The notes under the pieces: model-generated | Told to the model about the DNA's origin: nothing | Databases searched by the model: none | What the model saw: only the letters and a program-made list of their open reading frames with translations | Translations under genes and position numbers: made by a program | NCBI RefSeq assembly: GCF_009902005.1 | Contig: NZ_WUTT01000001.1 | Span: 2,986,805 to 3,050,804 of the forward strand | From: Halomonas alimentaria | Lineage (GTDB): Bacteria > Pseudomonadota > Gammaproteobacteria > Pseudomonadales > Halomonadaceae | Length of the DNA: 64,000 bases | Direction of reading: 5' to 3' | Part shown: in pieces, positions 1-64,000 of the stretch | Layout: each line of letters begins with the position of its first letter | Numbering within the stretch: position 1 is the stretch's first letter

Positions 1-1646
1 ACCCCTTCGCTCTCCATCAGCAGGCGATTGCCGAGCGCGATGTGGTGGCCGTCGATCCGGCCCGTCACGCCCTTGCCGTTGGGGGAGTCGAATTCCGTGG
101 CCTCCGAGAGGCTCACGCCATCGTCCTTGGCCTTGTCGACGATCGCCTGGGCGAGGGGGTGTTCGCTACCGCGCTCAAGCCCCGCGGCCAGTCGCAGGAG
201 TTCCTGAGCGTCGAAACCTTCGGCCGGGCGCAATTCGGTGACCCGCGGCTTGCCCTCGGTCAGGGTGCCGGTCTTGTCGACCACCACGGTGTCGACCTTC
301 TCCAGGCGCTCCAGCGCCTCGGCGTCGCGGATCAGTACCCCCGCCTGGGCCCCTCGACCCACGCCGACCATGATCGACATGGGAGTGGCCAGCCCCAGGG
401 CACAGGGGCAGGCGATGATCAGCACGCTGACCGCGGCGATCAGCCCGAAGGCCATGGGCGGTGCCGGCCCCCACAGCGACCAGGCGATGAAGGCCACCAC
501 CGCGACCAGGATCACCGCCGGCACGAAGACGCCGGCGACCCTGTCGGCCAGCCCCTGGATGGGCGCCCGGCTGCGCTGGGCGCTGGCCACCATCTGCACG
601 ATCTGCGACAGCATGGTGTCGCGGCCCACCTTGTCGGCGCGCATGATGAACGAGCCCTGGCCGTTGATGCTGCCACCGATCACGCCGTCGCCGGCCTCCT
701 TGCGCACCGCCAGTGGCTCGCCGGTGACCATCGACTCGTCGATGTTGGAGCGCCCCTCCAAGACCTCGCCGTCCAGCGGCACCTTGTCGCCGGGGCGCAC
801 GCGCAGGCGATCACCCACCTGGACCTTGTCGAGGGAGACTTCCTCTTCCTGGCCCTCGTCATCGAGGCGTCGCGCGTTGGCCGGGGCCAGGTCGAGCAGG
901 GCGCGGATTGCCCCGGAGGTCTTCTCCCGGGCTCGTAGCTCTAGCACCTGCCCGAGCAGTACCAGCACCACGATCACCGCCGCCGCCTCGAAGTAGACCG
1001 CCACCGAGCCGTCGGTCTGGCGGAAGGTCTCGGGGAAGATGCCCGGCACGATGGTCGCCAGCAGGCTGTAGACCAGCGCCGCCCCGGTGCCGATGGCGAT
1101 CAGGGTGAACATGTTGAGGCTGCGGCGCATGATGGAGCGCCAGCCGCGCACGAAGAAGGGCCTGCCCGCCCAGACCACCACCGGCGTGGCGAGCAGCAGC
1201 TGGATCCAGTTCGAGACTTGGGGGGCGATCAGGTGATCGAGGCCGAACACATGGCCGCCCATTTCCAGCACCAGCACCGGCAGTGCCAGGGCCAGCCCGA
1301 TCCAGAAGCGCCGCGTCATGTCCTTGAGCTCCTCGGAGGGCCCGGACTCGGCGGAGACCGTCTCGGGCTCCAGGGCCATGCCGCAGATCGGGCAGTCCCC
1401 CGGCCCCTCCTGGCGGATCTCGGGGTGCATCGGGCAGGTGTAGATCGTGCCGGGCGGCGCTGGCTCGGCCGGTGTGTCGTCGCACTGCAGGTAGGCGTCA
1501 GGGTCCCGCTTGAACTTCTGCTGGCACCTGGCTGAGCAGAAGTACCAGGTCTTTCCAGCGTGTGAGGCGCGGTGGTCGGTATGGTGAGGATCGACCGTCA
1601 TCCCGCAGACGGGGTCCGTGACCTCATGGGTGTGGTCCTGTGTCAT
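1..1646 (-). CDS. copA: Cu+/Ag+ P1B-type ATPase (partial, 3' end beyond window)
   Basis: Heavy-metal exporting ATPase of the inner membrane, expected to pump Cu+ or Ag+ out of the cytoplasm. The visible 548 residues begin with a YHS-type cysteine domain (DPVCGM near residues 11-16, FCSARC near 36-41). A heavy-metal-binding segment follows (YTCPMHPEI ... CPICGM), then membrane helices. The metal-site CPC motif is at residues 413-415 (IACPCALGLATP) and the phosphorylated Asp is 457 (DKTGT). The C-terminal ATP-binding part lies off the window. ATG at 1646 is preceded by a strong GGGAGGA ribosome site. The start overlaps the stop of the upstream permease by four bases (ATGA), so the two are probably translationally coupled. 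The YHS plus HMBD head replaces the usual CxxC-type HMA domain and is typical of the CopB/SilP-like branch, so copper versus silver preference is not settled. Confidence 0.93.
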   Translation of the reverse strand, partial: MTQDHTHEVTDPVCGMTVDPHHTDHRASHAGKTWYFCSARCQQKFKRDPDAYLQCDDTPAEPAPPGTIYTCPMHPEIRQEGPGDCPICGMALEPETVSAESGPSEELKDMTRRFWIGLALALPVLVLEMGGHVFGLDHLIAPQVSNWIQLLLATPVVVWAGRPFFVRGWRSIMRRSLNMFTLIAIGTGAALVYSLLATIVPGIFPETFRQTDGSVAVYFEAAAVIVVLVLLGQVLELRAREKTSGAIRALLDLAPANARRLDDEGQEEEVSLDKVQVGDRLRVRPGDKVPLDGEVLEGRSNIDESMVTGEPLAVRKEAGDGVIGGSINGQGSFIMRADKVGRDTMLSQIVQMVASAQRSRAPIQGLADRVAGVFVPAVILVAVVAFIAWSLWGPAPPMAFGLIAAVSVLIIACPCALGLATPMSIMVGVGRGAQAGVLIRDAEALERLEKVDTVVVDKTGTLTEGKPRVTELRPAEGFDAQELLRLAAGLERGSEHPLAQAIVDKAKDDGVSLSEATEFDSPNGKGVTGRIDGHHIALGNRLLMESEG

Positions 1647-3007
1647 GCTCCATCCTCCCTGCTGTGGCTGCCACTCGCGTCATGCGAATGAGCATGGTGG
1701 TCGGCGTCCTGCTCGGATCGCCGGGAAAGAAAGGCGTATTCCGCCACCAGGATGACGGCCATCGCGGCGGCGGCAACGTAGAGCACCAGCGGGTCGGTGG
1801 TGGCCTTGACCCAGAGGAAGCCTGCCAGCACCACCAGGTCGAGGGCGATCGCGGTCAGCAGGATGGCCGGGCGGGCCGCCACCGCATCGCGTAGATGCCG
1901 CAACACCCCCCAGTGAATGGCGATATCCATCACCAGATAGAAGATGATGCCGAGTGCCGCGATGCGGCTCAGGTCGAAGAACGCCGTCAGCAGCAGGCCG
2001 AGCACGATGGTATAGACCAAGGTGTGCTTCTGGATGCTGCCGGGCATATGGAAATGGCGATGGGGCACCAGCTTCATCTCGGTCAGCATCGCCAGCATCC
2101 GCGATACCGCGAAGACGCTGGCGATGATGCCACCTGCCGTGGCCAGCATGGCGAGCAGGACGGTGAACCAGACGGCGGCCTCCCCCAGCGCAGGGCGTGC
2201 AGCCGCGGCCAGCGAGTAGTCCTTGGTCGCGATGATCTCCGTCAGCGACAGGTTGCTGGCGACGGCGAGGCCCACCAGCGCATAGATCACCACGCACAGG
2301 GCGATCGAGACGATGATGGCCCGGCCGACGTTACGGTGGGGATCGCGGATCTCGGCCCCGCTGTTGGTGATGGTGGTGAACCCCTTGAAGGCCAGGATGC
2401 CGAGCGCGGTGGCCCCCAGGAACCCGGAGACGCCGGGCGCCGGCGCCTCGGCCGTGGCCCGGATACCGATGGTGTCGGCCACCAGCACGCCCACCACGCC
2501 GAACAGGATGATGCCACCGATCTTGATGACCCCCAGCACCGACGCCACGCCCTGGATCAGCTTGTTGGCGGAGAGGTTGATGAGGAAGGCGGCGATCAGC
2601 AGGCCGACACCCAGCGCCGGCACCAGCAGCGACCGGTTACCCCCATCGAACAGCTCCAGGGTATAGGAGCCGAAGGTCCTCGCCAGGAAGCTCTGGGCGA
2701 TCACCATGGAGAAGTACATCAGCAGCGCATGGAAGGCCGTGGGCAGGGTGGGCCCATAGGCCTTGTGAAGGTACATGCCGATGCCGCCGGCCGACGGGTA
2801 GGCATTGGACATCTTGACGTAGGAGTAGGCGCTGAAACTGACGATCATGGCCGCCGAGAGGAAGGCCAGGGGAAACAGCTCGCCGGTCATCTCGGCCATC
2901 TGTCCGGTCAGCGCGAAGATTCCGGCACCGATCATTACCCCGGTTCCCAGGGCGATGGCCCCGACAAGGCTAAGGCTGTTCTTCTGGTACTGGGGCGACC
3001 TGTCCAT
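1643..3007 (-). CDS. APC superfamily amino-acid permease-like membrane protein with His-rich tail
   Basis: A 454-residue polytopic membrane protein of the amino acid/polyamine/organocation (APC) superfamily. The N-terminus carries the family pattern GTGVMIGAGIFALTG, and about 12 hydrophobic segments follow. The cytoplasmic C-terminus (about residues 428-454) is rich in His (HHAHSHDASGSHS), which suggests metal binding. It is the first gene of a two-gene minus-strand unit and overlaps the P-type ATPase by ATGA. A MerR-type promoter lies about 80 bp upstream. The substrate is unknown. Family membership is seen in the sequence; a role in copper handling is inferred only from context and the His tail. 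Confidence 0.8.
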   Translation of the reverse strand: MDRSPQYQKNSLSLVGAIALGTGVMIGAGIFALTGQMAEMTGELFPLAFLSAAMIVSFSAYSYVKMSNAYPSAGGIGMYLHKAYGPTLPTAFHALLMYFSMVIAQSFLARTFGSYTLELFDGGNRSLLVPALGVGLLIAAFLINLSANKLIQGVASVLGVIKIGGIILFGVVGVLVADTIGIRATAEAPAPGVSGFLGATALGILAFKGFTTITNSGAEIRDPHRNVGRAIIVSIALCVVIYALVGLAVASNLSLTEIIATKDYSLAAAARPALGEAAVWFTVLLAMLATAGGIIASVFAVSRMLAMLTEMKLVPHRHFHMPGSIQKHTLVYTIVLGLLLTAFFDLSRIAALGIIFYLVMDIAIHWGVLRHLRDAVAARPAILLTAIALDLVVLAGFLWVKATTDPLVLYVAAAAMAVILVAEYAFLSRRSEQDADHHAHSHDASGSHSREDGA

Positions 3008-3088
3008 GCATCTCCTTGCGTGTCGGCCTTGGTGATGGGGAAGTGATCTGCTGGGCGCGGTTGGCCATCGGCAATGTGATCACTCCTC

Positions 3089-3120
3089 ATCCTAGAGCCC
3101 TTGTGTAACCCAAGGGTCAA
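3089..3120 (-). promoter_or_regulatory. MerR/CueR-type promoter upstream of permease-copA unit
   Basis: Read on the minus strand, a -35 TTGACC and a -10-like TAGGAT are separated by 20 bp. The spacer holds the dyad CCCTTG-N7-CAAGGG. Elongated 19-20 bp spacers with a central dyad are the hallmark of MerR-family activated promoters such as CueR and ZntR targets. No merR-like gene is visible in the window. Confidence 0.6.
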
Positions 3121-3145
3121 TCGGCACCCCTCGCCATCATCAAGG

Positions 3146-3484
3146 TCAGTGACAGCTCCAGGGCTTCTGCTTGGCATTGTCCTTCACGTTCTGGTCGATG
3201 AAGCGGTAATAGTCCTCCTTGATCCGGTTCCAACGTCCGGCGCCGATGTCTACGCCATGGCGTGCCAGTACCACCTCGATATCATCGATACACAATCGCT
3301 TGGCATCGTAGGCAAGGTGGAGTTTGCGATGTTCCGGGTCGTAGGACACGCGGTCGAGGCCACGCAGCGCGTCGATCTCGGTTACCGCCGCCGCGATATG
3401 CCCTGATGGACCGGGTGTTAGCTTCAGCGAGCGAGTGACCAGTGACGCTTGTGAAACGCCGGGGCGGTGATCGTGATGTGACAT
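3146..3484 (-). CDS. small HMA-like protein of the copper cluster
   Basis: A 112-residue soluble protein. The N-terminus MSHHDHRPG is His-rich. Residues about 18-75 look like a ferredoxin-fold HMA/heavy-metal-associated domain (a beta strand SLKLTPGP, then an alternating pattern ending in DDIEVVLARHGVDIG) but without the CxxC metal site. The C-terminus ends in KPWSCH, leaving one Cys and one His at the tail. It lies 30 bp after the DUF2933-like gene on the same strand, so both probably belong to the lgt unit. The function is unknown; a copper-chaperone-like role is inferred from context only. Confidence 0.65.
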   Translation of the reverse strand: MSHHDHRPGVSQASLVTRSLKLTPGPSGHIAAAVTEIDALRGLDRVSYDPEHRKLHLAYDAKRLCIDDIEVVLARHGVDIGAGRWNRIKEDYYRFIDQNVKDNAKQKPWSCH

Positions 3485-3514
3485 GCTCCACCTCCGTTCT
3501 GTACTAGCCGTGGT

Positions 3515-3718
3515 TCAGTTATCGTCGTCTTTGTCGTGACGGCCACCGTGGTGGCGGTGCAGGAAGAGATGCATCAGGGGGCAGGCGAGCAGCAGCAGCG
3601 GCAACGCCTGATAGAGGTGCAACCGATGGCCGGTCACCAACAGGTAGCCACCCACCGCGAGGAGGCCTGCCAGCGGCAGCCAGACCATCATCAGGCGGTG
3701 TTGTGCTCTCTTCTCCAT
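3515..3718 (-). CDS. DUF2933-type small membrane protein
   Basis: A 67-residue protein with two closely spaced hydrophobic segments (about residues 11-27 and 34-50). The tail is rich in His and Asp (HLFLHRHHGGRHDKDDDN). This layout matches the short DUF2933 peptides commonly found in copper and silver resistance loci. It sits between the lgt paralogue and the HMA-like gene, all on the minus strand. The His-rich cytoplasmic or periplasmic tail could bind metal; no function is established. Confidence 0.7.
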   Translation of the reverse strand: MEKRAQHRLMMVWLPLAGLLAVGGYLLVTGHRLHLYQALPLLLLACPLMHLFLHRHHGGRHDKDDDN

Positions 3719-3763
3719 GGCGACCTCCCGGTGGGTTGGCGTGTGAGTGGAGTCGTGTCGGCG

Positions 3764-4585
3764 TCAAGTCGATGGTCGGCTCGTTCTGGCCACCGCATCG
3801 AGCGGGTCTCGGCGCTGGGCTGCGAGCAGCAGGAGCAGTCCAGTCGCCACCATCGGCAGGGACAGCAGCTGCCCCATGGTGAGCCAATCGAAGGCGACGA
3901 AGCCCAGCTGGGGGTCGGGCAGGCGCACGAACTCGACCGCGAAGCGAAAGACGCCGTAGAGCATCAGGAAGAGCCCCGAGACGATGCCGCGTCGGCGCGG
4001 TCGGGTGGAGACCCACCACAGCACGACGAACAGCACCACACCCTCCAGGGCAAACTCGTAGAGCGCCGACGGGTGGCGTGGCGCCGAGCCCAACCCCATC
4101 ATGGACGGGAAGACCATCGCCCAGGGAACGTCGCTCACGCGTCCTGGCAACTCATGGTTGATGAAGTTGCCCAGCCGCCCGGCGCCCAGGCCAATCGGCA
4201 CCAGCGGTGCGATGAAGTCGGTCAGCTGGAGGAAGGCCAGGCGATGGCGGCGAGCGAACCACCAGGCGGCGACCAGCACGCCGGCAAGGCCACCGTGAAA
4301 GCTCATCCCGCCTTCCCAGAGCCTGAACAGCCAGAGCGGATCGGCCGCCAGCTGATCGAGGCCGTAGAAGAGCACATACCCCAGTCGACCGCCGAGGATG
4401 ATCCCCACCGCGCCATAGAAGATCAGGTCGCCGATATCGTCATGGGTGAGGCCGAGCCGGTGGGCACGTCGTCTGCCCAGCCACCAGGCTGCGGCCAGCC
4501 CCACCACGTACATCAGCCCATACCAGTGGATGCTCAGTGGGCCCATCGACAGTGCCACCGGATCGATCTGGGGGTAGGGGATCAT
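3764..4585 (-). CDS. lgt: prolipoprotein diacylglyceryl transferase (paralogue in copper cluster)
   Basis: A 273-residue polytopic membrane enzyme that transfers diacylglycerol from phosphatidylglycerol to the lipobox Cys of prolipoproteins. The signature is visible as [16 protein letters not shown], with the conserved arginine and Asn-Glu pair. The N-terminus [20 protein letters not shown] matches the family start. ATG at 4585 was chosen because AGGAG lies 7-10 bases upstream. A housekeeping lgt normally sits beside thyA, so this copy is probably an extra paralogue serving the copper island, but the other copy cannot be seen here. It starts a minus-strand unit with the DUF2933 and HMA-like genes. 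Confidence 0.92.
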
Positions 4586-4647
4586 GCGTCGCTCCTGTGA
4601 TGTGTCTGACCATCGCCGGTGGCCCGGCAACGGTTCCTGTTACCGCC

Positions 4648-4679
4648 AGTGTGGCGACGCTGTCTGAATCCAGGCTGAA
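4648..4679 (-). promoter_or_regulatory. predicted copper response-regulator box and promoter of lgt unit
   Basis: On the minus strand TTCAG-CCTGGA-TTCAG (4679-4664) is followed after exactly 10 nt by CACACT (4653-4648), a weak -10. The same layout recurs upstream of the multicopper oxidase and the cupredoxin genes. The 11-bp period of the direct repeat suits an OmpR/PhoB-family dimer. Confidence 0.55.
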
Positions 4680-4696
4680 CGCCATGGCCGAGACGA

Positions 4697-4710
4697 TTGA
4701 CACGGATCAA
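4697..4710. promoter_or_regulatory. FNR/Anr-like box
   Basis: TTGAC-ACGG-ATCAA differs from the FNR/Anr consensus TTGAT-N4-ATCAA at one base. It lies about 62 bp upstream of the start site implied by the -10-like sequence of the lgt unit, near the usual class I position of -61.5. This is a prediction from sequence only. Confidence 0.35.
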
Positions 4711-4736
4711 CCCAGGCTCGGATCGCCAAAGACGAC

Positions 4737-4758
4737 GACGCCACCAGGCGGTGGCGTC
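4737..4758 (-). terminator. hairpin terminator after copB
   Basis: A perfect 9-bp stem GACGCCACC/GGTGGCGTC with a 4-nt loop lies 22 bp beyond the copB stop. On the minus strand it is followed by GTCGTCTTTGG, a weak T-tract. It separates the copA-copB unit from the lgt promoter. Confidence 0.55.
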
Positions 4759-4780
4759 GGTCGCGAGACCGATTCGTGGC

Positions 4781-5551
4781 TCAGAACATCAGCCTGGCCC
4801 CGGCGACGATGCCGGTATCTTCGGTGGGATCGCCATGGTGGCGGGCGATGTCGGCGGTATCGCCGTACTGCTTCTGCCAGTAGGCACCGACATAGGGCGC
4901 AAGGCGGCGCGTCACCTCGTAGCCCAGGCGCATGCCGACGCGTACCGAGTTGAGCCCCTCGCCGACGCCGAATGCCTCGGCCTCGCTGGCGGCCACGGCG
5001 ATCTCGGTACGCGGCTGCAGGTAAAGCCGCTGGGTCAGGCGCAGGTCGTACTCGCCCTCGAAACTGGCCGAGACGTCGCCTTCGTCGCTGACCTGAAACG
5101 CCAGGTCGGTCTCGATGCCGTAGGGCATCACGCCCTGCAGGCCGATCACCCCATAGCCACGTTCGGCGTGGTCATCGGAGAAGACCCCACCCTGGTAACC
5201 GATACCGCCCTGCAGCTCCCAGAAATCGGCGATCAGCCGGCTGTAGAGCAGCTCCAGGGATTCGAACTCGGCATCCTCGCCATCGCCCTGGACGTTCTCG
5301 CCCTCGGACTTCAGGTAGACCCGGTTGATGTCCCCGCCGTACCAGGCCTGGAAGTCCCAGACCAATTCCTCATGACCCTTGTCGGGCACGGCATATTCAA
5401 GACGGTCGAACAGCGCCATGGCCATGTTGTGCTTGGCCATGGGGGCGGGCCAGTCCGCCGGCGCATCATAGCCATCCTCTGCCAGGGCGACGGAGAGCGG
5501 GAGCGTGGCCAGCAGGGCACCGGCCGCGATCATCGGGATTCTGGTATTCAT
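4781..5551 (-). CDS. copB: outer-membrane copper resistance protein CopB
   Basis: A 256-residue CopB/PcoB family protein. A signal peptide ends near residue 24 (SVALA|EDGYD), and the rest is rich in alternating amphipathic strands with a terminal Phe (ARLMF), as expected for an outer-membrane beta-barrel. It lacks the long Met/His-rich N-terminal extension of many CopB proteins, so this is a short form. It begins only 9 bp after the multicopper oxidase stop and shares its transcript. In the known systems CopB works with CopA in periplasmic copper sequestration and oxidation. Confidence 0.9.
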   Translation of the reverse strand: MNTRIPMIAAGALLATLPLSVALAEDGYDAPADWPAPMAKHNMAMALFDRLEYAVPDKGHEELVWDFQAWYGGDINRVYLKSEGENVQGDGEDAEFESLELLYSRLIADFWELQGGIGYQGGVFSDDHAERGYGVIGLQGVMPYGIETDLAFQVSDEGDVSASFEGEYDLRLTQRLYLQPRTEIAVAASEAEAFGVGEGLNSVRVGMRLGYEVTRRLAPYVGAYWQKQYGDTADIARHHGDPTEDTGIVAGARLMF

Positions 5552-5560
5552 GGCGTCTCC

Positions 5561-7348
5561 TTACGCGACCTTGACGACCCGGAACATGCCGGCGTCCATG
5601 TGATAGAGCAGGTGGCAGTGGAAGGCCCAGCTGCCCTCGGCATCAGCGGTGATCAACGCCGAGACGCGCTCGCCGGGCTTGATGTTCAGGGTGTGCTTGC
5701 GCGGGATCAGCTCGCCCTGGCCGTTCTCCAGCTCCATCCACATGCCGTGAAGGTGGATGGGGTGTTCCATCATGGTGTCGTTGACCAGGATCAGGCGCAG
5801 CCGCTCGTCCTTCTCGAAGTGAATGGGGCCCGTTACCTCGCTGAACGTCTTGCCGTCGAAGGACCACATGTAACGTTCCATGTTGCCGGTGAGGTGTAGC
5901 TCCAGCTCGCGGCCGGGTTCACGGCGGTCGGGCCAGGGGGTGAAGGCCTTGAGGTCGCGGTAGACCAGGGTGCGGCGTGCGTTGGGATCGATGCCGATGC
6001 CGGCCTGGTCATAGCGCGAGCCCGGCTGGGCCTCTCCCGCCGCCAGCATGCCGTTCCCGCGGGTCTTGGCGGATTCCCTCGCCATGCTGCCGCCATGGTC
6101 CATCTCGGAATGATCCATGCCCTCCCTGTCATCGCCGGACATGTTGGAATGATCCATGCCCTCCATGTCACTGTCGGACATGCTGGAGTGGTCCATGCCA
6201 TGGGCACCCATGGCCTCCATGCCGCGGTCGGCGATCCTGCGACGCTCGGGGATCTCCGCGGCCATGCCCTCCCGCGGTGCCAGGGTCGCGCGGGCATAGC
6301 CGCTGCGATCCATCGATTCGGCGAAGATCGTATAGGCGGTGTCGTCCTCGGGGGCGACCAGCACGTCGTAGGTCTCGGCCACCCCGATGCGGAACTCGTC
6401 CACCGGGACCGGCTGCACCGGCTGACCGTCGGCGGCCACCACGGTCATCTTGAGCCCTGGGATGCGTACGTCGAAGTAGGACATTGCCGAGCCATTGATG
6501 ACCCGAAGGCGGATCCGTTCGCCGGCCTTGAACAGCGCCGTCCAGTTCTCCTCGGGAGAGTGGCCATTGAGCAGGTAGGTGTAGGTGCTGCCGGTGACGT
6601 CGGCGATGTCGCGTGAGCTCATGCGCATCTTGGCCCACATGCCGCGCATCTCCGCCGTCGCCGCAAAGCCCTTCTCGCGCACGTCGGCGAAGAAGTCGCC
6701 GATAGTGCGTTCCTGGAAGTTGTAGTACCCCTCGGCGGTCTTGAGGTTGCGGAACACCGCCATGGGATCCTCGAAGGTCCAGTCGGTGAGCAGCAGCACG
6801 TGCTCGCGATCATAGCGGAAGGGTTCGCGCTCGGCGGCGTCGATGATCAGTGGCCCGGCATGGCCGAGCTGCTCCTGAAGGCCGGAGTGACTGTGGTACC
6901 AGTAGGTACCGTTCTGGCGTACCGGGAAGCGGTAGGTGAAGGTCTCACCGGGGGCGATGCCGGCGAAGCTGACGCCGGGAACGCCATCCTGGTCGGGCGG
7001 CAGTATCAGGCCATGCCAGTGGATGGAGGTCGGCTCATCGAGCAGGTTGGTCACCCTGAGCACGGCATCCTGGCCCTCCTTGAGCCGGATCATCGGCCCG
7101 GGGCTCTCGCCGTTGATGGTGTAGGGCCGCGCCGCCTGACCATCGATCTCAAGCGACTCGCGACGGATGGCAAGCGCCACCTCGGGGCCTTCCTCGACTC
7201 CCTTGGCGTAGACATTGGTCTGCCCCCATGGATCGGCCCAGGCCGGGCGCAGGCCAAGGGCAGCCGCCGAGCCGATGCCCAGGGCAGCACCCCCCTTGAG
7301 CAGCCGCCGGCGCGACAGCGGCTGCGTAATGACGCTGGAACGTGCCAT
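5561..7348 (-). CDS. copA: periplasmic multicopper oxidase CopA (copper resistance)
   Basis: A 595-residue CopA/PcoA-type multicopper oxidase thought to oxidise Cu+ in the periplasm. ATG at 7348 gives a clear twin-arginine signal (LSRRRLLKGG at residues 11-20, cleavage near AWA|DP). Copper ligands are all visible: HWHG at 110-113, YHSH at 151-154, HPIHLHGMW and HCHLLYHMDAGMF near the end. Residues about 377-422 form a Met/His-rich insert with repeats of the type MEGMDHSNM, likely to bind Cu+. It precedes copB by 9 bp and has its own response-regulator box upstream. It is unrelated to the P-type ATPase that often shares the name copA. Confidence 0.96.
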   Translation of the reverse strand: MARSSVITQPLSRRRLLKGGAALGIGSAAALGLRPAWADPWGQTNVYAKGVEEGPEVALAIRRESLEIDGQAARPYTINGESPGPMIRLKEGQDAVLRVTNLLDEPTSIHWHGLILPPDQDGVPGVSFAGIAPGETFTYRFPVRQNGTYWYHSHSGLQEQLGHAGPLIIDAAEREPFRYDREHVLLLTDWTFEDPMAVFRNLKTAEGYYNFQERTIGDFFADVREKGFAATAEMRGMWAKMRMSSRDIADVTGSTYTYLLNGHSPEENWTALFKAGERIRLRVINGSAMSYFDVRIPGLKMTVVAADGQPVQPVPVDEFRIGVAETYDVLVAPEDDTAYTIFAESMDRSGYARATLAPREGMAAEIPERRRIADRGMEAMGAHGMDHSSMSDSDMEGMDHSNMSGDDREGMDHSEMDHGGSMARESAKTRGNGMLAAGEAQPGSRYDQAGIGIDPNARRTLVYRDLKAFTPWPDRREPGRELELHLTGNMERYMWSFDGKTFSEVTGPIHFEKDERLRLILVNDTMMEHPIHLHGMWMELENGQGELIPRKHTLNIKPGERVSALITADAEGSWAFHCHLLYHMDAGMFRVVKVA

Positions 7349-7378
7349 CTGTGACTCCCGTCGATGTTGGAAGGCGAC

Positions 7379-7410
7379 ATCATGACGGGGCAAGCTGAAT
7401 CGGGCCTGAA
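7379..7410 (-). promoter_or_regulatory. predicted copper response-regulator box and promoter of copAB
   Basis: On the minus strand TTCAG-GCCCGA-TTCAG (7410-7395) is followed after 10 nt by CATGAT (7384-7379), a plausible -10 (4 of 6 to TATAAT). Spacing is identical to the boxes at 4648-4679 and 9939-9970. It lies in the 71-bp gap between the kinase gene and the oxidase. Confidence 0.6.
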
Positions 7411-7419
7411 AAGGTCAGG

Positions 7420-8751
7420 TTACGCAGCGTCCAGCGTGAAGGGCACGTGAATCTCCACACTCAGACCGCCCAGTGCGCTATGCCCGAAGCGGACCTTCCC
7501 GGCATAGCGCTTCAGTAGCTGGTTCAGGATCGACAGGCCCAGGCCATAGCCGGGATGCGCCTCGTCCAGGCGCCACCCGCGCTCACCGAGACGAGCGAGA
7601 TCATCCTCTGCGACTCCGGGACCATCATCCTCGACGCGCAGGGTAAGGCCACCCTGAAGGCCTATCTCGCAGTGAACCTCCTGATTCGCCCATTTGCCGG
7701 CATTGTCGAGCACGATACCGATCATCTCCGACAGGTCCTGAGACTCGATGGGAATGCGCTGTCCGGTGCCTTCGGCTATCTCCAGGGTGAAGCGCTTGGC
7801 CGGGTAGAGGGTCCGGAACATCTCGATCAGTCGGTTGGCGTCGCGACACGGATCGGCAAGGCGCCCGGCATTGGGACCCGCGATGCGCGAGCGGCGAAGT
7901 TCGACATCGAGCTGAGCGTGAATCTCCTCCAGGCGCTCCTCCAGGCGTTGGCGCCGCGCGGCATCGATGGGTCGGGAGCCGCGCAGCACCTGAATGACCG
8001 CGGCCAGAGGTGTCTTCAGCGCGTGGGAGAGGTTGGCAACCGACTCTCGGGAGCGCTGCAGGCGGCCATCGATCTCGTCCATGAAGCGGTTGAGCTGCCC
8101 GACCAGGCTGTCGAGCTCGGAGGGGACATCCAGGGAGAGGCGGTCGCGCTTGCCGGCCTGCAACTCACCGAGCTGGTGGCGCAGCCGTGACAGCGGCACC
8201 ATGCCCCGACTGACGGCCAGCAGGTTGAGCACCACCAGCAGGAGCAGCAGGCTGGCGGCGATGCCACCGACCCACCAGTGCAGACGATGAAGGCCCGCCT
8301 CGACCTGGGAGAAATCTTCGCCGATCAGCAGCACCCCCTGTTGGTCGTCGAGGGTGAAGGGCTGGCGGAAGACCAGCAGGTGCTGTCCCGCCTCACGCAC
8401 CTCGGCCAGCGACTCGTCGCTGGACAGCAGAGGCAACAGCGCCTCCTGCCAGCGTGGGTGAGAGGCCGAGACCTCATCGCCCAGGCGCAGCACATAGAGG
8501 TGATGGAAAATCGCGAAGCCGCGGCTGGCAGAGTCCAGGACTCGGGCGGTGGCCAGGTGATCACGGCGCAGTTGCTCGATGGCGTGATCGGCTTCGCGTT
8601 CGAGCCGTTCCCCCAGGAAGTCCCGCGCCAGGTCGTTGAGCAGGATCCCGTGCAGTAGCCAGGTCAACCCGGTGACCAGCAGGGCGATACCCGACAGCCA
8701 GGCCAGCAAGCGGATTCGCAGGCTGCGACGATCAATCCGCAACAAAGACAT
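7420..8751 (-). CDS. sensor histidine kinase, copper-cluster two-component system
   Basis: A 443-residue membrane kinase. It has a transmembrane segment near 16-36, a periplasmic sensor of about 120 residues, a second segment near 159-180, a HAMP-like linker, an H-box NLSHALKTPLA with phospho-acceptor His243, and an ATPase domain (VLDNAGKWA N-box, VEDDGPG, GYGLGLSI). The SHALKTPL form of the H-box resembles PhoQ/QseC-type kinases. Its start lies inside the 3' end of the response-regulator gene (20-bp overlap). Sensing of periplasmic copper is inferred from its place between the regulator and copAB, not from ligand residues. Confidence 0.88.
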   Translation of the reverse strand: MSLLRIDRRSLRIRLLAWLSGIALLVTGLTWLLHGILLNDLARDFLGERLEREADHAIEQLRRDHLATARVLDSASRGFAIFHHLYVLRLGDEVSASHPRWQEALLPLLSSDESLAEVREAGQHLLVFRQPFTLDDQQGVLLIGEDFSQVEAGLHRLHWWVGGIAASLLLLLVVLNLLAVSRGMVPLSRLRHQLGELQAGKRDRLSLDVPSELDSLVGQLNRFMDEIDGRLQRSRESVANLSHALKTPLAAVIQVLRGSRPIDAARRQRLEERLEEIHAQLDVELRRSRIAGPNAGRLADPCRDANRLIEMFRTLYPAKRFTLEIAEGTGQRIPIESQDLSEMIGIVLDNAGKWANQEVHCEIGLQGGLTLRVEDDGPGVAEDDLARLGERGWRLDEAHPGYGLGLSILNQLLKRYAGKVRFGHSALGGLSVEIHVPFTLDAA

Positions 8752-9397
8752 AGCCCTGGCCGCGACGGGTCTGGATGCTTGGTTTGCCCAGGTGACGGCG
8801 CAGCCGCGCGATGTACACCTCGATGAGATTGGGTGCCGCGGCGTCCTGCTCCAGGGCGTAGAGCTGGTTGAGGAGGTGCTCCTTGGAGAGCACGCGCCCC
8901 GGATGATGCATGAAGTAGCGCAGCAGCACGAACTCGGTGCCTGTCAGCGGGTGCCAGGGGCCATCGGCCACACGGACGCACTGGTTGGCCTCGTCCAGGG
9001 AGACATCACCCAGCGTCAACTGACTGGAGAGTCGCCCCGATTGGCGGCGCAACAGTGCCTTGACCCGGGCGATAAGCTCGGCTTCGTGGAAGGGTTTGGT
9101 CAGGTAGTCATCCGCGCCGCCTTCGAGCCCGACGACCTTGTCTTCCCAGGTGTCCCGAGCCGTCAGGATCAACACCGGCAGGTCGCGGCCCGACTGGCGC
9201 CACCGCTTGAGCAGGTCGAGACCCGAGCCATCGGGAAGGCCCAGGTCCATGATCGCCAGCGCATAGGTCTCGGTCGTCATAAGCGCCTCGGCGATTCTCA
9301 GAGACGTGGCCAGGTCGACCCGGTAACCGTTGTCCTTGAGGGATTCGGCGAGGCTCTCGGCCAGCAAGTCGTCATCTTCGAGTAGCAAGAGCTTCAT
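8732..9397 (-). CDS. OmpR/PhoB-family response regulator, copper cluster
   Basis: A 221-residue DNA-binding response regulator. The receiver domain shows the acidic pocket EDDD at 7-10, phospho-acceptor Asp51 (IMDLGLPDGSG) and Lys101 (LTKPF). The winged-helix domain follows from about 125 (LTGTEFVLLRYFMHHPGRVLSKEHLL ... VYIARLRRHLGK ... RRGQGYVF). ATG at 9397 was chosen because the receiver fold starts there. It lies 8 bp after the cupredoxin gene and overlaps the kinase. It probably binds the three TTCAG-N6-TTCAG repeats in this island (inference). Confidence 0.92.
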   Translation of the reverse strand: MKLLLLEDDDLLAESLAESLKDNGYRVDLATSLRIAEALMTTETYALAIMDLGLPDGSGLDLLKRWRQSGRDLPVLILTARDTWEDKVVGLEGGADDYLTKPFHEAELIARVKALLRRQSGRLSSQLTLGDVSLDEANQCVRVADGPWHPLTGTEFVLLRYFMHHPGRVLSKEHLLNQLYALEQDAAAPNLIEVYIARLRRHLGKPSIQTRRGQGYVFVAD

Positions 9398-9405
9398 GCG
9401 TCGGC

Positions 9406-9906
9406 TCACTTGCCCAGCTGGATCTCGCCGACCATGCCGGACTCGGAGTGTCCCGGGATGTTGCAGGCATAGACGAGCGACTCCACGTCGGCGGGGGCGG
9501 TCCACACCAGCTCTGCGGTGTCGCCGGGCGCGATGGTTACCGCCGGCATCTCGCCGCCATGCGCACCTTCCGCCATGTCATGGCCGCCATGGCCGTCGTG
9601 GCCGTCACCATGACCACTGTCTCCCATAGCCTGCATCATCTCGCGGTGCGCTTCCTGGGCTGCGGCATCGCCGATCACGAATTCGTGCTTCAGGTTGCCG
9701 GTGTTGACTACCTTGAAGCGCACAGTCTCTCCAGCGGTGATGCCGAGTGTCTCGGGATCAAACCACATGTCACCGGCCTCGACCTGGATGGTGCGGTCGA
9801 CCTCGGCATCTGGCGCTGTAGCGTGAGAACCACCATGTTCACCGGCAGCAAGGGCGGAAGTGGCGGCCAGGCAAAGGGTGATGGCCAGCAGTGACTTGCG
9901 CATCAT
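9406..9906 (-). CDS. periplasmic cupredoxin-domain protein with His/Met-rich insert
   Basis: A 166-residue exported protein (signal ending near SALAAG). The fold is plastocyanin-like, with type-1 copper ligands visible as His74 (NLKHEF), Cys148, His153 and Met158 (ACNIPGHSESGM). Between the strands lies a His/Met/Gly insert (about 93-120, with GHGDGHDGHGGH) that could bind extra copper. It is the first gene of the cupredoxin-regulator-kinase unit. ATG at 9906 or 9903 would both give a good signal peptide. It probably acts as a periplasmic copper carrier or store. Confidence 0.88.
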   Translation of the reverse strand: MMRKSLLAITLCLAATSALAAGEHGGSHATAPDAEVDRTIQVEAGDMWFDPETLGITAGETVRFKVVNTGNLKHEFVIGDAAAQEAHREMMQAMGDSGHGDGHDGHGGHDMAEGAHGGEMPAVTIAPGDTAELVWTAPADVESLVYACNIPGHSESGMVGEIQLGK

Positions 9907-9938
9907 GGAACCTCTTTGATCGTATCAGGGGAGCATTG

Positions 9939-9970
9939 GTTATACCGCAGCAACCTGAAATGAGACTGAA
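9939..9970 (-). promoter_or_regulatory. predicted copper response-regulator box and promoter of cupredoxin-TCS unit
   Basis: On the minus strand TTCAG-TCTCAT-TTCAG (9970-9955) is followed after 10 nt by TATAAC (9944-9939), a good -10 and the best of the three copies. This suggests autoregulation of the two-component system. Confidence 0.62.
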
Positions 9971-9981
9971 CTCGAAACCTC

Positions 9982-10013
9982 TTGACCCTTGTGTAACGCG
10001 CAGGTTGTAGCAT
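9982..10013 (+). promoter_or_regulatory. MerR/CueR-type promoter of the small copper-protein unit
   Basis: TTGACC and TAGCAT are separated by 20 bp, the layout seen on the other strand at 3089-3120. The 12-mer CCCTTGTGTAAC is present at both sites (9986-9997 and 3098-3109). The internal dyad is weaker here (CCTTG...CAGG). Confidence 0.5.
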
Positions 10014-10114
10014 CCAAGGGTCTGATGAAGGCCATGCCGAATCCCTTGTCCTGGATCATGTCGGACGACACGACCACCAAGGCAGAATGGGGCCTCGACT
10101 ATGAGGATGACCGA

Positions 10115-10417
10115 ATGACCTGCAATGTTCGCTACCTGCTGCACACCCGAGGAGTACGCCTGATGGCGTTGCTACTCGCGGTATTGCTGCTGGTCGCCAG
10201 CCTGCCCGGTCATGCGACCATGGACGCCTGCGCCGTCGACTGTGGCACATCCCAGGTCGAGATGCTCGATCATACCGTCGCCGACTGCGGCGCCTGCGCG
10301 GCATTGACCGCCACGCCGATTGTCCCCCGCGTCCCTCCGGACGCTCTTGTAGACCTGGCCGACCCAGCCGTGGTCGAGTTCATCGCTGCACCACCCCGAG
10401 AACCTCCCAAGTCCTGA
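10115..10417 (+). CDS. small exported Cys-containing protein, copper cluster (CopL/DUF2946-like)
   Basis: A 100-residue protein with a signal-anchor or signal peptide (LMALLLAVLLLVASLPGHA). A short Cys-rich segment follows, with CAVDC and CGAC (MDACAVDCGTSQ ... VADCGACAAL). ATG at 10115 has AGGA eight bases upstream and lies downstream of the predicted start site; earlier in-frame starts at 10025 or 9989 lack this. Its size and form resemble the small DUF2946 or CopL proteins of copper loci, but I do not assign it firmly. The Cys pairs may bind Cu+. Confidence 0.55.
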   Translation: MTCNVRYLLHTRGVRLMALLLAVLLLVASLPGHATMDACAVDCGTSQVEMLDHTVADCGACAALTATPIVPRVPPDALVDLADPAVVEFIAAPPREPPKS

Positions 10418-10490
10418 CGTCGCTCGACTTCCCGGTAACGACGTATTGGCTCGTTATCGGCGCCCCCTTTCTTTCGTCAGGAGTCACATC

Positions 10491-10643
10491 ATGTACGCCA
10501 ACGATTGCTTTTCCCTGATGGGGTCAATGGGTTGGATGGGCTGGCTGATGCCCTTGACCGTCATGCTTCTGCTCGGTCTCGGCATTGCCGTTCTCGCCAA
10601 GTACCTCTTCACGTCTCGTCGGTCTCGGGAGGATCGCTCATGA
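10491..10643 (+). CDS. 50-residue Met-rich membrane miniprotein
   Basis: A very small protein with a Met/Trp-rich N-terminus (LMGSMGWMGWLMP), one membrane helix and a basic-acidic tail (SRRSREDRS). CAGGAG lies eight bases before ATG 10491. The stop overlaps the start of the DUF411 gene by ATGA, so the two are coupled. The Met-rich segment is consistent with Cu+ contact; the function is unknown. Confidence 0.65.
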   Translation: MYANDCFSLMGSMGWMGWLMPLTVMLLLGLGIAVLAKYLFTSRRSREDRS

Positions 10644-11080
10644 ACCGTTTTGCCCCCACTCTGGTTGTCTCCGCAGCGCTGCTGATCGGTGCCGGCACCG
10701 CACAGGCCGCTATGCCCGATGCGGCGACCCTCTACAAGAACCCCCAGTGCGGCTGCTGCGATGAATATGCCCGCCAACTCGAAGCGCTCGGCGTCGAGGT
10801 CACCGTCGTCGACGACGTGCCGATCGGCCAGGTCAAGGAACGTGCCGGGCTTCCCTACGGTCTGGGCTCCTGCCACACCATCGAGATGGGCGAGTACATC
10901 ATCGAGGGTCACGTGCCCTTCGAGGCGGTAGAGAAACTCTTCGAGGAGCACCCCGACACCGACGGCATCGGCCTGGCGGGCATGCCCATCGGCACCCCGG
11001 GCATGCCCGGGCCAAAACAGGGTGACTGGAGCGTCTACCAGTTTCGCGCCGGAGAAGCCCAGCCATACATGACGCTGTAA
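10640..11080 (+). CDS. periplasmic DUF411 metal-binding protein
   Basis: A 146-residue exported protein (signal ending GTAQA|AMPDA). It has the DUF411 hallmarks: YKNPQCGCCDEYARQLE near residues 33-49, GLGSCHTIEMGEYIIEGHVP, and GLAGMPIGTPGMPG near the middle. Related proteins (CusF-like or CopG-like contexts) bind copper through the CGCC cluster. ATG 10640 overlaps the preceding miniprotein stop; an earlier in-frame start would remove the signal peptide from the N-terminus. It is the last gene of the plus-strand copper unit. Confidence 0.88.
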   Translation: MNRFAPTLVVSAALLIGAGTAQAAMPDAATLYKNPQCGCCDEYARQLEALGVEVTVVDDVPIGQVKERAGLPYGLGSCHTIEMGEYIIEGHVPFEAVEKLFEEHPDTDGIGLAGMPIGTPGMPGPKQGDWSVYQFRAGEAQPYMTL

Positions 11081-11101
11081 CGTCTCCACGTGATGGCAAC
11101 T

Positions 11102-11125
11102 GCCCGGGTGAAGCCTCACCCGGGC
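11102..11125. terminator. hairpin after DUF411 gene
   Basis: A perfect 10-bp stem GCCCGGGTGA/TCACCCGGGC with loop AGCC lies 22 bp after the DUF411 stop. No T-tract follows, so termination efficiency is uncertain. Confidence 0.45.
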
Positions 11126-11133
11126 AAATAGAG

Positions 11134-11163
11134 AAAATCGGGCCGCCATGAAGGTGGCGGCCC
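11134..11163 (-). terminator. Rho-independent terminator of the MBL-fold gene
   Basis: The stem GGGCCGCC/GGCGGCCC has an 8-nt loop. On the minus strand it is followed by CGATTTTCTC. It starts just beyond the stop of the metallo-beta-lactamase-fold gene. Confidence 0.75.
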
Positions 11164-11169
11164 TTGGGA

Positions 11170-12045
11170 TCAGAAGGAGATGACCTCGCCGTCGGCGGGG
11201 ATCACGACATGATCCTCGATGCCCACCGCCTGCACGTACTCTCTCAACTCTTCCCGTGTCAGCGACATATGGTTGATAGCATCCATGTGTGTGGCGACTA
11301 CTGTTGCTTCCGGTGCTGTCTGGGTAGCGCGCAGTACATCTTCCTTGCCCATGATGATGGGATCATCATAATCGCTGCGCATCGCTTGCCCTGCGTTGAG
11401 CACCACAATCTTAGGGTCATACTCATCTAACGCCTGATCAACTTCATCGCGCCATATGGTGTCGCCTACCAGGTAGAGAGTCTCCTGGCCAGGTGCTTGG
11501 AAGACTACGCCCATCACATCTCCGAGAGCGGCCGCGACTTCAGGTGAGGCATACATTTCATCGGTGCCATGCTGGCCGCCTGTCCTGCTCAGGGTTACGC
11601 CATCGAACTCGGCCTTATCGGAAAGTATGCGCACGTTGGTAAAGCCCTGCTCACGGATCATCGCTGCATCGGCCTGGTGCTGAGCGAACAGTGGGATATC
11701 CTTCGGCAGCAGCGCCTGGGCGGCGGCGTCCCAGTGGTCGAGGTGGGTGTGGGTGACGATCACGGCGTCCGTGTCGTCGATCACATCCTCTGCCGGCATT
11801 GGCAACCCAACCAGCGGATTGCGCAGCTCGCTACGGTAGGTGCCATCGAAACCCGGGTAGGCGCCCTGCTTGGCCAGCATGGGATCGATCAGGAAGGTGG
11901 TATCCCCATAGGTGATCTTCACCGTGGCATTGCGGATCTGCTGCACCTGCTGCGTTGTCTCCTGAGAGATCGAGTCCGCGGATGCACTGCCGGCGATGAG
12001 GGCCGTGGCCAGGGCCAGGGAACTGGCGAGGGTCTTGATCAGCAT
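11170..12045 (-). CDS. exported metallo-beta-lactamase-fold hydrolase
   Basis: A 291-residue protein with a signal peptide ending at SASA|DSIS and an MBL-fold zinc site HTHLDHWD near residues 98-105. Downstream metal residues are HG (GGQHGTDEM), VGDTIW and THMDAINH. It resembles UlaG-like and other MBL metal-dependent hydrolases acting on small esters or lactones. The substrate cannot be read from the sequence. It is transcribed divergently from a GlxA-type regulator, which probably controls it. ATG 12045 has a GGAGGA ribosome site. Confidence 0.85.
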   Translation of the reverse strand: MLIKTLASSLALATALIAGSASADSISQETTQQVQQIRNATVKITYGDTTFLIDPMLAKQGAYPGFDGTYRSELRNPLVGLPMPAEDVIDDTDAVIVTHTHLDHWDAAAQALLPKDIPLFAQHQADAAMIREQGFTNVRILSDKAEFDGVTLSRTGGQHGTDEMYASPEVAAALGDVMGVVFQAPGQETLYLVGDTIWRDEVDQALDEYDPKIVVLNAGQAMRSDYDDPIIMGKEDVLRATQTAPEATVVATHMDAINHMSLTREELREYVQAVGIEDHVVIPADGEVISF

Positions 12046-12113
12046 CTGGATGCTCCTCCATTACGTTACTGGGTGATGGCAACCAGTCTAGCGGGGCGCG
12101 GTTGAGCAAAAAA

Positions 12114-12150
12114 TTGGCCTGAATGACAATATTCGAAAGATTCGGGCCAA
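12114..12150. promoter_or_regulatory. 37-bp dyad in the MBL/GlxA intergenic region
   Basis: TTGGCCTGAAT (12114-12124) and ATTCGGGCCAA (12140-12150) form an inverted repeat matching at 10 of 11 positions. It is centred between the divergent genes, with a further GAAT-N6-ATTC inside. It is a likely operator for the adjacent AraC-type regulator. Confidence 0.5.
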
Positions 12151-12190
12151 GGTGCCATGATTATGAGGAACGAAGCTCAGGAGTCGCACC

Positions 12191-13144
12191 TTGCCGTTGC
12201 CCAGCGTCGGACTGATCCTTTACCCGAATATCAGTCCCTTCCATTTCTCGGTGCCCTATACGGTGTTCGGTATGGCCTTGCCCGATCGCCCACTGTTCGA
12301 TCTGTCCATCGTGGCGCTGGAGGGGAAGCCGCTGGCGGCCGAGCGGGCGATGACGGTACGGCCCGACGGCGGCCTGGAGCTGCTGGACCGGGTGGATATC
12401 GCGGTGGTGCCTGGCTGGCATGACCTGAATGAAGCGCCGCCGCCAGAGCTGGCCGAGTCGCTCGTCCGGTGTCATGAGCGGGGTGCCCATGTGGTGGGAC
12501 TCTGTTACGGCACCTATGCCCTGGCTTACGCCGGGCTGCTGGACGGTAGGCGGGCGTCGACTCACTGGATGGCCGAGCAGGATTTCATCGGCCGCTTTCC
12601 CAGAGTCAAGCTGGATACCAATGCGCTCTACGTGGAGGAGGATCGTCTGGTGACGTCTGCCGGTACCGCGGCCGGCCTGGATTGTTGCTTGTTCCTGGTG
12701 CGTGAATATTACGGCGCGCAAATTGCCAACAAGGTGGCCCGGGCCATGGTGGTCCCACCGCATCGAGAGGGTGGGCAAGCGCAGTTCATCGAGCAGCCGG
12801 TTGCTACCTCTACCCAGGACGCCCACATCAACCGCCTGCTCGACTACCTGCGAGAACACCTGGCGGAGTCGCACACCATCGATGCGCTTGCCACCCGTAC
12901 CGCCATGAGTCGGCGGACCTTCACGCGCCACTTCCACAAGGCCACCGGCATGACGGTGGTGGAGTGGCTGGTGAGCGAGCGGCTGCGGCGTGGACGCGAG
13001 CTGTTGGAAACCACCTCCTTGTCGGTAGAGGCCATTGCGGAAAGGGTCGGTTTCCACACGGCGACATCGTTTCGGCAACATTTCAGGCAGCGGCATCGGG
13101 TCAGCCCCCGCGACTGGCGAAAGACCTTCGGCGAAAGCACCTGA
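12191..13144 (+). CDS. GlxA-type AraC-family transcriptional regulator (DJ-1/PfpI head)
   Basis: A 317-residue regulator. Residues about 1-190 form a DJ-1/PfpI-like domain, with the nucleophile-elbow-like segment HVVGLCYGTYALA. The C-terminal 100 residues are an AraC helix-turn-helix pair (LATRTAMSRRTFTRHFHKATG ... AIAERVGFHTATSFRQHFRQRH). The start is a TTG at 12191: AGGAG lies 7 bases upstream, and a stop at 12164 with no ATG between them leaves no alternative. It is divergent from the MBL-fold gene. The inducer is unknown. Confidence 0.88.
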   Translation: MPLPSVGLILYPNISPFHFSVPYTVFGMALPDRPLFDLSIVALEGKPLAAERAMTVRPDGGLELLDRVDIAVVPGWHDLNEAPPPELAESLVRCHERGAHVVGLCYGTYALAYAGLLDGRRASTHWMAEQDFIGRFPRVKLDTNALYVEEDRLVTSAGTAAGLDCCLFLVREYYGAQIANKVARAMVVPPHREGGQAQFIEQPVATSTQDAHINRLLDYLREHLAESHTIDALATRTAMSRRTFTRHFHKATGMTVVEWLVSERLRRGRELLETTSLSVEAIAERVGFHTATSFRQHFRQRHRVSPRDWRKTFGEST

Positions 13145-13426
13145 TTATCGTTGGTCCTATCCTTCTGCACGTGACCGCTCTCGATGCCGACGCTATGCCC
13201 GCCGGTGACAGCGGCGACTCTGTGGGCCGTCGGCCCTTGGCTCAAGCGCCCCGCAAGTCGCAGCCGACTGCGGCGGTGCGGGGCGGGAGACGCGCGGCCT
13301 TGATCCCGGCCGGCTTTTCTCCCAGGCGTATCATGGTCTTGCCCAGCATCGGCGGAACAATGTCCCGGCCGAGAGCTGCTATCATGGCGCCATTTCGTTA
13401 GCCACCATCCCGCTGGATCTCCCGCT
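13145..13426 (+). other. intergenic region upstream of cobT
   Basis: This 282-bp gap holds a GC-rich hairpin (GCCCCGCA near 13249, TGCGGGGC near 13277) and a second nested stem (GGGAGA ... TCTCCC) ending in GGCTTTTCTCCC, which may terminate the regulator transcript. A TATCAT hexamer at 13379-13384 could be the -10 of the cobT operon. The conserved B12-box of cobalamin riboswitches is not seen here. Confidence 0.35.
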
Positions 13427-14473
13427 ATGCTCGCCGACACCCTTGCCGCCCTGACCCCCGCCGATCACGCCGCCGGCCACCGTATGGCGTTGCATCTGGA
13501 TAACCTCACCAAGCCACCTGGCAGCCTGGGGCGCCTGGAAACGCTGGCCGTGACGCTGGCGGCGATCTCCGGCGAGGCCTCTCCCCGGGTCTCGCCCCCA
13601 GGGATGCTGGTCTTCGCTGCCGACCATGGGGTAGCCGCCGAGGGTGTCTCGGCCTTTCCCCAGGAGGTCACCGCACAGATGGTGGCCAACTTCGTGGCCG
13701 GCGGGGCGGCGATCAACGTCTTCGCCCGCCAGCTCGGGGCACGCCTCGAGGTGATCGACGTGGGGGTGGCTGCCACGCTGCCCGGCCAGGGCGTCGTGGA
13801 TGAGAAGGTGCGCCATGGCACCGCCAACATGGTCGAGACGGATGCCATGCATCGCGATCAGGCGGTGTCGGCCATCGAGGCGGGCATCCGCGCCGCCGAG
13901 CGGGCCGTCGATGCCGGCTGCCGCTGCCTGATCATCGGCGAGATGGGCATCGCCAATACCACGGCGAGCAGCGCCCTGCTCGCCACGCTCAGCGAGGCGC
14001 CGGTGGCCGGCCTGATCGGCAGCGGTACCGGCCTTCCGGCCGAACGCCTTGCCCACAAGCAGGCGGTCATCGAACGCGCCCTTGCCGCCCGTGCGCCGGA
14101 TCGTGACGACCCCTTGGACGTGCTCGCCAAGCTTGGGGGACTCGAGATCGCCGCCATGACCGGCGCCTACCTGGGCGGAGCGGCTCGCCGGGTGCCGCTG
14201 CTGGTGGACGGCTTCATCGCCACGGTGGCCGCGCTGGTGGCCTGTCGACTGGGAGCCGACACCCGCGACTATCTGATCTTCGGACACCGCTCCCGCGAGC
14301 CGGGCCACACTCATGCCCTGGCAGCCCTCGATGCCCAGCCGCTGCTCGACCTCGAGCTGTGCCTGGGGGAGGGCACCGGCGCGGCCCTGGCCTACCCGCT
14401 ACTGGAAGCGGCCTGTCGTGTGCCGGCCGAGATGGCCACCTTCGACGCTATCGGCATCGACACCGCGCCGTGA
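13427..14473 (+). CDS. cobT: nicotinate-nucleotide:dimethylbenzimidazole phosphoribosyltransferase
   Basis: CobT, 348 residues, makes alpha-ribazole phosphate from 5,6-dimethylbenzimidazole and nicotinate mononucleotide, the lower-ligand activation step of cobalamin assembly. Visible motifs are HLDNLTKPPGSLG, FAADHGV, GEMGIANTT and the catalytic-glutamate segment CLGEGTGAA near the end. Length is typical. It is the first gene of a tightly overlapping run; the next gene starts on a GTG overlapping its stop (GTGA). Confidence 0.97.
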   Translation: MLADTLAALTPADHAAGHRMALHLDNLTKPPGSLGRLETLAVTLAAISGEASPRVSPPGMLVFAADHGVAAEGVSAFPQEVTAQMVANFVAGGAAINVFARQLGARLEVIDVGVAATLPGQGVVDEKVRHGTANMVETDAMHRDQAVSAIEAGIRAAERAVDAGCRCLIIGEMGIANTTASSALLATLSEAPVAGLIGSGTGLPAERLAHKQAVIERALAARAPDRDDPLDVLAKLGGLEIAAMTGAYLGGAARRVPLLVDGFIATVAALVACRLGADTRDYLIFGHRSREPGHTHALAALDAQPLLDLELCLGEGTGAALAYPLLEAACRVPAEMATFDAIGIDTAP

Positions 14474-15174
14474 CGTCGGAACAACGTCTCGCCTTCGGCC
14501 CGGGAATCACCCTCGACGTCACCGCCGACTGGGTGCACCTGGCCGCCTCGCGCCCGCTCTGGACCCTGAGTAGCGCCCTGGTGGGCGGCGGCTTCGGCTG
14601 GCGGCGGCACTTCTGCAATTTCCACGTGGACAAGGGGTACGCCGGGGGCGCGCCGGCGGCGGATCTCGCCGACTGGCTGGCGGCGCGACGGCTGCCGGCG
14701 GGCGAGAGCCTGGCCATGATGACCGCGGTGCGCCTTGAACACCTGCACGTGGAGGCGGGGCAGGGGGTGCTGGCGGCGGTGACCGCCGGGGCCGGCAATG
14801 CCGTGGATATCGCCGCCCCTCTGGCCGGGGATCCTCGGCCGGTAGGCACCATCAATACCCTGCTCCTGATCGATGGCCACCTCACCGACGGCGGCCTGGT
14901 CAACGCCTGCCTGTCGGCCAGCGAGGCCAAGGTGCGCGCCCTGCACTCCCTCGGGGTGCTGGACCCCCATAGCGGCACGCCGGCCAGCGGCACTTCCACC
15001 GATTGCCTGGCCGTTGCCGCGACGCAAGTGGGCGAGGTGACCCCCTATGCCGGTTCGGGAACACGGCTCGGTCGCGAGCTGGGCCGGGCGGTTTATCGGG
15101 CCACCCGCGCCTCGCTGCTGGCCTCCCGGGAGTGGCGGCGGCGCCAGGCGATGGAGGAGGGCACCCATGGCTGA
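14470..15174 (+). CDS. cbiZ: adenosylcobinamide amidohydrolase
   Basis: A 234-residue CbiZ-family protein. CbiZ removes the aminopropanol tail from adenosylcobinamide to give adenosylcobyric acid, so that salvaged corrinoids can re-enter assembly through CbiB. Family features visible include the GGGFG segment, DIAAPLAGDPRPVGTIN, GHLTDGGLVNA and a GTSTDCLAVA segment near residue 175. It starts at GTG 14470, overlapping the cobT stop, and ends 8 bp inside cbiB. Its presence indicates corrinoid remodelling. Confidence 0.88.
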   Translation: MTSEQRLAFGPGITLDVTADWVHLAASRPLWTLSSALVGGGFGWRRHFCNFHVDKGYAGGAPAADLADWLAARRLPAGESLAMMTAVRLEHLHVEAGQGVLAAVTAGAGNAVDIAAPLAGDPRPVGTINTLLLIDGHLTDGGLVNACLSASEAKVRALHSLGVLDPHSGTPASGTSTDCLAVAATQVGEVTPYAGSGTRLGRELGRAVYRATRASLLASREWRRRQAMEEGTHG

Positions 15175-16156
15175 GCCGCTGTCGCCTGCGCTGCTGGCCC
15201 TGGTGCTGGCCGCCGTGGTCCTGGACCTGGCCATCGGCGATCCGCGCCGGCTGCCCCATCCGGTGGTGGGCATGGGGGCGGTGATCGCCCTATTGGAGCG
15301 CGCCTGGAACCATGGCTCGCCCCGGGCGCGCCGAATCCGCGGCGCGCTGATGACCGCCCTGGTGGTGGCGGGCAGCGCCCTGCTGGCCTGGGTCGCCATC
15401 GCCCTGCTGGCGAACCTGCACCCCTGGCTGGGCTGGCTGGCGGAGGGGTGGCTGCTGGCCAGCTGCCTGGCCATTCGCGGCCTGCGCGACGCCGCCCTCT
15501 CGGTGGCCGCACCGCTGGCCCGGGGCGACCTGCCCGCGGCGCGTCGGGCGCTCTCCCTGATCGTCGGCCGCGACACCGAGGGGCTGGACGAGGGGGAGGT
15601 GACCCGCGGGGCGGTGGAGACCGTGGCCGAGAACACGGTGGACGGCATCACCGCGCCGCTCCTCTTCGCTATGCTGGGGGGCGCCCCGCTGGCGGTGGCC
15701 TACAAGGCGGTCAACACCCTGGACTCCATGGTGGGCTACCGCAGCGAGCGCTACCGCGACTTCGGCCGGGCCTCGGCGCGCCTGGATGACGCCGCCAACT
15801 GGCTGCCGGCCAGGCTCACCGCCCTGACCCTGTGGCTGGGTGCCTGTTGCCTGGCGGTTGGTCGGCAGGCCCTCCATACCCGCAGTGCCCTGGCCGCCAC
15901 TCGCCGCGAGGCGCCCCGGCACCCGAGCCCCAACAGCGGCTGGCCCGAGGCCATGGTGGCCAACCTGCTGGAGGTCCAGCTCGGCGGCACCAACCGCTAC
16001 CGCGGCGAGATCTCCGAGCGCGCCCGCCTGGGTACGCCTCGGGAGCCGCTGGGCCAGGCCCATATCGGTGCGGCGATTCGCCTGATGCACGGTGGCTGGC
16101 TGGTCTTCCTCATCCTGCTGGCGGCGACGGTGCTGCTTGGAGAGACAATATCGTGA
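15167..16156 (+). CDS. cbiB: adenosylcobinamide-phosphate synthase
   Basis: A 329-residue polytopic inner-membrane protein (CbiB/CobD of P. denitrificans) that joins adenosylcobyric acid to aminopropanol phosphate. Motifs are DLAIGDPRRLPHPVVGMG at the N-terminus, VETVAENTVDGITAPL and YKAVNTLDSMVGYRSERY. ATG 15167 has GGAGGAGGG upstream. It overlaps cbiZ by 8 bp and the decarboxylase gene by GTGA. Confidence 0.96.
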   Translation: MAEPLSPALLALVLAAVVLDLAIGDPRRLPHPVVGMGAVIALLERAWNHGSPRARRIRGALMTALVVAGSALLAWVAIALLANLHPWLGWLAEGWLLASCLAIRGLRDAALSVAAPLARGDLPAARRALSLIVGRDTEGLDEGEVTRGAVETVAENTVDGITAPLLFAMLGGAPLAVAYKAVNTLDSMVGYRSERYRDFGRASARLDDAANWLPARLTALTLWLGACCLAVGRQALHTRSALAATRREAPRHPSPNSGWPEAMVANLLEVQLGGTNRYRGEISERARLGTPREPLGQAHIGAAIRLMHGGWLVFLILLAATVLLGETIS

Positions 16157-17316
16157 GGGCACGAGACTCGAGATCCACCTCCCCTGGCTGGCCCCTGCAC
16201 GGCGGCCAGCCCGGCCCCCTGTTGGCGCGCTTCGGCCTGGCCGAGGAGGCCCCGGTGCTGGATGTGAGCGCCAACCTCAATCCACTTGGGCCGCCGGCCT
16301 GGCTTCCCGGGTGGTTGACGGCCCGGCTCGCCGAGCCCGAGACGCTCGCGCGCTACCCCGACCCCGGCTACGCCGAGGCACACGCGGCCATCGCCGCCCA
16401 CGAGGGGCTGGCCACGGAGCAGGTGCTGCTGACCAACGGCGGCGCCGAGGCGATCTTCCTGGCCGCCGCCCTGCAGGCCCGCGAACGGCCCGGGGTGCCG
16501 GCGGCCATCATCGAGCCCACCTTCGCCGAGTACGCCCGGGCCTGCGCGGCCCACGGGCTGCCGGTGCAGAGGCTCCCTCTGGCACCCCCGGACTTTCGCC
16601 TCGATGTCGAGGCCATTGCCGCGGGGCTGGGTGATACACGGCTGCTGTGGCTCTGCCGCCCCAACAACCCCACCGCCACCCTGGTACCCAAGGCCGACGT
16701 GGAGCGCCTGCTCGCCCTGACCGCGGCGCGAGGCTGTCGGCTGGTGGTGGACGAGGCCTTCGTGGACTTCATCGGGGACCCCCGGGAGTCGCTGACGCCG
16801 CTGCTCGCCGACCATCCGCACCTCGTGCTGCTGCGCTCGATGACCAAGCACTTCACCCTGCCGGGGCTGCGGCTGGGCTATCTGCTGGGTGCACCCGAGG
16901 CGGTGGCGGCGGCCCGCTCCTGCCAGCCCGCCTGGAGCGTCAATGCCCTGGCCGCGGCCCTGGTGGGGCCCCTGCTGGCCGACCGTGACTTCGCCCGGCG
17001 CACCCAGGGCTGGCTCGCCGCCGAGCGGCCCAGTCTGCAGGCGGGGCTCGAGGCCCTGGGCCTTGAGGTGGTGCCGAGCCGGGCCAACTTCTTCCTGGTG
17101 CGCCACCCCGGATCGGGTGAACAAGGGTGCGAGGCGACCCGGGCGCTGTTGCCGGCATTGTTGCGCCGCGGCGTGCTGGCGCGTCACACCGAATCCTTTG
17201 CGGGCCTCGACGGCGGCTGGTTGCGCCTGGCGCTGCGCGATGCCGAGGATAACGAGCGCCTGCTGGCGGCCCTGGTCGGCGCGTTGGCGGATAGTGGCGA
17301 GGAGGGCGCGTCATGA
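16153..17316 (+). CDS. cobD: L-threonine-O-3-phosphate decarboxylase (PLP)
   Basis: A 387-residue class-I-fold PLP enzyme that makes the (R)-1-amino-2-propanol phosphate linker for CbiB. It shows DVSANLNPLGPP at the N-terminus, LCRPNNPTA, VVDEAFVDF, the PLP-lysine motif SMTKHFTLPGLRLG and a C-terminal Arg motif (GWLRLALRD). Start GTG 16153 overlaps the cbiB stop. In Pseudomonas nomenclature this gene is called cobC, which is used here for the phosphatase instead. No threonine kinase gene (pduX) is seen nearby. Confidence 0.93.
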   Translation: MRARDSRSTSPGWPLHGGQPGPLLARFGLAEEAPVLDVSANLNPLGPPAWLPGWLTARLAEPETLARYPDPGYAEAHAAIAAHEGLATEQVLLTNGGAEAIFLAAALQARERPGVPAAIIEPTFAEYARACAAHGLPVQRLPLAPPDFRLDVEAIAAGLGDTRLLWLCRPNNPTATLVPKADVERLLALTAARGCRLVVDEAFVDFIGDPRESLTPLLADHPHLVLLRSMTKHFTLPGLRLGYLLGAPEAVAAARSCQPAWSVNALAAALVGPLLADRDFARRTQGWLAAERPSLQAGLEALGLEVVPSRANFFLVRHPGSGEQGCEATRALLPALLRRGVLARHTESFAGLDGGWLRLALRDAEDNERLLAALVGALADSGEEGAS

Positions 17317-17885
17317 TCGCCTTTGTCAGCGGCGGGGCGCGTTCCGGCAAGAGCCGCCACGCCGAGGGCCTGGCCCGCCAGTGGCAGGCCGCCGGCGGCG
17401 GAGAACTCGTCTATCTCGCCACGGCGCGGGCCGCGGACGCCGAGATGGCCGCGCGCATCGCCCGCCACCGCCAGGAGCGCGGGGCCGGCTGGCACACCCT
17501 GGAGGTGCCGCTGGCGCTGGACTCCGCCCTGGCCGAAGTGGGCGTGGGCAACACCGTCCTGCTGGATTGCCTGACCCTCTGGGCCAGCCAGTGGCTCTAC
17601 GCCGGTGGCGGCCGCGAGGCGGAGGGGGAGGCGCTGTTGGCCCGGGTGATCGAGGTGGCCCGAGCACGCGATATCGCCCTGGTGGTGGTCTCCAACGACC
17701 TCAATGAAGATATTCCCCCAACCGACGCGGAGACCTGGCGCTACCTGGCCTTCCTCCAGCGGCTGCACCGCCAGCTGGCCCGAGAAGCGGATCGGGTGAT
17801 CGAGGTGGTGGCGGGCATGGCTCTCGAATGGAAAGCCATCGACAGGCAGCCCTCCGGGGAGCGAGACGTGGAGACGCGTCGATGA
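17313..17885 (+). CDS. cobU: adenosylcobinamide kinase / guanylyltransferase, paralogue 1 (degenerate C-terminal motif)
   Basis: A 190-residue CobU/CobP-type enzyme that phosphorylates adenosylcobinamide and transfers GMP to it. The P-loop GGARSGKS is at residues 7-14, and the guanylylated-His region ARIARHRQERGAGWHTLE is intact, as is VLLDCLTLWASQWL. The usual EVGxGIVP motif is replaced by SNDLNEDIPPTD, and the following RxFRDxxGRLNQ element is RYLAFLQRLHRQ. A second CobU-like gene 1.3 kb downstream has the opposite pattern. It overlaps both neighbours by 4 bp. Confidence 0.88.
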   Translation: MIAFVSGGARSGKSRHAEGLARQWQAAGGGELVYLATARAADAEMAARIARHRQERGAGWHTLEVPLALDSALAEVGVGNTVLLDCLTLWASQWLYAGGGREAEGEALLARVIEVARARDIALVVVSNDLNEDIPPTDAETWRYLAFLQRLHRQLAREADRVIEVVAGMALEWKAIDRQPSGERDVETRR

Positions 17886-18637
17886 ACAACGCCCTCTACG
17901 GACTGGTGCTGGCGCTGCAGTTCCTGACCCGAATTCCGCTGCCCATCGTCTGCCCCTGGAATGCCGCCACCTGCCGATGGGCGCTGCGCTGCTATCCCTT
18001 GGTGGGCCTGCTGATTGGCGCGCTTCTGGCAGGGCTGGCCATGCTGGGGCAGGGGCTGCCCAGCCCGTTGCTGGCGCTGGCGCTGCTCAGCCTCTGGGTG
18101 GCGCTCTCCGGGGGACTGCACCTGGACGGGGTCATGGATATCGCCGACGCCCTGGGCAGCAATGCCCCCCTGGAGCGGCGCTGGGCAATCATGAAGGACA
18201 GCCAGGTGGGCAGTTTCGCGATCCTGGCCCTGGTCTTCCTGTTGGCTTGGAAGGGGGCGCTGATCTTGGCCCTGCTCGAGGCGGGAGCGAGCCCCTGGCT
18301 GTGGCTGATGCTGCCGGCGCTTTCGCGCTTCGGGGCGCTGCTGCTGCTGCGTCTGGCCCCCCTGGCACGGCGCGAGGGGCTTGCCTGGACCTGGCGCCAG
18401 CACCTGGCGCGGCGGGATCTGGGGCTGGCGCTGCTGCCGTTGCTGCCCTTCTTCGGCTTCGTGCCTGGCGGCGCCTGGCTGCTCGGCGCCCTCTGCGTCT
18501 TTCTGTTTCTGTATGGCCTGGCCATGGTGCGGGCCTTTACCGGCATCAACGGCGATATCGTGGGTGCCGCTATCGAGGGAGGAGAACTATGGGTGCTGCT
18601 CAGCGCCTGGAGCTGGTGGTGGTTCGCCACGGCGTGA
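17882..18637 (+). CDS. cobS: adenosylcobinamide-GDP ribazoletransferase (cobalamin synthase)
   Basis: A 251-residue inner-membrane enzyme that joins adenosylcobinamide-GDP to alpha-ribazole (phosphate), the last major assembly step. It has FLTRIPLP near the N-terminus, the GGLHLDGVMDIADALGS Mg-binding motif near 76-92, MKDSQVGSFA and many hydrophobic segments. ATG 17882 overlaps the cobU stop. Its 3' end overlaps cobC by 49 bp. Confidence 0.95.
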   Translation: MNNALYGLVLALQFLTRIPLPIVCPWNAATCRWALRCYPLVGLLIGALLAGLAMLGQGLPSPLLALALLSLWVALSGGLHLDGVMDIADALGSNAPLERRWAIMKDSQVGSFAILALVFLLAWKGALILALLEAGASPWLWLMLPALSRFGALLLLRLAPLARREGLAWTWRQHLARRDLGLALLPLLPFFGFVPGGAWLLGALCVFLFLYGLAMVRAFTGINGDIVGAAIEGGELWVLLSAWSWWWFATA

Positions 18638-19221
18638 CCGCCTGGAATCTCGAGCGACGCTATCAGGGCCAGCGCGATATCCCGTTGCTGCTGCCCGATG
18701 CGCTGGCGGATATGGATCGGCTTCGCGACCACCTGTCGGACGAGGCCTTCGACGCTGTGCACTGCAGCGACTTGATCCGCTGCCGCCAGACCCTGATGCA
18801 TGTGTTGCCGGCGTGGGAGGCGGCGGCGCTCTTCGATTCGCGGCTGCGCGAGCTTGATTTTGGCGATTACGAGGGGCGCACCTGGGAAGCGCTCAAGGAG
18901 GACGCCCGCTATCGGGCCTGGATCGACAGCGCCGGTGAGCAGGCGCCTCCCGGTGGCGAGTCCGCTGAGGCGCTCTGGACGCGCCTGGAGGCCTGGCTTG
19001 GGGAGGTGCTCCTTCAGGCCGCCGAGCGGGGGCACCGCCGGGTACTGGCGGTGAGCCACGGCGGGGGGATTCGTGAGCTTCGGCGGCGCCTGGAAGGCAG
19101 CGACTTCTGGGAAGGTGTGGTGGGTCAGGCCCAGGGCCGCCGTTTCGAGTTCGACAACCAGGAGGGGGAGTGGCGATGCAGAGCGTCATCGGTGGTGCCT
19201 ATTCGGGTCGACGCCGGCTAG
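18589..19221 (+). CDS. cobC: alpha-ribazole phosphatase-type histidine phosphatase
   Basis: A 210-residue histidine phosphatase superfamily protein, expected to remove the 5'-phosphate of alpha-ribazole phosphate or adenosylcobalamin phosphate. The catalytic motif VVVRHGVTAWN is near residue 13, the second arginine region is CSDLIRCRQT, and the second histidine is in AVSHGGGIR. ATG 18589 has GAGGGAGGAG upstream. It lies inside the end of cobS by 49 bp and overlaps the second CobU-like gene by 46 bp. Confidence 0.88.
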   Translation: MGAAQRLELVVVRHGVTAWNLERRYQGQRDIPLLLPDALADMDRLRDHLSDEAFDAVHCSDLIRCRQTLMHVLPAWEAAALFDSRLRELDFGDYEGRTWEALKEDARYRAWIDSAGEQAPPGGESAEALWTRLEAWLGEVLLQAAERGHRRVLAVSHGGGIRELRRRLEGSDFWEGVVGQAQGRRFEFDNQEGEWRCRASSVVPIRVDAG

Positions 19222-19592
19222 CGGCGGAGCGCTTCCCCCGTGCCGGTTGGCACCGGTTGGTGAAGGGGGAGGGCGCCGAGGAGTGCCTGGTCGGACACGC
19301 GGGGCGGGATGTGCTGGTGGTCGACGGCCTCGCCTCCTGGCTCTCGGCCGCCCTTGCCGAGATCCCGGACGACGATGCCCTGAGGGAGACCTGGTTGAGG
19401 CTGCTTGATGGCCTCGTCGCGGCGCCCTGCGAAGCGGTGCTGATCCTCGACGAGATGGGGCGTGGCATCGTACCCATGGACCCGGCGGCGCGGCGCCTGC
19501 GGGACCATAACGGCTGGCTGGCCCAGGCCGCGGTCGAGCGTAGCCGGACGGCCTGGTATATGCGTCATGGCCTCTGCAAGCAGCTGAAATAA
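19176..19592 (+). CDS. CobU-like protein, paralogue 2 (degenerate P-loop)
   Basis: A 138-residue shortened CobU homologue. The N-terminus VIGGAYSGRRRLAAERFP aligns with the CobU P-loop, but the essential GKS is GRR. The RIxxHRxxR guanylylation segment is missing. DVLVVDGLASWL and, strikingly, LDEMGRGIVPMDPAARRLRD are kept; this second element is the one lost in paralogue 1. ATG 19176 has GGAGGGGGAG directly upstream. It may complement paralogue 1 as a hetero-oligomer, or it may be a regulatory remnant. It ends 60 bp before the riboswitch. Confidence 0.75.
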   Translation: MQSVIGGAYSGRRRLAAERFPRAGWHRLVKGEGAEECLVGHAGRDVLVVDGLASWLSAALAEIPDDDALRETWLRLLDGLVAAPCEAVLILDEMGRGIVPMDPAARRLRDHNGWLAQAAVERSRTAWYMRHGLCKQLK

Positions 19593-19625
19593 AAGATTTT
19601 TGAGTGTGCCTTCTAACCTCCGGCG

Positions 19626-19654
19626 TTGACCGCGCTGCCGCGCCTTGCTAGCTT
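19626..19654 (+). promoter_or_regulatory. sigma-70 promoter of the riboswitch-btuB unit
   Basis: TTGACC (19626-19631), 17-bp spacer, TAGCTT (19649-19654). It sits just upstream of the riboswitch and would start transcription near 19661. Confidence 0.55.
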
Positions 19655-19659
19655 ACGCG

Positions 19660-19875
19660 CACTCTCAGGTGCCCCAGGCGTATCACAGCGCCGGGGTGAA
19701 ACGGGAAGTCGGTGCGCGGTGCTCTTGCCGAGAGTCCGCCATTCCGACGCTGCCCCCGCAACGGTGATCGAGATAGAAGCGGCCAAACAGCCACTGTGCC
19801 AAGGCACGGGAAGGCGGTCGTCTTGAAGGCCAGTGAGAGGCCTTCGCTCGTCAGCCCGGAGACCGGCCGGAGAGC
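19660..19875 (+). ncRNA. cobalamin riboswitch
   Basis: Conserved elements are in the right order: CAGGTGCCCC at 19666, GGGTGAAACGGGAAGTCGG at 19694-19712, the B12-box-like GCTGCCCCCGCAACGGT at 19749-19765, GCCACTGTGCC near 19790-19800, GCACGGGAAGGCGG, and GTCAGCCCGGAGACCGGCC ending near 19868. It lies 140 bp upstream of btuB and should repress uptake gene expression when adenosylcobalamin is abundant. Confidence 0.95.
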
Positions 19876-20013
19876 GCATGCCGAACCGCGGAGGGCGGTC
19901 TCGGGCAGGGCAGTTGCCACTCGCCTGGCCGCACTCTCGCCTGATGTCCCCCCTCGCCTCGGCCCAGAATAGACCCGCATCGTACGGGTTGGTACGACAA
20001 GCAAGGGACATCC

Positions 20014-21873
20014 ATGACTATCGCTTACCCCTCACGTGGCCTGGCCGCCTTCGCCCTGGCCACCCTGCCGCTGGCCGTCATCTCCCATACCGCCCAGGCC
20101 CAGAACGCATCGGACGACGGCGATGACACCCCTCAGAGGCTCACCCCCCTGGTGGTCACCGCTGCGCTAGCGCCGCGCACTTCCGACGAGAGCCTCTCCT
20201 CGGTAACGCTGCTGGAAGAGGCCACCCTGCGCCGCCAGGACCCCACCAGCATCACTGATTTGCTGCGCGGTCAGCCCGGGGTGGACGTCACCTCCAATGG
20301 CAGCTTCGGCAAGAGCAGTAGCGTCTATATTCGCGGCACTTCGAATAACCAGAGCCTGCTGATGATCGATGGCATTCGCCTGCGCTCCGCGACTCTTGGC
20401 GGCCCGGCGTGGCAGTTCCTCGATCCGCGCATGTTCCAGCGGGCCGAGATCGTCCGCGGCCCGCGTGGCAGCCTGTATGGCGCCGATGCCATGGGTGGGG
20501 TGGTGCAGCTGTTTACGCCGGAAGGCGGCGGTGAGCCCGCACCGCGTATCTCCTTCGGCGGCGGCTCCTTCGATACCCAGCGCTATAGCGCCAGCCTTTC
20601 CGGTGCCGAAGGCGGCACGCGGTACCATTTCGCCGCCAGCCGCTTCGATACCGACGGCGAGCCGGTACGCCGTGGCGGAGATGATATGGGCTACGACAAC
20701 ACCTCGGCGCTGGCGCGCATGTCGCATACGCTGGATAGCGGCGCGGAACTGGGGGTATTGGCGCTTAGGGCGCGTGGTACCACCGAGTATGACGAGAGTG
20801 GCTCGCTGGCCACGACGGACTATGTGCAGCAGGTGGCGGGTATCTATGGTGAGCTGCCGATTACCGGAAGCTGGCGCAGCCGCTTGACGCTTAGCGAAGC
20901 GCGTGATGAAAGTGTCAACCATGCCTATGACTCCATCCTCGATACGCAGACGCGCACGGCCCGCTGGGAAAACACGCTTAGCGCTGGGGCACATGAACTT
21001 ATCATTGGCGCGGAGTACATGAACGATAGCGTGGCCGGTAGTACCACCGGGAGCACACCCTGGGATGGTCCTTATGATATAGAGGATCGCGATAACAAGG
21101 CCGTTTTCAGCCAGGCGTTGCTCGATTTCTCTCCTGTCGCCGTCCAGGCCAGTCTGCGTTTCGACGACAACGAGTCTTACGGTGAAGAGGTCACAGGCAG
21201 CTTGGCGCTGGGTTATGACCTGGATACTCACCATACGCTGCGGGCCAGTTACGGTACGGCCTTCAAGGCTCCCACTTTCAACGATCTCTATTGGCCGGGA
21301 TTTGGTAATCCCGATCTGGAAGCGGAGACTTCCGAAACGGTGGAGCTTGGGGTACGGGGTCAATATGCGCGCTGGTTCTGGGATGCAGCGCTCTATCAGA
21401 CCGATATCGATAACCTGATTTCCTGGCAACAAATGGGAGAGCCGACGATAAACGTGCCTACCACGCGCATCCGCGGCATGGAGCTAAGTGCCGGTGCTGA
21501 AATCGATGATTGGACCCTCTCAACGGCGCTGACTTATACCGACCCTGAAGATCGCTCAACAGGTAATCGGCTGCCGCGCCGTGCCAGCCAGAGCTTGCGT
21601 TTCGATGTCGACCGCGAACTGGGCGAGTGGTCACTGGGCGGCTCCTGGGTTGCCCAGAACCATCGCTACGACGATGCCGCCAACCAGAACCGCCTGGGTG
21701 GCTTTGGCCTGCTTAATCTACGTGCGGGTTGGGAATTCGCGCCGATGTGGTCGGCTCGCCTGACCGTCGAGAACGCCCTGGACAAGGAGTACACTACAGC
21801 CAAGTTCTTCGACGGCGATGACTACATCAACGCCGGTCGTAGCGCCTTCCTTAGCGTGCACTTCGGGCAGTGA
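20014..21873 (+). CDS. btuB: TonB-dependent vitamin B12 receptor
   Basis: A 619-residue outer-membrane receptor. A signal peptide ends near HTAQA|QNAS. A TonB-box-like segment TPLVVTAALA is near residue 45, followed by a plug domain (SVTLLEEATLRRQ ... VYIRGTSNNQSLLMIDGIRL ... EIVRGPRGSLYGADAMGGVV). A long 22-strand barrel region ends in an aromatic-rich C-terminus with a final HFGQ. It imports corrinoids into the periplasm for BtuF. It is directly under the cobalamin riboswitch, and btuF starts at its stop codon. Confidence 0.95.
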   Translation: MTIAYPSRGLAAFALATLPLAVISHTAQAQNASDDGDDTPQRLTPLVVTAALAPRTSDESLSSVTLLEEATLRRQDPTSITDLLRGQPGVDVTSNGSFGKSSSVYIRGTSNNQSLLMIDGIRLRSATLGGPAWQFLDPRMFQRAEIVRGPRGSLYGADAMGGVVQLFTPEGGGEPAPRISFGGGSFDTQRYSASLSGAEGGTRYHFAASRFDTDGEPVRRGGDDMGYDNTSALARMSHTLDSGAELGVLALRARGTTEYDESGSLATTDYVQQVAGIYGELPITGSWRSRLTLSEARDESVNHAYDSILDTQTRTARWENTLSAGAHELIIGAEYMNDSVAGSTTGSTPWDGPYDIEDRDNKAVFSQALLDFSPVAVQASLRFDDNESYGEEVTGSLALGYDLDTHHTLRASYGTAFKAPTFNDLYWPGFGNPDLEAETSETVELGVRGQYARWFWDAALYQTDIDNLISWQQMGEPTINVPTTRIRGMELSAGAEIDDWTLSTALTYTDPEDRSTGNRLPRRASQSLRFDVDRELGEWSLGGSWVAQNHRYDDAANQNRLGGFGLLNLRAGWEFAPMWSARLTVENALDKEYTTAKFFDGDDYINAGRSAFLSVHFGQ

Positions 21874-22781
21874 TGACGATACGGATTTCTCGATTACTCC
21901 TGACCGGCCTGGTGCTGCTGCTGAGTGTGGCAGCTCCGGCCAGCGCCGAGGTGTGCGCCGTCGACGATACCGACCGAGAGGTATGCCTGGCGGCCCCGGC
22001 GCAGCGTATCGCCGCCCTGTCGCCAGGGGCCACCGAACTGGTCTACGCCGCCGGCGCCGGCGAGAAGGTCGTCGCCGTGGTGGCCTACAGCGACTATCCG
22101 CCCGAGGCCCGCGAGGTCGCCTCGGTCGGGAGCCATACCCGCCTCGACCTGGAGCGGCTCGTCACCCTGCGGCCGGACCTGGTGATCGGCTGGGTCACCG
22201 GCAACCCACCCGAGCAGCTGGAGCGCCTCGAGGCCTTGGGGCTGCCGGTCTTCTATATCGAGCCGCGCTCCTTCGAAGGCGTGTCCGGCGCCATCGAGCG
22301 CCTGGCGATACTCGCCGATACCGAAGCGGAAGGTGATCGGGTGGCCGGTGAGTTTCGCGACGGCATGGCGGCACTCGCCGCCCGCTACGCCGAGGCCGCG
22401 CCGGTGCGGGTCTTCTATCAGGTGTGGGACGAGCCCTTGATGACGATCAATGACGACCACCTGATCGGCCAGGTGCTGCGCCTGTGCGGTGGCGTCAACG
22501 TCTTCGGGGCGCTTCCGCGGCTGGTGCCGCGTCCCGGCGAGGAGGCGGTGCTGGCCGCCGATCCCGAGGCGATCCTGGCCGGCGGCATGGGCGAGGAGAA
22601 CCGCGATTGGTTGGACCACTGGACACGCTATCCGCAGCTCACCGCGGTGGCGCGGGATAACCTCTTCTTCGTGCCGCCGTCGCTGATCCAGCGGCCCACG
22701 CCGCGGCTACTGGAGGGTAGCCGACTGTTCTGCGAGAAGCTGGAGCGGGCCCGCGAGCGGCGGGGAGCACTGGGCTCGTGA
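21873..22781 (+). CDS. btuF: periplasmic cobalamin-binding protein
   Basis: A 302-residue class-III substrate-binding protein (signal ending APASA|EVCAV). It has the helical-backbone pattern of BtuF/FepB proteins: IAALSPGATELVYAAGAGEKVVAVVAYSDYP and LRPDLVIGWVTGNPPEQ. It delivers corrinoid to BtuCD. ATG 21873 shares its A with the btuB TGA; a GTG three bases earlier is also possible. It overlaps btuC by 4 bp. Confidence 0.93.
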   Translation: MTIRISRLLLTGLVLLLSVAAPASAEVCAVDDTDREVCLAAPAQRIAALSPGATELVYAAGAGEKVVAVVAYSDYPPEAREVASVGSHTRLDLERLVTLRPDLVIGWVTGNPPEQLERLEALGLPVFYIEPRSFEGVSGAIERLAILADTEAEGDRVAGEFRDGMAALAARYAEAAPVRVFYQVWDEPLMTINDDHLIGQVLRLCGGVNVFGALPRLVPRPGEEAVLAADPEAILAGGMGEENRDWLDHWTRYPQLTAVARDNLFFVPPSLIQRPTPRLLEGSRLFCEKLERARERRGALGS

Positions 22782-23746
22782 CGGCGTTGATCCGCCCCCT
22801 CGGCGCCCTGGCCCTGTCCGCGCTGGCGGCCCTGGTGCTGTCGGTGGCGCTGGGCAGTGTGACCCTGCCGCCGGACGAGATCCTGGCGGCCCTGGGAGGG
22901 CAGGGCGAGGCGCTCTCCCGCACCCTGATCCTTGAGCTGCGCCTGCCGCGCTCGCTTGCCGCCTTCGCGGTGGGCGGGCTGCTCGCTGTGGCCGGCGCCC
23001 TGATGCAGGTGCTGCTGCGCAACCCCTTGGCCGACCCCTATGTGCTGGGGCTCTCCGGAGGTGCCTCGGTGGGGGCCCTGATGGCCATGCTGGCGGGGCT
23101 AGGCAGTGTGTTGGTCTCGGGCTCGGCCTTCGTCGGGGCGCTGGTCTCGACCCTGCTGGTGTTCGGCCTGGCCCACGGGCGCGGCGGTTGGACCCCGGCG
23201 CGACTGTTGCTCACCGGGGTGGTGGTGGCCGCCGGCTGGGGAGCGGTGATCACCCTGATGCTGGCAGTGAGCCCCGCCGACCGCCTGCCCGGCATGCTCT
23301 ACTGGCTGATGGGCGATCTGTCCTACGCCGGCACCCCCTGGCCGCCGCTGGTGCTGCTAGCGATAGTCTGTCTGCTGGCGGTGCCGCTGGGGCGTAACCT
23401 CAACGTGCTGGCCCGGGGGGCCATGCAGGCCGCTGCCCTGGGGGTCTCGGTGCGGCGCCTGGAGTGGGGTCTCTACCTGGCCGCCAGCGCCCTCACCGCC
23501 ATGGCGGTGACCACCGCCGGCAGCATCGGCTTCGTGGGGCTGGTGGTGCCGCACATGCTGCGCCTGCTGCTGGGCAACGACCAGCGCCTGATCCTGCCCG
23601 CCTGTGCCCTGGCCGGCGGCACCCTGCTGCTGCTGGCGGATACCCTGGCGCGGATCATGATCGCCCCGGAGCAGTTGCCGGTGGGGGTGATCACCGCACT
23701 GCTCGGGGTGCCCACCTTCCTCTATCTGCTCTATCGGAGTCAGTGA
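22778..23746 (+). CDS. btuC: cobalamin ABC transporter permease
   Basis: A 322-residue FecCD/BtuC-family permease with about ten membrane helices. It shows LRLPRSLAAFAVGGLLAVAGALMQVLLRNPLADPYVLGLSGGASVGA and the C-terminal GFVGLVVPHMLRLLLGNDQR coupling region. GTG start at 22778 overlaps the btuF stop; its own stop overlaps the btuD ATG by one base. Confidence 0.94.
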   Translation: MTALIRPLGALALSALAALVLSVALGSVTLPPDEILAALGGQGEALSRTLILELRLPRSLAAFAVGGLLAVAGALMQVLLRNPLADPYVLGLSGGASVGALMAMLAGLGSVLVSGSAFVGALVSTLLVFGLAHGRGGWTPARLLLTGVVVAAGWGAVITLMLAVSPADRLPGMLYWLMGDLSYAGTPWPPLVLLAIVCLLAVPLGRNLNVLARGAMQAAALGVSVRRLEWGLYLAASALTAMAVTTAGSIGFVGLVVPHMLRLLLGNDQRLILPACALAGGTLLLLADTLARIMIAPEQLPVGVITALLGVPTFLYLLYRSQ

Positions 23747-24513
23747 TGCGTCGACTCGAGGCCCGGGAGCTGGTGATCGATGTGCCGGGACGCCCCGCCG
23801 GGCGGGCCCTTGGCGTCTGCGTGGAGCCAGGCCAGATGTGGGGCGTGTTGGGCCCCAATGGCGCCGGCAAGACCACCCTGTTGCATACCCTGGCCGGGCT
23901 ACGCGCGCCGCGCCGTGGCGAGGTGCGCCTCGACGGCCGCCCGCTCGCCGCGCTCAAGCGGCGTCAGGTGGCGCGCCAACTGGGGCTGATATTCCAGGAG
24001 CGCCACGACGGCTTCCCCGCCACTGTGCGCGAAACCGCGCTGATCGGCCGCCACCCGTATCTGTCGCCCTGGCAGATGGAGGGCGCCGAGGAGCTGCGCC
24101 TGGCCGAGGCCGCGCTGGAGCGCCTCGATGTCGCGCATCTCGCCGAGCGCCTGGTCAGCACCCTCTCCGGGGGCGAGCGCCAGCGCCTGGCCATCGCCAC
24201 CGTGCTGACCCAGGCACCGGCCATCTGGCTGGCCGACGAGCCCACCAACCATCTCGACCTGCATCACCAGGCGGGGGTGATGGCCCTGCTGGCCGAGCAG
24301 GCCGCCGAGGGCTGCGCCGTACTGATGTGCCTGCATGACCTCAACCTGGCCGCGCGCTGGTGCGACCACCTACTGCTGCTCTACCCGGATGGCGAGGCGT
24401 GCTGGGGCCCGGCGGAAGCGATGCTGGTGCCCGAGGTCCTGGAGCGTTTATACGGCCAGCGCCTGGCCACCGCCTGGGTCGACGGTGCCCCGGTTTTTGT
24501 ACCTGTGAGGTAA
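23746..24513 (+). CDS. btuD: cobalamin ABC transporter ATP-binding protein
   Basis: A 255-residue ABC ATPase. Walker A is GPNGAGKTTLLH near residue 35, the Q-loop is LIFQERHDGFP, the signature is LSGGERQRLAIA and Walker B is IWLADEPTNHLD. The H-loop is in MCLHDLNLAARW. It drives BtuC-mediated import. ATG 23746 overlaps the btuC stop by one base. Confidence 0.94.
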   Translation: MRRLEARELVIDVPGRPAGRALGVCVEPGQMWGVLGPNGAGKTTLLHTLAGLRAPRRGEVRLDGRPLAALKRRQVARQLGLIFQERHDGFPATVRETALIGRHPYLSPWQMEGAEELRLAEAALERLDVAHLAERLVSTLSGGERQRLAIATVLTQAPAIWLADEPTNHLDLHHQAGVMALLAEQAAEGCAVLMCLHDLNLAARWCDHLLLLYPDGEACWGPAEAMLVPEVLERLYGQRLATAWVDGAPVFVPVR

Positions 24514-24517
24514 TCAA

Positions 24518-25123
24518 ATGAAAAAAGTCGATCCCCAGCGCCATGCCGAGCGCATGGCCCACAAGCAGAAGATCATGCATGAGCGCATCGCCAAGGCCGA
24601 CAAGGAGCAGGGCGTGCTGCTGGTGCTCACCGGCCCCGGCAAGGGCAAGAGCAGCTCCGGCTTCGGCATGCTGGCACGCGCCCTCGGCCACGGCATGCAG
24701 GTGGGTGTGGTGCAGTTTATCAAGGGCGCCTTCAGTACCGGCGAGGAGGCCTTCTTCCGCCAGCTGCCGAACGTGGAGTACCACGTAATGGGCGAGGGCT
24801 ACACCTGGGACACCCAGGACCGTGAGCGGGACATCCAGACCGCCGAGGCGGCCTGGGAGGTGGCCCGGCGCATGCTCGGCGACGAGCACTTCGATATGGT
24901 GCTGCTCGACGAGCTCAATATCGCCCTGCGCCACGGTTACCTCGACCTCGACCGGGTGCTGGACGACCTCCAGACCCGCCCGGCCATGCAGCACGCCATC
25001 GTCACCGGGCGCCACGCCCCCGAAGCGCTGATCGAACTGGCCGACACCGTCACCGAGATGAAAGTGGTCAAGCACGCCTTCAAGGATCAGGGAGTGAGGG
25101 CTCAGAAGGGCGTCGAGCTATGA
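24518..25123 (+). CDS. btuR: cob(I)yrinic acid a,c-diamide adenosyltransferase (CobA/BtuR type)
   Basis: A 201-residue CobA/CobO/BtuR-type adenosyltransferase that attaches the 5'-deoxyadenosyl group to cobalt. The ATP-binding loop GPGKGKSSSGFGMLARALGHG is near 47-67; VGVVQFIKGAFSTGEE and VLLDELNIALRHGYLD follow. AGGTAA lies before ATG 24518. It overlaps bluB by 4 bp. In uptake-based organisms this enzyme adenosylates the imported corrinoid before remodelling. Confidence 0.94.
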   Translation: MKKVDPQRHAERMAHKQKIMHERIAKADKEQGVLLVLTGPGKGKSSSGFGMLARALGHGMQVGVVQFIKGAFSTGEEAFFRQLPNVEYHVMGEGYTWDTQDRERDIQTAEAAWEVARRMLGDEHFDMVLLDELNIALRHGYLDLDRVLDDLQTRPAMQHAIVTGRHAPEALIELADTVTEMKVVKHAFKDQGVRAQKGVEL

Positions 25124-25827
25124 GCTTCGAGCACGCCTTCTCCGAGGCACAGCGGGCCGGTGTCTATCGCGCCATCCACGAGCGCCGGGACGTGCGTTCT
25201 CAATTCTTGCCCGACCCCATCCCGCCGGCGGTGCTGGCGCGATTGCTGGAAGCCGCGCATCACGCCCCCTCGGTGGGCTTCATGCAGCCCTGGGATTTCC
25301 TGGTGATCGACAGCCTAGAGGTGCGTCGGCAGGTGCACGATATCTTTATCCGGGAAAACGAGAAGGGTGCCAGGCAGTTCTCGGGTGAGCGGCAGCAGCG
25401 CTATCGTAGCCTGAAGCTCGAGGGCATTCTCGATAGCCCTCTCAATCTCTGCATTACCTGCGATCGCCGCCGGGGCGACGGCCCAGTGCTGGGCCGCACT
25501 AGCATCGTCGACATGGACCTGTTCAGTACCTGCCTGGCCGTCCAGAACCTCTGGCTGGCGGCCCGGGCGGAAGGCATCGGCGTGGGCTGGGTCAGCATCC
25601 TCGACCAGGGCGAGCTGGCCACGGTGCTGGGCCTGCCGGAGCAGGTCTACCCACTGGCCTATCTATGTATCGGCTATGTCAGCGAGTTTCTGGGCGAGCC
25701 GGAGCTGGCCCGCAAGGGCTGGCGTCAGCGGCTGCCGCTGGCCGAGCTGGTGCATGCTAATGGCTGGGGGCGAGGGGTCACCGATGACGAGCTTCGCCAG
25801 GCACTGGGGGACTCATGCCGACCCTGA
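25120..25827 (+). CDS. bluB: 5,6-dimethylbenzimidazole synthase
   Basis: A 235-residue flavodestructase of the nitroreductase fold that converts reduced FMN to 5,6-dimethylbenzimidazole with oxygen. Visible features are [65 protein letters not shown] and a C-terminal GWGRG. It supplies CobT with base, so the cell can install DMB on imported corrinoids. It overlaps cobQ by 13 bp. Confidence 0.94.
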
Positions 25828-27266
25828 TGATCCAGGGCACCACCTCGGATGCGGGCAAGAGCACGGTGGTGGCCGCGTTGTGCCGCGCGCTCCATCGTCG
25901 TGGGGTGTCGGTCGCCCCGTTCAAGCCGCAGAACATGGCGCTGAACAGCGCGGTGACGGTGGATGGCGGCGAGATCGGACGCTCCACGGCGCTGCAGGCG
26001 CTGGCGGCCGGCATCGAGCCGCATAGCGATATGAACCCGGTGCTGCTCAAGCCGGAGAGCGACCGCGGTGCCCAGGTGATCCTGCGTGGCCAGGTGCATG
26101 GCCATATGGATGCCCTGGACTACCACGCCTACAAGCGCGAGGCGAAGGCCTCCATGCTGGCGGCCTGGGAGGCGCTGTCGAGCCGTTATGAGGTGATCAT
26201 CGCCGAGGGGGCGGGCAGCCCGGCGGAGGTCAACCTGCGCGAGAACGATATCGCCAACATGGGCTTCGCCGAGGCGGTGGATTGCCCGGTGCTGCTGGTG
26301 GGGGATATCGACCGCGGCGGCGTCTTCGCCCAGCTGGTGGGCACACTCGAGCTGCTTAGCGAGAGCGAGCGGGCACGCACCCGGGGCGTTATCATCAACC
26401 GATTCCGCGGCGATATGGCGCTGCTGCAGCCGGGGTTGGACTGGCTGGATGAGTACACCGGCAAGCCGGTGCTGGGCACCTTGCCCTACCTGCAGGGGCT
26501 GGTGCTGGACGCCGAGGACAGCCTGGGCTTGGAGAGCAGGAGCCAGGGGGAACCGTCGCTGCGCGTGGTGGTGCTGGCGCTGCCGCGCATCAGCAACCAC
26601 AACGACTTCGATCCACTGCGCCTGCACCCGCGGGTGGCGCTCACCTTCGTGGGGCCGGATCGGCCCATTCCGCCGGCCGACCTGATCATCCTGCCGGGCA
26701 GCAAGAGCACCCGCGCGGATCTCGCCTGGCTGCGCGCCCAGGGCTGGGAGGCGGCCATCCGCCGCCATCTACGTTATGGTGGCAAGCTGCTGGGGATCTG
26801 TGGTGGTTTCCAGATGCTGGGCGACTGGATCCACGACCCCGCGGGGCTGGAGGGGGCGGCCGGCTCGGCGCCGGGGCTGGGGCTGCTCGAGATGGAGACC
26901 CGCATGGTGGCCGGCAAACAGCTGCGCAACGTGAGCGGACGCCTGCTGCCCGAGGGCGTGCCGATCGCCGGCTACGAGATCCACAACGGCGTTACCACGG
27001 GGCCGGCGCTCGAGCGCCCCCTGTGCGAGCTGGTGGGGCGCCCGGACGGGGCAGTGAGCGACGACGGCCGGGTGCTGGGCACCTACCTGCATGGCCTTTT
27101 CGATCAGCCCGCGGCCGGTGCGGCACTGCTGGCCCGCTGCGGGCTGGAGGAGGCAGGCGAGGCGGTGGACCTGGCCGCCCACCGCCAGGCGGAGCTCGAT
27201 CGACTGGCCGATGCCCTGGAAGCGCATCTTGATATGTCCGCTATTCAGCGGTTGTTGCGGTGTTAA
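25815..27266 (+). CDS. cobQ: cobyric acid synthase (glutamine-dependent)
   Basis: A 483-residue amidotransferase that amidates adenosylcobyrinic acid a,c-diamide to cobyric acid. An N-terminal dethiobiotin-synthetase-like ATPase ([12 protein letters not shown]) is followed by [18 protein letters not shown]. The C-terminal class-I glutaminase has the nucleophile Cys in [10 protein letters not shown] and the HGLF histidine near the end. It is the only corrin side-chain amidation gene in the window, which raises the question of its substrate source. It converges on the next gene with a 22-bp gap. Confidence 0.95.
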
Positions 27267-27288
27267 CGCCAGGCGTCTCGTGAGCGGG

Positions 27289-28281
27289 CTACAGCGTGAC
27301 CCGGTCGATGAAGCGGCGGAAGTACATCTCCACGCGCAGGGTGAGTGCCCAGCGCGGGTCACGGTCGACCTCACGAGGGAAGTGCAGGGCCGGGGCGACG
27401 TCGAGGAAGGTGAAGCCCTTGTGGATGTCGCGGCGGAAACGTAGCTGCAGGTAACTGTCCTCGATGGTGGTGTGGGAGAGGCTCTCGCCCAGCACCACCG
27501 CGGAGTAGCGCAGCACGCTGCGGTTGTTGATGCGCTGGTTGAGCTCGGCGGCCTGGCTGAACTCCAGGGTGTCTTCCGTCTCGCGCCACTGCACGTTGCT
27601 GATGAAGCGCAGGTGGCGCTTCTCGTCTACCGGGCGGCCCAGGTCCCAGCGGGTGCGCGCCGAGTAGCCATCCTCGTTGAACCAGGAAAGGCGGTTGTCG
27701 CTATGCAGCTGCCAGGGGCCGTCGTCCAGGGTCCAGAGCCGCTGGGTGGTGACACGGGCGTAAGGGTCGAGGGGCAGGCGCACCTTCACGCCAGCGCCCA
27801 GCTCGGTGTCCCACTCCCGGGTCCTGTCGCCGTCCCCCAGGCGGCGCAGCCCCACCAGCACGTCCTCGATGCTGTCGACGCGGTCATCGGTCAGCGAGGA
27901 CTCCTGTTCGCCGAGGGTGCCACGAGTCTCATCCGGCTCACTCTCGATGATCAGGCGCAGGCGCTCCTCGGTGGTGGGCAGGTCGAGACGGAATCGGGCG
28001 CCCAGGTCCTGATCGAACTCCTCGCCCTCCTTCCAGGCGAGCTCCTGGCTAATGCGCAGGTAGGAGTCGGAGTCCACGGTAAGGGCGTCGGTGGTACCGA
28101 AGAAGCTGTCGATGCTGCGGGACGTGCCATCCACCCAGTCGGTCATGGTGGCCTGAAAGGGGCCGATACGCTTTTCCGCCCATTCGGGCAGGTCGCTATC
28201 GTCATGGGGCATCTGAATGTCGGCCTGGGCATGGGGCATCAGGCTCAACGATGCGGCAAGGGCGATGAGCGTCTTTCGCAT
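27289..28281 (-). CDS. putative outer-membrane beta-barrel protein, unknown function
   Basis: A 330-residue exported protein (signal ending HAQA|DIQMP). After a helical N-terminal stretch (about 30-65) it becomes a series of alternating strands with many aromatic and charged residues (SYLRISQELAW ... FRLDLPTTEERLRLIIES ... ALTLRVEMYFRRFIDRVTL), which suggests an integral outer-membrane barrel. I do not recognise the family. It lies 34 bp after bioA on the same strand and converges on cobQ; its link to either pathway is not shown. Confidence 0.6.
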   Translation of the reverse strand: MRKTLIALAASLSLMPHAQADIQMPHDDSDLPEWAEKRIGPFQATMTDWVDGTSRSIDSFFGTTDALTVDSDSYLRISQELAWKEGEEFDQDLGARFRLDLPTTEERLRLIIESEPDETRGTLGEQESSLTDDRVDSIEDVLVGLRRLGDGDRTREWDTELGAGVKVRLPLDPYARVTTQRLWTLDDGPWQLHSDNRLSWFNEDGYSARTRWDLGRPVDEKRHLRFISNVQWRETEDTLEFSQAAELNQRINNRSVLRYSAVVLGESLSHTTIEDSYLQLRFRRDIHKGFTFLDVAPALHFPREVDRDPRWALTLRVEMYFRRFIDRVTL

Positions 28282-28315
28282 CTCTAGGATCTCGCGTGAA
28301 TTCGTTTACGGCAGT

Positions 28316-29596
28316 CTATCCGAACCAGCCCTTCATGACCTCGGTAATTCGGCGCATTTCCTGTGCCGAAGTGATATAGGCCGGCATGGTGTAGAGCCAG
28401 CGGCCGATGGGGCGCAGCCAGACGCCTCGCTCCCGTGCCCAGTCATCCACTCCGACGAGGTCCGCCGCGTCATGGGTCTCGATCACCGCGGTGGCACCCA
28501 GCACGCGTATGTCCGTGATTGCCGGGTGTTCGGCCAGGCGTGTGTCGTCGAGCAGCTCGTTGTGTAGTACCTCGTTGAGCGCGGCGATGCGGCCCAGGTA
28601 GTCCTCCTCCTCGAACACCGCCAGGCTCTCCAGGGCCACGGCGCAGGCCAGCGGGTTGCCCATGAAGGTGGGGCCGTGCATGAAGGCATGCAGGGGGGAG
28701 TCGCCGACGAAGGCATCATGCACCCGGCCGGTAGCCAGCGTCGCGGCGTGGCCGAGATAGCCGCCGGTAAGCCCCTTGGAGAGCACCATGACATCGGGCG
28801 TGACATCGGCATGGTCGGCGGCGAACATCCGCCCGGTCCGTCCGAAGCCGGTGGCCACCTCGTCGAAGACCAGCAGCACGTCAAATTCGTCGCACAGCTT
28901 CCGAGCTCCACGCAGATACTGGGGCGAGGTCATGTTGAGCCCGCCGGCGGCCTGCAGCAGCGGTTCCATCAGCAGGGCGGCGATCTCGTGGTGGTGGCGT
29001 TCCAGCACCACGCGCAGGGCGGCGAGGTCCTGCTCCACCGCATCGGGCTCGGCATCGAAGGGGGCGGTGGGCGCCGGGGCGAAGTGGTGGCGCGGCAGGT
29101 AGCCGGCAAACAGCGAGTGCATCCCCTCCTCGGGGTCGCACACCGCCATGCAGCCGGCGGTATCGCCGTGGTAGGCCTTCATCAGCGAGAGCAGTCGGTG
29201 CTTGCCGGGCCGGCCGTGCAGCTGGTGGTACTGCACGGCCATCTTCATGGCCACCTCCATGCCCACCGAGCCGCTGTCGGAGAAGAAGACGTGGTCGAGC
29301 CCCGCCGGCGTGATGCGCACCAGTTCCCGGGCCAGCCGATCGGCGGGCTCGTGGGTGAGGCCGCCGAGCATCACGTGGCAGAGCGTGTTGGCCTGCTGCT
29401 GGATGGCGCGCACCAGCCGCGGGTGGCGATAGCCATGGATCATGCACCACCAGGAGCAGGTGGCGTCGAGCAGCGTCTCGCCGCCTTCCAGGGTGAAGCT
29501 TGCCCCTTCTCCGCCGACCACCCTGGGTGCCGGCCGTTGGGTCTTGAGGTGGGCATAGGGATGCCAGACAGGGGATGGACTCAGCAAGGAAGGCAT
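28316..29596 (-). CDS. bioA: adenosylmethionine-8-amino-7-oxononanoate aminotransferase
   Basis: A 426-residue class-III PLP aminotransferase converting KAPA to DAPA in biotin synthesis. It has VWHPYAHLKTQ near the N-terminus, TCSWWCMIHGYRHPRL, HGDTAGCMAVC, FDEVATGFGRTG and the PLP lysine in VLSKGLTGGYLG. ATG 29596 was chosen over an in-frame start 30 bp upstream because it matches the family N-terminus. It is on the same strand as the other bio genes but separated from them by a tRNA gene, so it may have its own promoter. Confidence 0.95.
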   Translation of the reverse strand: MPSLLSPSPVWHPYAHLKTQRPAPRVVGGEGASFTLEGGETLLDATCSWWCMIHGYRHPRLVRAIQQQANTLCHVMLGGLTHEPADRLARELVRITPAGLDHVFFSDSGSVGMEVAMKMAVQYHQLHGRPGKHRLLSLMKAYHGDTAGCMAVCDPEEGMHSLFAGYLPRHHFAPAPTAPFDAEPDAVEQDLAALRVVLERHHHEIAALLMEPLLQAAGGLNMTSPQYLRGARKLCDEFDVLLVFDEVATGFGRTGRMFAADHADVTPDVMVLSKGLTGGYLGHAATLATGRVHDAFVGDSPLHAFMHGPTFMGNPLACAVALESLAVFEEEDYLGRIAALNEVLHNELLDDTRLAEHPAITDIRVLGATAVIETHDAADLVGVDDWARERGVWLRPIGRWLYTMPAYITSAQEMRRITEVMKGWFG

Positions 29597-29717
29597 CGGC
29601 TGGCTCCGTGGTCGTGAGGGGGGCAAATGACGGACATGCCAAGGCGCCGCCCATCTTGTTGGAGATGACGGACAATATCGCGTCGCAAGCAGGAGAGGTC
29701 GTAACGGGAAACTGAGA

Positions 29718-29802
29718 TGGTGCGGATGAGAGGACTTGAACCTCCACGCCCGAAGGCACCAGGACCTAAACCTGGCGTGTCTACCAATTCCACCACATCC
29801 GC
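29718..29802 (-). tRNA. tRNA-Leu (anticodon UAG)
   Basis: The minus strand gives an 85-nt class-II tRNA with an encoded CCA. The acceptor begins GCGGATG and pairs with CATCCGC. The D-arm contains GGAATTGGTAGAC, the anticodon stem-loop is CCAGG-TTTAGGT-CCTGG with UAG, the long variable arm is TGCCTTCGGGCG, and the T-arm contains GGTTCAAGTCC. It lies between bioD and bioA in the same orientation. Confidence 0.97.
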
Positions 29803-29845
29803 AAGGGTAGGCAGGTGTTGTATTTTACGGACGCCTTCCGGCAAG

Positions 29846-30547
29846 TCAATCGCCATCGGGCAGCTCCAGGTGATCCGCGGCGGACGCGGCCAGGGTTTGC
29901 GGATCGCCGGCCGGCAGGTGCGGCACGACGCCCAGGCAGGGGGCGTCGAGGGTTCTCGCCAGAGTCGCCAGGTTGTCGCGATAGGGCGCCTCGTCGGCAG
30001 CGAATGCCGGGTCCACCAGGCAACCGACCCAGCCGGCCAGGTGCAGCCTATCCGCGGCGATGGCATCACAGGTGAGTCGTGCATGGCTGATGCAGCCCAG
30101 GCGTAGTCCCACCACCAGTATCACCGGCAGACTCAGTGCCATGGCCAGGCCGGCGAGGTCCTCGTGGTCGTTCAGCGGCACCCGCCAGCCGCCGGCGCCC
30201 TCCACCAGGGTCAGCTCGCGCCCCAGGTTCAGCCCGCCACGGACACTCGCGGCCAGGGTCTCGAGCGTCACGCTCACACCCGCCTCGCGTGCGGCCAGGT
30301 GAGGGGCGATGGCCGGCAGGAAGGCATGGGGATTGACGGTGGCATAGGGCACCGGCGGATGGCTCTGGGCCTGCAGCGCCAGGGCATCGGGGTTACGCGG
30401 CCCTTCGGCGGTTGACTCGCTGCCCGAGGCGACGGGCTTGAGTCCCAGGGTGGATAGCTCCCGGCGGCGGGCCAGGGCCAGCAGGCCGGAGGTGATCAGG
30501 GTCTTGCCGGCATCGGTGTCCGTACCGGTCACGAAGTAGGCGGGCAT
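29846..30547 (-). CDS. bioD: dethiobiotin synthetase
   Basis: A 233-residue ATP-dependent carboxylase/cyclase that closes the ureido ring of dethiobiotin. The P-loop region YFVTGTDTDAGKT is at the N-terminus; LKPVASG and VEGAGGWRVPL match the family. It starts one base after the bioC stop and is the last gene of the bioB-F-H-C-D run. Confidence 0.96.
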   Translation of the reverse strand: MPAYFVTGTDTDAGKTLITSGLLALARRRELSTLGLKPVASGSESTAEGPRNPDALALQAQSHPPVPYATVNPHAFLPAIAPHLAAREAGVSVTLETLAASVRGGLNLGRELTLVEGAGGWRVPLNDHEDLAGLAMALSLPVILVVGLRLGCISHARLTCDAIAADRLHLAGWVGCLVDPAFAADEAPYRDNLATLARTLDAPCLGVVPHLPAGDPQTLAASAADHLELPDGD

Positions 30548-30548
30548 C

Positions 30549-31346
30549 TCAGCGAACGAGCTCCAGCGTCAGCAGGTGGTAGGTGACAGGCAGCCCTGTG
30601 GGTTCGCGCAGGGACTCGTACCGCCGCCTGGCGCGAGCGAGGTCGGCGCGAGTCAGGTGTCCCGCAGGGCGCGAGACCTGGGCGCCGATGCCCTTGATGG
30701 AGGCCATCACCGCGGCCAGGTCGACATAGTGGAAACGTGGCCGGCTGGCAGCCACCGCCACACGGCGGAAGCCGGCCAGGTGCGCCGCCTCCAGGTATCG
30801 CTCGCGCTGGCGAAAGTCGAGCAGGGCAGCGGGGTGACCGGGGCGTTGCCAGGCGTGACTGACCTCGGCAAGGGTGCCTGGCCCCAGGGTATTGATCAGC
30901 GCTTGGCCACCGGGGCGCAGCACGCGATGCAGTTCCGCCATCACGGCATCGAGGTCGGGGCACCATTGCAGGGCGAGGTTGGAGAACACCAGTTCCAGGC
31001 GGCCATCGGCAAGTGGCAGGGCGGTGGCATTGCCACACACCCACTGCACCCGGTCGTCGTGATCACGACGGGCGACCTCCAGCATCCCCCGGGCGAGATC
31101 CAGGCCCACGATGCGGGCATCGGGAGCGAAGTGCTCGGCCAGTCGCTGGCTCCACTGGCCCGGGCCGCAGCCAAGGTCGAGCACCGACGCCGCCCTGGGC
31201 GGGAGTCGGGCCCAGAGTGTCTCTCCCATGGCCTGCTGGGCCGTCGCCAGGCGTTCGTAGTTGTCGGCGGCACGCGAGAAGGCGTGGGCCACGCGGCGCT
31301 GCCAGTCGTCGCTTGTTGCCGCATGGGGCAGGGCAGGCGTGTTCAT
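30549..31346 (-). CDS. bioC: malonyl-ACP O-methyltransferase
   Basis: A 265-residue SAM-dependent methyltransferase that methylates malonyl-ACP to prime pimelate synthesis. It has the N-terminal VAHAFSRAADNYERLA signature, SAM motif VLDLGCGPGQWSQ and LVFSNLALQWCPDL, typical of BioC. It overlaps bioH by ATGA. Confidence 0.95.
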   Translation of the reverse strand: MNTPALPHAATSDDWQRRVAHAFSRAADNYERLATAQQAMGETLWARLPPRAASVLDLGCGPGQWSQRLAEHFAPDARIVGLDLARGMLEVARRDHDDRVQWVCGNATALPLADGRLELVFSNLALQWCPDLDAVMAELHRVLRPGGQALINTLGPGTLAEVSHAWQRPGHPAALLDFRQRERYLEAAHLAGFRRVAVAASRPRFHYVDLAAVMASIKGIGAQVSRPAGHLTRADLARARRRYESLREPTGLPVTYHLLTLELVR

Positions 31347-32098
31347 GCGTGGGTACCCTCCGGGCGTGAGCTAGCGCCATTGGTAAGACACTCACGGGTC
31401 AGCACGACCAGGCCCTCGGCCAGCTCAGCGGGGCGCGAGAGCATCGGGCAATGGCCGGCGCCGTGGATGCGCCTGTCAGCACCCTGGCGCAGCGTCTCGG
31501 CCAGCAGCGGGTCGTCAGCGCCGGCCAGGGTGCGCACCGGACAGGGTGGTGCGGCCAGGGTGTCGCCGATATCCAGGGTGGCCAGCCAGTGGAGGCCCGC
31601 GGCGAGACTCGCTGCGTCGGGGCTCGGGTCGTCATGGAGAAGGTCGCGCAGGAGGCGGTGGGTGTCGCCAGGGGATGTTTCGCCGCCGAGCATCCAGCGT
31701 CGGAAGTGGGCCAGGGCGGCTGCGGGATCACGGGCGAAGGCGTGATGGAAGGCGGCCAGTTCCCGCGAGCCGACGCCTCCGGGGTGGCAGAAGGTCGGAC
31801 CCATGCCCAGCAGGATCAGTCCTCGGGGCGGTACCAGGCTTGTCGGCAGGCGCCTGAGCAGGCTGGCCGCCAGCAGCCCACCCAGCGACCAGCCCACCCA
31901 GACCGCATCGGGGTGAAGCTCATCGGCCATGGTGGCGGCCAGGGCGTCGAGGTCGGTGGGGGATGCCAACGGCGGCCGGCCGCCATACCCCGGCCAGTCG
32001 GGCGCAGCGATGGTGACTCCCGCCGGCCAGTGGCGCGCCAGTGGCCGCCAGACTCGGGTGTCGACCCCCCAGCCGGAAAGCAGCACCAGGCGGGTCAT
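31343..32098 (-). CDS. bioH: pimeloyl-ACP methyl ester carboxylesterase
   Basis: A 251-residue alpha/beta hydrolase that removes the methyl group from pimeloyl-ACP methyl ester. The N-terminus LVLLSGWGVDTRVWRPL has the oxyanion GWG; the nucleophile Ser is in WVGWSLGGLLA; a late Asp (LAGADDPLL) and His (HGAGHCPML) complete the triad. It overlaps both bioC and bioF by ATGA. Confidence 0.93.
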   Translation of the reverse strand: MTRLVLLSGWGVDTRVWRPLARHWPAGVTIAAPDWPGYGGRPPLASPTDLDALAATMADELHPDAVWVGWSLGGLLAASLLRRLPTSLVPPRGLILLGMGPTFCHPGGVGSRELAAFHHAFARDPAAALAHFRRWMLGGETSPGDTHRLLRDLLHDDPSPDAASLAAGLHWLATLDIGDTLAAPPCPVRTLAGADDPLLAETLRQGADRRIHGAGHCPMLSRPAELAEGLVVLTRECLTNGASSRPEGTHA

Positions 32099-33270
32099 GT
32101 CAGCATCTCTCCACCGGTTACGGTGTGCCGGGCCCAGCAGTCGGCCAGGCCCTCGAGCAGGGCGTTCAGGTCGTCGTCGGTATGGGCGGCGGAGAGGGTG
32201 ATGCGCAGTCGCGCCTGGCCGCGTGGCACCGTGGGCTCGCGGATGGCGCCCACCTGGATGCCGCGCTCGGCGAGGTGTGCGGCCCAGGCCATGACCGTTG
32301 CATCATCGCCCAGCACCACCGGCTGGATCGGCGTGGAACTGGCCATCAGTGGCAGCCCCAGCGTCGCCGCCTCGCGGCGAAAGCGGGCGATCAGCGCGTG
32401 CAGCCGGGTGCGGCGTTGCGGCTCGGAGGCAAGGATCTCCAGCGCGGCGAGCGTGGCCGCCGCCACTCCCGGCGGCTGGGCCGTGGTGTAGATGTAGGGG
32501 CGGGCGAACTGGACCAGGTGCTCGACCAGTGCCTCGCTTCCTGCCACGAAGGCGCCGGCGGTGCCCAGCGCCTTGCCGAGCGTGCCCACCAGCACCGGCA
32601 CCTCGTCCATGCCGTGGGTGTGGCCGACGCTGCCATCGCCGCGCTCGCCGAGTACACCCAGGCCGTGGGCATCGTCGATCATCAACCAGGCCCCGTGGCG
32701 GCGCGCCGTCGTGGCAAGCCCGGGGATGTCGGCGATGTCGCCATCCATGCTGAAGACGCCGTCGCTCACCACCAGCCGCAGGGCCCCTGTCGCGCTGCGC
32801 TCCAGCAGCCGGTCGAGGTCGGCCAGATCAGCATGATGGAAGCGTCGCGAACGGGCACCGGCAAGTCGGGCGCCATCGATCAGTGAGGCGTGGTTGAGGC
32901 GATCCTGGAAGACCCGGGTCTCCTCGTCGCAGAGCGCCTGCAGTACGCCCAGGTTGGCCATGTAGCCGGTGGAGAAGAGTAGCGCCCGTGGGCGACCGGT
33001 GAGATCGGCAAGGCGGCCCTCGAGTGCCTCGTGAACCGCGAGGTGGCCATTGACCAGGTGCGAGGCACGGGCCCCGGCACCATGGCGCCTGGCACCCTCG
33101 GCCATCGCCTCGGCAAGGCGCGGGTCCCGTGCCAGGCCCAGGTAGTCGTTACCGGCGAAGTCGCACAGCGCGCTTGTTGGCTGCCCGATGTGGCGGTGTC
33201 GCCACAGGCCCGCCGATCGGCGGGCCTGGGTGCGTGCGGCGAGCCGGTCTGCCCAGTCGTGGACGGCCAT
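32095..33270 (-). CDS. bioF: 8-amino-7-oxononanoate synthase
   Basis: A 391-residue PLP alpha-oxoamine synthase condensing pimeloyl-ACP with alanine. It shows DFAGNDYLGLARDPRL, GAGASHLVNGH-like GARASHLVNGH, IDDAHGLGVLG and the PLP lysine in GTLGKALGTAGAF. It lies 3 bp after the bioB stop. Confidence 0.96.
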   Translation of the reverse strand: MAVHDWADRLAARTQARRSAGLWRHRHIGQPTSALCDFAGNDYLGLARDPRLAEAMAEGARRHGAGARASHLVNGHLAVHEALEGRLADLTGRPRALLFSTGYMANLGVLQALCDEETRVFQDRLNHASLIDGARLAGARSRRFHHADLADLDRLLERSATGALRLVVSDGVFSMDGDIADIPGLATTARRHGAWLMIDDAHGLGVLGERGDGSVGHTHGMDEVPVLVGTLGKALGTAGAFVAGSEALVEHLVQFARPYIYTTAQPPGVAAATLAALEILASEPQRRTRLHALIARFRREAATLGLPLMASSTPIQPVVLGDDATVMAWAAHLAERGIQVGAIREPTVPRGQARLRITLSAAHTDDDLNALLEGLADCWARHTVTGGEMLT

Positions 33271-33273
33271 TGC

Positions 33274-34404
33274 TCAGCTCTGGCTGGCGTCGTAGGTCAG
33301 CTCGCTGGCCCGGGCGGCGGCTTTCCGCGCCGCCTGACGGGCCAGGTCGGCCTCGACGCGGGCGGCCACGCTCGTCTGAACCTGGTCGTCATCGACGCAG
33401 GTGTCTCTGCGCTCGGGATGCAGGCCGAGCCTTGTGAACAGCACCCGGTCGCGCTCGGCCTGGGGGTTGGCGGTGGTCAGCAGCCTCTCGCCGTAGAAGA
33501 TCGAGTTGGCCCCGGCCAGGAAGGCCAGTGCCTGGGTCGAATCATCCATCTGCTCACGGCCGGCGGAGAGGCGCACGTGGCTCTTCGGCATCAGGATGCG
33601 TGCCACGGCGATGGCGCGGATGAACTCGATGGGGTCGAGGTCGTCCACCGCCTCGAGGGGCGTGCCGGGCACCTTGACCAGCATGTTGATGGGCACCGAC
33701 TCCGGGTGCGGCTCGAGGCGCGCCAGCTGCTGGAGCAGGGCGGCGCGGTCGCGGGGCGCCTCGCCCATTCCCAGTATCCCGCCGGCGCACACCTTCATGC
33801 CCGCGTCACGCACGTGGCCAAGGGTCGCCAGGCGGTCGGCGTAGCTGCGTGTAGTGATGATCTCGCCATAGTACTCCGGTGAGGTATCGAGGTTGTGGTT
33901 GTAGTAGTCGAGCCCGGCTTCGGCCAGGCGCCCGGCCTGTTCGCCATCGACCATGCCGAGCGTCATGCAGGTCTCGAGCCCCAGCGCCTTGACCCGCCGG
34001 ACCATCTCCAGCACCACCTTGAGGTCGCGCTCGCGGGGGCTCTTCCAGGCCGCCCCCATGCAGAAGCGGCTGGCGCCGGCGTCCTTGGCCGCCCGGGCCT
34101 GCGCCACCACCTTCTCGATCTCCAGCAGCTTCTCCCTGCCCAGGCCGGTGTTGTAGTGGCCGGACTGCGGACAGTACTTGCAGTCCTCGGGGCAGGCGCC
34201 GGTCTTGATCGAGAGCAGGGTGGAGACCTGTACAGCGTTGGGGTCGAAGTGGGCGCGATGCACCCGCTGGGCCCGGAACAGCAGGTCGTTGAAGGGCAGG
34301 GCGAAGAGTGCCTCGATCTCGTCGAGGGTCCAGTCGTGGCGCACCTCGCTCGGGGTGGCTAGGTTCTGGGTATCGACTGCACAGGACGGCGGCGTCGGTG
34401 TCAT
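33274..34404 (-). CDS. bioB: biotin synthase
   Basis: A 376-residue radical-SAM enzyme inserting sulfur into dethiobiotin. The SAM-cluster motif [16 protein letters not shown] is near residues 67-82; [12 protein letters not shown] and later [16 protein letters not shown] are also family hallmarks. The C-terminus is about 25-30 residues longer than the E. coli protein and is Ala/Arg-rich. It is first in the bio run; two BirA-like repeats lie upstream. Confidence 0.96.
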
Positions 34405-34418
34405 GGGGGAGTGCCTAT

Positions 34419-34449
34419 GGTCAACTTTGTGGGAATTAACAGGTTGACG
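34419..34449. promoter_or_regulatory. predicted BirA operator, site 1
   Basis: GGTCAACT-N15-GGTTGACG lies 15 bp upstream of bioB. It resembles the BirA operator TGTAAACC-N14/15-GGTTTACA in half-site content and spacing (5 and 6 of 8 positions). A second copy lies 55 bp away. Confidence 0.5.
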
Positions 34450-34467
34450 GATAGCTTACGGTCCGAG

Positions 34468-35190
34468 ATGACGATGTCAACTCGCATTGGTCTTCTGGTT
34501 GACAGAGTGCTGCGCCGGGCCCTGCCGGGGCGATGCGCCTTCTGCCTCGCGCCGGCCCTCGCCGAGCGGCCCTGGTGCCAGGCCTGCTTCGAGGGGCTGC
34601 CGTGGAACCTGCCCGCCTGCCCCCTGTGTGGCGAGCCGCAGCCCGAGGCGTGGCGGGGCCGGACCTGTGGCGCCTGCCTGCGCCAGCCACCGGCCTTCGT
34701 GCGTACTCGGGCACCGCTGCGCTACAGCGACGAGATCGCCTGGCTGGTGCGGCGCTTCAAGTTCCAGGCCTCACCGCGGGCCGGAACGGTGCTGCTGGCG
34801 CTGCTGGAAACGGCACTGAGCGAGGAGGCGACGGCGTGGCCCGAGGCGCTGGTGCCGGTTCCACTGCATGCGCGTCGTGCCCGCGGGCGCGGCTTCGACC
34901 AGGCCGAGTGGCTGGCGGCAAGGCTGGCCAGGCGACTGGGGGTGCCGCTGCTGCGCGGTCGACGCCTGCATGATACGCCCAGTCAGCGGGGGCTCGACCG
35001 CCACGAGCGGCGGTCTAATCTGCGCGGAGGCTTCCGGATGCAGGACTCCCTGCCGGCGCGTGTGGCACTGCTTGACGACGTGATGACGACCGGCGCTACC
35101 CTGGAGGCCCTGGCTCGCGCCTGTCTGGCCGCCGGAGCCGAGGAGGTGGAGGCCTGGGCGGTGGCACGCACGCCACTGGGGGAAATATGA
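34468..35190 (+). CDS. comF: ComF-family phosphoribosyltransferase-like protein
   Basis: A 240-residue ComF/GntX-type protein. An N-terminal zinc-ribbon-like region has four Cys pairs (RCAFC, CQACF, CPLC, CGACL). A type-I PRTase domain follows, with VPVPLHARRARGRGFDQAEWLA and the PRPP loop VALLDDVMTTGAT near the end. Family members support DNA uptake or use of external DNA. The start is uncertain: ATG 34468 and 34474 both fit, and a GTG at 34411 is in frame. It is divergent from bioB. Confidence 0.9.
   Translation: MTMSTRIGLLVDRVLRRALPGRCAFCLAPALAERPWCQACFEGLPWNLPACPLCGEPQPEAWRGRTCGACLRQPPAFVRTRAPLRYSDEIAWLVRRFKFQASPRAGTVLLALLETALSEEATAWPEALVPVPLHARRARGRGFDQAEWLAARLARRLGVPLLRGRRLHDTPSQRGLDRHERRSNLRGGFRMQDSLPARVALLDDVMTTGATLEALARACLAAGAEEVEAWAVARTPLGEI
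34475..34504. promoter_or_regulatory. predicted BirA operator, site 2
   Basis: TGTCAACT-N14-GGTTGACA, a perfect inverted repeat over TGTCAAC/GTTGACA. It is closer to the BirA consensus than site 1, but it overlaps the predicted first codons of comF. Confidence 0.45.
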
Positions 35191-35231
35191 GCAAAGCCTG
35201 GTAGAGTGGGGTTTTCCCTGGAGGATGGACC

Positions 35232-36218
35232 ATGGACGCCGATCTGCACCCCTTCTCCACTCTGTCGCCCGCCCGGGTCGTGGCGGCCATCGAGTCGCTG
35301 GGCTTCTGGCTGCCAGGCGAGCCCTTCGCGTTGAACAGCTACGAGAACCGTGTCTACCTGGTCCACGATGACGAGCGCCGTCGCTGGGTGGCCAAATTCT
35401 ATCGCCCGGAGCGCTGGAGCGATGCGCGCATCCAGGAGGAGCATGACTTCCTGGCCGAGCTGGCCGCGGAGGAGGTGGCGGTGGCCGCTCCCTGGTGTGA
35501 TGAAGCGGGGCACAGCCTGCACCGGGCCGAGGGTTTCCGTTTCGCGCTCTTTCCGCAACTGCCGGGTCAGGCGCCGGAACTTGCGAACCCCGCCCACCTG
35601 TTTGCCCTGGGCGAACTGATCGGCAGCGTGCATGCGGTGGGTGAGCGGAAGCCCTTCAGGCACCGCGGCGCCATGGACATGGATGGCATGGTGCTCGACG
35701 CCCGCGAACGTGTGCTCGCCGGCCCCTGGCTGGGTCGCCTTCAGCGCCAGGCCTATGAGCGTGTCACGACGGCGCTGCATGAAGCGCTGGTGGCATATCG
35801 CTGGGACCCAGAGCAGGCGATACGCGTCCATGGTGACTGCCATATCGGCAATATCCTGGGTCGCGACGAATACTTCGCGCTGGTGGACTTCGACGACTGT
35901 CTGATGGCCCCGGCGGTGCAGGATCTGTGGATGCTGATCACCGCGCAGGCCCCGGAGGAGCGGCACATGCAGCTCTCGGAGGTGATCGAAGGCTACGAGC
36001 AGCACCGCGAGTTCGACCGCCGCGAACTGGCCCTGGCCGAGCCGCTGCGTACCCTTCGCCTGCTGCGTCACAGCGCCTGGCTGGTGTCACGCTGGGAGGA
36101 CCCGGCCTTTCCGGTAGCCTTTCCCTGGCTGGCAGATGCGGGTTACTGGGACGGCCATATCAGGACCCTGGAGCAGCAGCGCCAGGCGCTCGAGCGGGCG
36201 CCGCGCTGGTTGGCATGA
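35232..36218 (+). CDS. srkA: stress response kinase A
   Basis: A 328-residue YihE/SrkA protein of the aminoglycoside-phosphotransferase fold, a Ser/Thr kinase linked to envelope stress survival. It has ALNSYENRVYLVHDD at the N-terminus, the ATP lysine in WVAKFYRPERW, the catalytic loop VHGDCHIGNIL and metal motif LVDFDDCLMAP. GGAGGATGG precedes ATG 35232. It is a single gene ending at a strong bidirectional hairpin. Confidence 0.95.
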   Translation: MDADLHPFSTLSPARVVAAIESLGFWLPGEPFALNSYENRVYLVHDDERRRWVAKFYRPERWSDARIQEEHDFLAELAAEEVAVAAPWCDEAGHSLHRAEGFRFALFPQLPGQAPELANPAHLFALGELIGSVHAVGERKPFRHRGAMDMDGMVLDARERVLAGPWLGRLQRQAYERVTTALHEALVAYRWDPEQAIRVHGDCHIGNILGRDEYFALVDFDDCLMAPAVQDLWMLITAQAPEERHMQLSEVIEGYEQHREFDRRELALAEPLRTLRLLRHSAWLVSRWEDPAFPVAFPWLADAGYWDGHIRTLEQQRQALERAPRWLA

Positions 36219-36223
36219 AGACG

Positions 36224-36252
36224 CCGCGCCTCTTCTGGACGAAGAGGCGCGG
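36224..36252. terminator. bidirectional hairpin between srkA and the next gene
   Basis: A perfect 12-bp stem CCGCGCCTCTTC/GAAGAGGCGCGG with loop TGGAC lies 5 bp after the srkA stop and 21 bp beyond the convergent gene's stop. No T-tract is seen on either side. Confidence 0.6.
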
Positions 36253-36273
36253 ATCAGCTGTCGGTGGGGGGGA

Positions 36274-36816
36274 TTACTGGGCGTCGGGGTCGGGCTGCTC
36301 GGCGGGGATCGGGTTGGCGACGCCGTCACCCTCGGCCTGACGACGTTCGATATTGATCTGCTCGGAGGGATTCTCCTGCTCCTCGATGGCCAACTCGCTG
36401 GCCACCTGGAGCTCGAAGCCGTGTTCCGGGGTGATCTCGCAGCGGCCGTCCTGGCAGGCATTGATACCGAACTCGCCGTCGCTGTCGTAGGCCGCGGCGG
36501 AGATCTCGCCGCTGTAGATGTGGCTGTCGCTGCCTTCGGTGTCGATGCAGGTGACGCTGGAGGTGGTGATACGGATGCGTTCGCCATCGAGCTGCGCATC
36601 ACCGACCATCACGCAGTAATCGGGTACCTGATGGCTACCGCTGCCATCGGCCACCGGGCGCAGCAGGATGTCGTCCTGGCGAGGCGCCTCGGCGTCGAGG
36701 CTCAATGACGAGACCACCTGCACTTCCAGGCGGGCATCGGCGGGAAGCACCAGGGTGGTGGCGAAGGCCAGGGAGGGGGCCAGCAGGAGGCCCAGCAGCA
36801 GGGGTGTCTTGGTCAT
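36274..36816 (-). CDS. small exported acidic protein, unknown function
   Basis: A 180-residue protein with a signal peptide (MTKTPLLLGLLLAPSLAFA|TT). The body is soluble and acidic, with three Cys residues (YCVMVG, VTCIDTEG, NACQDGRCEI), so one disulfide pair is likely. The tail is rich in Glu, Gln and Pro (NIERRQAEGDGVANP ... AEQPDPDAQ). ATG 36816 was preferred over a start 27 bp upstream, because it places the signal at the N-terminus. I recognise no domain. Confidence 0.65.
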   Translation of the reverse strand: MTKTPLLLGLLLAPSLAFATTLVLPADARLEVQVVSSLSLDAEAPRQDDILLRPVADGSGSHQVPDYCVMVGDAQLDGERIRITTSSVTCIDTEGSDSHIYSGEISAAAYDSDGEFGINACQDGRCEITPEHGFELQVASELAIEEQENPSEQINIERRQAEGDGVANPIPAEQPDPDAQ

Positions 36817-37004
36817 GTCGGGCTCTCGCGGAAAGATCTGCACAGCATGAAAGACTGCATAATATCACAGCCTGACGCATCGACTCACCGCCGGGTTTCG
36901 GGTGCGGCAGGATGTCGCGAGGGATGGCATGGCGAGAACGCGTCGGCCGAGATGCCGAAAGGGGGCGGCGGGCTGCTAGACTATTGGCTTGGAGTGACAA
37001 AAAA

Positions 37005-37033
37005 TTGTACAGGAATGTGTCCCTGTATATATT
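37005..37033 (+). promoter_or_regulatory. sigma-70 promoter of folE with internal inverted repeat
   Basis: TTGTAC (37005-37010), 17-bp spacer, TATATT (37028-37033), about 46 bp before folE. The spacer contains TACAGG-N8-CCTGTA (37008-37027), which would place a repressor between the two promoter hexamers. Confidence 0.6.
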
Positions 37034-37078
37034 ATGTACATGAAAGCTGGCAATCAGTGACGACCTGACGGGGCCCCC

Positions 37079-37636
37079 ATGACAGAAGAGCTCGCCAACC
37101 ACTACCGACAGATCATCCTCGCGCTGGGCGAGGATCCCGAGCGGGAGGGACTGCGTGACACGCCCAAGCGTGCCGCCAAGGCCATGCAGTTCCTTAACCG
37201 CGGTTATCTCCAGTCGCTGGAGGAGATCGTCAATGGCGCTGTCTTTGCGTCGGAGACCGACGAGATGGTGTTGGTCAAGGATATAGAGCTCTATTCCATG
37301 TGTGAGCACCACCTGCTGCCCTTCATCGGCAAGTGCCATATCGCCTACCTGCCCGATGGCAAGGTGCTGGGGCTCTCCAAGTTCGCGCGTATCGTCGACA
37401 TGTTCGCCCGGCGCATGCAGATCCAGGAGAACCTCACCCGCCAGATCGCCGAGGCCGTCCAGGAGGTGACCGGCGCCCGTGGTGTGGCGGTGGTGATCGA
37501 GGCTCGCCATCTGTGCATGATGATGCGCGGCGTCGAGAAACAGAACTCCAGCATGACCTCCTCGGTGATGCTCGGCGCCTTCCGACAGAACCAGTCGACC
37601 CGTCAGGAGTTCCTGACGCTGATCAACGGGCGCTGA
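37079..37636 (+). CDS. folE: GTP cyclohydrolase I (type IA)
   Basis: A 185-residue zinc enzyme that converts GTP to 7,8-dihydroneopterin triphosphate. It has [18 protein letters not shown], the zinc-binding Cys/His region [29 protein letters not shown] and the second zinc-site Cys in HLCMMMRGV. Length matches E. coli-like FolE. It precedes folX by 39 bp. Confidence 0.97.
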
Positions 37637-37675
37637 ATCCAGGCGCATACTCTTGAGAGCCCAGGAGAGCCGGCC

Positions 37676-38077
37676 ATGCCGCTGCATGCCATTGACGACC
37701 AGCACTTCGACCACGATCTGGCAACCATTCGCATCAAGAACCTTCGCCTGCGCACCCATATCGGGATAAAAGAAGAGGAGATCAAGAATCGTCAGGACGT
37801 GGTGATCAACGCGGTGATCCGCTATCGCGCCGACAAGGCGGTGGCGTTCAACCATATCGAGCAGGCATTGAATTACCGCACCATCACCAAGCAGGTGATC
37901 GCCCATGTCGAGGAGAACCGTTTCCTGCTGCTCGAGCGCATGACCCGCGAGGTACTCGACCTGATCATGGCCCACGAGCAGGTGTTGACCGCCCAGGTCG
38001 AGATTGACAAGCCCCACGCCCTGCGCTTCGCCGACTCGGTCTCCATTACCCTCTCCGAGAGCCGTCAGCTTCGTTGA
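37676..38077 (+). CDS. folX: dihydroneopterin triphosphate 2'-epimerase
   Basis: A 133-residue FolB/FolX-fold protein. The pattern [35 protein letters not shown] and a [13 protein letters not shown] segment favour the epimerase FolX over aldolase FolB. It converts dihydroneopterin triphosphate to the monapterin form. It follows folE in the same direction. The last six codons and the stop belong to the first copy of a 21-bp tandem repeat. Confidence 0.9.
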
Positions 38078-38127
38078 GAAAGCCGTCAGCTTCGTTGAGA
38101 GAGCCGTCAGCTTCTTTGAGAGAGCCG
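38057..38127 (+). repeat. 21-bp tandem repeat at the folX stop
   Basis: Three copies of GAGAGCCGTCAGCTTCGTTGA at 38057-38077, 38078-38098 and 38099-38119 (one or no change each) plus a partial copy to 38127. The first copy encodes the folX C-terminus and its TGA; the later ones repeat the same codons and stop in frame. Confidence 0.9.
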
Positions 38128-38154
38128 CACGAGCCGCGTTGATGCTGGCGTGCG

Positions 38155-38193
38155 AAAAGGTGGGCCCCGCGCTTGGAGTGCCGGGGCCTTTGC
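38155..38193 (+). terminator. probable terminator of the folE-folX unit
   Basis: The stem GGCCCCG/CGGGGCC has a 12-nt loop, with AAAGG and CCTTT extending it imperfectly. It is followed by GCGCTTAGC. It lies 35 bp before the start region of the next gene. Confidence 0.5.
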
Positions 38194-38244
38194 GCTTAGC
38201 ATGAGGGCAAACCGACCAGTGCCGCGATGCGGCGGGAGAACAAT

Positions 38245-39702
38245 ATGCAAGCCCTCAAGGAAACGCAGCTCTACTGTCCCTTCGCCTATATCGATGGCAG
38301 TTGGGTAGCCGCGGACAGTGGCGAACAGATCCAGGTCGTCAACCCGGCCACCGGCGAGGCCATGGGTGACGTGCCACGCCTGGGACGTGCCGAGACCGAT
38401 CGCGCCATCGAGGCCGCTCATGCGGCCCTGCCTGCCTGGAAGGGGCTGAGCGCCCTGGAGCGTGCCGACATCCTGATGAAGTGGTACGAGCTGATGCTCG
38501 AGCATCAGGATGACCTGGCGATGATCATGACCTTCGAGCAGGGCAAGCCGCTCAAGGAAGCCGCCGGGGAGATCGCCTACGCGGCGAGTTTCCTGCGCTG
38601 GTTCGCCGAGGAGGCACGGCGTGTCTACGGTGATACCGTTCCCGCCGCCAAGGCCAATCAGCGCATCGTGGTGACCAAGCAGCCGGTGGGCGTGGTCGGG
38701 GCCATCACCCCCTGGAACTTCCCTGCTGCCATGATCACCCGCAAGGCCGGGGCGGCCCTGGCCGCTGGCTGTACCATCGTCTGCAAGCCGGCCAGCCAGA
38801 CGCCGTTCTCGGCCACCGCCCTGGCCCTGCTGGCCGAGCGCGCCGGCGTGCCACGCGGCGTGTTCAACGTGGTACCCGGGCGTGCCAGCGAGATCGCCGC
38901 GGCCATGACCGAGTCGCCGCTGGTGCGCAAGATCACCTTCACCGGCTCCACCGAGGTCGGGCGTGAGCTGATGGCCAACGCCGCGCAGCATATCCAGAAG
39001 ATCTCTCTGGAGCTGGGCGGCAACGCGCCTTTCATCGTCTTCGAGGATGCCGACCTGGACGCCGCGGTGGAGGGTGCCATGGCGGCGAAGTTCCGCAATG
39101 CCGGGCAGACCTGTGTCTGCACCAACCGCTTCCTGGTGCAGTCCAGCGTGGTCAACGCCTTCTGCGAGAAGCTCGCCGTGGCCATGCACAGCGAGCTCAG
39201 GGTGGGCGACGGCACCCAGCCTGATATCAACATCGGCCCGCTGATCGATGACAAGGCGGTGGCCAAGGTGAGCGAGCACGTACAGGATGCCGTGGACAAG
39301 GGCGCCGAGCTGCTGCTTGGCGGCCACCCGCACCCGCTGGGCGGTAACTTCTTCACGCCGACCCTGATCAGCTTCGCCACCGACCAGATGAAGGTGGCCC
39401 GGGAGGAGACCTTCGGCCCGCTGGCCGCGGTGTTCCCCTTCGATGACGAGGAGAGCGCGGTGGCGATGGCCAACGATACCGAGTACGGCCTCGCCGCCTA
39501 CTTCTACTCCCGTGACCTGGGCCGTGTGTGGCGCGTCGCCGATGCCCTGGAGTACGGCATGGTCGGCATCAACACCGGCCTGATCTCCAACGCCGCCGCC
39601 CCCTTCGGTGGGGTCAAGGCGTCCGGCCTGGGTCGCGAGGGCGGCCACCAGGGGCTGGAGGAGTTCCTGGAGACCAAGTACCTCTGCATCGATCTGGGGT
39701 GA
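38245..39702 (+). CDS. gabD: succinate-semialdehyde dehydrogenase (GabD type)
   Basis: A 485-residue aldehyde dehydrogenase oxidising succinate semialdehyde to succinate. The substrate-class pattern is GabD-like throughout. It shows TPWNFPAAMITRKAGAALAAGC, cofactor motif FTGSTEVGRELM, catalytic Glu in LELGGNAPFIV and catalytic Cys in NAGQTCVCTNR. ATG 38245 has GGGAGA upstream; an in-frame ATG at 38227 lacks this. No gabT is adjacent. Other short semialdehyde substrates cannot be excluded. Confidence 0.9.
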   Translation: MQALKETQLYCPFAYIDGSWVAADSGEQIQVVNPATGEAMGDVPRLGRAETDRAIEAAHAALPAWKGLSALERADILMKWYELMLEHQDDLAMIMTFEQGKPLKEAAGEIAYAASFLRWFAEEARRVYGDTVPAAKANQRIVVTKQPVGVVGAITPWNFPAAMITRKAGAALAAGCTIVCKPASQTPFSATALALLAERAGVPRGVFNVVPGRASEIAAAMTESPLVRKITFTGSTEVGRELMANAAQHIQKISLELGGNAPFIVFEDADLDAAVEGAMAAKFRNAGQTCVCTNRFLVQSSVVNAFCEKLAVAMHSELRVGDGTQPDINIGPLIDDKAVAKVSEHVQDAVDKGAELLLGGHPHPLGGNFFTPTLISFATDQMKVAREETFGPLAAVFPFDDEESAVAMANDTEYGLAAYFYSRDLGRVWRVADALEYGMVGINTGLISNAAAPFGGVKASGLGREGGHQGLEEFLETKYLCIDLG

Positions 39703-39781
39703 CCGGGCTTCGCCCGGAGCTGTAAGTCCCCGGCTCCGCCGGGAGCTGGAAGAACGCCCGCTTCGCGGGCTTAAGCTGGAA

Positions 39782-39818
39782 GAAAAATCGCCTCCATGGC
39801 CTGGCCATGGAGGCGATT
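39782..39818 (-). terminator. Rho-independent terminator of purH
   Basis: A perfect 15-bp stem AATCGCCTCCATGGC/GCCATGGAGGCGATT has a 3-nt loop. On the minus strand it is followed by TTTTTCTTCC. It ends the prmA-dusB-fis-purH side. Confidence 0.85.
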
Positions 39819-39832
39819 CACATTAGGGTGCT

Positions 39833-39867
39833 TTCCAGCTTCCAGCTTCCAGCTTCCAGCTTCCAGC
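39833..39867. repeat. heptamer array TTCCAGC x5
   Basis: Five perfect head-to-tail copies of TTCCAGC (GCTGGAA on the minus strand) lie 12 bp beyond the purH stop. A sister array with one base changed (TTGCAGC) is at 56607-56676. Confidence 0.95.
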
Positions 39868-39879
39868 TCGCCGCAGGCG

Positions 39880-41460
39880 TCAGTGCCTGAAGTGGCGCAT
39901 GCCGGTGAACACCATGGCGATGCCGGCCTCGTTGGCGGCGTCGATCACCTCCTGGTCGCGCATGGAGCCGCCGGGCTGGATCACCGCGGCGATGCCGGCG
40001 GCGGCGGCGGCGTCGATGCCATCGCGGAAGGGGAAGAAGGCGTCACTGGCCATCACCGAGCCCGGCACCGAGAGGCCCTCGTCGGCGGCCTTGATGCCGG
40101 CGATCTTGGCGGAGTAGACGCGGCTCATCTGACCGGCGCCCACGCCGATGGTCTGGCCATCCTTGGCGTAGACGATGGCGTTGGACTTGACGTACTTGGC
40201 CACCTTCCAGGCGAAGGCCAGGTCGCGCAGCTCCTGCTCGGTGGGCACGCGCTCGCTGACCACGGTGAGCTCGTCGCGGCCGACCATGCCCAGGTCGCGG
40301 TCCTGGACCAGCAACCCGCCGGTGACCCGCTTGAAGTCGTGGGCATGGCCACGGCTGCCGGGCCAGTGGGCACCGACGTCGAGCAGGCGCACGTTCTGCT
40401 TCTCGGCGACGATCTCGGCGGCCTCGGCTTCTACGCCGGGGGCGATGATCACCTCGACGAACTGGCGGTCGATGATGGCGCGGGCGGTGTCGGCATCCAG
40501 CGGCACGTTGAAGGCGATGATGCCGCCGAAGGCGCTGGTGGGGTCGGTGGCGAAGGCCTTGTCGTAGGCCTCCAGTGCGCTGGCGCCCACCGCCACGCCG
40601 CAGGGGTTGGCGTGCTTGACGATCACGCAGGCGGTATCGCTGAAGGCCTTGACGCACTCGAAGGCGGCATCAGTGTCGGCGACATTGTTGAAGGAGAGCG
40701 CCTTGCCGTTGAGCTGTACGGCGGTCGCCACGCTGGGCTCGCTGGCATCGGCCTCCACGTAGAAGGCGGCGTTCTGGTGCGGGTTCTCGCCGTAGCGCAT
40801 GGCCTGCTTCTTCTCGAACTGCAGGTTGTAGGTGCGCGGGAAGCCGTCTTCGCCGCCGGGGACGCGCTGGCCGAGATAGTCGGCGATGGCGGCGTCGTAG
40901 CCGGCGGTGTGTTCGAAGGCCTTCACCGCCAGGTCGAAGCGAGTGGCGTCACTCACCGCGCCGTCCTGGGCGGCGATCTCGCCCAGCACCCGGGCATAGT
41001 CGCCGGCGTCCACCACGATGGTGGTGTGGGCGTGGTTCTTGGCGCAGGCGCGCACCATGGTGGGACCGCCGATATCGATATTCTCGATGGCGTCTCCCAG
41101 GGTGCAGTCCGGCTTCGCCACGGTCTGGGCGAAGGGGTAGAGGTTGACCACCACCATGTCGATAGGGGCGATATCGTGCTCCGCCATCACCGCATCGTCC
41201 TCGCCGCGGCGACCCAGGATACCGCCGTGGATCTTCGGATGCAGGGTCTTGACCCGGCCGTCCATGATCTCGGGGAAACCGGTGTGCTCGGAGACCTCGG
41301 TCACCGCTATGGCGTTCTCCTGGAGCAGACGGAAGGTGCCTCCGGTGGAGAGCAGCTCTACGCCTTGCTCGGACAGGCCGCGGGCGAAGTCGACGATGCC
41401 GGTCTTGTCGGAGACGCTGATCAGGGCGCGGCGAACCGGGGTGGGGGAGGCTTGGGCCAT
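39880..41460 (-). CDS. purH: bifunctional AICAR transformylase / IMP cyclohydrolase
   Basis: A 526-residue enzyme for the last two steps of IMP synthesis. The N-terminal MGS-like cyclohydrolase domain has [18 protein letters not shown] and [13 protein letters not shown]. The C-terminal AICAR transformylase domain has FVEVIIAPG, the KHANPCGVA motif and [20 protein letters not shown]. Length is normal. It lies downstream of fis on the same strand, 100 bp away. Confidence 0.98.
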
Positions 41461-41560
41461 GGGGACACTCTCTTGACGTCTGGGGCGATGGATGGATAAG
41501 CAGAAAGTCGCGGTGGCGGGTCGTGAGTGACGCGCCGAAGGGAGCCGGGGACTCCCTTCG

Positions 41561-41881
41561 TCATATCAGGTCATACTGCTTGAGTTTCTTGCGCAGGGTG
41601 CCGCGATTGAGGCCGAGCATCTCGGCGGCGCGGGTCTGGTTGCCCTGGGTATGCTCGAGCACCGAGGCGAGCAGCGGGGCCTCGACCTCGGCCATTACCA
41701 TGGCGTAGAGCCCGGTGACTTCACCGCCATCGAGATGGGCAAAGTAGCGGCGCATGGAGAGGTCCACCGCTTCGCGAAGCGGCTGCTGGCCACCTTCCTG
41801 CACTGAGAGATCAGGCGTGGCATCGTCCAGTTGGCGGCCTGTCGAAAGCTCTGGGTCGGATGGAAGGGCTTGGCTGTTCAT
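41561..41881 (-). CDS. fis: DNA-binding protein Fis
   Basis: A 106-residue nucleoid-associated factor. The C-terminal helix-turn-helix is clear: [33 protein letters not shown]. The N-terminal extension is slightly longer than in E. coli. It overlaps the dusB stop by ATGA, the conserved dusB-fis arrangement of gammaproteobacteria. Confidence 0.97.
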
Positions 41882-42939
41882 GCGGCTCGTGTTCCTTTCG
41901 CGGTCGCACCCGACTCGTCAGGCGCGGTGGCCGACGAATGGGCATGACCAAAGAGGTCATCGATGAAACGGTGCTGGTCGGCAGTGCTCTCGAGGCGGTT
42001 GAAGCACCCCCTCAGCTCGCGCCGCTGGGCCTCATGGAAGCGATCGTCGGCGGCCAGGTACCAGCCGACGTGCTTGCGTGCGATACGCACGCCCATGAAG
42101 TCACCGTAGAAATCGTGGAGCGAGTCCAGGTGGTCGCGCAGCACGCCGGCACGCTCGCTGTCACTCGGCGGCAACAGGGGTTCGCCATGGCGCAGATAGT
42201 GGTTGATCTCGCGGAAGATCCAGGGATTGCCCTGGGCGCCACGCCCGACCATCACCGCATCCGCTCCAGTATAGTCGAGGACCTCGGCGGCCTTCTCGGG
42301 TGAGTCGATATCGCCGTTGGCGAACACCGGAATCTTCACCGCCGCCTTGATGGCGGCGATGGTGTCGTACTCGGCGTGTCCGGCGTAGCGCTGCTGGCGG
42401 TGACGACCGTGCACCGCCAGGGCCTGGATACCGGCGTCTTCGGCCAGGCGTGCCACGCGCAGGCCATTGTTGCTCTCGGCGCACCAGCCGGTGCGGATCT
42501 TCAGGGTCACCGGCACGTCGACTGCTGCCACCACCGCCTCGAGGATCTCGGCCACCAGCGCCTCGTCGCGCAGCAGCGCGGAGCCGGCCGCCTTGTTGCA
42601 GACCTTCTTGGCCGGGCAGCCCATGTTGATGTCGATGATCTCGGCGCCCTGGTCGGCGTTGAGGCGGGCGGCCTCGGCCAGCATTGCAGCGTCGCCCCCA
42701 GCAATCTGCACGCTGCGCGGCCCGGGCTCGCCGCGGTGGTCCATGCGCAGCCGCGACTTGCGGGTGTGCCACAGGTTGGGATCCGAGGTGACCATCTCGC
42801 CAACCACCAGCCCGGCACCCAGGCGGCGACACAGCTGCCGGAAGGGGCGATCGGTGACACCGGCCATCGGCGCCAGGATGGCCCGGTTGGGCAGGGTATG
42901 GTCACCGATGCGGGGCAGTGGCTGGCTGGAGTCGGACAT
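41878..42939 (-). CDS. dusB: tRNA-dihydrouridine synthase B
   Basis: A 353-residue FMN enzyme reducing uridine in the tRNA D-loop. It has [41 protein letters not shown] with the catalytic Cys, KIRTGW and an FANGDI segment. ATG 42939 matches the family start [12 protein letters not shown]; a longer in-frame start 36 bp upstream is unlikely. It is cotranscribed with fis. Confidence 0.97.
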
Positions 42940-42970
42940 GGCTCGGGGCAGTGGCGGCAAGAGGGGGCAT

Positions 42971-42999
42971 ATCATACGCCCCCCGCCGGACAGGGTGAA
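42971..42999 (-). promoter_or_regulatory. promoter of dusB-fis
   Basis: On the minus strand TTCACC, 17-bp spacer, TATGAT (42976-42971). It lies in the 78-bp gap after prmA and about 32 bp before the dusB start. Confidence 0.5.
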
Positions 43000-43017
43000 G
43001 TGGCAGTCGGGGCGTGG

Positions 43018-43932
43018 CTAGCTCGGGCGACGACCGGTGAGGCGGACCCAACCCTCGCGGGTGACCGGCTCGTCCATGCGCAGGCCCTGTTCGCGATAGG
43101 CCTGGAGTACCTCCTCGGCCTGGGCCGCGAGGATGCCGGAGAGCGCCAGGCGTCCGCCGGGGGCGATGTGTCCGGCGATCATCGGCGCCATCTCGACCAG
43201 CGGCCCGGCGAGAATGTTGGCCACCACGACCGGAAAGGCCTCGCCGTCGTCGAGCTGCTCGGGGTAGCTGAGGCGCAGTGCGTCCTCGGCCACCTCGTTG
43301 CGTTCGGCGTTGTCGCGGCTCGCGGTGAGTGCCTGGGGGTCGATATCGGTGCCCGTCGCGCTGGCGGCCCCGAGCTTGAGGGCGGCGATGGCGAGTATCC
43401 CCGAGCCGGTGCCTATGTCGAGGATCGCCTGGCCCTCGAGGGCCTCGCTTATCGCCAGGCCGTCGAGCCAGGCCAGGCAGAGTGCGGTGGTGGGGTGGGT
43501 GCCGGTACCGAAGGCCAGCCCAGGGTCGAGGTGCAGGTTGACTGCGCCCGGCTCCGGGGGCTCGTGCCAGCTGGGCACGATCCACAGGCGTTCACCCATC
43601 TGCAGCGGCGTGAAGTCATCCATCCACTCGCGCTCCCAGTCGCGGTCGGCGAGCAGCTCCACTTCGATCTCGGGGCAGGGCTCCTCGGGCTGCTCGGCAG
43701 CCCAGGCCTGATGCACCCGTTCGAGCATGGCATCGACCCCCTCGAGGTCGTCGTAGAGCCCGGTGAGCACCGTCTCATGCCACAGCGGAGTGCTACCGCG
43801 CTCGGGCTCGAATACAGGGTCATCATGGGCGTCCTGAAGGGTGATGGCGGTGGCCCCCTCGGCGAGCAGCAGCTCCTCGAGGGTCTCGGCCTGCTCCGGG
43901 GCGATATGGGCCTTGAGTTGCAGCCAGGGCAT
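43018..43932 (-). CDS. prmA: ribosomal protein L11 methyltransferase
   Basis: A 304-residue SAM-dependent enzyme trimethylating L11. It has an N-terminal substrate-recognition domain beginning MPWLQLKAHIAPEQAE, then FGTGTHPTTALCLAWL, SAM motif LDIGTGSGILAIAALKLGA and VVANILAGPL. It is separated from accC by a terminator and a repeat element. Confidence 0.97.
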   Translation of the reverse strand: MPWLQLKAHIAPEQAETLEELLLAEGATAITLQDAHDDPVFEPERGSTPLWHETVLTGLYDDLEGVDAMLERVHQAWAAEQPEEPCPEIEVELLADRDWEREWMDDFTPLQMGERLWIVPSWHEPPEPGAVNLHLDPGLAFGTGTHPTTALCLAWLDGLAISEALEGQAILDIGTGSGILAIAALKLGAASATGTDIDPQALTASRDNAERNEVAEDALRLSYPEQLDDGEAFPVVVANILAGPLVEMAPMIAGHIAPGGRLALSGILAAQAEEVLQAYREQGLRMDEPVTREGWVRLTGRRPS

Positions 43933-43959
43933 AAAGGTTCCCGTGGTGGCTCAGAAATG

Positions 43960-43989
43960 AAAAGGCCGCACTGCGGTGTCGATGCGGCC
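43960..43989 (-). terminator. Rho-independent terminator of accB-accC
   Basis: The stem GGCCGCA/TGCGGCC has a 12-nt loop. On the minus strand it is followed by TTTTCATTTC. It is only about 30 bp upstream of the prmA start, so prmA needs a promoter overlapping this region or readthrough. Confidence 0.8.
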
Positions 43990-44027
43990 TGGAATAATGG
44001 CTTGGCTCGGCGGCGAGGGGCGCCGGG

Positions 44028-44111
44028 GGCAGGCTTGGAGGGGGTCCTACGCCAGGGATGGCGTCGGTAGCGCCCAGGGAGGGGTTCACAGCGCCCCCGA
44101 ACAAGCCTGCC
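44028..44111. repeat. 84-bp hairpin element with 10-bp terminal inverted repeats
   Basis: GGCAGGCTTG (44028-44037) and CAAGCCTGCC (44102-44111) are perfect inverted ends. Inside is another hairpin, ACGCCA-GGGA-TGGCGT, and the segment GGGAGGGGTTCACAGCGCC. It resembles dispersed intergenic elements I associate with marine gammaproteobacteria. Confidence 0.6.
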
Positions 44112-44120
44112 GCCGGATCA

Positions 44121-44146
44121 GCCCCGAGCCATGTGGCACTCGGGGC
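44121..44146. terminator. hairpin just after accC
   Basis: GCCCCGAG/CTCGGGGC is an 8-bp stem with a 10-nt loop, 24 bp beyond the accC stop. No T-tract is present. Confidence 0.4.
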
Positions 44147-44169
44147 CGACGGGGCCGGGGATCAAGGAG

Positions 44170-45519
44170 TTACAGCCCCAGCTTCTTCTCCAGGTAGTGG
44201 ATATTGACGCCACCTTGCCGGAAGTAGCCGTCGCGCACCAGATCCTTGTGCAGATCGGTGTTGGTCTTGATGCCCTCCACCAGCAACTCATCCAGCGCGA
44301 CCCGCATGCGGGTCAGGGCCGTTTCACGGTCGGCACCCCAGGTGATCAGCTTGCCGATCAGCGAGTCGTAGTGGGGCGGCACGGTGTAGCCGGTGTAGAG
44401 GTGGGAGTCCATGCGCACGCCCAGGCCGCCCGGCGGGTGATAGAGGCTGACCTTGCCCGGAGAGGGCATGAAGGTGCGCGGGTCCTCGGCATTGATGCGG
44501 CACTCGAAGGCGTGGCCGCTGAGCTCCACATCCTCCTGGCGGATGGAGAGCGGCAGACCGGAGGCGATGCGCAGCTGCTCCCGGACGATATCCACGCCGG
44601 TGACCATCTCGGTGACCGGGTGCTCCACCTGCACGCGGGTGTTCATCTCGATGAAGAAGAACTGGCCATCCTCGTAGAGGAACTCGAAGGTGCCGGCGCC
44701 GCGATAGCCGATGGTGATGCAGGCCTGGCGACACGCCTCGAGCACTTCGGCGCGGGCCTCGGGATCGAGCATCGGCGCGGGGGCCTCCTCGATCACCTTC
44801 TGATGGCGGCGCTGTAGCGAGCAGTCGCGGTCATAGAGGTGGATGGCATTGCCTTGGCCATCGGCGAGTACCTGCACCTCCACGTGACGCGGATTCTCGA
44901 GGAACTTCTCCATGTAGACGGTGCCGTCGCCGAATGAGGTGTGGGCCTCGGTGCGGGTCACATTCACGGCGGAGAGCAGGTGCGCCTCGGTGTGTACCAC
45001 GCGCATGCCGCGTCCGCCACCACCGGCGGCGGCCTTGATGATCACCGGATAGCCGATGCGGCGTGCGGTGGCCAGGATCTCGGCTTCCTCACCTTCACCT
45101 TCGGGCAGCGGGCCGTCGGAGCCCGGCACCGTGGGTACGCCGGCCTTCTTCATCGACTCGATGGCACTGACCTTGTCGCCCATCAGGCGGATGGTCTCGG
45201 CCTTGGGCCCGATGAAGGTAAACCCGGAGCGCTCCACCTGCTCGGCGAAGTTGGCGTTCTCGGAGAGGAAGCCGTAGCCGGGGTGGATGGCGCTGCTGTC
45301 GGTGACCTCGGCGGCACTGATCAGCGCCGGGATGTTGAGGTAGGACTGGGCCGAGGGGGCCGGCCCGATGCATACGGCCTCGTCGGCCAGGCGCACGTGC
45401 ATCAGCTCGCGGTCGGCCTTGGAGTGGACCGCCACTGTCCTGATGCCCAGCTCCTTGCAGGCGCGCAGGATGCGCAGGGCGATCTCGCCGCGGTTGGCGA
45501 TAAGAACCTTGTCCAGCAT
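44170..45519 (-). CDS. accC: acetyl-CoA carboxylase, biotin carboxylase subunit
   Basis: A 449-residue ATP-grasp enzyme that carboxylates the biotin on AccB with bicarbonate. It starts [17 protein letters not shown], has the glycine-rich loop [21 protein letters not shown] and the [16 protein letters not shown] active-site segment. ATG 45519 matches the family start. It lies 43 bp after accB. Confidence 0.98.
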
Positions 45520-45562
45520 GATGGGTCCGCCAGTGTCGGGTGAATGAAGAGGTAAGCGATGC

Positions 45563-46030
45563 TCAGGCGATGACGACCAGGGGCTGGTCGTATTCCACCG
45601 GCTCGCCATCCTCGACCAGGATCGCCTCGACTACACCGTCACGGTCGGCCTCGATCTGGTTCATCATCTTCATCGCCTCGACGATGCACACCGTCTCGCC
45701 CTTCTTGACGTGGGAGCCGATCTCGACAAAGGCCTTGGCGCCGGGGGCCGGTGAGCGATAGAAGGTGCCCACCATGGGGGAGGTGATGGCCTGTCCCTGG
45801 AAGCTGGGGCCCTCTGCGGTGGCCGGCTCGGCGCTCTCGGCGGGTGCCGGAGCCGCGGCGGGAGCCGGCTGAGCCACTGGAGCGTAACCCTGGGGCATGC
45901 TGGGCTGCCAGTTCACGCCGTTGGGGTGGCGGCTGATGCGAACCGACTCTTCGCCTTCCTGGATCTCGATTTCGCTGATGTTCGACTCTTCGAGCAACTC
46001 GATCAGCTTCTTGACCTTGCGGATATCCAT
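45563..46030 (-). CDS. accB: acetyl-CoA carboxylase biotin carboxyl carrier protein
   Basis: A 155-residue carrier. It starts [17 protein letters not shown] and has an Ala/Pro-rich linker (about 55-75). The biotinyl domain carries the biotin-attachment motif [15 protein letters not shown]. The commonly upstream aroQ gene is absent here; a gap and then dsbD follow instead. Biotin for this protein is made by the cluster at 28-34 kb. Confidence 0.98.
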
Positions 46031-46205
46031 GACGTTCGTCCCGATCGGTTGGGTGCGGTGAATGGCCGTTGGCCCGGTGCTGTCAACCATGGCCAAGTTT
46101 CATTAGATCGCGGCAAGATGGCGACTCTTCCGCCTCTATAGGCCGTTAAAAGAGGGTAGCGCAGGAGTTTGCCGAAAAACCGGGATGATGTCCAGCGCAG
46201 ACGAA

Positions 46206-46246
46206 AACGCCGTTCACGCTCCGCTGAGCGGCGCGTGAACGGCGTC
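46206..46246 (-). terminator. Rho-independent terminator of dsbD
   Basis: A perfect 13-bp stem ACGCCGTTCACGC/GCGTGAACGGCGT has an inner CCGCT-G-AGCGG hairpin. On the minus strand it is followed by TTTTCGTCTG. It lies 14 bp after the dsbD stop. Confidence 0.85.
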
Positions 46247-46258
46247 ATGATGCGTGTT

Positions 46259-48142
46259 TCAGACGTTGCCGGCGGTGCGTTCCTCGAGCCAGCCGAGCAC
46301 GCCTTTCAGGTGCTCCGCCAGTGGCTCGGCGCGGGTCTCGCCCTGGATGCGAGCCGAGCGAATCTCCTCGCCGGCGTGGAAGAACAGCAGGCTGGGTGGC
46401 CCGAACAGCTCGTAGCGGTCGAGCAGTTCGCGACTGGCGGCATCGGTGTCGGTCACATCGACGTTGATGCGGGCGAAGGCGGCCAGCGGCTCGGCGACCC
46501 TCGGGTCGGGGTAGACCTGGCGCTCGAGCTGCTTGCAGGAGATGCACCAGTCGGCGGTGAAGTGGACGAAGGCGGCCTGACCTTCGGGTACCGAGGCAAG
46601 CGCCTGATGCAGTCCGTCGAGCTCGTCAACGGTGGTCACCTCGGCAGCGGGCTGGGTGCCACCTGACGCCGGCCCAGCGCCGGCAGTCAGCGGTGCCAGC
46701 GGACGCAGGGGGTCGCTGGCACCACTGGCCGCGCCGAGCACCAGAGCCACCCCCCAGGCCAGCAGCAGCAGCCCGAGCGCCTGGCGGGCCCGCGCCCATC
46801 CCTGGGGCAGGTTGGTGGACATGGCGCCGAGTGCCAGGGCGGTACCGACTGCTAGTGCGGCCCACAGCAGCAGCACGGCGGTCGCGGGCAGCAGGCGTTC
46901 GATCAGCCAGATTGCCACCCCCAGCAGCAGGATGCCGAAGGCGATCTTGACACCGTTCATCCAGGCACCACTGCGCGGCAGCAGGGTGGTACCGAAGGTG
47001 CCGACCAGCAGCAGTGGCACCCCCATGCCCAGGCCCAGGGCGAGCAGGGCGGCGCCCCCCATCACGGCGTCGCCGGTGGTGGAGATGAATACCAGGGCAC
47101 CGGCCAACGGCGCCGAGACGCAGGGCGAGACGACCAGCACCGACAGTGCGCCAGCCAGGGCCAGACCGGCGGGGCCGCTCTGCTGGGCGCGCGCCTGCCA
47201 GCCGTCGATGCGGCCGGCCAGTCGGGGGGAGAGACGCATCTCGAAGGCGCCGAACATGGCCAGGGCGAAGAGGGTGAAGAGCACTGCGAAGGTGATCAAC
47301 ACCGGCGCCGACTGCAGGCGCGCCTGGAGGTTGAGTCCGGCCCCGAACAGGCCCATCAGCACGCCGACCAGGGCGTAGGTGAGCGCCATGCCGGCCACGT
47401 AGCTGGCGGAGAGGGCGAAGGCGCGTGGCCGGCTGGGGTTCTGGCCGACGATGATCGACGACAGGATCGGCACCATGGGCAGTACGCAGGGGGTGAAGGT
47501 CAGCCCCAGGCCGGCGAGGAAGAAGAGCCCCAGCGCCAGCGGCAGGCTGGCCTCGGCCATCAGCGACTGGAAGCGGCCGTCCTCGCTCTGTGGTGCCGCG
47601 AAGTCTCCGGCAGAGCCAGTCGCACCGGCCTGCTCCCCGTCGCCCCCCACTACGGAATCGCTGTCGCCATCAGATGGCTGCCAGCCAGCGAAGGCCGCCG
47701 GTGCCTGCTGCTCGGCGGCCTCCAGGTCGACACGCTCGGGGGGGTAGCAGAGGCCGGCGTCGGCGCAGCCCTGGAAGGTGACGGTGATCGGTATCACGCC
47801 GCTGGCCGTTTCCTCGAAAGGTACCTCGAAGACCAGGGTGTCGCGGAAGGTATAGACGTCGCCGAGGAACTCGTCGCTGGTAAAGGTGCCCTGGGGGAGC
47901 TCCGGTTCCCCCAGCGGCTGGTCGGCCGACTCCACCGCAAATTGGTGGCGATAGAGGTAGTAGCCTTCGGCGGCTTCCATGCCAATGTAGAGGGTCTCGC
48001 CGTCATGCCAGGCACTGGGCTGGAAGGCCTCAAGTACCGGCAGGAACTCCTTGTCGTCGCTTGCGAACCACTGGGCCTGGGCGGCGAGCGGCAGCAGCAA
48101 CAGCAGCAGGGTCGTCAGGGCGGTTCGTCGCAGGCTGATCAC
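46259..48142 (-). CDS. dsbD: thiol:disulfide interchange protein DsbD
   Basis: A 627-residue inner-membrane reductant conveyor. A signal peptide ends AAQAQ. The periplasmic alpha domain holds its Cys pair in CADAGLCYPPERV. The membrane domain has paired cysteines in FTPCVLPMVPI and VSPCVSAPLAGAL. The C-terminal thioredoxin-like domain has the WCISC active site (FTADWCISCKQLE). It passes electrons from cytoplasmic thioredoxin to periplasmic partners such as DsbC. Gly/Ser-rich linker sequence near 160-190 separates the first two domains. Confidence 0.97.
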   Translation of the reverse strand: MISLRRTALTTLLLLLLPLAAQAQWFASDDKEFLPVLEAFQPSAWHDGETLYIGMEAAEGYYLYRHQFAVESADQPLGEPELPQGTFTSDEFLGDVYTFRDTLVFEVPFEETASGVIPITVTFQGCADAGLCYPPERVDLEAAEQQAPAAFAGWQPSDGDSDSVVGGDGEQAGATGSAGDFAAPQSEDGRFQSLMAEASLPLALGLFFLAGLGLTFTPCVLPMVPILSSIIVGQNPSRPRAFALSASYVAGMALTYALVGVLMGLFGAGLNLQARLQSAPVLITFAVLFTLFALAMFGAFEMRLSPRLAGRIDGWQARAQQSGPAGLALAGALSVLVVSPCVSAPLAGALVFISTTGDAVMGGAALLALGLGMGVPLLLVGTFGTTLLPRSGAWMNGVKIAFGILLLGVAIWLIERLLPATAVLLLWAALAVGTALALGAMSTNLPQGWARARQALGLLLLAWGVALVLGAASGASDPLRPLAPLTAGAGPASGGTQPAAEVTTVDELDGLHQALASVPEGQAAFVHFTADWCISCKQLERQVYPDPRVAEPLAAFARINVDVTDTDAASRELLDRYELFGPPSLLFFHAGEEIRSARIQGETRAEPLAEHLKGVLGWLEERTAGNV

Positions 48143-48382
48143 GGAAATCCTGTCCTTGTTTGGGGTGTAGCTGGCGATCAGACCCCATCCGATCCGCGGG
48201 GTTCCAGCCCGGCATCGCGCGGGGAGCGGGACCCTGGCATGAGGGCGAGGATGGACTGAACGCTTGCGCTGGTCGGGTGCTAGGATAACGCAGGAGAGGG
48301 CGTGGCTTCATCGAGGGGCGTGGCGAAAGGTGTGCCACGTTGTCGCACGCTCCCATGTCTCGTATAGGAAAGGAACCTTCAC

Positions 48383-49684
48383 ATGGCTTGGATGGGCAAG
48401 GGCGGCGCCAGGCGTCGCGAGAGGATCGAAGCGCTGGAGCGCCCCGAGTACGGCTGGATCTGGAAGCCGTTGCTGGCGCTGCTGGTGATCTATCTGGTGG
48501 TGACGCTGGCCCTCGGGATCTGGTGGAGCCGCACGCCGGCGCCGCATAGCGTCGAGCAGGTGCCGATGGAGCGGCGTGGAGATGCCGGTGGCGAGCCCGC
48601 CGCCCGAGGTGCGGTGACCGTGGCCACCCTGGCCTCCATCGTCGAGACCCTCTATGACAAGCCCGGTGGCTACCTGCGCAATGACCGCCTGCCTCCGGGC
48701 CTGTGGCTGGACAACATGCCGAGCTGGGAGCGTGGGGTGCTGGATCAGGCCAGGGATCTGGCGCGAGCCCTGCCCTCGATGCATCCACACGAGGTCGAAC
48801 TTCTGGAGGAAGTGGTGCGCGGCCTGGCCGGAGACGGCCTCGACTGGTACCGGCCCGCCACCGAGTCACATCTGGTATCGGCGGTGGCCGCTCTGGATAG
48901 CCAGCTGACGGCGCTGGGCGGCATGCAGGCCGAGGGCTTCGTCCCCGGGGCGGGGCTGCGCCGCTGGCTGGCCGATGTCGGGGTGCGTCTCGACGAACTC
49001 TCTCTACGCCTGGCTTCGGGTGCCGGAGGGCACCAGATGCTGCGTGAGCTGGCCATCGACAGCGAGGCACTGCCCGAGGGCACTCCCTGGTATCGGGTCG
49101 ACAATGTCTTCTTCGAGGCGCGTGGCACCGGCTGGGCGTTGGTCCAGATGCTGGAGGGGGTGCAGCGCGACCAGGCCGATGTCCTGGAGAGCGCCGGAGT
49201 GACTGAGCGTTGGGAGCGCCTGCGGGCGGAATTGGCCATGACCCAGCGACGCCTGTGGAGTCCGGTGGTGATGAGCGGCTCCGGATTCGGTCCCTTCGCC
49301 AACCATACGCTGGTGATGGCGCTTCACGTCAGCCGTGCCCGGGACCTGGTCGAGGAGATCACTACGGTGCTTGCCGAGAGTGCCGCCCTCGAGGCTGGCG
49401 GCGATGGCGTGACCCAGGTGCCGGCCAGCGAGCCCGAGGTGGTTGAGGTGACGCGTGACGCCCAGGCCGCGCCGGAAGCAGCTGATCAGCAGGAGGCCGA
49501 GCAGTCAGAGGCCAATGAGGAAGAGGCCAATCAGGAAGAGGCGGGTCAGGAAGAGGCGGGTCAGGAAGAGACAGGTCAGGAAGAGGCGGGTCAGGAAGAG
49601 ACAGGTCAGGAAGAGGCGGGGCAGGAGGAGGCAGGTCAGGACGAGGCGGGTCAGGAAGAGCCCGCACCCCAGGCCAGCGAATAG
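48383..49684 (+). CDS. DUF2333 family membrane-anchored protein with acidic repeat tail
   Basis: A 433-residue protein. A basic cytoplasmic N-terminus (KGGARRRERIEALE) leads to one transmembrane helix near 30-47. A conserved periplasmic DUF2333 domain follows (LYDKPGGYLRNDRLPPGLWLDNMPSWERGVLDQARDLARAL is the family's core, continuing to about 340). Residues about 370-433 are an extreme low-complexity tail of GQEEA/T pentapeptides. GAAAGGAA precedes ATG 48383. The function of the family is unknown. Confidence 0.85.
   Translation: MAWMGKGGARRRERIEALERPEYGWIWKPLLALLVIYLVVTLALGIWWSRTPAPHSVEQVPMERRGDAGGEPAARGAVTVATLASIVETLYDKPGGYLRNDRLPPGLWLDNMPSWERGVLDQARDLARALPSMHPHEVELLEEVVRGLAGDGLDWYRPATESHLVSAVAALDSQLTALGGMQAEGFVPGAGLRRWLADVGVRLDELSLRLASGAGGHQMLRELAIDSEALPEGTPWYRVDNVFFEARGTGWALVQMLEGVQRDQADVLESAGVTERWERLRAELAMTQRRLWSPVVMSGSGFGPFANHTLVMALHVSRARDLVEEITTVLAESAALEAGGDGVTQVPASEPEVVEVTRDAQAAPEAADQQEAEQSEANEEEANQEEAGQEEAGQEETGQEEAGQEETGQEEAGQEEAGQDEAGQEEPAPQASE
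49540..49662 (+). repeat. 15-bp coding tandem repeat (GQEEA/T)
   Basis: About eight copies of a 15-bp unit of the form GGTCAGGAAGAGGCG, alternating with GGTCAGGAAGAGACA, encode Gly-Gln-Glu-Glu-Ala/Thr. The unit length keeps frame, so copy number can vary without breaking the gene. Confidence 0.9.
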
Positions 49685-49736
49685 CCGCCCATCGACCGGC
49701 CCAGTGTTCGGCTGGCCGGGTTTGGCAGGCAACAAA

Positions 49737-49771
49737 TGAAGCGGGCCGCCCCTTGGGGCGGCCCGCTTTAC
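49737..49771. terminator. bidirectional terminator between the DUF2333 gene and ppa
   Basis: A perfect 14-bp stem AAGCGGGCCGCCCC/GGGGCGGCCCGCTT with a 2-nt loop; the plus strand continues TACG after CTTT, the minus strand CATTTG after CTT. Confidence 0.75.
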
Positions 49772-49817
49772 GTCTGGCTCGAGTTCCAGGGGCCGAAGAC
49801 CGCCGTGGGAACTGGGT

Positions 49818-50348
49818 TCAGGCCTTCTCGTAGGCGGAGACCGCCTTTTCGATGGCCTTGCGGGCGGCCTCGACACCTTCCCAGGACTCTACCTTGACCC
49901 ACTTGCCCTTCTCGAGATCCTTGTAATTCTCGAAGAAGTGGGCGATCTGCTGGCGCAGCAGCTCAGGCAGGTCGGTCACTTCCTGTACATCATCGTAGAG
50001 GCTGGAGAGCTTGTGGTGCGGTACGCAGACCAGCTTGGCGTCTTCGCCGGCCTCGTCGGTCATGTTGAGGATGCCCACCGGACGGGCGCGGATGACGCTG
50101 CCGGGCTGCACCGGGTAGGGGGTGACCACCAGAGCGTCCAGCGCATCACCGTCGTCGGCCAGGGTGTGCGGGATGAAGCCGTAGTTGGCCGGATAGAACA
50201 TCGGGGTGGCCATGAAACGGTCGACCAGCAGTGCCCCCATGTCCTTGTCGATCTCGTACTTGATCGGGGTGTGGTTGGCCGGGATCTCGATCGCCACGTA
50301 GACGTCGTTCGGGAGGTCCTTGCCGGCGGGGATATTGTCGAAGTTCAT
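49818..50348 (-). CDS. ppa: soluble inorganic pyrophosphatase (family I)
   Basis: A 176-residue family-I pyrophosphatase splitting PPi to two phosphates. It has [16 protein letters not shown] near the N-terminus, [19 protein letters not shown] carrying the metal-binding Asp residues, and [10 protein letters not shown] near the end. It lies near a PPi-type phosphofructokinase (2 kb away), so two PPi-consuming enzymes share the neighbourhood. Confidence 0.97.
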
Positions 50349-50604
50349 CGTCGCTTCCTTGGGGTTGGAAATGGCGGTTGGAAATGGCGGTTGGCAGAAG
50401 TTCTAGGCGAATCGTCTGGATGAAAAAATTTGCCGAATTATACGGGGCCGTCGAAGCGAATACCAATTCGACCATCGATGCCGTCGACGCTGCGGAGCAG
50501 GGCGGCACCTTCGGAGGGGCGCCGCCATGCCGCGCTCCCGTGTATGATAGGCGCCGCCACGGAGCCGAGCTTCGGGCAGGCAACCAACGGGCAAGGAGGG
50601 GCGA
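50349..50604. other. intergenic region between ppa and the phosphatase/kinase gene
   Basis: This 256-bp divergent gap contains a 13-bp direct repeat (GGTTGGAAATGGC) in two full copies at 50363-50388 plus a partial one. An AT-rich stretch lies near 50422-50445, and a TATGAT-like hexamer near 50541 may be the -10 of the plus-strand gene. No gene is supported. Confidence 0.4.
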
Positions 50605-52338
50605 GTGACTCCCGCGCAGCTGTCATTGAGTTTTGGCCAGGCCTTTGTGGCGCCGGATCGTCGGCGGCATCGCAGCTCCATGTCCGTCCGCCTGCCCGAG
50701 GCGCCCCAGCTCAACGCCAAGGGGGCCTGTGCGCTGATCAGCGATTCCACCTTGCGCAACAGCATGGCCAAGCAGGCCGGGGACCTTAGCGTGCGCAGCT
50801 TCCTCGCTGACTACTACTCCACCCCCGACCACTGGGACGTCAAGACATCGGCGACCCGGGTGCTGCGCGCCCTCAATGCCTGGACCTACAGCCAGAGCCG
50901 CCAGGTGGCAGAGGGCAGTTACGTCACTTCGCTGTCGGCGCTGGTGCTGCGCGGTACCGAGGGCCACCTCTTCCATATGGGCGACACCCTGGTGTTTCGA
51001 CTGCGTGGGGCGGAATTCGAGCAGCTGACACGCGACCACGTCACCGACCTCGGGGGCTATCGCTACCCCTCCCGGGCCCTGGGCATGGATAACAGCATCG
51101 ACATCGATTATGCCCGCTTTCCGGCCAAGCAGGGGGATCTGTTCCTGTTTACCACCCAGGCGGTGCTGGGCACCCTGATGCCGTCGGAATACGTGCAGCT
51201 GATTCGCCAGGATGCCAGCGACCTCGATGCCGCCTGTGATCGCCTGGCCGAGGCGGCGGTACAGCGTGCGCAGTCTCGCGGCTACGGGGCGGAACAGTTC
51301 TGCTTCCAGTTGGTGCGCATCGATGAGCTGCCCGATGCCCAGTCCGACAATCCGGCCAAGGTGTACGGCGAACTGCCGATCCCGCCTGAGCTCTCCCCGG
51401 GGGATCGCCTCGACGGGCTGGAGGTGCTGGCCGTGCTGTCACGCACCGCCCAGTCGCGGGTCTACCGGGTGCGTGACCTTCAGAGCGAGCGCGAGATGGT
51501 GATGAAGGCCCCGAGCCCCGAGCTCTCTCACCGCAATATCTACCTGGAGCACTTTCTGCTTCAGCAGTGGGTGGTGGAGCGGGTCAAGTCGCCCTTCGTG
51601 GTGCGCGTCATGGAGCCGTCACGGCCACGCCGCTACCTCTACTACCTGATGGCCCATGTCGAGGGTGAGACCCTGGTCGACTGGGCGCGGCGCCACCCCC
51701 AGGCGAGCCTGGCCCAGCGCCTGGATATCGCCAACCAACTGGGCAAGGCGGTGCAGGCCCTTCACCACCGCGAGTTGCTGCATCAGCAGATCCACCCCGG
51801 CAATGTGCTGATCGACAGCCATGGGCAGGTCGTGCTGACCGACTTCAGTGCCTGTCGGATGCGCGACGGAGGAGGGCTCACGGATGCTCGCGAGCTGCTG
51901 CGCCAGGTAGGTCTTACCGAACACAGCGCACCGGAATACGCCCTGGATGACGGGATCGGTCGGCGCAGCGACCAGTACTCCTATGCCTCAACGGTCTACT
52001 GGCTGCTGACCGGCGAGCTGCCCTACGCAGTGCCCCCCAACCGCCTGCGTAGCCATACCGACCTCGAGCAGCTTGTCTATCGCAGCGCGCGACAGCGCAA
52101 CCCCGAGGTGCCCCAGGCACTGGACGAGGCGCTGCGCCGGGCGCTGGATCCCCAGCGAGCGCTGCGCTACCGGCGCATGTCGGAGTTCCTGCGCGAGCTG
52201 CGCCAGCCACTGGCAATCTCGCGCCAGTCGACGGCGTCGCGCCTCAGCCCGCGCCGATTCCGTGATTCCGGCCACTTCTGGCAGGGCATCGCGGCGATCC
52301 TGCTGTTGCTGCTGGTGCTTTCCTGGTTGCTGCGATAG
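50605..52338 (+). CDS. PP2C-like / Ser-Thr kinase-like fusion with C-terminal anchor; catalytic residues degenerate
   Basis: A 577-residue fusion of the family annotated as bifunctional protein-serine/threonine kinase/phosphatase. Residues about 1-245 align with the PP2C half (LSLSFGQ start; FLADYYSTPDHWDVKTSATRVLRALNAW is typical), but the metal-binding ADG motif is replaced by SDS around Asp47. Residues about 265-540 are a kinase fold with Lys301 (MVMKAP). The catalytic loop HQDLRPDN is HQQIHPGN, with Gln395 where Asp is required, and DFG is DFS (413-415). One hydrophobic helix ends the protein (about 557-577). It may be a scaffold or regulator rather than an enzyme. The start could be a little downstream. 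Confidence 0.85.
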   Translation: MTPAQLSLSFGQAFVAPDRRRHRSSMSVRLPEAPQLNAKGACALISDSTLRNSMAKQAGDLSVRSFLADYYSTPDHWDVKTSATRVLRALNAWTYSQSRQVAEGSYVTSLSALVLRGTEGHLFHMGDTLVFRLRGAEFEQLTRDHVTDLGGYRYPSRALGMDNSIDIDYARFPAKQGDLFLFTTQAVLGTLMPSEYVQLIRQDASDLDAACDRLAEAAVQRAQSRGYGAEQFCFQLVRIDELPDAQSDNPAKVYGELPIPPELSPGDRLDGLEVLAVLSRTAQSRVYRVRDLQSEREMVMKAPSPELSHRNIYLEHFLLQQWVVERVKSPFVVRVMEPSRPRRYLYYLMAHVEGETLVDWARRHPQASLAQRLDIANQLGKAVQALHHRELLHQQIHPGNVLIDSHGQVVLTDFSACRMRDGGGLTDARELLRQVGLTEHSAPEYALDDGIGRRSDQYSYASTVYWLLTGELPYAVPPNRLRSHTDLEQLVYRSARQRNPEVPQALDEALRRALDPQRALRYRRMSEFLRELRQPLAISRQSTASRLSPRRFRDSGHFWQGIAAILLLLLVLSWLLR

Positions 52339-52352
52339 GGCCTTCGGCCAGG

Positions 52353-52393
52353 ATCAAGGAGCAAGGGAGGTAATGTGCCCCTTGTTCCTTGAT
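52353..52393. terminator. hairpin between kinase fusion and pfp
   Basis: ATCAAGGAGCAAGGG and CCCTTGTTCCTTGAT form a 15-bp stem with one G-U pair and an 11-nt loop, placed between the convergent genes. TTCCTTG recurs just after, recalling the heptamer arrays elsewhere. Confidence 0.55.
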
Positions 52394-52403
52394 TCCTTGT
52401 GGC

Positions 52404-53660
52404 TTAAAGCTTGAACTCCGGTAGCTTGCGTTCGACCCGGTGCTTGGCCAGCTTCGCCACGCGGGGCAGGCCGTTGTCGAACGGGGGGAAGTCCTCGCCC
52501 TGGATCAGCGGCGAGAGGTAGGTGCGGCACGCTTCGGTAATGCCGAAGCCATCCTCGCTGATGAAGTCCCGAGGCATGAACTTCTCGCGGTTAGCGATCT
52601 CGGCCAGCGGAGCGGCCTCGATGCGCCAGGCGTAGGGCGCGTCGGAGATACGCTTGATTGCCGGCATCATCGCGTTCTTGCCCTCGATGGCCAGCTCCAC
52701 GGCCTTCGCGCCTACCGCATAGGCCTGTTCGACGTCGGTCCTGGAGGCCAGGTGACGAGCGGCGCGCTGCAGGTAGTCGGCCACTGCCCAGTGGTACTTG
52801 TAACCCAGGTCCTGCTTGACCATGCCGGCCAGGGTCGGTGCCACGCCGCCCAGTTGGCGATGGCCGAAGGCATCGGTGTTGCCGGCGTCGGCGAGGAAGG
52901 TGCCATCCTCGTAGCGTGCACCCTCGGAGACCACGATCACGCAGTAGCCGTACTTCTTCACCGCCTCGTCGACGCGGGCCATGACGGCCTCGCGGTCGAA
53001 GGCGATTTCGGGGAAGATCACCAGGTGGGGCGGCTCGCCCTCGCCCTGGCCGGCGAGTGCCCCGGAGGCGGCAATCCAGCCAGCATGGCGGCCCATTACC
53101 TCGAGCACGAACACCTTGGTGGATGTGGCGCACATGGAGGCGATGTCCAGCGAGGCCTCCAGGGTAGAGGTGGCGATGTACTTGGCCACGCTGCCGAAGC
53201 CGGGTGAGTTGTCGGTGATCGGCAGGTCGTTGTCCACGGTCTTGGGCACGTGGATGGCGGTCAGCGGGTAGCCGAGCTTCTCGGAGAGCTGGGAGACCTT
53301 CAGGCAGGTGTCGGCGCTGTCGCCGCCACCGTTGTAGAAGAAGTAGCGAATATCGTGGGCACGGAACACCTCGATCAGCCGCTCGTACTGGGCGCGGTGG
53401 CTCTCGATGTCCTTCAGCTTGTAGCGGCAGGAGCCGAAGGCACCCCCCGGGGTATGGCGCAGGGCGGCGATCGCCTCGTCCGATTCCTGGCTGACATCGA
53501 TCAGCTCCTCGGTGAGGGCTCCGATGATGCCATTGTGGCCGGCATAGACCTTGCCGATACGGTCGGGGTGGCGGCGGCAGGCCTCGATCACGCCGCAGGC
53601 GCTGGCGTTGATCACGGCGGTGACGCCGCCGGACTGGGCGTAGAAGGCATTGTGGGCCAT
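52404..53660 (-). CDS. pfp: 6-phosphofructokinase, PPi-dependent type
   Basis: A 418-residue phosphofructokinase. The loop that selects the phosphoryl donor reads GGGDS, with Asp at the position that is Gly in ATP enzymes, and the following motif is PKTVDND, with Lys in place of Gly. Both changes mark PPi-using enzymes. The third base of the GGDDS motif is Gly here rather than Asp. EVMGRHAGWIA is intact. It would let glycolysis use PPi reversibly. It converges on the kinase fusion gene. Confidence 0.9.
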   Translation of the reverse strand: MAHNAFYAQSGGVTAVINASACGVIEACRRHPDRIGKVYAGHNGIIGALTEELIDVSQESDEAIAALRHTPGGAFGSCRYKLKDIESHRAQYERLIEVFRAHDIRYFFYNGGGDSADTCLKVSQLSEKLGYPLTAIHVPKTVDNDLPITDNSPGFGSVAKYIATSTLEASLDIASMCATSTKVFVLEVMGRHAGWIAASGALAGQGEGEPPHLVIFPEIAFDREAVMARVDEAVKKYGYCVIVVSEGARYEDGTFLADAGNTDAFGHRQLGGVAPTLAGMVKQDLGYKYHWAVADYLQRAARHLASRTDVEQAYAVGAKAVELAIEGKNAMMPAIKRISDAPYAWRIEAAPLAEIANREKFMPRDFISEDGFGITEACRTYLSPLIQGEDFPPFDNGLPRVAKLAKHRVERKLPEFKL

Positions 53661-53845
53661 GGGGCTTGTCTGCTCCTGGTCGTCGCTGCTGTTCGGGTTG
53701 AATGGGGCGAAAGTCGAAGGATTCTAGCCGAAAGCCCTTCCCGCTGCACCCGGGCGAGCTGGAGGGGCTCGTTGGGGCCATGCTAGTCTCCCCCCTCTGC
53801 GTGCCGCGCCGATGCGGCCACCGACCCCATGCTGGAGCGAGCCCC

Positions 53846-55237
53846 ATGCACCTTCACATCCTCGGAATCTGCGGCACCTTCATGGGCAGCCTGGCGCTGC
53901 TGGCCCGGGAGCTGGGCCATACGGTCAGCGGCTCGGATGCGGGCGTCTATCCGCCCATGAGTACCCAGCTCGAGGAGGCCGGCATCGCCCTGTGTGAAGG
54001 ATATTCACCCACCAATCTCGAGCCGCGCCCCGACCTGGTGGTGATCGGCAACGCATTGTCGCGGGGCAATCCCGAGGTGGAGGCGGTGCTCGATGCGCGC
54101 CTCCCCTACGTCTCCGGCCCCCAGTGGCTGGCCGAGCACGTACTTCCGGGCCGGCGGGTGATCGCCGTGGCCGGCACTCACGGCAAGACCACCACGGCGA
54201 GTCTGGTTGCCTGGCTGCTGGAGTCGGCAGGAGTGGCGCCGGGCTTCCTGATCGGCGGCGTGCCGCGCAACTTCGGCGTTTCGGCACGCCTCGGCGCTGC
54301 GGATGCGCCCTTCGTGGTGGAGGCCGACGAGTACGACACCGCCTTCTTCGACAAGCGCTCCAAGTTCGTTCATTACCGCCCCGAGATCGCCGTGCTGGGC
54401 AACCTGGAGTTCGACCACGCCGATATCTTCGAGGACCTGGCCGCCATCGAGCGCCAGTTCCACCATCTGGTGCGCACCGTGCCGGGCAAGGGGCTGCTGC
54501 TGGTGGCCGACGATGAACCGGCGCTGGAGCGCGTGTTGGCCATGGGGGCCTGGACTCCGGTGGTGCGCTTCGGCGAGGCCGCCGAGAGCCCCTGGAGGTT
54601 CGAGCTGGAGCGCGACGACGCCTCACGCTTCCGGGTGATCCATCAGGAGGGCCAGGGCAAGGAAAGCGTCAACGAGGATGCGGTGGTCGACTGGCCGCTG
54701 ACCGGTCGCTACAACGCCCGCAACGCCCTGGCGGCGCTGGCCGCCGCCCACGCCTGTGGAGTGGATCCGGCCCGCGGTGCCGCGGCCCTGGCGCGTTTCG
54801 AGTCGCCTCGGCGGCGCCAGGAGCTGCGCGGGGAGGTGGCCAATATCCAGGTGATCGACGACTTCGCCCACCACCCCACGGCCATCGCCGCCACCCTCCA
54901 GGGACTACGGGCCGCCACTGCCCGGGGCCGGCTGTTGGCAGTGGTCGAGCCACGCTCCAATACCATGCGTCTGGGCACTTTGCGTGAGCGCCTGGCGGAA
55001 AGCGTGGCTGCCGCCGATGTCGCCTTCTGGTATCGCCCCGAGGGACTGGACTGGCCGCTGGAGCCGATCATCGCGGCGAGCCCGGTGCCGGCACATCTGG
55101 AGCAGGACCTGGACGCCCTGGTGGCGGCCCTGGTCGCCGAGGCCAGGCCCTATGACCGTATCGTGGTGATGTCCAATGGCGGCTTCGGTGGCATCCACGA
55201 GAAGCTGCTGGTGGCATTGGAGGTGGCCCATGGCTGA
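53846..55237 (+). CDS. mpl: UDP-N-acetylmuramate:L-Ala-gamma-D-Glu-meso-DAP ligase
   Basis: A 463-residue Mur-ligase family enzyme that recycles the murein tripeptide onto UDP-MurNAc. It starts [23 protein letters not shown], has the ATP loop [37 protein letters not shown] and [14 protein letters not shown] 53846 matches the family N-terminus; earlier in-frame starts add unrelated sequence. It overlaps ubiX by 8 bp. Confidence 0.96.
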
Positions 55238-55850
55238 GGGTTTTGCATCCCCGGTCACGGTGGCGCTGACCGGTGCCTCCGGTGCCCAGTACGGGCTGCG
55301 CCTGATCGAGGCGCTGGTGGCGGCGGACCATGAAGTGTGGGTGATGATCTCCAAGGCGGCCCATCTGGTGATCGCCACAGAGACCGACGGCGAACTGCCC
55401 GCCCGGCCCGAGCGACTGGCCGCGGCTCTCACGGAACGCAGTGGGGCCCGGCCAGGCCAGATCCGCTGCTTCGGCCGTGAGGAGTGGATGGCACCGGTGG
55501 CCTCCGGCTCCGGGGCGCCATCCGCCATGGTGGTTTGCCCTTGTTCTACCGGGACCCTCTCGGCGGTGGCGACGGGAGCCAGCAACAACCTGATCGAGCG
55601 TGCAGCCGACGTGGCCCTCAAGGAGCGGCGTCGCTTGATTCTGGTGCCCCGCGAAACGCCACTTTCGGCGATCCACCTCGAGCACATGCTCAACCTGACG
55701 CGCCTGGGGGCGGTGATCCTGCCCGCTGCGCCGGGGTTCTATCACAAGCCCGCATCGATAGACGACCTGATCGACTTTATCGTGGCGCGAATCCTCAATC
55801 AGCTCGGCATCGAGCACCGCCTGATGCCGCGCTGGGGCGAGGGCGCGTAA
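55230..55850 (+). CDS. ubiX: flavin prenyltransferase UbiX
   Basis: A 206-residue enzyme making prenylated FMN, the cofactor of the UbiD decarboxylase in ubiquinone synthesis. It has [63 protein letters not shown] and [20 protein letters not shown] precedes ATG 55230. mpl-ubiX is a familiar gammaproteobacterial pair. Confidence 0.96.
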
Positions 55851-55908
55851 GCGAAGCGTCACCCATCCCTGCCACCCTGGACTCCTGCCGCTACACCAAG
55901 GAACTGGC

Positions 55909-56532
55909 ATGCTGAACCTCTCACTGCTCTCGGTCTTCGTGCCGACATTCTTCCTCGTCTCCCTTACCCCCGGAATGTGTATGACCCTGGCCATGGTGCT
56001 GGGCATGACCCAGGATGTTCGCCGCAGCCTGTGGATGATGGCCGGGGAGCTGGTCGGGGTGGGACTGGTGGCTGCGGCGGCAGGCGCCGGGGTGGCGGCC
56101 CTGATGCTCCGCCAGCCGGAGCTCTTCGCGCTGTTCAAGTGGCTGGGCGGTGCCTACCTGGCCTATCTGGGCATCATGATGTGGCACTCCCGGGGGCGCA
56201 TGGCGATCCCCGAGGAGGGGCTTGCGGTGGCGCCCGCCGGGCGCGTGCAGCTGGCCACCCAGGGCTTCGTCACCGCGGTAGCCAATCCCAAGGGGTGGGC
56301 CTTCTTCGTGGCACTGCTGCCCCCCTTCCTCGATGCCGAGCGGGCCCTGGCCGGCCAGCTCGTCGTGTTGGTGGCGCTGATCCTGACCATCGAGTTCATC
56401 TGCCTGCTGCTCTACGCCACCGGCGGCAGCCGCCTGCGCCGCCTGCTGTCGCGAGGCGGAAGCGTGCGCCTGCTCAACCGCATCGCCGGCACTCTGATGG
56501 TGGGCGTTGGCCTGTGGCTGGCCCTGGGATAG
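55909..56532 (+). CDS. LysE/RhtB-family amino-acid exporter
   Basis: A 207-residue inner-membrane protein with six hydrophobic segments. The N-terminal FFLVSLTPGMCMTLAMVLG motif and GFVTAVANPKGWAFFVALLPPF match the LysE/RhtB superfamily. The substrate (homoserine, threonine or others) cannot be told from the sequence. It is likely a single gene, 58 bp after ubiX. Confidence 0.9.
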   Translation: MLNLSLLSVFVPTFFLVSLTPGMCMTLAMVLGMTQDVRRSLWMMAGELVGVGLVAAAAGAGVAALMLRQPELFALFKWLGGAYLAYLGIMMWHSRGRMAIPEEGLAVAPAGRVQLATQGFVTAVANPKGWAFFVALLPPFLDAERALAGQLVVLVALILTIEFICLLLYATGGSRLRRLLSRGGSVRLLNRIAGTLMVGVGLWLALG

Positions 56533-56606
56533 GCAGCCACAAGCCTCGAGGAGCGAGTGACAAGCAAATCCTCTTTGGATTTGGCATAAGTAGCCGGATC
56601 CTTGCC

Positions 56607-56676
56607 TTGCAGCTTGCAGCTTGCAGCTTGCAGCTTGCAGCTTGCAGCTTGCAGCTTGCAGCTTGCAGCTTGCAGC
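56607..56676. repeat. heptamer array TTGCAGC x10
   Basis: Ten perfect head-to-tail copies of TTGCAGC (GCTGCAA on the minus strand). The array touches the TAA stop of the DedA-PAP2 gene. A sister array of TTCCAGC is at 39833-39867. Confidence 0.97.
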
Positions 56677-58080
56677 TTATACCGGTGGCAGCCAGGCGAT
56701 GCGTGCGGTTGCCAGGGTAAGCGATGCAGTGACCAGCCAAGGCCAGGGGCAGGGAGCGAGAGGGGGCCGTTCCCGCGTCTGCCAGGAGAGCTGTACCAGG
56801 GCGCAGGCCACCAGCCCCAGCAGGGCGCCACCGATCAAGTCGCTGAACCAGTGCACGCCGATCACCAGACGCGACAGCGCCATCAGGGTGGAAGCCAGGA
56901 TTGCGCCCCAGTAGACCCAGTGACGCCAGGCCGGGGCCAGCTCCCGGGCGGCGAAGGCGGCGGCCAGACCGAACAGGACCACCGCACTGGAGGCGTGGGC
57001 GCTCGGGTAGGAGAAGGAGTCCGCCAGGTGGCTGGGGGCATCGGGCCGCGGCCGCGTGAACAGTGCCTTGCCCAGGGTGTTGAGCAGGGCGATACCTACC
57101 AGCCCTCCGGTGATGTGCCAGAAGGCATCCAGGCGCCGCCGCCACACCAGCCACACGCCCCAGGGCAGGCTCAGTGCCACCACGCCGAGCAGGTCGCCGA
57201 TGCGTGCCAGTCCCTCGCTGACGAGAGTCAGGGCGGGGAAGGCGAGTCCTTCGAAAAGGGCCTTGGCCTGGAGATCCATGGGTAACGGGCCATGCAAGTC
57301 ATCCTGCATCACCAGCAGGGTCCAACCCGATACCCCGCCCAGGGCCAGTATCAGCAGCATCAGGCTGGCCAGGGGGACCTCGCCGCTGCCGCTCTGGCGC
57401 AGCCACAGGGTGCGCAGCAGGGGGTGACGCCGGGCCAGACCGGCGGTCAAGCGGTAGACACGTCCGCGCCTGCCGGCGTGGTGGCGCAGCCAGGAGAAGG
57501 TCACCGCCAGCACCAGCAGCATCACGACCATCACCGCCAGCGGCTTCTTGAGCGCCGGCGGCACCTCGAGCAGCTGCTCCCAGGTGCGTCCCAGCAGGTA
57601 GCCTGGCAGCACATAGGCGGGGGCCCATAGCGCTGCGGAGGCGAGGTTGGCCCAGGTGAAGGTGCGCGGCGACATGCGCAGCATGCCGGCGATCAGCGGC
57701 ACCATGGGCCTAACCGGCCCTACGAAGCGTCCCAGAAACACCGACAGCACGCCGTAGCGCTGGAAGAAGCGTGCCCCTCTGGCCAGGAACTCCGGATGGC
57801 GAGATAGCGGCCAGCGCCGTGTAACGCGCTCGCGCTGAGTGTAGCCGAGCACGAAGCTGGCGCCGTCGCCCACGATTGCGCCCAGGAAGGCGGCGAACAG
57901 GGTCGCCGGCAGGGCCAGCTCCTGGTGGCCGGCCATGGAGGCGGCAGCGGTGATCAGTAGTACGCCAGGTACCAGGACGCCCACCAGCGCCAGGGATTCC
58001 AGCATGGCGATACCGGCGATGATCAGCAGCAGCAGCCCCGGCGACGGAGTGAGCTGGTAGAGCAGCTGGGCAAGGTTCAT
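56677..58080 (-). CDS. DedA-PAP2 phosphatase fusion membrane protein
   Basis: A 467-residue polytopic protein. Residues about 10-200 are a DedA/SNARE-associated domain (GAIVGDGASFVLGYTQRERV, FLGRFVGPVRPMVPLIAGM). Residues about 270-440 are a PAP2 phosphatase domain with KALFTRPRPDA, SYPSAHASSAV and SRLVIGVHWFSDLIGGALLG, so the three catalytic motifs KX6RP, PSGH-like PSAH and SRX5HX3D are present. It probably flips and dephosphorylates lipid phosphates such as undecaprenyl pyrophosphate or phosphatidate. The substrate is not known. Confidence 0.92.
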   Translation of the reverse strand: MNLAQLLYQLTPSPGLLLLIIAGIAMLESLALVGVLVPGVLLITAAASMAGHQELALPATLFAAFLGAIVGDGASFVLGYTQRERVTRRWPLSRHPEFLARGARFFQRYGVLSVFLGRFVGPVRPMVPLIAGMLRMSPRTFTWANLASAALWAPAYVLPGYLLGRTWEQLLEVPPALKKPLAVMVVMLLVLAVTFSWLRHHAGRRGRVYRLTAGLARRHPLLRTLWLRQSGSGEVPLASLMLLILALGGVSGWTLLVMQDDLHGPLPMDLQAKALFEGLAFPALTLVSEGLARIGDLLGVVALSLPWGVWLVWRRRLDAFWHITGGLVGIALLNTLGKALFTRPRPDAPSHLADSFSYPSAHASSAVVLFGLAAAFAARELAPAWRHWVYWGAILASTLMALSRLVIGVHWFSDLIGGALLGLVACALVQLSWQTRERPPLAPCPWPWLVTASLTLATARIAWLPPV

Positions 58081-58113
58081 GACAGGCCTCCCGGGGCCGG
58101 AGCGAGCAGGGGC

Positions 58114-59040
58114 TCAGCCATCGGCGAGGCGTCGTGTGGTGGCATCCAGGCGGTGCTTGAGTGCCATGATGGTCTGTCCGGGGGAGTGGGCGCAGGTGGC
58201 GCCGCGTACCTCCAGGCCCCCGGTGTCGTTCAGCATGGCGCCGGCCGCCGCTTCCTCGATGCGCTGGCGCACCAGCAGGGCCCCGCTCTCGGTGGTGTCG
58301 GGAAGCACCAGCCAGAAGTCGGCTCCGCCGATGCGGCCCAGCAGGTCGTGGTCTCGACTGTACTCCGCCACCGTCCTGCAGAAGGCGTCCAGCAGGGCCA
58401 GTCGGGCGGGGGTTCCGAACTGTTCATCGGCCACCTCCAGCTGTGGGAGGTGCATCACCACCACGGCGAGTCGCTGGTCCAGCAGCCCGGCACGCTCCAC
58501 CTCGCTCTCCAGTCGTTCGAGCAGTGGCGCCGACCTCAGGGCGGTGCACTCCTCGTCGCGGGGGTCGGTGGCCATCAGCAGGGCCCGTTGGTGGCGTATT
58601 CCCCAGGGGGCGAGCCCGGCGGCGAACACCAGCGTCAGGTAGGCGAGTGACAGCGGTAATGACAGGCCGCCGTCGGCCAGCAGCAGCCAGATCGGCGCCA
58701 GGGTCAGGTTGAGCAGCGTGGCCGGTCCAAGCGGCAGGAGGAGGAAGGTCAGCACTGCCGGGAGTCCCAGCCACAGCAGTGCCAGATGGCCTTCTCCCGG
58801 CAGGGTGGTGGCGACTATCAGGTAGCCGCAGATCAGCACCAGGTAGGCCGAGAGGCGTGCCGTCTCCTGCTGACCCAGGCGCATCAGCGCGGCGGTCAGC
58901 AGCAGGGGTGCGAGCAGGGCCGGCAGCAGGATCTGCGTGTAGTCGCCGACCAGGTAGTGCCATAGCGCCTGGCCGAGCAACAGCACGGCTCCCAGCGCAT
59001 AAAGCCCTGCCAGCAGGCGTGGGGTATCAGGTATCGGCAT
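58114..59040 (-). CDS. membrane protein with degenerate GGDEF-like domain
   Basis: A 308-residue protein. The N-terminal 150 residues form about six membrane helices (MASE-like). A C-terminal region of about 130 residues follows the GGDEF fold (LAVVVMHLPQLEVADEQFG ... LLGRIGGADFWLVLPDTTESGALLVRQRIEEA). The signature GGDEF reads GGADF (228-232), so cyclase activity is unlikely; such domains often act as sensors. Its start overlaps the end of the next upstream gene by 14 bp on the same strand. Confidence 0.75.
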   Translation of the reverse strand: MPIPDTPRLLAGLYALGAVLLLGQALWHYLVGDYTQILLPALLAPLLLTAALMRLGQQETARLSAYLVLICGYLIVATTLPGEGHLALLWLGLPAVLTFLLLPLGPATLLNLTLAPIWLLLADGGLSLPLSLAYLTLVFAAGLAPWGIRHQRALLMATDPRDEECTALRSAPLLERLESEVERAGLLDQRLAVVVMHLPQLEVADEQFGTPARLALLDAFCRTVAEYSRDHDLLGRIGGADFWLVLPDTTESGALLVRQRIEEAAAGAMLNDTGGLEVRGATCAHSPGQTIMALKHRLDATTRRLADG

Positions 59041-59905
59041 CGGGCGTCGCTCCTTGCGTCGCGCTACGAGTGGTGGCCTGCTTCTCCAGGGCGCGGAACT
59101 CCTCGGTCAGCGAGTGGGTGCTTGTCAGCGGCACTGCCCTCACGCGCTCCACCTCGCCCAGGCGCTGCAGCAGAGTCGCGCGCCTGCTGGCCGCCTGGGC
59201 GGCGTCGCGACAGACCAGCAGGGCCGCCAGGGTACGGCCATCGAGTCGATAGCAATGCTCGAACCGTCGGGTCATCTCGCACAGTTGCCTGGCCACCTGC
59301 CAGAGGTGACGCCGCCGGGTGCGCACCAGCAGCAGTTCGGCATAGGTCCCGTCGCGCTCGGCGCGGCCGCGTTCCCGGGCCAGGTCACGGGCCAGGCTGG
59401 CGCCAGGCCAAAGGCGCAGCCCCGGCTCCAGGCTGACACGTCCCCTGGCCTGGCCATGCAGAGGTATCAGCCGGCGTGCCCGGGCGAGGCCGAGTGCCAG
59501 CAGCAGGGCGAGCACCAGGCCGGCGGCCAGTGCCTGTTCGACGGGCAGCAGGCGTGCCACCCAAGCCCAGGAGAGGGTGGCCAGCAGCACGTTGAGGGCG
59601 GCCATCCAGGCGGGCTGGGGCAGCATCACCAGGGCGGCCCATCCCCATAGCCAGAAGGGATAGTGTTCGGCGGATGTCCACAGCAGGGCACCGAGGAGCA
59701 GGCTGGGCAGCAACTGCCAGGGCACCAGGGGAGGGCGGCGATGGCTGAACTCGACCAGACCGGCACTGATGGCGAGCCAAGCCGCCGCCAGGCCGAGCAG
59801 CATGCCTTCGGAGAAATCGCGGGCGGTCGGCACCATCAGCGCCGGAAGCAGGGCCGCCAGCAGCAGGTTGAGGCGCAACAGGCTGACTTTGTACTTGCTC
59901 TGCAT
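59027..59905 (-). CDS. membrane protein with GGDEF-derived region, partner of the downstream gene
   Basis: A 292-residue protein with about six hydrophobic helices in residues 10-145. A cytoplasmic part follows (AELLLVRTRRRHLWQVARQLCEMTRRFEHCYRLDGRTLAALLVCRDAAQA) that keeps the spacing of a GGDEF fold but shows no GGDEF motif; YRLDGRTLAALL sits where RxGGDEF would be. It overlaps the downstream GGADF protein by 14 bp, and the two share overall layout, so they are probably a divergent tandem pair. Confidence 0.65.
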   Translation of the reverse strand: MQSKYKVSLLRLNLLLAALLPALMVPTARDFSEGMLLGLAAAWLAISAGLVEFSHRRPPLVPWQLLPSLLLGALLWTSAEHYPFWLWGWAALVMLPQPAWMAALNVLLATLSWAWVARLLPVEQALAAGLVLALLLALGLARARRLIPLHGQARGRVSLEPGLRLWPGASLARDLARERGRAERDGTYAELLLVRTRRRHLWQVARQLCEMTRRFEHCYRLDGRTLAALLVCRDAAQAASRRATLLQRLGEVERVRAVPLTSTHSLTEEFRALEKQATTRSATQGATPDADT

Positions 59906-60006
59906 GGTGGCTTACTATGACTCCCTTTCCGCGATGTGCCCACTCGGCGCCAGTATAGCGCCGTTCCGGCACGTTCAGGCCACGCCCACAGGAGATACCC
60001 TCTGGC

Positions 60007-61317
60007 ATGACAGCTCAAGTCCAGCGCGACGGCGCCGCCGCGGCAGGCGCCGAGGAGATCCGCGATATCGAAGCCTACATGACCGGCCTGGGGCAGGCGG
60101 CGCGGCAAGCCGCCGCGGTCCTGCGTCGCACGCCCACCGGGCCCAAGAACGCCGCGCTGCTGGCCATGGCCGAGGCGCTTCAGGCCTCACGGAGCGAGGT
60201 GCTGGCGGCCAATGCCAGGGACCTTGAGTGTGGGCGAGAGAGCGGCCTGGACGCCGCCCTGCTCGACCGTCTGGCCCTGGATGAGGGCCGCATCGACGCG
60301 ATGATCGAGGGGCTCACCCAGGTGGCGGGCCTGCCCGATCCGGTGGGCGAGGTCGATGGCCTGCGCGCTCGGCCCAGCGGCATCCAGGTCGGCCAGATGC
60401 GTGTGCCCCTGGGGGTGATCGGCATCATCTACGAGTCGCGCCCCAACGTCACCCTCGAGGCGGCCAGCCTGTGCCTCAAGTCAGGCAATGCCGCCATCCT
60501 GCGCGGCGGCTCCGAGGCGCGCGACTCCAATGCCGCCATCGCCGCCTGCATCCGCCAGGGGCTGGCTGCCGCGGGACTCCCCGAGGGGGCCGTGCAGGTG
60601 GTGGCCACTACCGATCGTGCCGCCGTGGGCCGCCTGATCGCCATGCCCGAGTTTGTCGACGTGATCATCCCGCGTGGCGGCAAGTCGCTGATCGAGCGCA
60701 TTTCCCGCGAGGCCCGGGTCCCGGTGATCAAGCACCTCGATGGTGTCTGCCACGTGTACCTGGACGCCACCGCCGATCCCGACAAGGCGCTGGCCATCGC
60801 GGTGAATGCCAAGACCCATCGCTACGGTACCTGCAACACCATGGAGACCTTGCTGGTGGATGCGCCGCTGGCCGAGTCGCTGCTGCCGAAGCTGGCCGCG
60901 GCCTACGCCGAGCATGGCGTCGAGTTGCGTGGCTGCGAGCGCACCCGGGAAGTCCTCCCGGATGTGGTGGCGGCCGGCGAGGAGGACTGGCACGCCGAGT
61001 ACCTGGCCCCGGTGCTGGCGATCCGCGTGGTCGACGGTATCGAGGCCGCCATGGCGCATATCGAGCGCTACGGTTCCCATCACACCGATGCCATCGTCAC
61101 CGAGTCCTGGACCCTGGCCCGGCGCTTCATGGCCGAGGTGGACTCCAGTTCGGTGATGGTCAACGCCTCGACCCGTTTCGCCGACGGTTTCGAGTACGGA
61201 CTGGGCGCCGAGATCGGCATCTCCACCGACAAGCTGCACGCCCGCGGCCCGGTGGGGCTCGAGGGTCTCACCACCCGCAAGTACGTGGTGCTGGGCGACG
61301 GCCAGGTTCGCCAGTGA
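60007..61317 (+). CDS. proA: gamma-glutamyl phosphate reductase
   Basis: A 436-residue enzyme of proline synthesis reducing gamma-glutamyl phosphate to the semialdehyde. It has [34 protein letters not shown], the catalytic Cys in [16 protein letters not shown] and [12 protein letters not shown] near the end. It overlaps the nadD GTG start by 4 bp. Proline is also a compatible solute relevant to a halophile. Confidence 0.97.
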
Positions 61318-61994
61318 GCGAGCCGTATCCGCCTGCGCAGGACGGCGGTCCGGCCCGTATTGCCATGCTTGGCGGCACCTTCGATCCGGTGCACCTGGGC
61401 CATCTGCGCAGCGCCGTGGAGCTTCGCGAGGCACTGGCCCTCGACCGAGTCCATCTGATTCCCGCCAAGGCCCCGCCGCTGCGCGGGGAGCCTCGGGTGG
61501 CGCCGGAGGAGCGCCTGGCGCTGCTGCGCCTGGGGATCGGCGATACCCCGGGGCTGGTTGCCGACGAACGTGAGCTTGCCCGCGAGGGCCCCTCGTTCAG
61601 CGCCGATACCCTGGCCTCCCTGCGCGAGGAACTGGGGCCCGATGGGCGGCTGGTGATGGCGCTGGGTCATGATGCCTTCCTGCGCCTGGCCGAGTGGCAC
61701 CAGCCTCAGCGGCTGTTCGCGCTGGCCCACCTGGTGGTGGTAGACCGCCCCGATTACGAGGCACCGCTGCCGGTAGCGCTGCGCGAGCTGATTGCCGGGC
61801 GCGAGTGCGAGGATGCCGAGGAGCTGATGGCGCGCCCCGCCGGAGGCCTGCTGCGCGTGCGGCTGCCTTCGCGGATGGCGATCTCGGCGACTGAGCTGCG
61901 TCGGCGCCTGTCCACCGGCCGCAGTGTGCGCTACCTGCTGCCCGAGGCAGTGGAACGGCATATTCTGGCCCACGGTCTCTATCGTCAGGACTGA
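61314..61994 (+). CDS. nadD: nicotinate-nucleotide adenylyltransferase
   Basis: A 226-residue enzyme of NAD synthesis. The ATP motif [17 protein letters not shown] is near residue 18, and the second motif is [23 protein letters not shown] start at 61314 overlaps the proA stop (GTGA). It heads into rsfS as in many gammaproteobacteria. Confidence 0.95.
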
Positions 61995-62079
61995 AGACCG
62001 TTCAGGGCCGAATGGGCCCTGTCAGATGGCGGTCAAGGCGTTACAATGCCCATTCAACGACAGCCTGACAGAAGATCCT

Positions 62080-62442
62080 ATGCATAACGACGCTCTCAAG
62101 ACTCTGGCGGTGGACGCGCTGGAAGAACTCAAGGCCAAGGATATCGTCCAGTTGGACGTCGCACGGCTGACCAGCGTGACCGACCTGATGATCATCGCCA
62201 GCGGCACTTCGACCCGTCACGTTGCCGCTCTGGCCGAGCGGGTGGTCGAGCGTGCCAAGGAGGCAGGCCTGCAGCCACGCGGCGTCGAGGGTGGGGTCGG
62301 TGCGGACTGGGTGCTGGTCGACCTGGGCAGCGTAGTGGTCCATGTGATGCTGCCCGAGACCCGCCAGCTCTATGACCTGGAGCGGCTCTGGGCCGATCTG
62401 CCCAGCGACCTGGAGCCTGAAAACGAGCTGTCCGGCGCATGA
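62080..62442 (+). CDS. rsfS: ribosomal silencing factor RsfS
   Basis: A 120-residue Iojap-family factor that binds L14 and blocks subunit joining. It shows [33 protein letters not shown] and [32 protein letters not shown] 62080 matches the family start [14 protein letters not shown]. It overlaps rlmH by 4 bp. Confidence 0.96.
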
Positions 62443-62906
62443 AAGTGCGCCTGCTGGCGGTGGGCACGCGCATGCCCGCCTGGGTCACCGAAGGCGTCGA
62501 GGAGTACCGCAAGCGCCTGCCCCGTGACTTCGCCCTGCAGGTGGAGGAGATCGCCCCGGGACAGCGTGGCAAGAATGCCGACCTGTCGCGGGCCATGGCC
62601 AGCGAGGCCGAGCGGATACGCGCCAGGCTGCGCGGCGATGAGCACGTGGTCGCCCTGGAAGTGGGTGGCAAGGCCTGGAGCACCGAGCGGCTCGCCGAGC
62701 AGGCCGAGGGCTGGCGGCTGGCCGGCCGTGATGTGGTGCTGCTGGTCGGCGGCCCCGACGGCCTGGCGCCGGAGCTCTCCGCCGCCGCCGACCAGCGCTG
62801 GTCGCTGTCGCCACTGACGCTGCCCCACCCGCTGGTGCGAATACTGCTTGCCGAACAGCTCTATCGCGCCTGGACGCTGATGGTCGGCCACCCCTACCAC
62901 CGCTGA
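62439..62906 (+). CDS. rlmH: 23S rRNA (pseudouridine1915-N3)-methyltransferase
   Basis: A 155-residue SPOUT methyltransferase. It starts [16 protein letters not shown] and has the SAM-knot segment [16 protein letters not shown] and the C-terminal [20 protein letters not shown] ... HPYHR. Its length is typical. Confidence 0.97.
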
Positions 62907-62923
62907 GTCGACGCCTCGCCGCT

Positions 62924-62953
62924 CTCTCGCCGCGCTCTCGCCGCGATCTCGCC
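62924..62953 (+). repeat. short tandem repeat before mrdA
   Basis: About 2.7 copies of an 11-bp unit CTCTCGCCGCG lie between rlmH and mrdA, 15 bp before the mrdA ATG. Confidence 0.7.
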
Positions 62954-62968
62954 AACCCCGGGAACCCG

Positions 62969-64000
62969 ATGCGCAAGTCACGTCATAACCTCAAGAGCCC
63001 CGAGCAGGAGCTGCGCATCTTCCGGGTGCGTGCGCTGCTTGCGCTGGTGGTGGTGTTCAGCCTCACCGGCCTGCTGATGGGGCGGCTGGCCTACCTTCAG
63101 GTGGTTCAGCACGAGGTCTACACCACTCGCTCGGAGAAGAACCGGGTGCGTGTCGAGCCGCTGCCACCTACCCGCGGCCTGATCTACGATCGCAACGGTG
63201 AGTTGCTGGCCGAGAATCGACCGACCTATAACCTCACCCTGGTGCGTGAGCGGGTCGAGGACCTCGACGCCACCCTGACGCGACTGGTGGAGATCCTCGA
63301 GCTCTCTCCTGAAGAGGCAGAGGCCTTCCGGGTGCGCTCGCGCCAGCGCCAGCGCCCCTTCCAGCCGGCGCTGCTGATGAGCGATCTCGACGAGGGGCAG
63401 ATAGCGCGGCTGGCGGTCAATCGTCACTTGCTGCCAGGCGTCGAGGTGGAGGCCCAGCTGCTACGCTATTACCCCGATGCCGAGGTGATGGCTCACGCCC
63501 TGGGTTACGTGGGGCGCATCAATGCCGAGGAACTCGAACGCCTGGATGCCGGCCGCTATGCCGGGACCCACTTCATCGGCAAGACCGGCGTCGAGCGCTT
63601 CTACGAGGACGCACTGCATGGCGAGGCCGGACTGCGTAAGGTAGAGACGAATGCGCGTGGGCGGGTGCTGCGTGAGCTGGGCCGCACCGATCCATTGCCC
63701 GGCAAGGACCTGACCCTGACCCTGGACAAGGAGCTCCAGCACCTGGCCTTCGAGCTGCTCGACGGCCGGCGCGGCGCCATCGTCGCCATCGAACCCGCCA
63801 CCGGCGGTATCCTGGCGATGGTCTCGGCCCCTGGCTACGACACCAACCAGTTCGTCACCGGTATCGATGTGGCCTCCTATCGCGGACTCCAGGAGGATCT
63901 CGATCTGCCGCTCTACAACCGGGCGATTCGTGGCCACTATCCTCCCGGCTCGACCATCAAGCCCTTCCTGGCGCTTGCCGGGCTGGCCGAGGGCGTGATC
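62969..64000 (+). CDS. mrdA: penicillin-binding protein 2 (partial, 3' end beyond window)
   Basis: The first 344 residues of PBP2, the transpeptidase of the elongasome. A short cytoplasmic segment leads to one membrane helix (about 21-42). The pedestal domain follows (PPTRGLIYDRNGELLAENRP, HFIGKTGVERFYEDALHG). The transpeptidase active-site serine is Ser328 in PPGSTIKPFLAL, close to the window end. It is a class-B PBP normally followed by rodA. Confidence 0.96.
   Translation, partial: MRKSRHNLKSPEQELRIFRVRALLALVVVFSLTGLLMGRLAYLQVVQHEVYTTRSEKNRVRVEPLPPTRGLIYDRNGELLAENRPTYNLTLVRERVEDLDATLTRLVEILELSPEEAEAFRVRSRQRQRPFQPALLMSDLDEGQIARLAVNRHLLPGVEVEAQLLRYYPDAEVMAHALGYVGRINAEELERLDAGRYAGTHFIGKTGVERFYEDALHGEAGLRKVETNARGRVLRELGRTDPLPGKDLTLTLDKELQHLAFELLDGRRGAIVAIEPATGGILAMVSAPGYDTNQFVTGIDVASYRGLQEDLDLPLYNRAIRGHYPPGSTIKPFLALAGLAEGVI

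Follow-up and report, generated by a model that had tools for sequence, protein, structure and literature searches.

BqsRS of Pseudomonas aeruginosa, also named CarRS, is the closest characterised relative of the two-component system described here (CarR is given as a synonym of BqsR in PMC4682146 and PMC12666569). The operator published for BqsR, an activator, is TTAAG-N6-TTAAG (PMC4682146); BqsR sites are arrays of pentamers at this same spacing, and in the promoter that was dissected the downstream pentamer covers the -35 region. The signal reported for BqsS/CarS is Fe2+ (PMC12666569). The copper and silver systems CopRS, CusRS, PcoRS and AgrRS have regulators described as binding inverted repeats. 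A further point of comparison is the cre/blr tag of CreBC/BlrAB, reported as TTCACN6TTCAC, in which direct pentamers also flank a 6-nt spacer.

The window (the whole stretch of DNA analysed, 64,000 nt, from a relative of the salt-loving Halomonas) contains a copper cluster of three transcription units, all on the minus strand. The first consists of a CopI-like cupredoxin (9406..9906; Pfam PF00127 and PF13473, with 119 and 86 bits against the NCBIfam CopI models, under their cut-offs of 280 and 200), an OmpR/PhoB-family response regulator (8732..9397) and a sensor histidine kinase recognised by Pfam (7420..8751). The second encodes the multicopper oxidase CopA (5561..7348; TIGR01480, 800 bits, cut-off 479) and the outer-membrane protein CopB (4781..5551; PF05275). 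The third is headed by a prolipoprotein diacylglyceryl transferase gene, lgt (3764..4585; TIGR00544, 272 bits, cut-off 118.9), one of two lgt copies in the genome, the other lying elsewhere, and continues with a DUF2933 protein (3515..3718; PF11666) and a small protein of 112 aa (3146..3484). The gene labels proposed for these units in the initial annotation stand, except for the last protein: it had been called HMA, and it matches no Pfam and no NCBIfam family at E 0.001.

Each unit is preceded on the minus strand by the direct repeat TTCAG-N6-TTCAG and, exactly 10 nt past it, a -10-like hexamer. Box 1 (TTCAG-CCTGGA-TTCAG, 4664..4679) and CACACT (4648..4653, matching TATAAT at 3/6 positions) lie ahead of lgt, box 2 (TTCAG-GCCCGA-TTCAG, 7395..7410) and CATGAT (7379..7384, 4/6) ahead of copA, and box 3 (TTCAG-TCTCAT-TTCAG, 9955..9970) and TATAAC (9939..9944, 5/6) ahead of the cupredoxin gene. 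All three repeats are exact, and both they and the hexamers are found where the initial annotation had placed them. Promoters 1 and 2 have weak -10 elements. A search of the cluster region for consensus sigma-70 promoters found none, with 0.9 expected by chance, and is little evidence either way. With direct repeats 11 bp apart that end 10 nt before the -10 element, the boxes have the layout of a class II direct-repeat operator. A terminator-like hairpin of 10 pairs, 8 of them G-C, lies 3' of copB and ahead of box 1 (4736..4759, minus strand); terminator-like sites number three in the cluster region, compared with 2.4 in shuffles.

The box is rare elsewhere. The window contains three copies; 100 dinucleotide shuffles averaged 0.07 and never reached three. 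The whole genome (3.29 Mb) contains five exact copies and a single copy of the reversed pattern; the two copies outside the cluster fall within ORFs of a mechanical ORF list. Allowing one mismatch gave 76 sites, versus 45 for the reversed control. A -10-like hexamer (at least 3/6) follows at +10 in 7 of the 72 such sites outside the cluster, and the background measured in the loci of 27 relatives is 11%, so that nothing outside the cluster stands out. This count led us to reject a wider regulon of one-mismatch sites in the genome. The window has one more site with a single mismatch, at about 13071-13086, which is inside an ORF (12191-13144, plus strand) and was not counted among the 72. Across 41 Halomonadaceae genomes, the composite of box and -10 element gave 47 matches in 23 genomes, versus one for the reversed control, and was absent from the other 18. 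The repeat is therefore not equally frequent at unrelated loci.

The box is also conserved in related loci. At least one copy was present in 69 of 70 proteobacterial loci that had been retrieved by the response regulator protein alone, and a scan of TTCAG pairs in the 70 loci gave 166 same-strand matches at a spacing of 6 and no more than eight at any other spacing. Orthologous promoters were compared where gene and upstream sequence were both covered, which was the case for 63 loci. Both the cupredoxin promoters (box 3) and the copA promoters (box 2) comprised 51 exact boxes, five with one mismatch and seven with none close; for the nine lgt promoters (box 1) the numbers were seven, one and one. 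A -10 element at +10 is a feature of each of the four promoter classes that were scored, with identical 60-nt promoter stretches counted once (the smaller regulator, DUF411, CopB, HMA, DUF2933 and permease classes were omitted from this scoring). In the promoter 3 class, offset 10 was the best of 19 offsets (mean 4.55/6, 47 distinct promoters); the means at this offset were 3.39/6 for promoter 2 (46 distinct promoters; runner-up offset, 2.50) and 3.29/6 for promoter 1 (seven distinct promoters; runner-up, 2.43).

Exact boxes are lacking at L186, L055 and L149. L186, which is copper-linked and the earliest branch under midpoint rooting, has only TTCAG-N6-TTCAC; L055 (Kushneria) and L149 have regulators 65% identical to that of the window, and L055 has one single-mismatch box. 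Could the repeat be an artefact of chance or base composition? Its words are short, the window has only three sites, and across the genome one-mismatch sites somewhat outnumber those of the control. Shuffles, reversed controls, the spacing scan and conservation lead us to reject chance, to which we assign a negligible probability.

The regulator has a receiver domain (PF00072) and a Trans_reg_C DNA-binding domain (PF00486), both above cut-off, and thus belongs to the OmpR/PhoB family. When its DNA-binding domain was compared with the PDB, the sole match below 1e-15 was 9yfa (E 8e-22), a structure named CarR for which the source organism is not given. The system shares with CopRS, CusRS, PcoRS and AgrRS its location beside copAB and a box ahead of its own operon, but its box is a direct and not an inverted repeat, and its regulator scores only 147 bits against TIGR01387, the CopR/CusR/PcoR/SilR family model (cut-off 279.2). 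Taken whole, the regulator matches PmrA best in NCBIfam (211 bits), and PmrA/BasR is also its best full-length PDB match; we rejected this assignment given the equivalog cut-off of 330 and the greater nearness of the DNA-binding domain alone to CarR. CreB/BlrA was considered for the likeness of its tag, which agrees with the box in four of the five bases of each pentamer, and was rejected as well: the window pentamers end in G instead of C, the regulator falls short of the CreB threshold (147 bits, cut-off 273), and the targets differ.

No regulator in the whole genome exceeds the CopR/SilR/CzcR family cut-off (TIGR01387), leaving the local regulator as the natural candidate for the box, as the initial annotation had proposed. 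It is, on sequence grounds, the best candidate binder, but not a regulator of the CopR/CusR/PcoR type. We consider it improbable that another OmpR/PhoB-family regulator binds the boxes, as a paralogue or by cross-talk, and that the local one has other targets. With a model of this regulator superfamily, the genome does give eight full-length matches, the local regulator's included; however, the boxes accompany regulators of this lineage in different families and in rearranged loci, and in seven loci (L054, L066, L068, L071, L072, L074 and L075) a box precedes the regulator gene itself.

Beyond what the initial annotation had noted, the regulator is BqsR/CarR-like, and the box differs from the palindromic operators known from copper two-component systems and also accompanies relatives of the regulator away from copper genes. 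These relatives mix TTCAG and TTAAG words in the same layout. In 39 relatives' loci without copper-gene matches in the flanks examined, counted with no filter on -10 likeness, 32 TT[AC]AG pairs occur at a spacing of 6, ten at 17 and no more than six at any other spacing, compared with none to three for control words at a spacing of 6. The pairs at 17 fit a skipped pentamer in an array. A -10-like hexamer at +10 follows 25 of the 32 pairs; the flanks examined in 18 of the 39 loci contain no TT[AC]AG pair. The copA loci with CopR-type regulators are without the TTCAG box and mostly have palindromes, so that operator type tracks regulator type at copA loci. At the window locus (L086), a strict search of the copA promoter found no palindrome like ATTACA-N4-TGTAAT or TGACA-N4-TGTCA within 400 nt upstream of copA.

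The window system resembles BqsRS/CarRS in the DNA-binding domain, which is nearest to CarR among solved structures, and in the pair of directly repeated pentamers around a 6-nt spacer, the downstream one at the -35 position as in the BqsR promoter dissected in PMC4682146. It differs in the third base of the pentamer, which is C in both halves of all three window sites and A in the BqsR operator, and in its targets, which are copper genes. Comparison across many genomes suggests that the regulator derives from a lineage otherwise known for iron sensing, and not from the usual copper-regulator family. Elsewhere, this BqsR/CarR-type lineage adjoins cytochrome b561 and PepSY genes.

The kinase provides a further difference. 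Kinases of 380-520 aa and regulators of 205-260 aa were kept for comparison, leaving 95 kinases and 100 regulators (the window's included) in the first set and 128 and 139 in a larger set; L059 has a broken frame. For a tree of regulator/kinase pairs 71 rows were chosen, 21 of them from Halomonadaceae, and two (L060 and L175) were dropped for length. One branch (SH-aLRT 100) separates 31 copper-linked rows from 38 others; the tree is unrooted, and no row was identified as P. aeruginosa BqsRS. Histidines were compared in 118 kinases of the larger set of 128, those from copA stretches being excluded. Three are diagnostic of the copper-linked lineage: H34 (80/80 versus 0/38 in the other kinases), H83 (78/80 versus 0/38) and H158 (80/80 versus 2/38). 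Because the copper-linked rows form one lineage with near-copies, the boxes and the histidines are not independent events. In a structure search with the whole kinase, the matches listed were all taken up by the catalytic domain. Searched by itself, the sensor part (model mean pLDDT 83) has many Cache/PDC-like sensor domains among its matches; the CusS sensor with silver bound, 5ku5 (Z 10.5, rmsd 3.3, 119 aligned), is one of the tied top matches and is not singled out.

Copper is the signal that we propose, whereas Fe2+ is that reported for BqsS (PMC12666569). The system may instead sense ferrous iron, silver or envelope stress, with the copper genes forming part of a broader metal response. 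This is suggested by the Fe2+ reported for the closest characterised relative and by an lgt paralogue among the targets, but appears unlikely, given that the only genome sites with a box and a -10 element above background are those of the copper cluster, and that the copper-linked kinases cluster together with common extra histidines.

We consider it highly probable from these comparisons that a copper-linked, BqsR/CarR-like two-component system activates the three units, the one headed by the second lgt included. The adjacent kinase would sense periplasmic copper, probably through H34 and H158 near two membrane boundaries together with H83, and would then phosphorylate the regulator encoded at 8732-9397, for which TTCAG-N6-TTCAG would be the operator. 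Two regulator molecules, one on each pentamer, would bind in head-to-tail orientation at a distance of one helical turn (11 bp). With the downstream pentamer in place of a -35 element, 10 nt before the -10 element, the regulator would recruit RNA polymerase as a class II activator of copA-copB, the lgt-led unit and, by positive autoregulation, its own cupredoxin-regulator-kinase operon. The overlap with the -35 region would also suit a repressor that holds off RNA polymerase and is released by copper; yet BqsR, which has this pentamer layout too, is reported to activate transcription (PMC4682146), and the distance from box to -10 element is fixed, as expected for polymerase contact, making repression very improbable. 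The suggestion in the initial annotation of a copper two-component regulon gains support from the rarity of the repeat elsewhere and its conservation in orthologous promoters, with binding and copper induction as its conjectural parts.

There is, in our view, about an even chance that a BqsR/CarR-type lineage became a copper sensor in a single recruitment event, in which the kinase gained three histidines and the operator hardly changed. In this scenario, the lineage would have displaced CopRS, with its palindromic operator, as the control system of copAB in Halomonadaceae and no fewer than two further families, and would have brought the second lgt into the copper response. In the open-access literature we found no paper with the exact box string and none combining BqsR or CarR with copper and Halomonas; a wider search found none on this system by title, among the matches listed.

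Annotation of the regulator as PmrA-like or generic would overlook the system. For a large group of halophiles, in which the copA loci examined are without the textbook CopR-type regulator, the box is a candidate operator of copper control that can be put to the test. The system is also a natural case in which the metal sensed seems to have changed and the operator to have stayed the same, and the three candidate kinase residues can be tested singly. Finally, the presence of this box ahead of an lgt paralogue suggests that the copper response may extend to lipoprotein maturation.

The TTCAG-N6-TTCAG box occurs three times in the window, always on the minus strand (4679-4664, 7410-7395 and 9970-9955); shuffled sequences contained 0.07 boxes on average and none reached three. 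The initial annotation had described these repeats and a hexamer exactly 10 nt past each of them (CACACT before lgt-DUF2933-small protein, CATGAT before copA-copB and TATAAC before cupredoxin-regulator-kinase). An exact-match scan of the window found all three repeats at those coordinates, and the named hexamers are at that distance in 3/3 cases. Nor is the repeat equally common at unrelated loci: the whole genome (3.29 Mb) contains five exact boxes, three of them in the cluster, versus one reversed-control match, and the two outside the cluster both lie within ORFs. Allowing up to one mismatch gives 76 genomic sites versus 45 for the reversed control, an excess without -10 elements. A -10-like hexamer at +10 accompanies 7 of the 72 such sites outside the cluster, close to the background of 11% measured in loci of 27 relatives, and thus the regulon in this genome looks restricted to the three cluster promoters.

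Domain profiles place the response regulator of the cluster (8732-9397, minus strand) in the OmpR/PhoB family. It falls below the cut-offs for PmrA (211 bits vs 330), CopR/SilR/CzcR (147 vs 279) and CreB (147 vs 273), and no regulator in this genome exceeds the TIGR01387 (CopR-type) cut-off. The DNA-binding domain alone has a single PDB match below 1e-15, named CarR; for the receiver domain the top match is PhoP, followed by CarR (entries identified by name, without organism). BqsRS, a two-component system of P. aeruginosa, is also called CarRS (PMC12666569). In the available text of PMC4682146, BqsR is an activator with the operator TTAAG-N6-TTAAG, its pentamers also form arrays with that same spacing, and in a dissected promoter the most downstream pentamer lies over the -35 element. 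The window box has a layout identical to this BqsR operator, but its third pentamer base is C instead of A. The earlier choice of the local response regulator as candidate binder is supported, and its identity is sharpened to BqsR/CarR-like. Literature searches with the exact box string and with combined terms returned no paper on this system; wider searches were judged from titles.

TATAAT was scored at 19 offsets past the second pentamer in four promoter classes. Offset 10 was best in all of them, with mean matches of 4.55 for cupredoxin (47 distinct promoters), 3.39 for copA (46), 3.29 for lgt (7) and 3.69 for the others (29), against runner-up means of 2.28-2.50. A normally spaced -35 hexamer would overlap the box. 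Scanning 3000-10600 for a consensus sigma-70 promoter found none, the chance expectation being just 0.9. Across 41 Halomonadaceae genomes, the box with YANNNT at +10, a pattern that does not cover the window's own TATAAC promoter, gave 47 matches in 23 genomes, and the reversed control one.

Using the response-regulator protein alone, we retrieved 78 loci (70 proteobacterial, 8 actinobacterial). An exact box on the regulator's strand is present at least once in 69 of the 70 proteobacterial loci, at least twice in 64 and at least three times in 26; TTCAG-N6-TTCAG occurs in 0/8 actinobacterial loci. In the proteobacterial set, spacing 6 gave 166 same-strand matches (relative to the regulator) and 6 opposite-strand ones, and no same-strand count at another spacing from 0 to 23 was above 8. 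When all 1024 pentamers were compared at spacing 6, TTCAG (counted with its complement) came out on top. Altogether 175 boxes were placed, including the window's three: 53 before cupredoxin, 52 before copA, 9 before lgt, and the remainder before the regulator gene, DUF411, CopB, a permease or other genes. The box is kept in orthologous promoters, although the counts are not independent because many of the genomes are related. In the 63 loci that include the gene together with its upstream region, cupredoxin and copA promoters gave the same figures: 51 exact boxes, five with one mismatch and seven with none close. Most of the seven box-less cases per gene are rearranged loci with the box instead before DUF411 or the regulator. 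For lgt, 7/9 promoters have an exact box, one has one mismatch and one has none.

In these loci from other genomes, boxes also precede the gene for a ~140-aa protein downstream of copB (L051 2196, L054 10674, L061 10924, L062 10712, L063 10642, L064 10678), whose L062 copy matches no Pfam family. Others lie 35-88 nt upstream of the gene for a DcaP-like outer-membrane protein (L023 11336, L025 11258, L036 10948, L050 8284; Pfam match from the L023 copy only) and 188-284 nt before a CopC-like gene (L032 3583, L034 3688, L036 3302, L042 3629; Pfam match from the L032 copy only).

A terminator-like hairpin lies between copB and the first box, and the lgt unit is therefore likely to be separate from copA-copB. 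A further lgt copy elsewhere in the genome makes the cluster lgt a paralogue. In E. coli, copper interferes with the maturation of lipoproteins, and some Gram-positives carry genes for lipoprotein modification in their copper operons. The small protein of the unit (3146-3484, minus strand) recurs in relatives' copper clusters and has no Pfam or NCBIfam match. An APC-family permease gene (1643-3007, minus strand) has a four-base overlap with the start of a P-type ATPase gene (3-1646, minus strand; E1-E2_ATPase, YHS and HMBD domains), which runs off the window. Because a TTCAG box precedes the same permease by 116-134 nt in L028, L030 and L142, the permease may belong to the copper regulon.

Inverted repeats are the sites bound by known regulators of copper and silver systems, according to the available parts of PMC12428095, PMC11195947 and PMC7380067. 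The order search matched copA in 40 genomes, and 34 copA stretches from 30 of them served as our contrast set. Fourteen stretches have a recognised regulator: nine are CopR-type, at 37-41% identity to the window regulator, three are BqsR-like (L135, L139, L142) and two come from Halomonadaceae (L148, L149). The exact box is found in none of the nine CopR-type stretches; it is present in L135, L139, L142 and L148 and absent from L149. Seven of the nine CopR-type stretches, and 0/25 others, have an ATTACA-/ATGACA-type palindrome (0-1 mismatch) no more than 1600 nt from copA. The remaining two CopR-type stretches have it with two mismatches, as do some stretches without a recognised regulator; one of these two, L125, matches CTGACAn5GTAAT, the P. 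aeruginosa CopR consensus given in PMC11195947. All seven CopR-type regulators scored (the nine less L117 and L137) exceed the TIGR01387 cut-off. L123 has regulators of both types and lacks an exact box. Ten loci with copA and a regulator 52-55% identical to the window's came from two further families of the order (L185, L187-L195); a cupredoxin was recognised in nine, and TTCAG boxes lie between the two transcription directions, nine of the ten loci having a single exact box in each direction.

Regulators about half identical are present in many families of the class and of the order. The class search gave 75 matches outside Halomonadaceae, and the loci of 27 (49-56% identical) were read: TTCAG pairs occur 16 times at spacing 6, five times at 17 and at most once at any other spacing to 19, with a -10-like hexamer at +10 in 12 of the 16. 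We then considered 39 loci whose examined flanks (about 1.5 kb for most) show no copper-gene match. TT[AC]AG pairs number 32 at spacing 6 (12 mixed TTCAG/TTAAG, two double TTAAG), 10 at 17, six at 7 and at most three at others to 19; eight control words gave 0-3 pairs each at spacing 6. The -10-like hexamer is at +10 in 25 of the 32; pairs are present in 21 of the 39 loci and absent from 18. In L153, genes for cytochrome b561 and a PepSY protein stand behind boxes; similar neighbours at other relatives' loci were assigned by reading the sequence only. The box is therefore not confined to copper genes. In L153, moreover, an array with 11-bp steps puts four TTCAG pentamers upstream of the cytochrome b561 gene, back to back with the box before the PepSY gene (L153 961-1049).

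In a quick, unrooted tree built from regulator and kinase together (69 rows), a branch with SH-aLRT 100 separates 31/31 copper-linked systems from the 38 others; as the tree is unrooted, gain and loss of copper control are indistinguishable. With copper-linked status set by lineage and some rows near-copies, the copper-linked kinases have H34 in 80/80, H83 in 78/80 and H158 in 80/80, and the other kinases in 0/38, 0/38 and 2/38, respectively. By our reading of hydrophobic stretches, H34 and H158 would be close to the points at which the two membrane helices reach the periplasm. CopS binds Cu+ at its dimer interface through His41 and His140 (sensor fragment 34-151; available text of PMC7763554), which the histidines of the window kinase (7420-8751, minus strand) resemble in kind only, without alignment. 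The evidence supports a copper-linked two-component system of BqsR/CarR-like type with a predicted direct-repeat class II operator, whose regulator would bind the boxes and activate the three units upon its signal.
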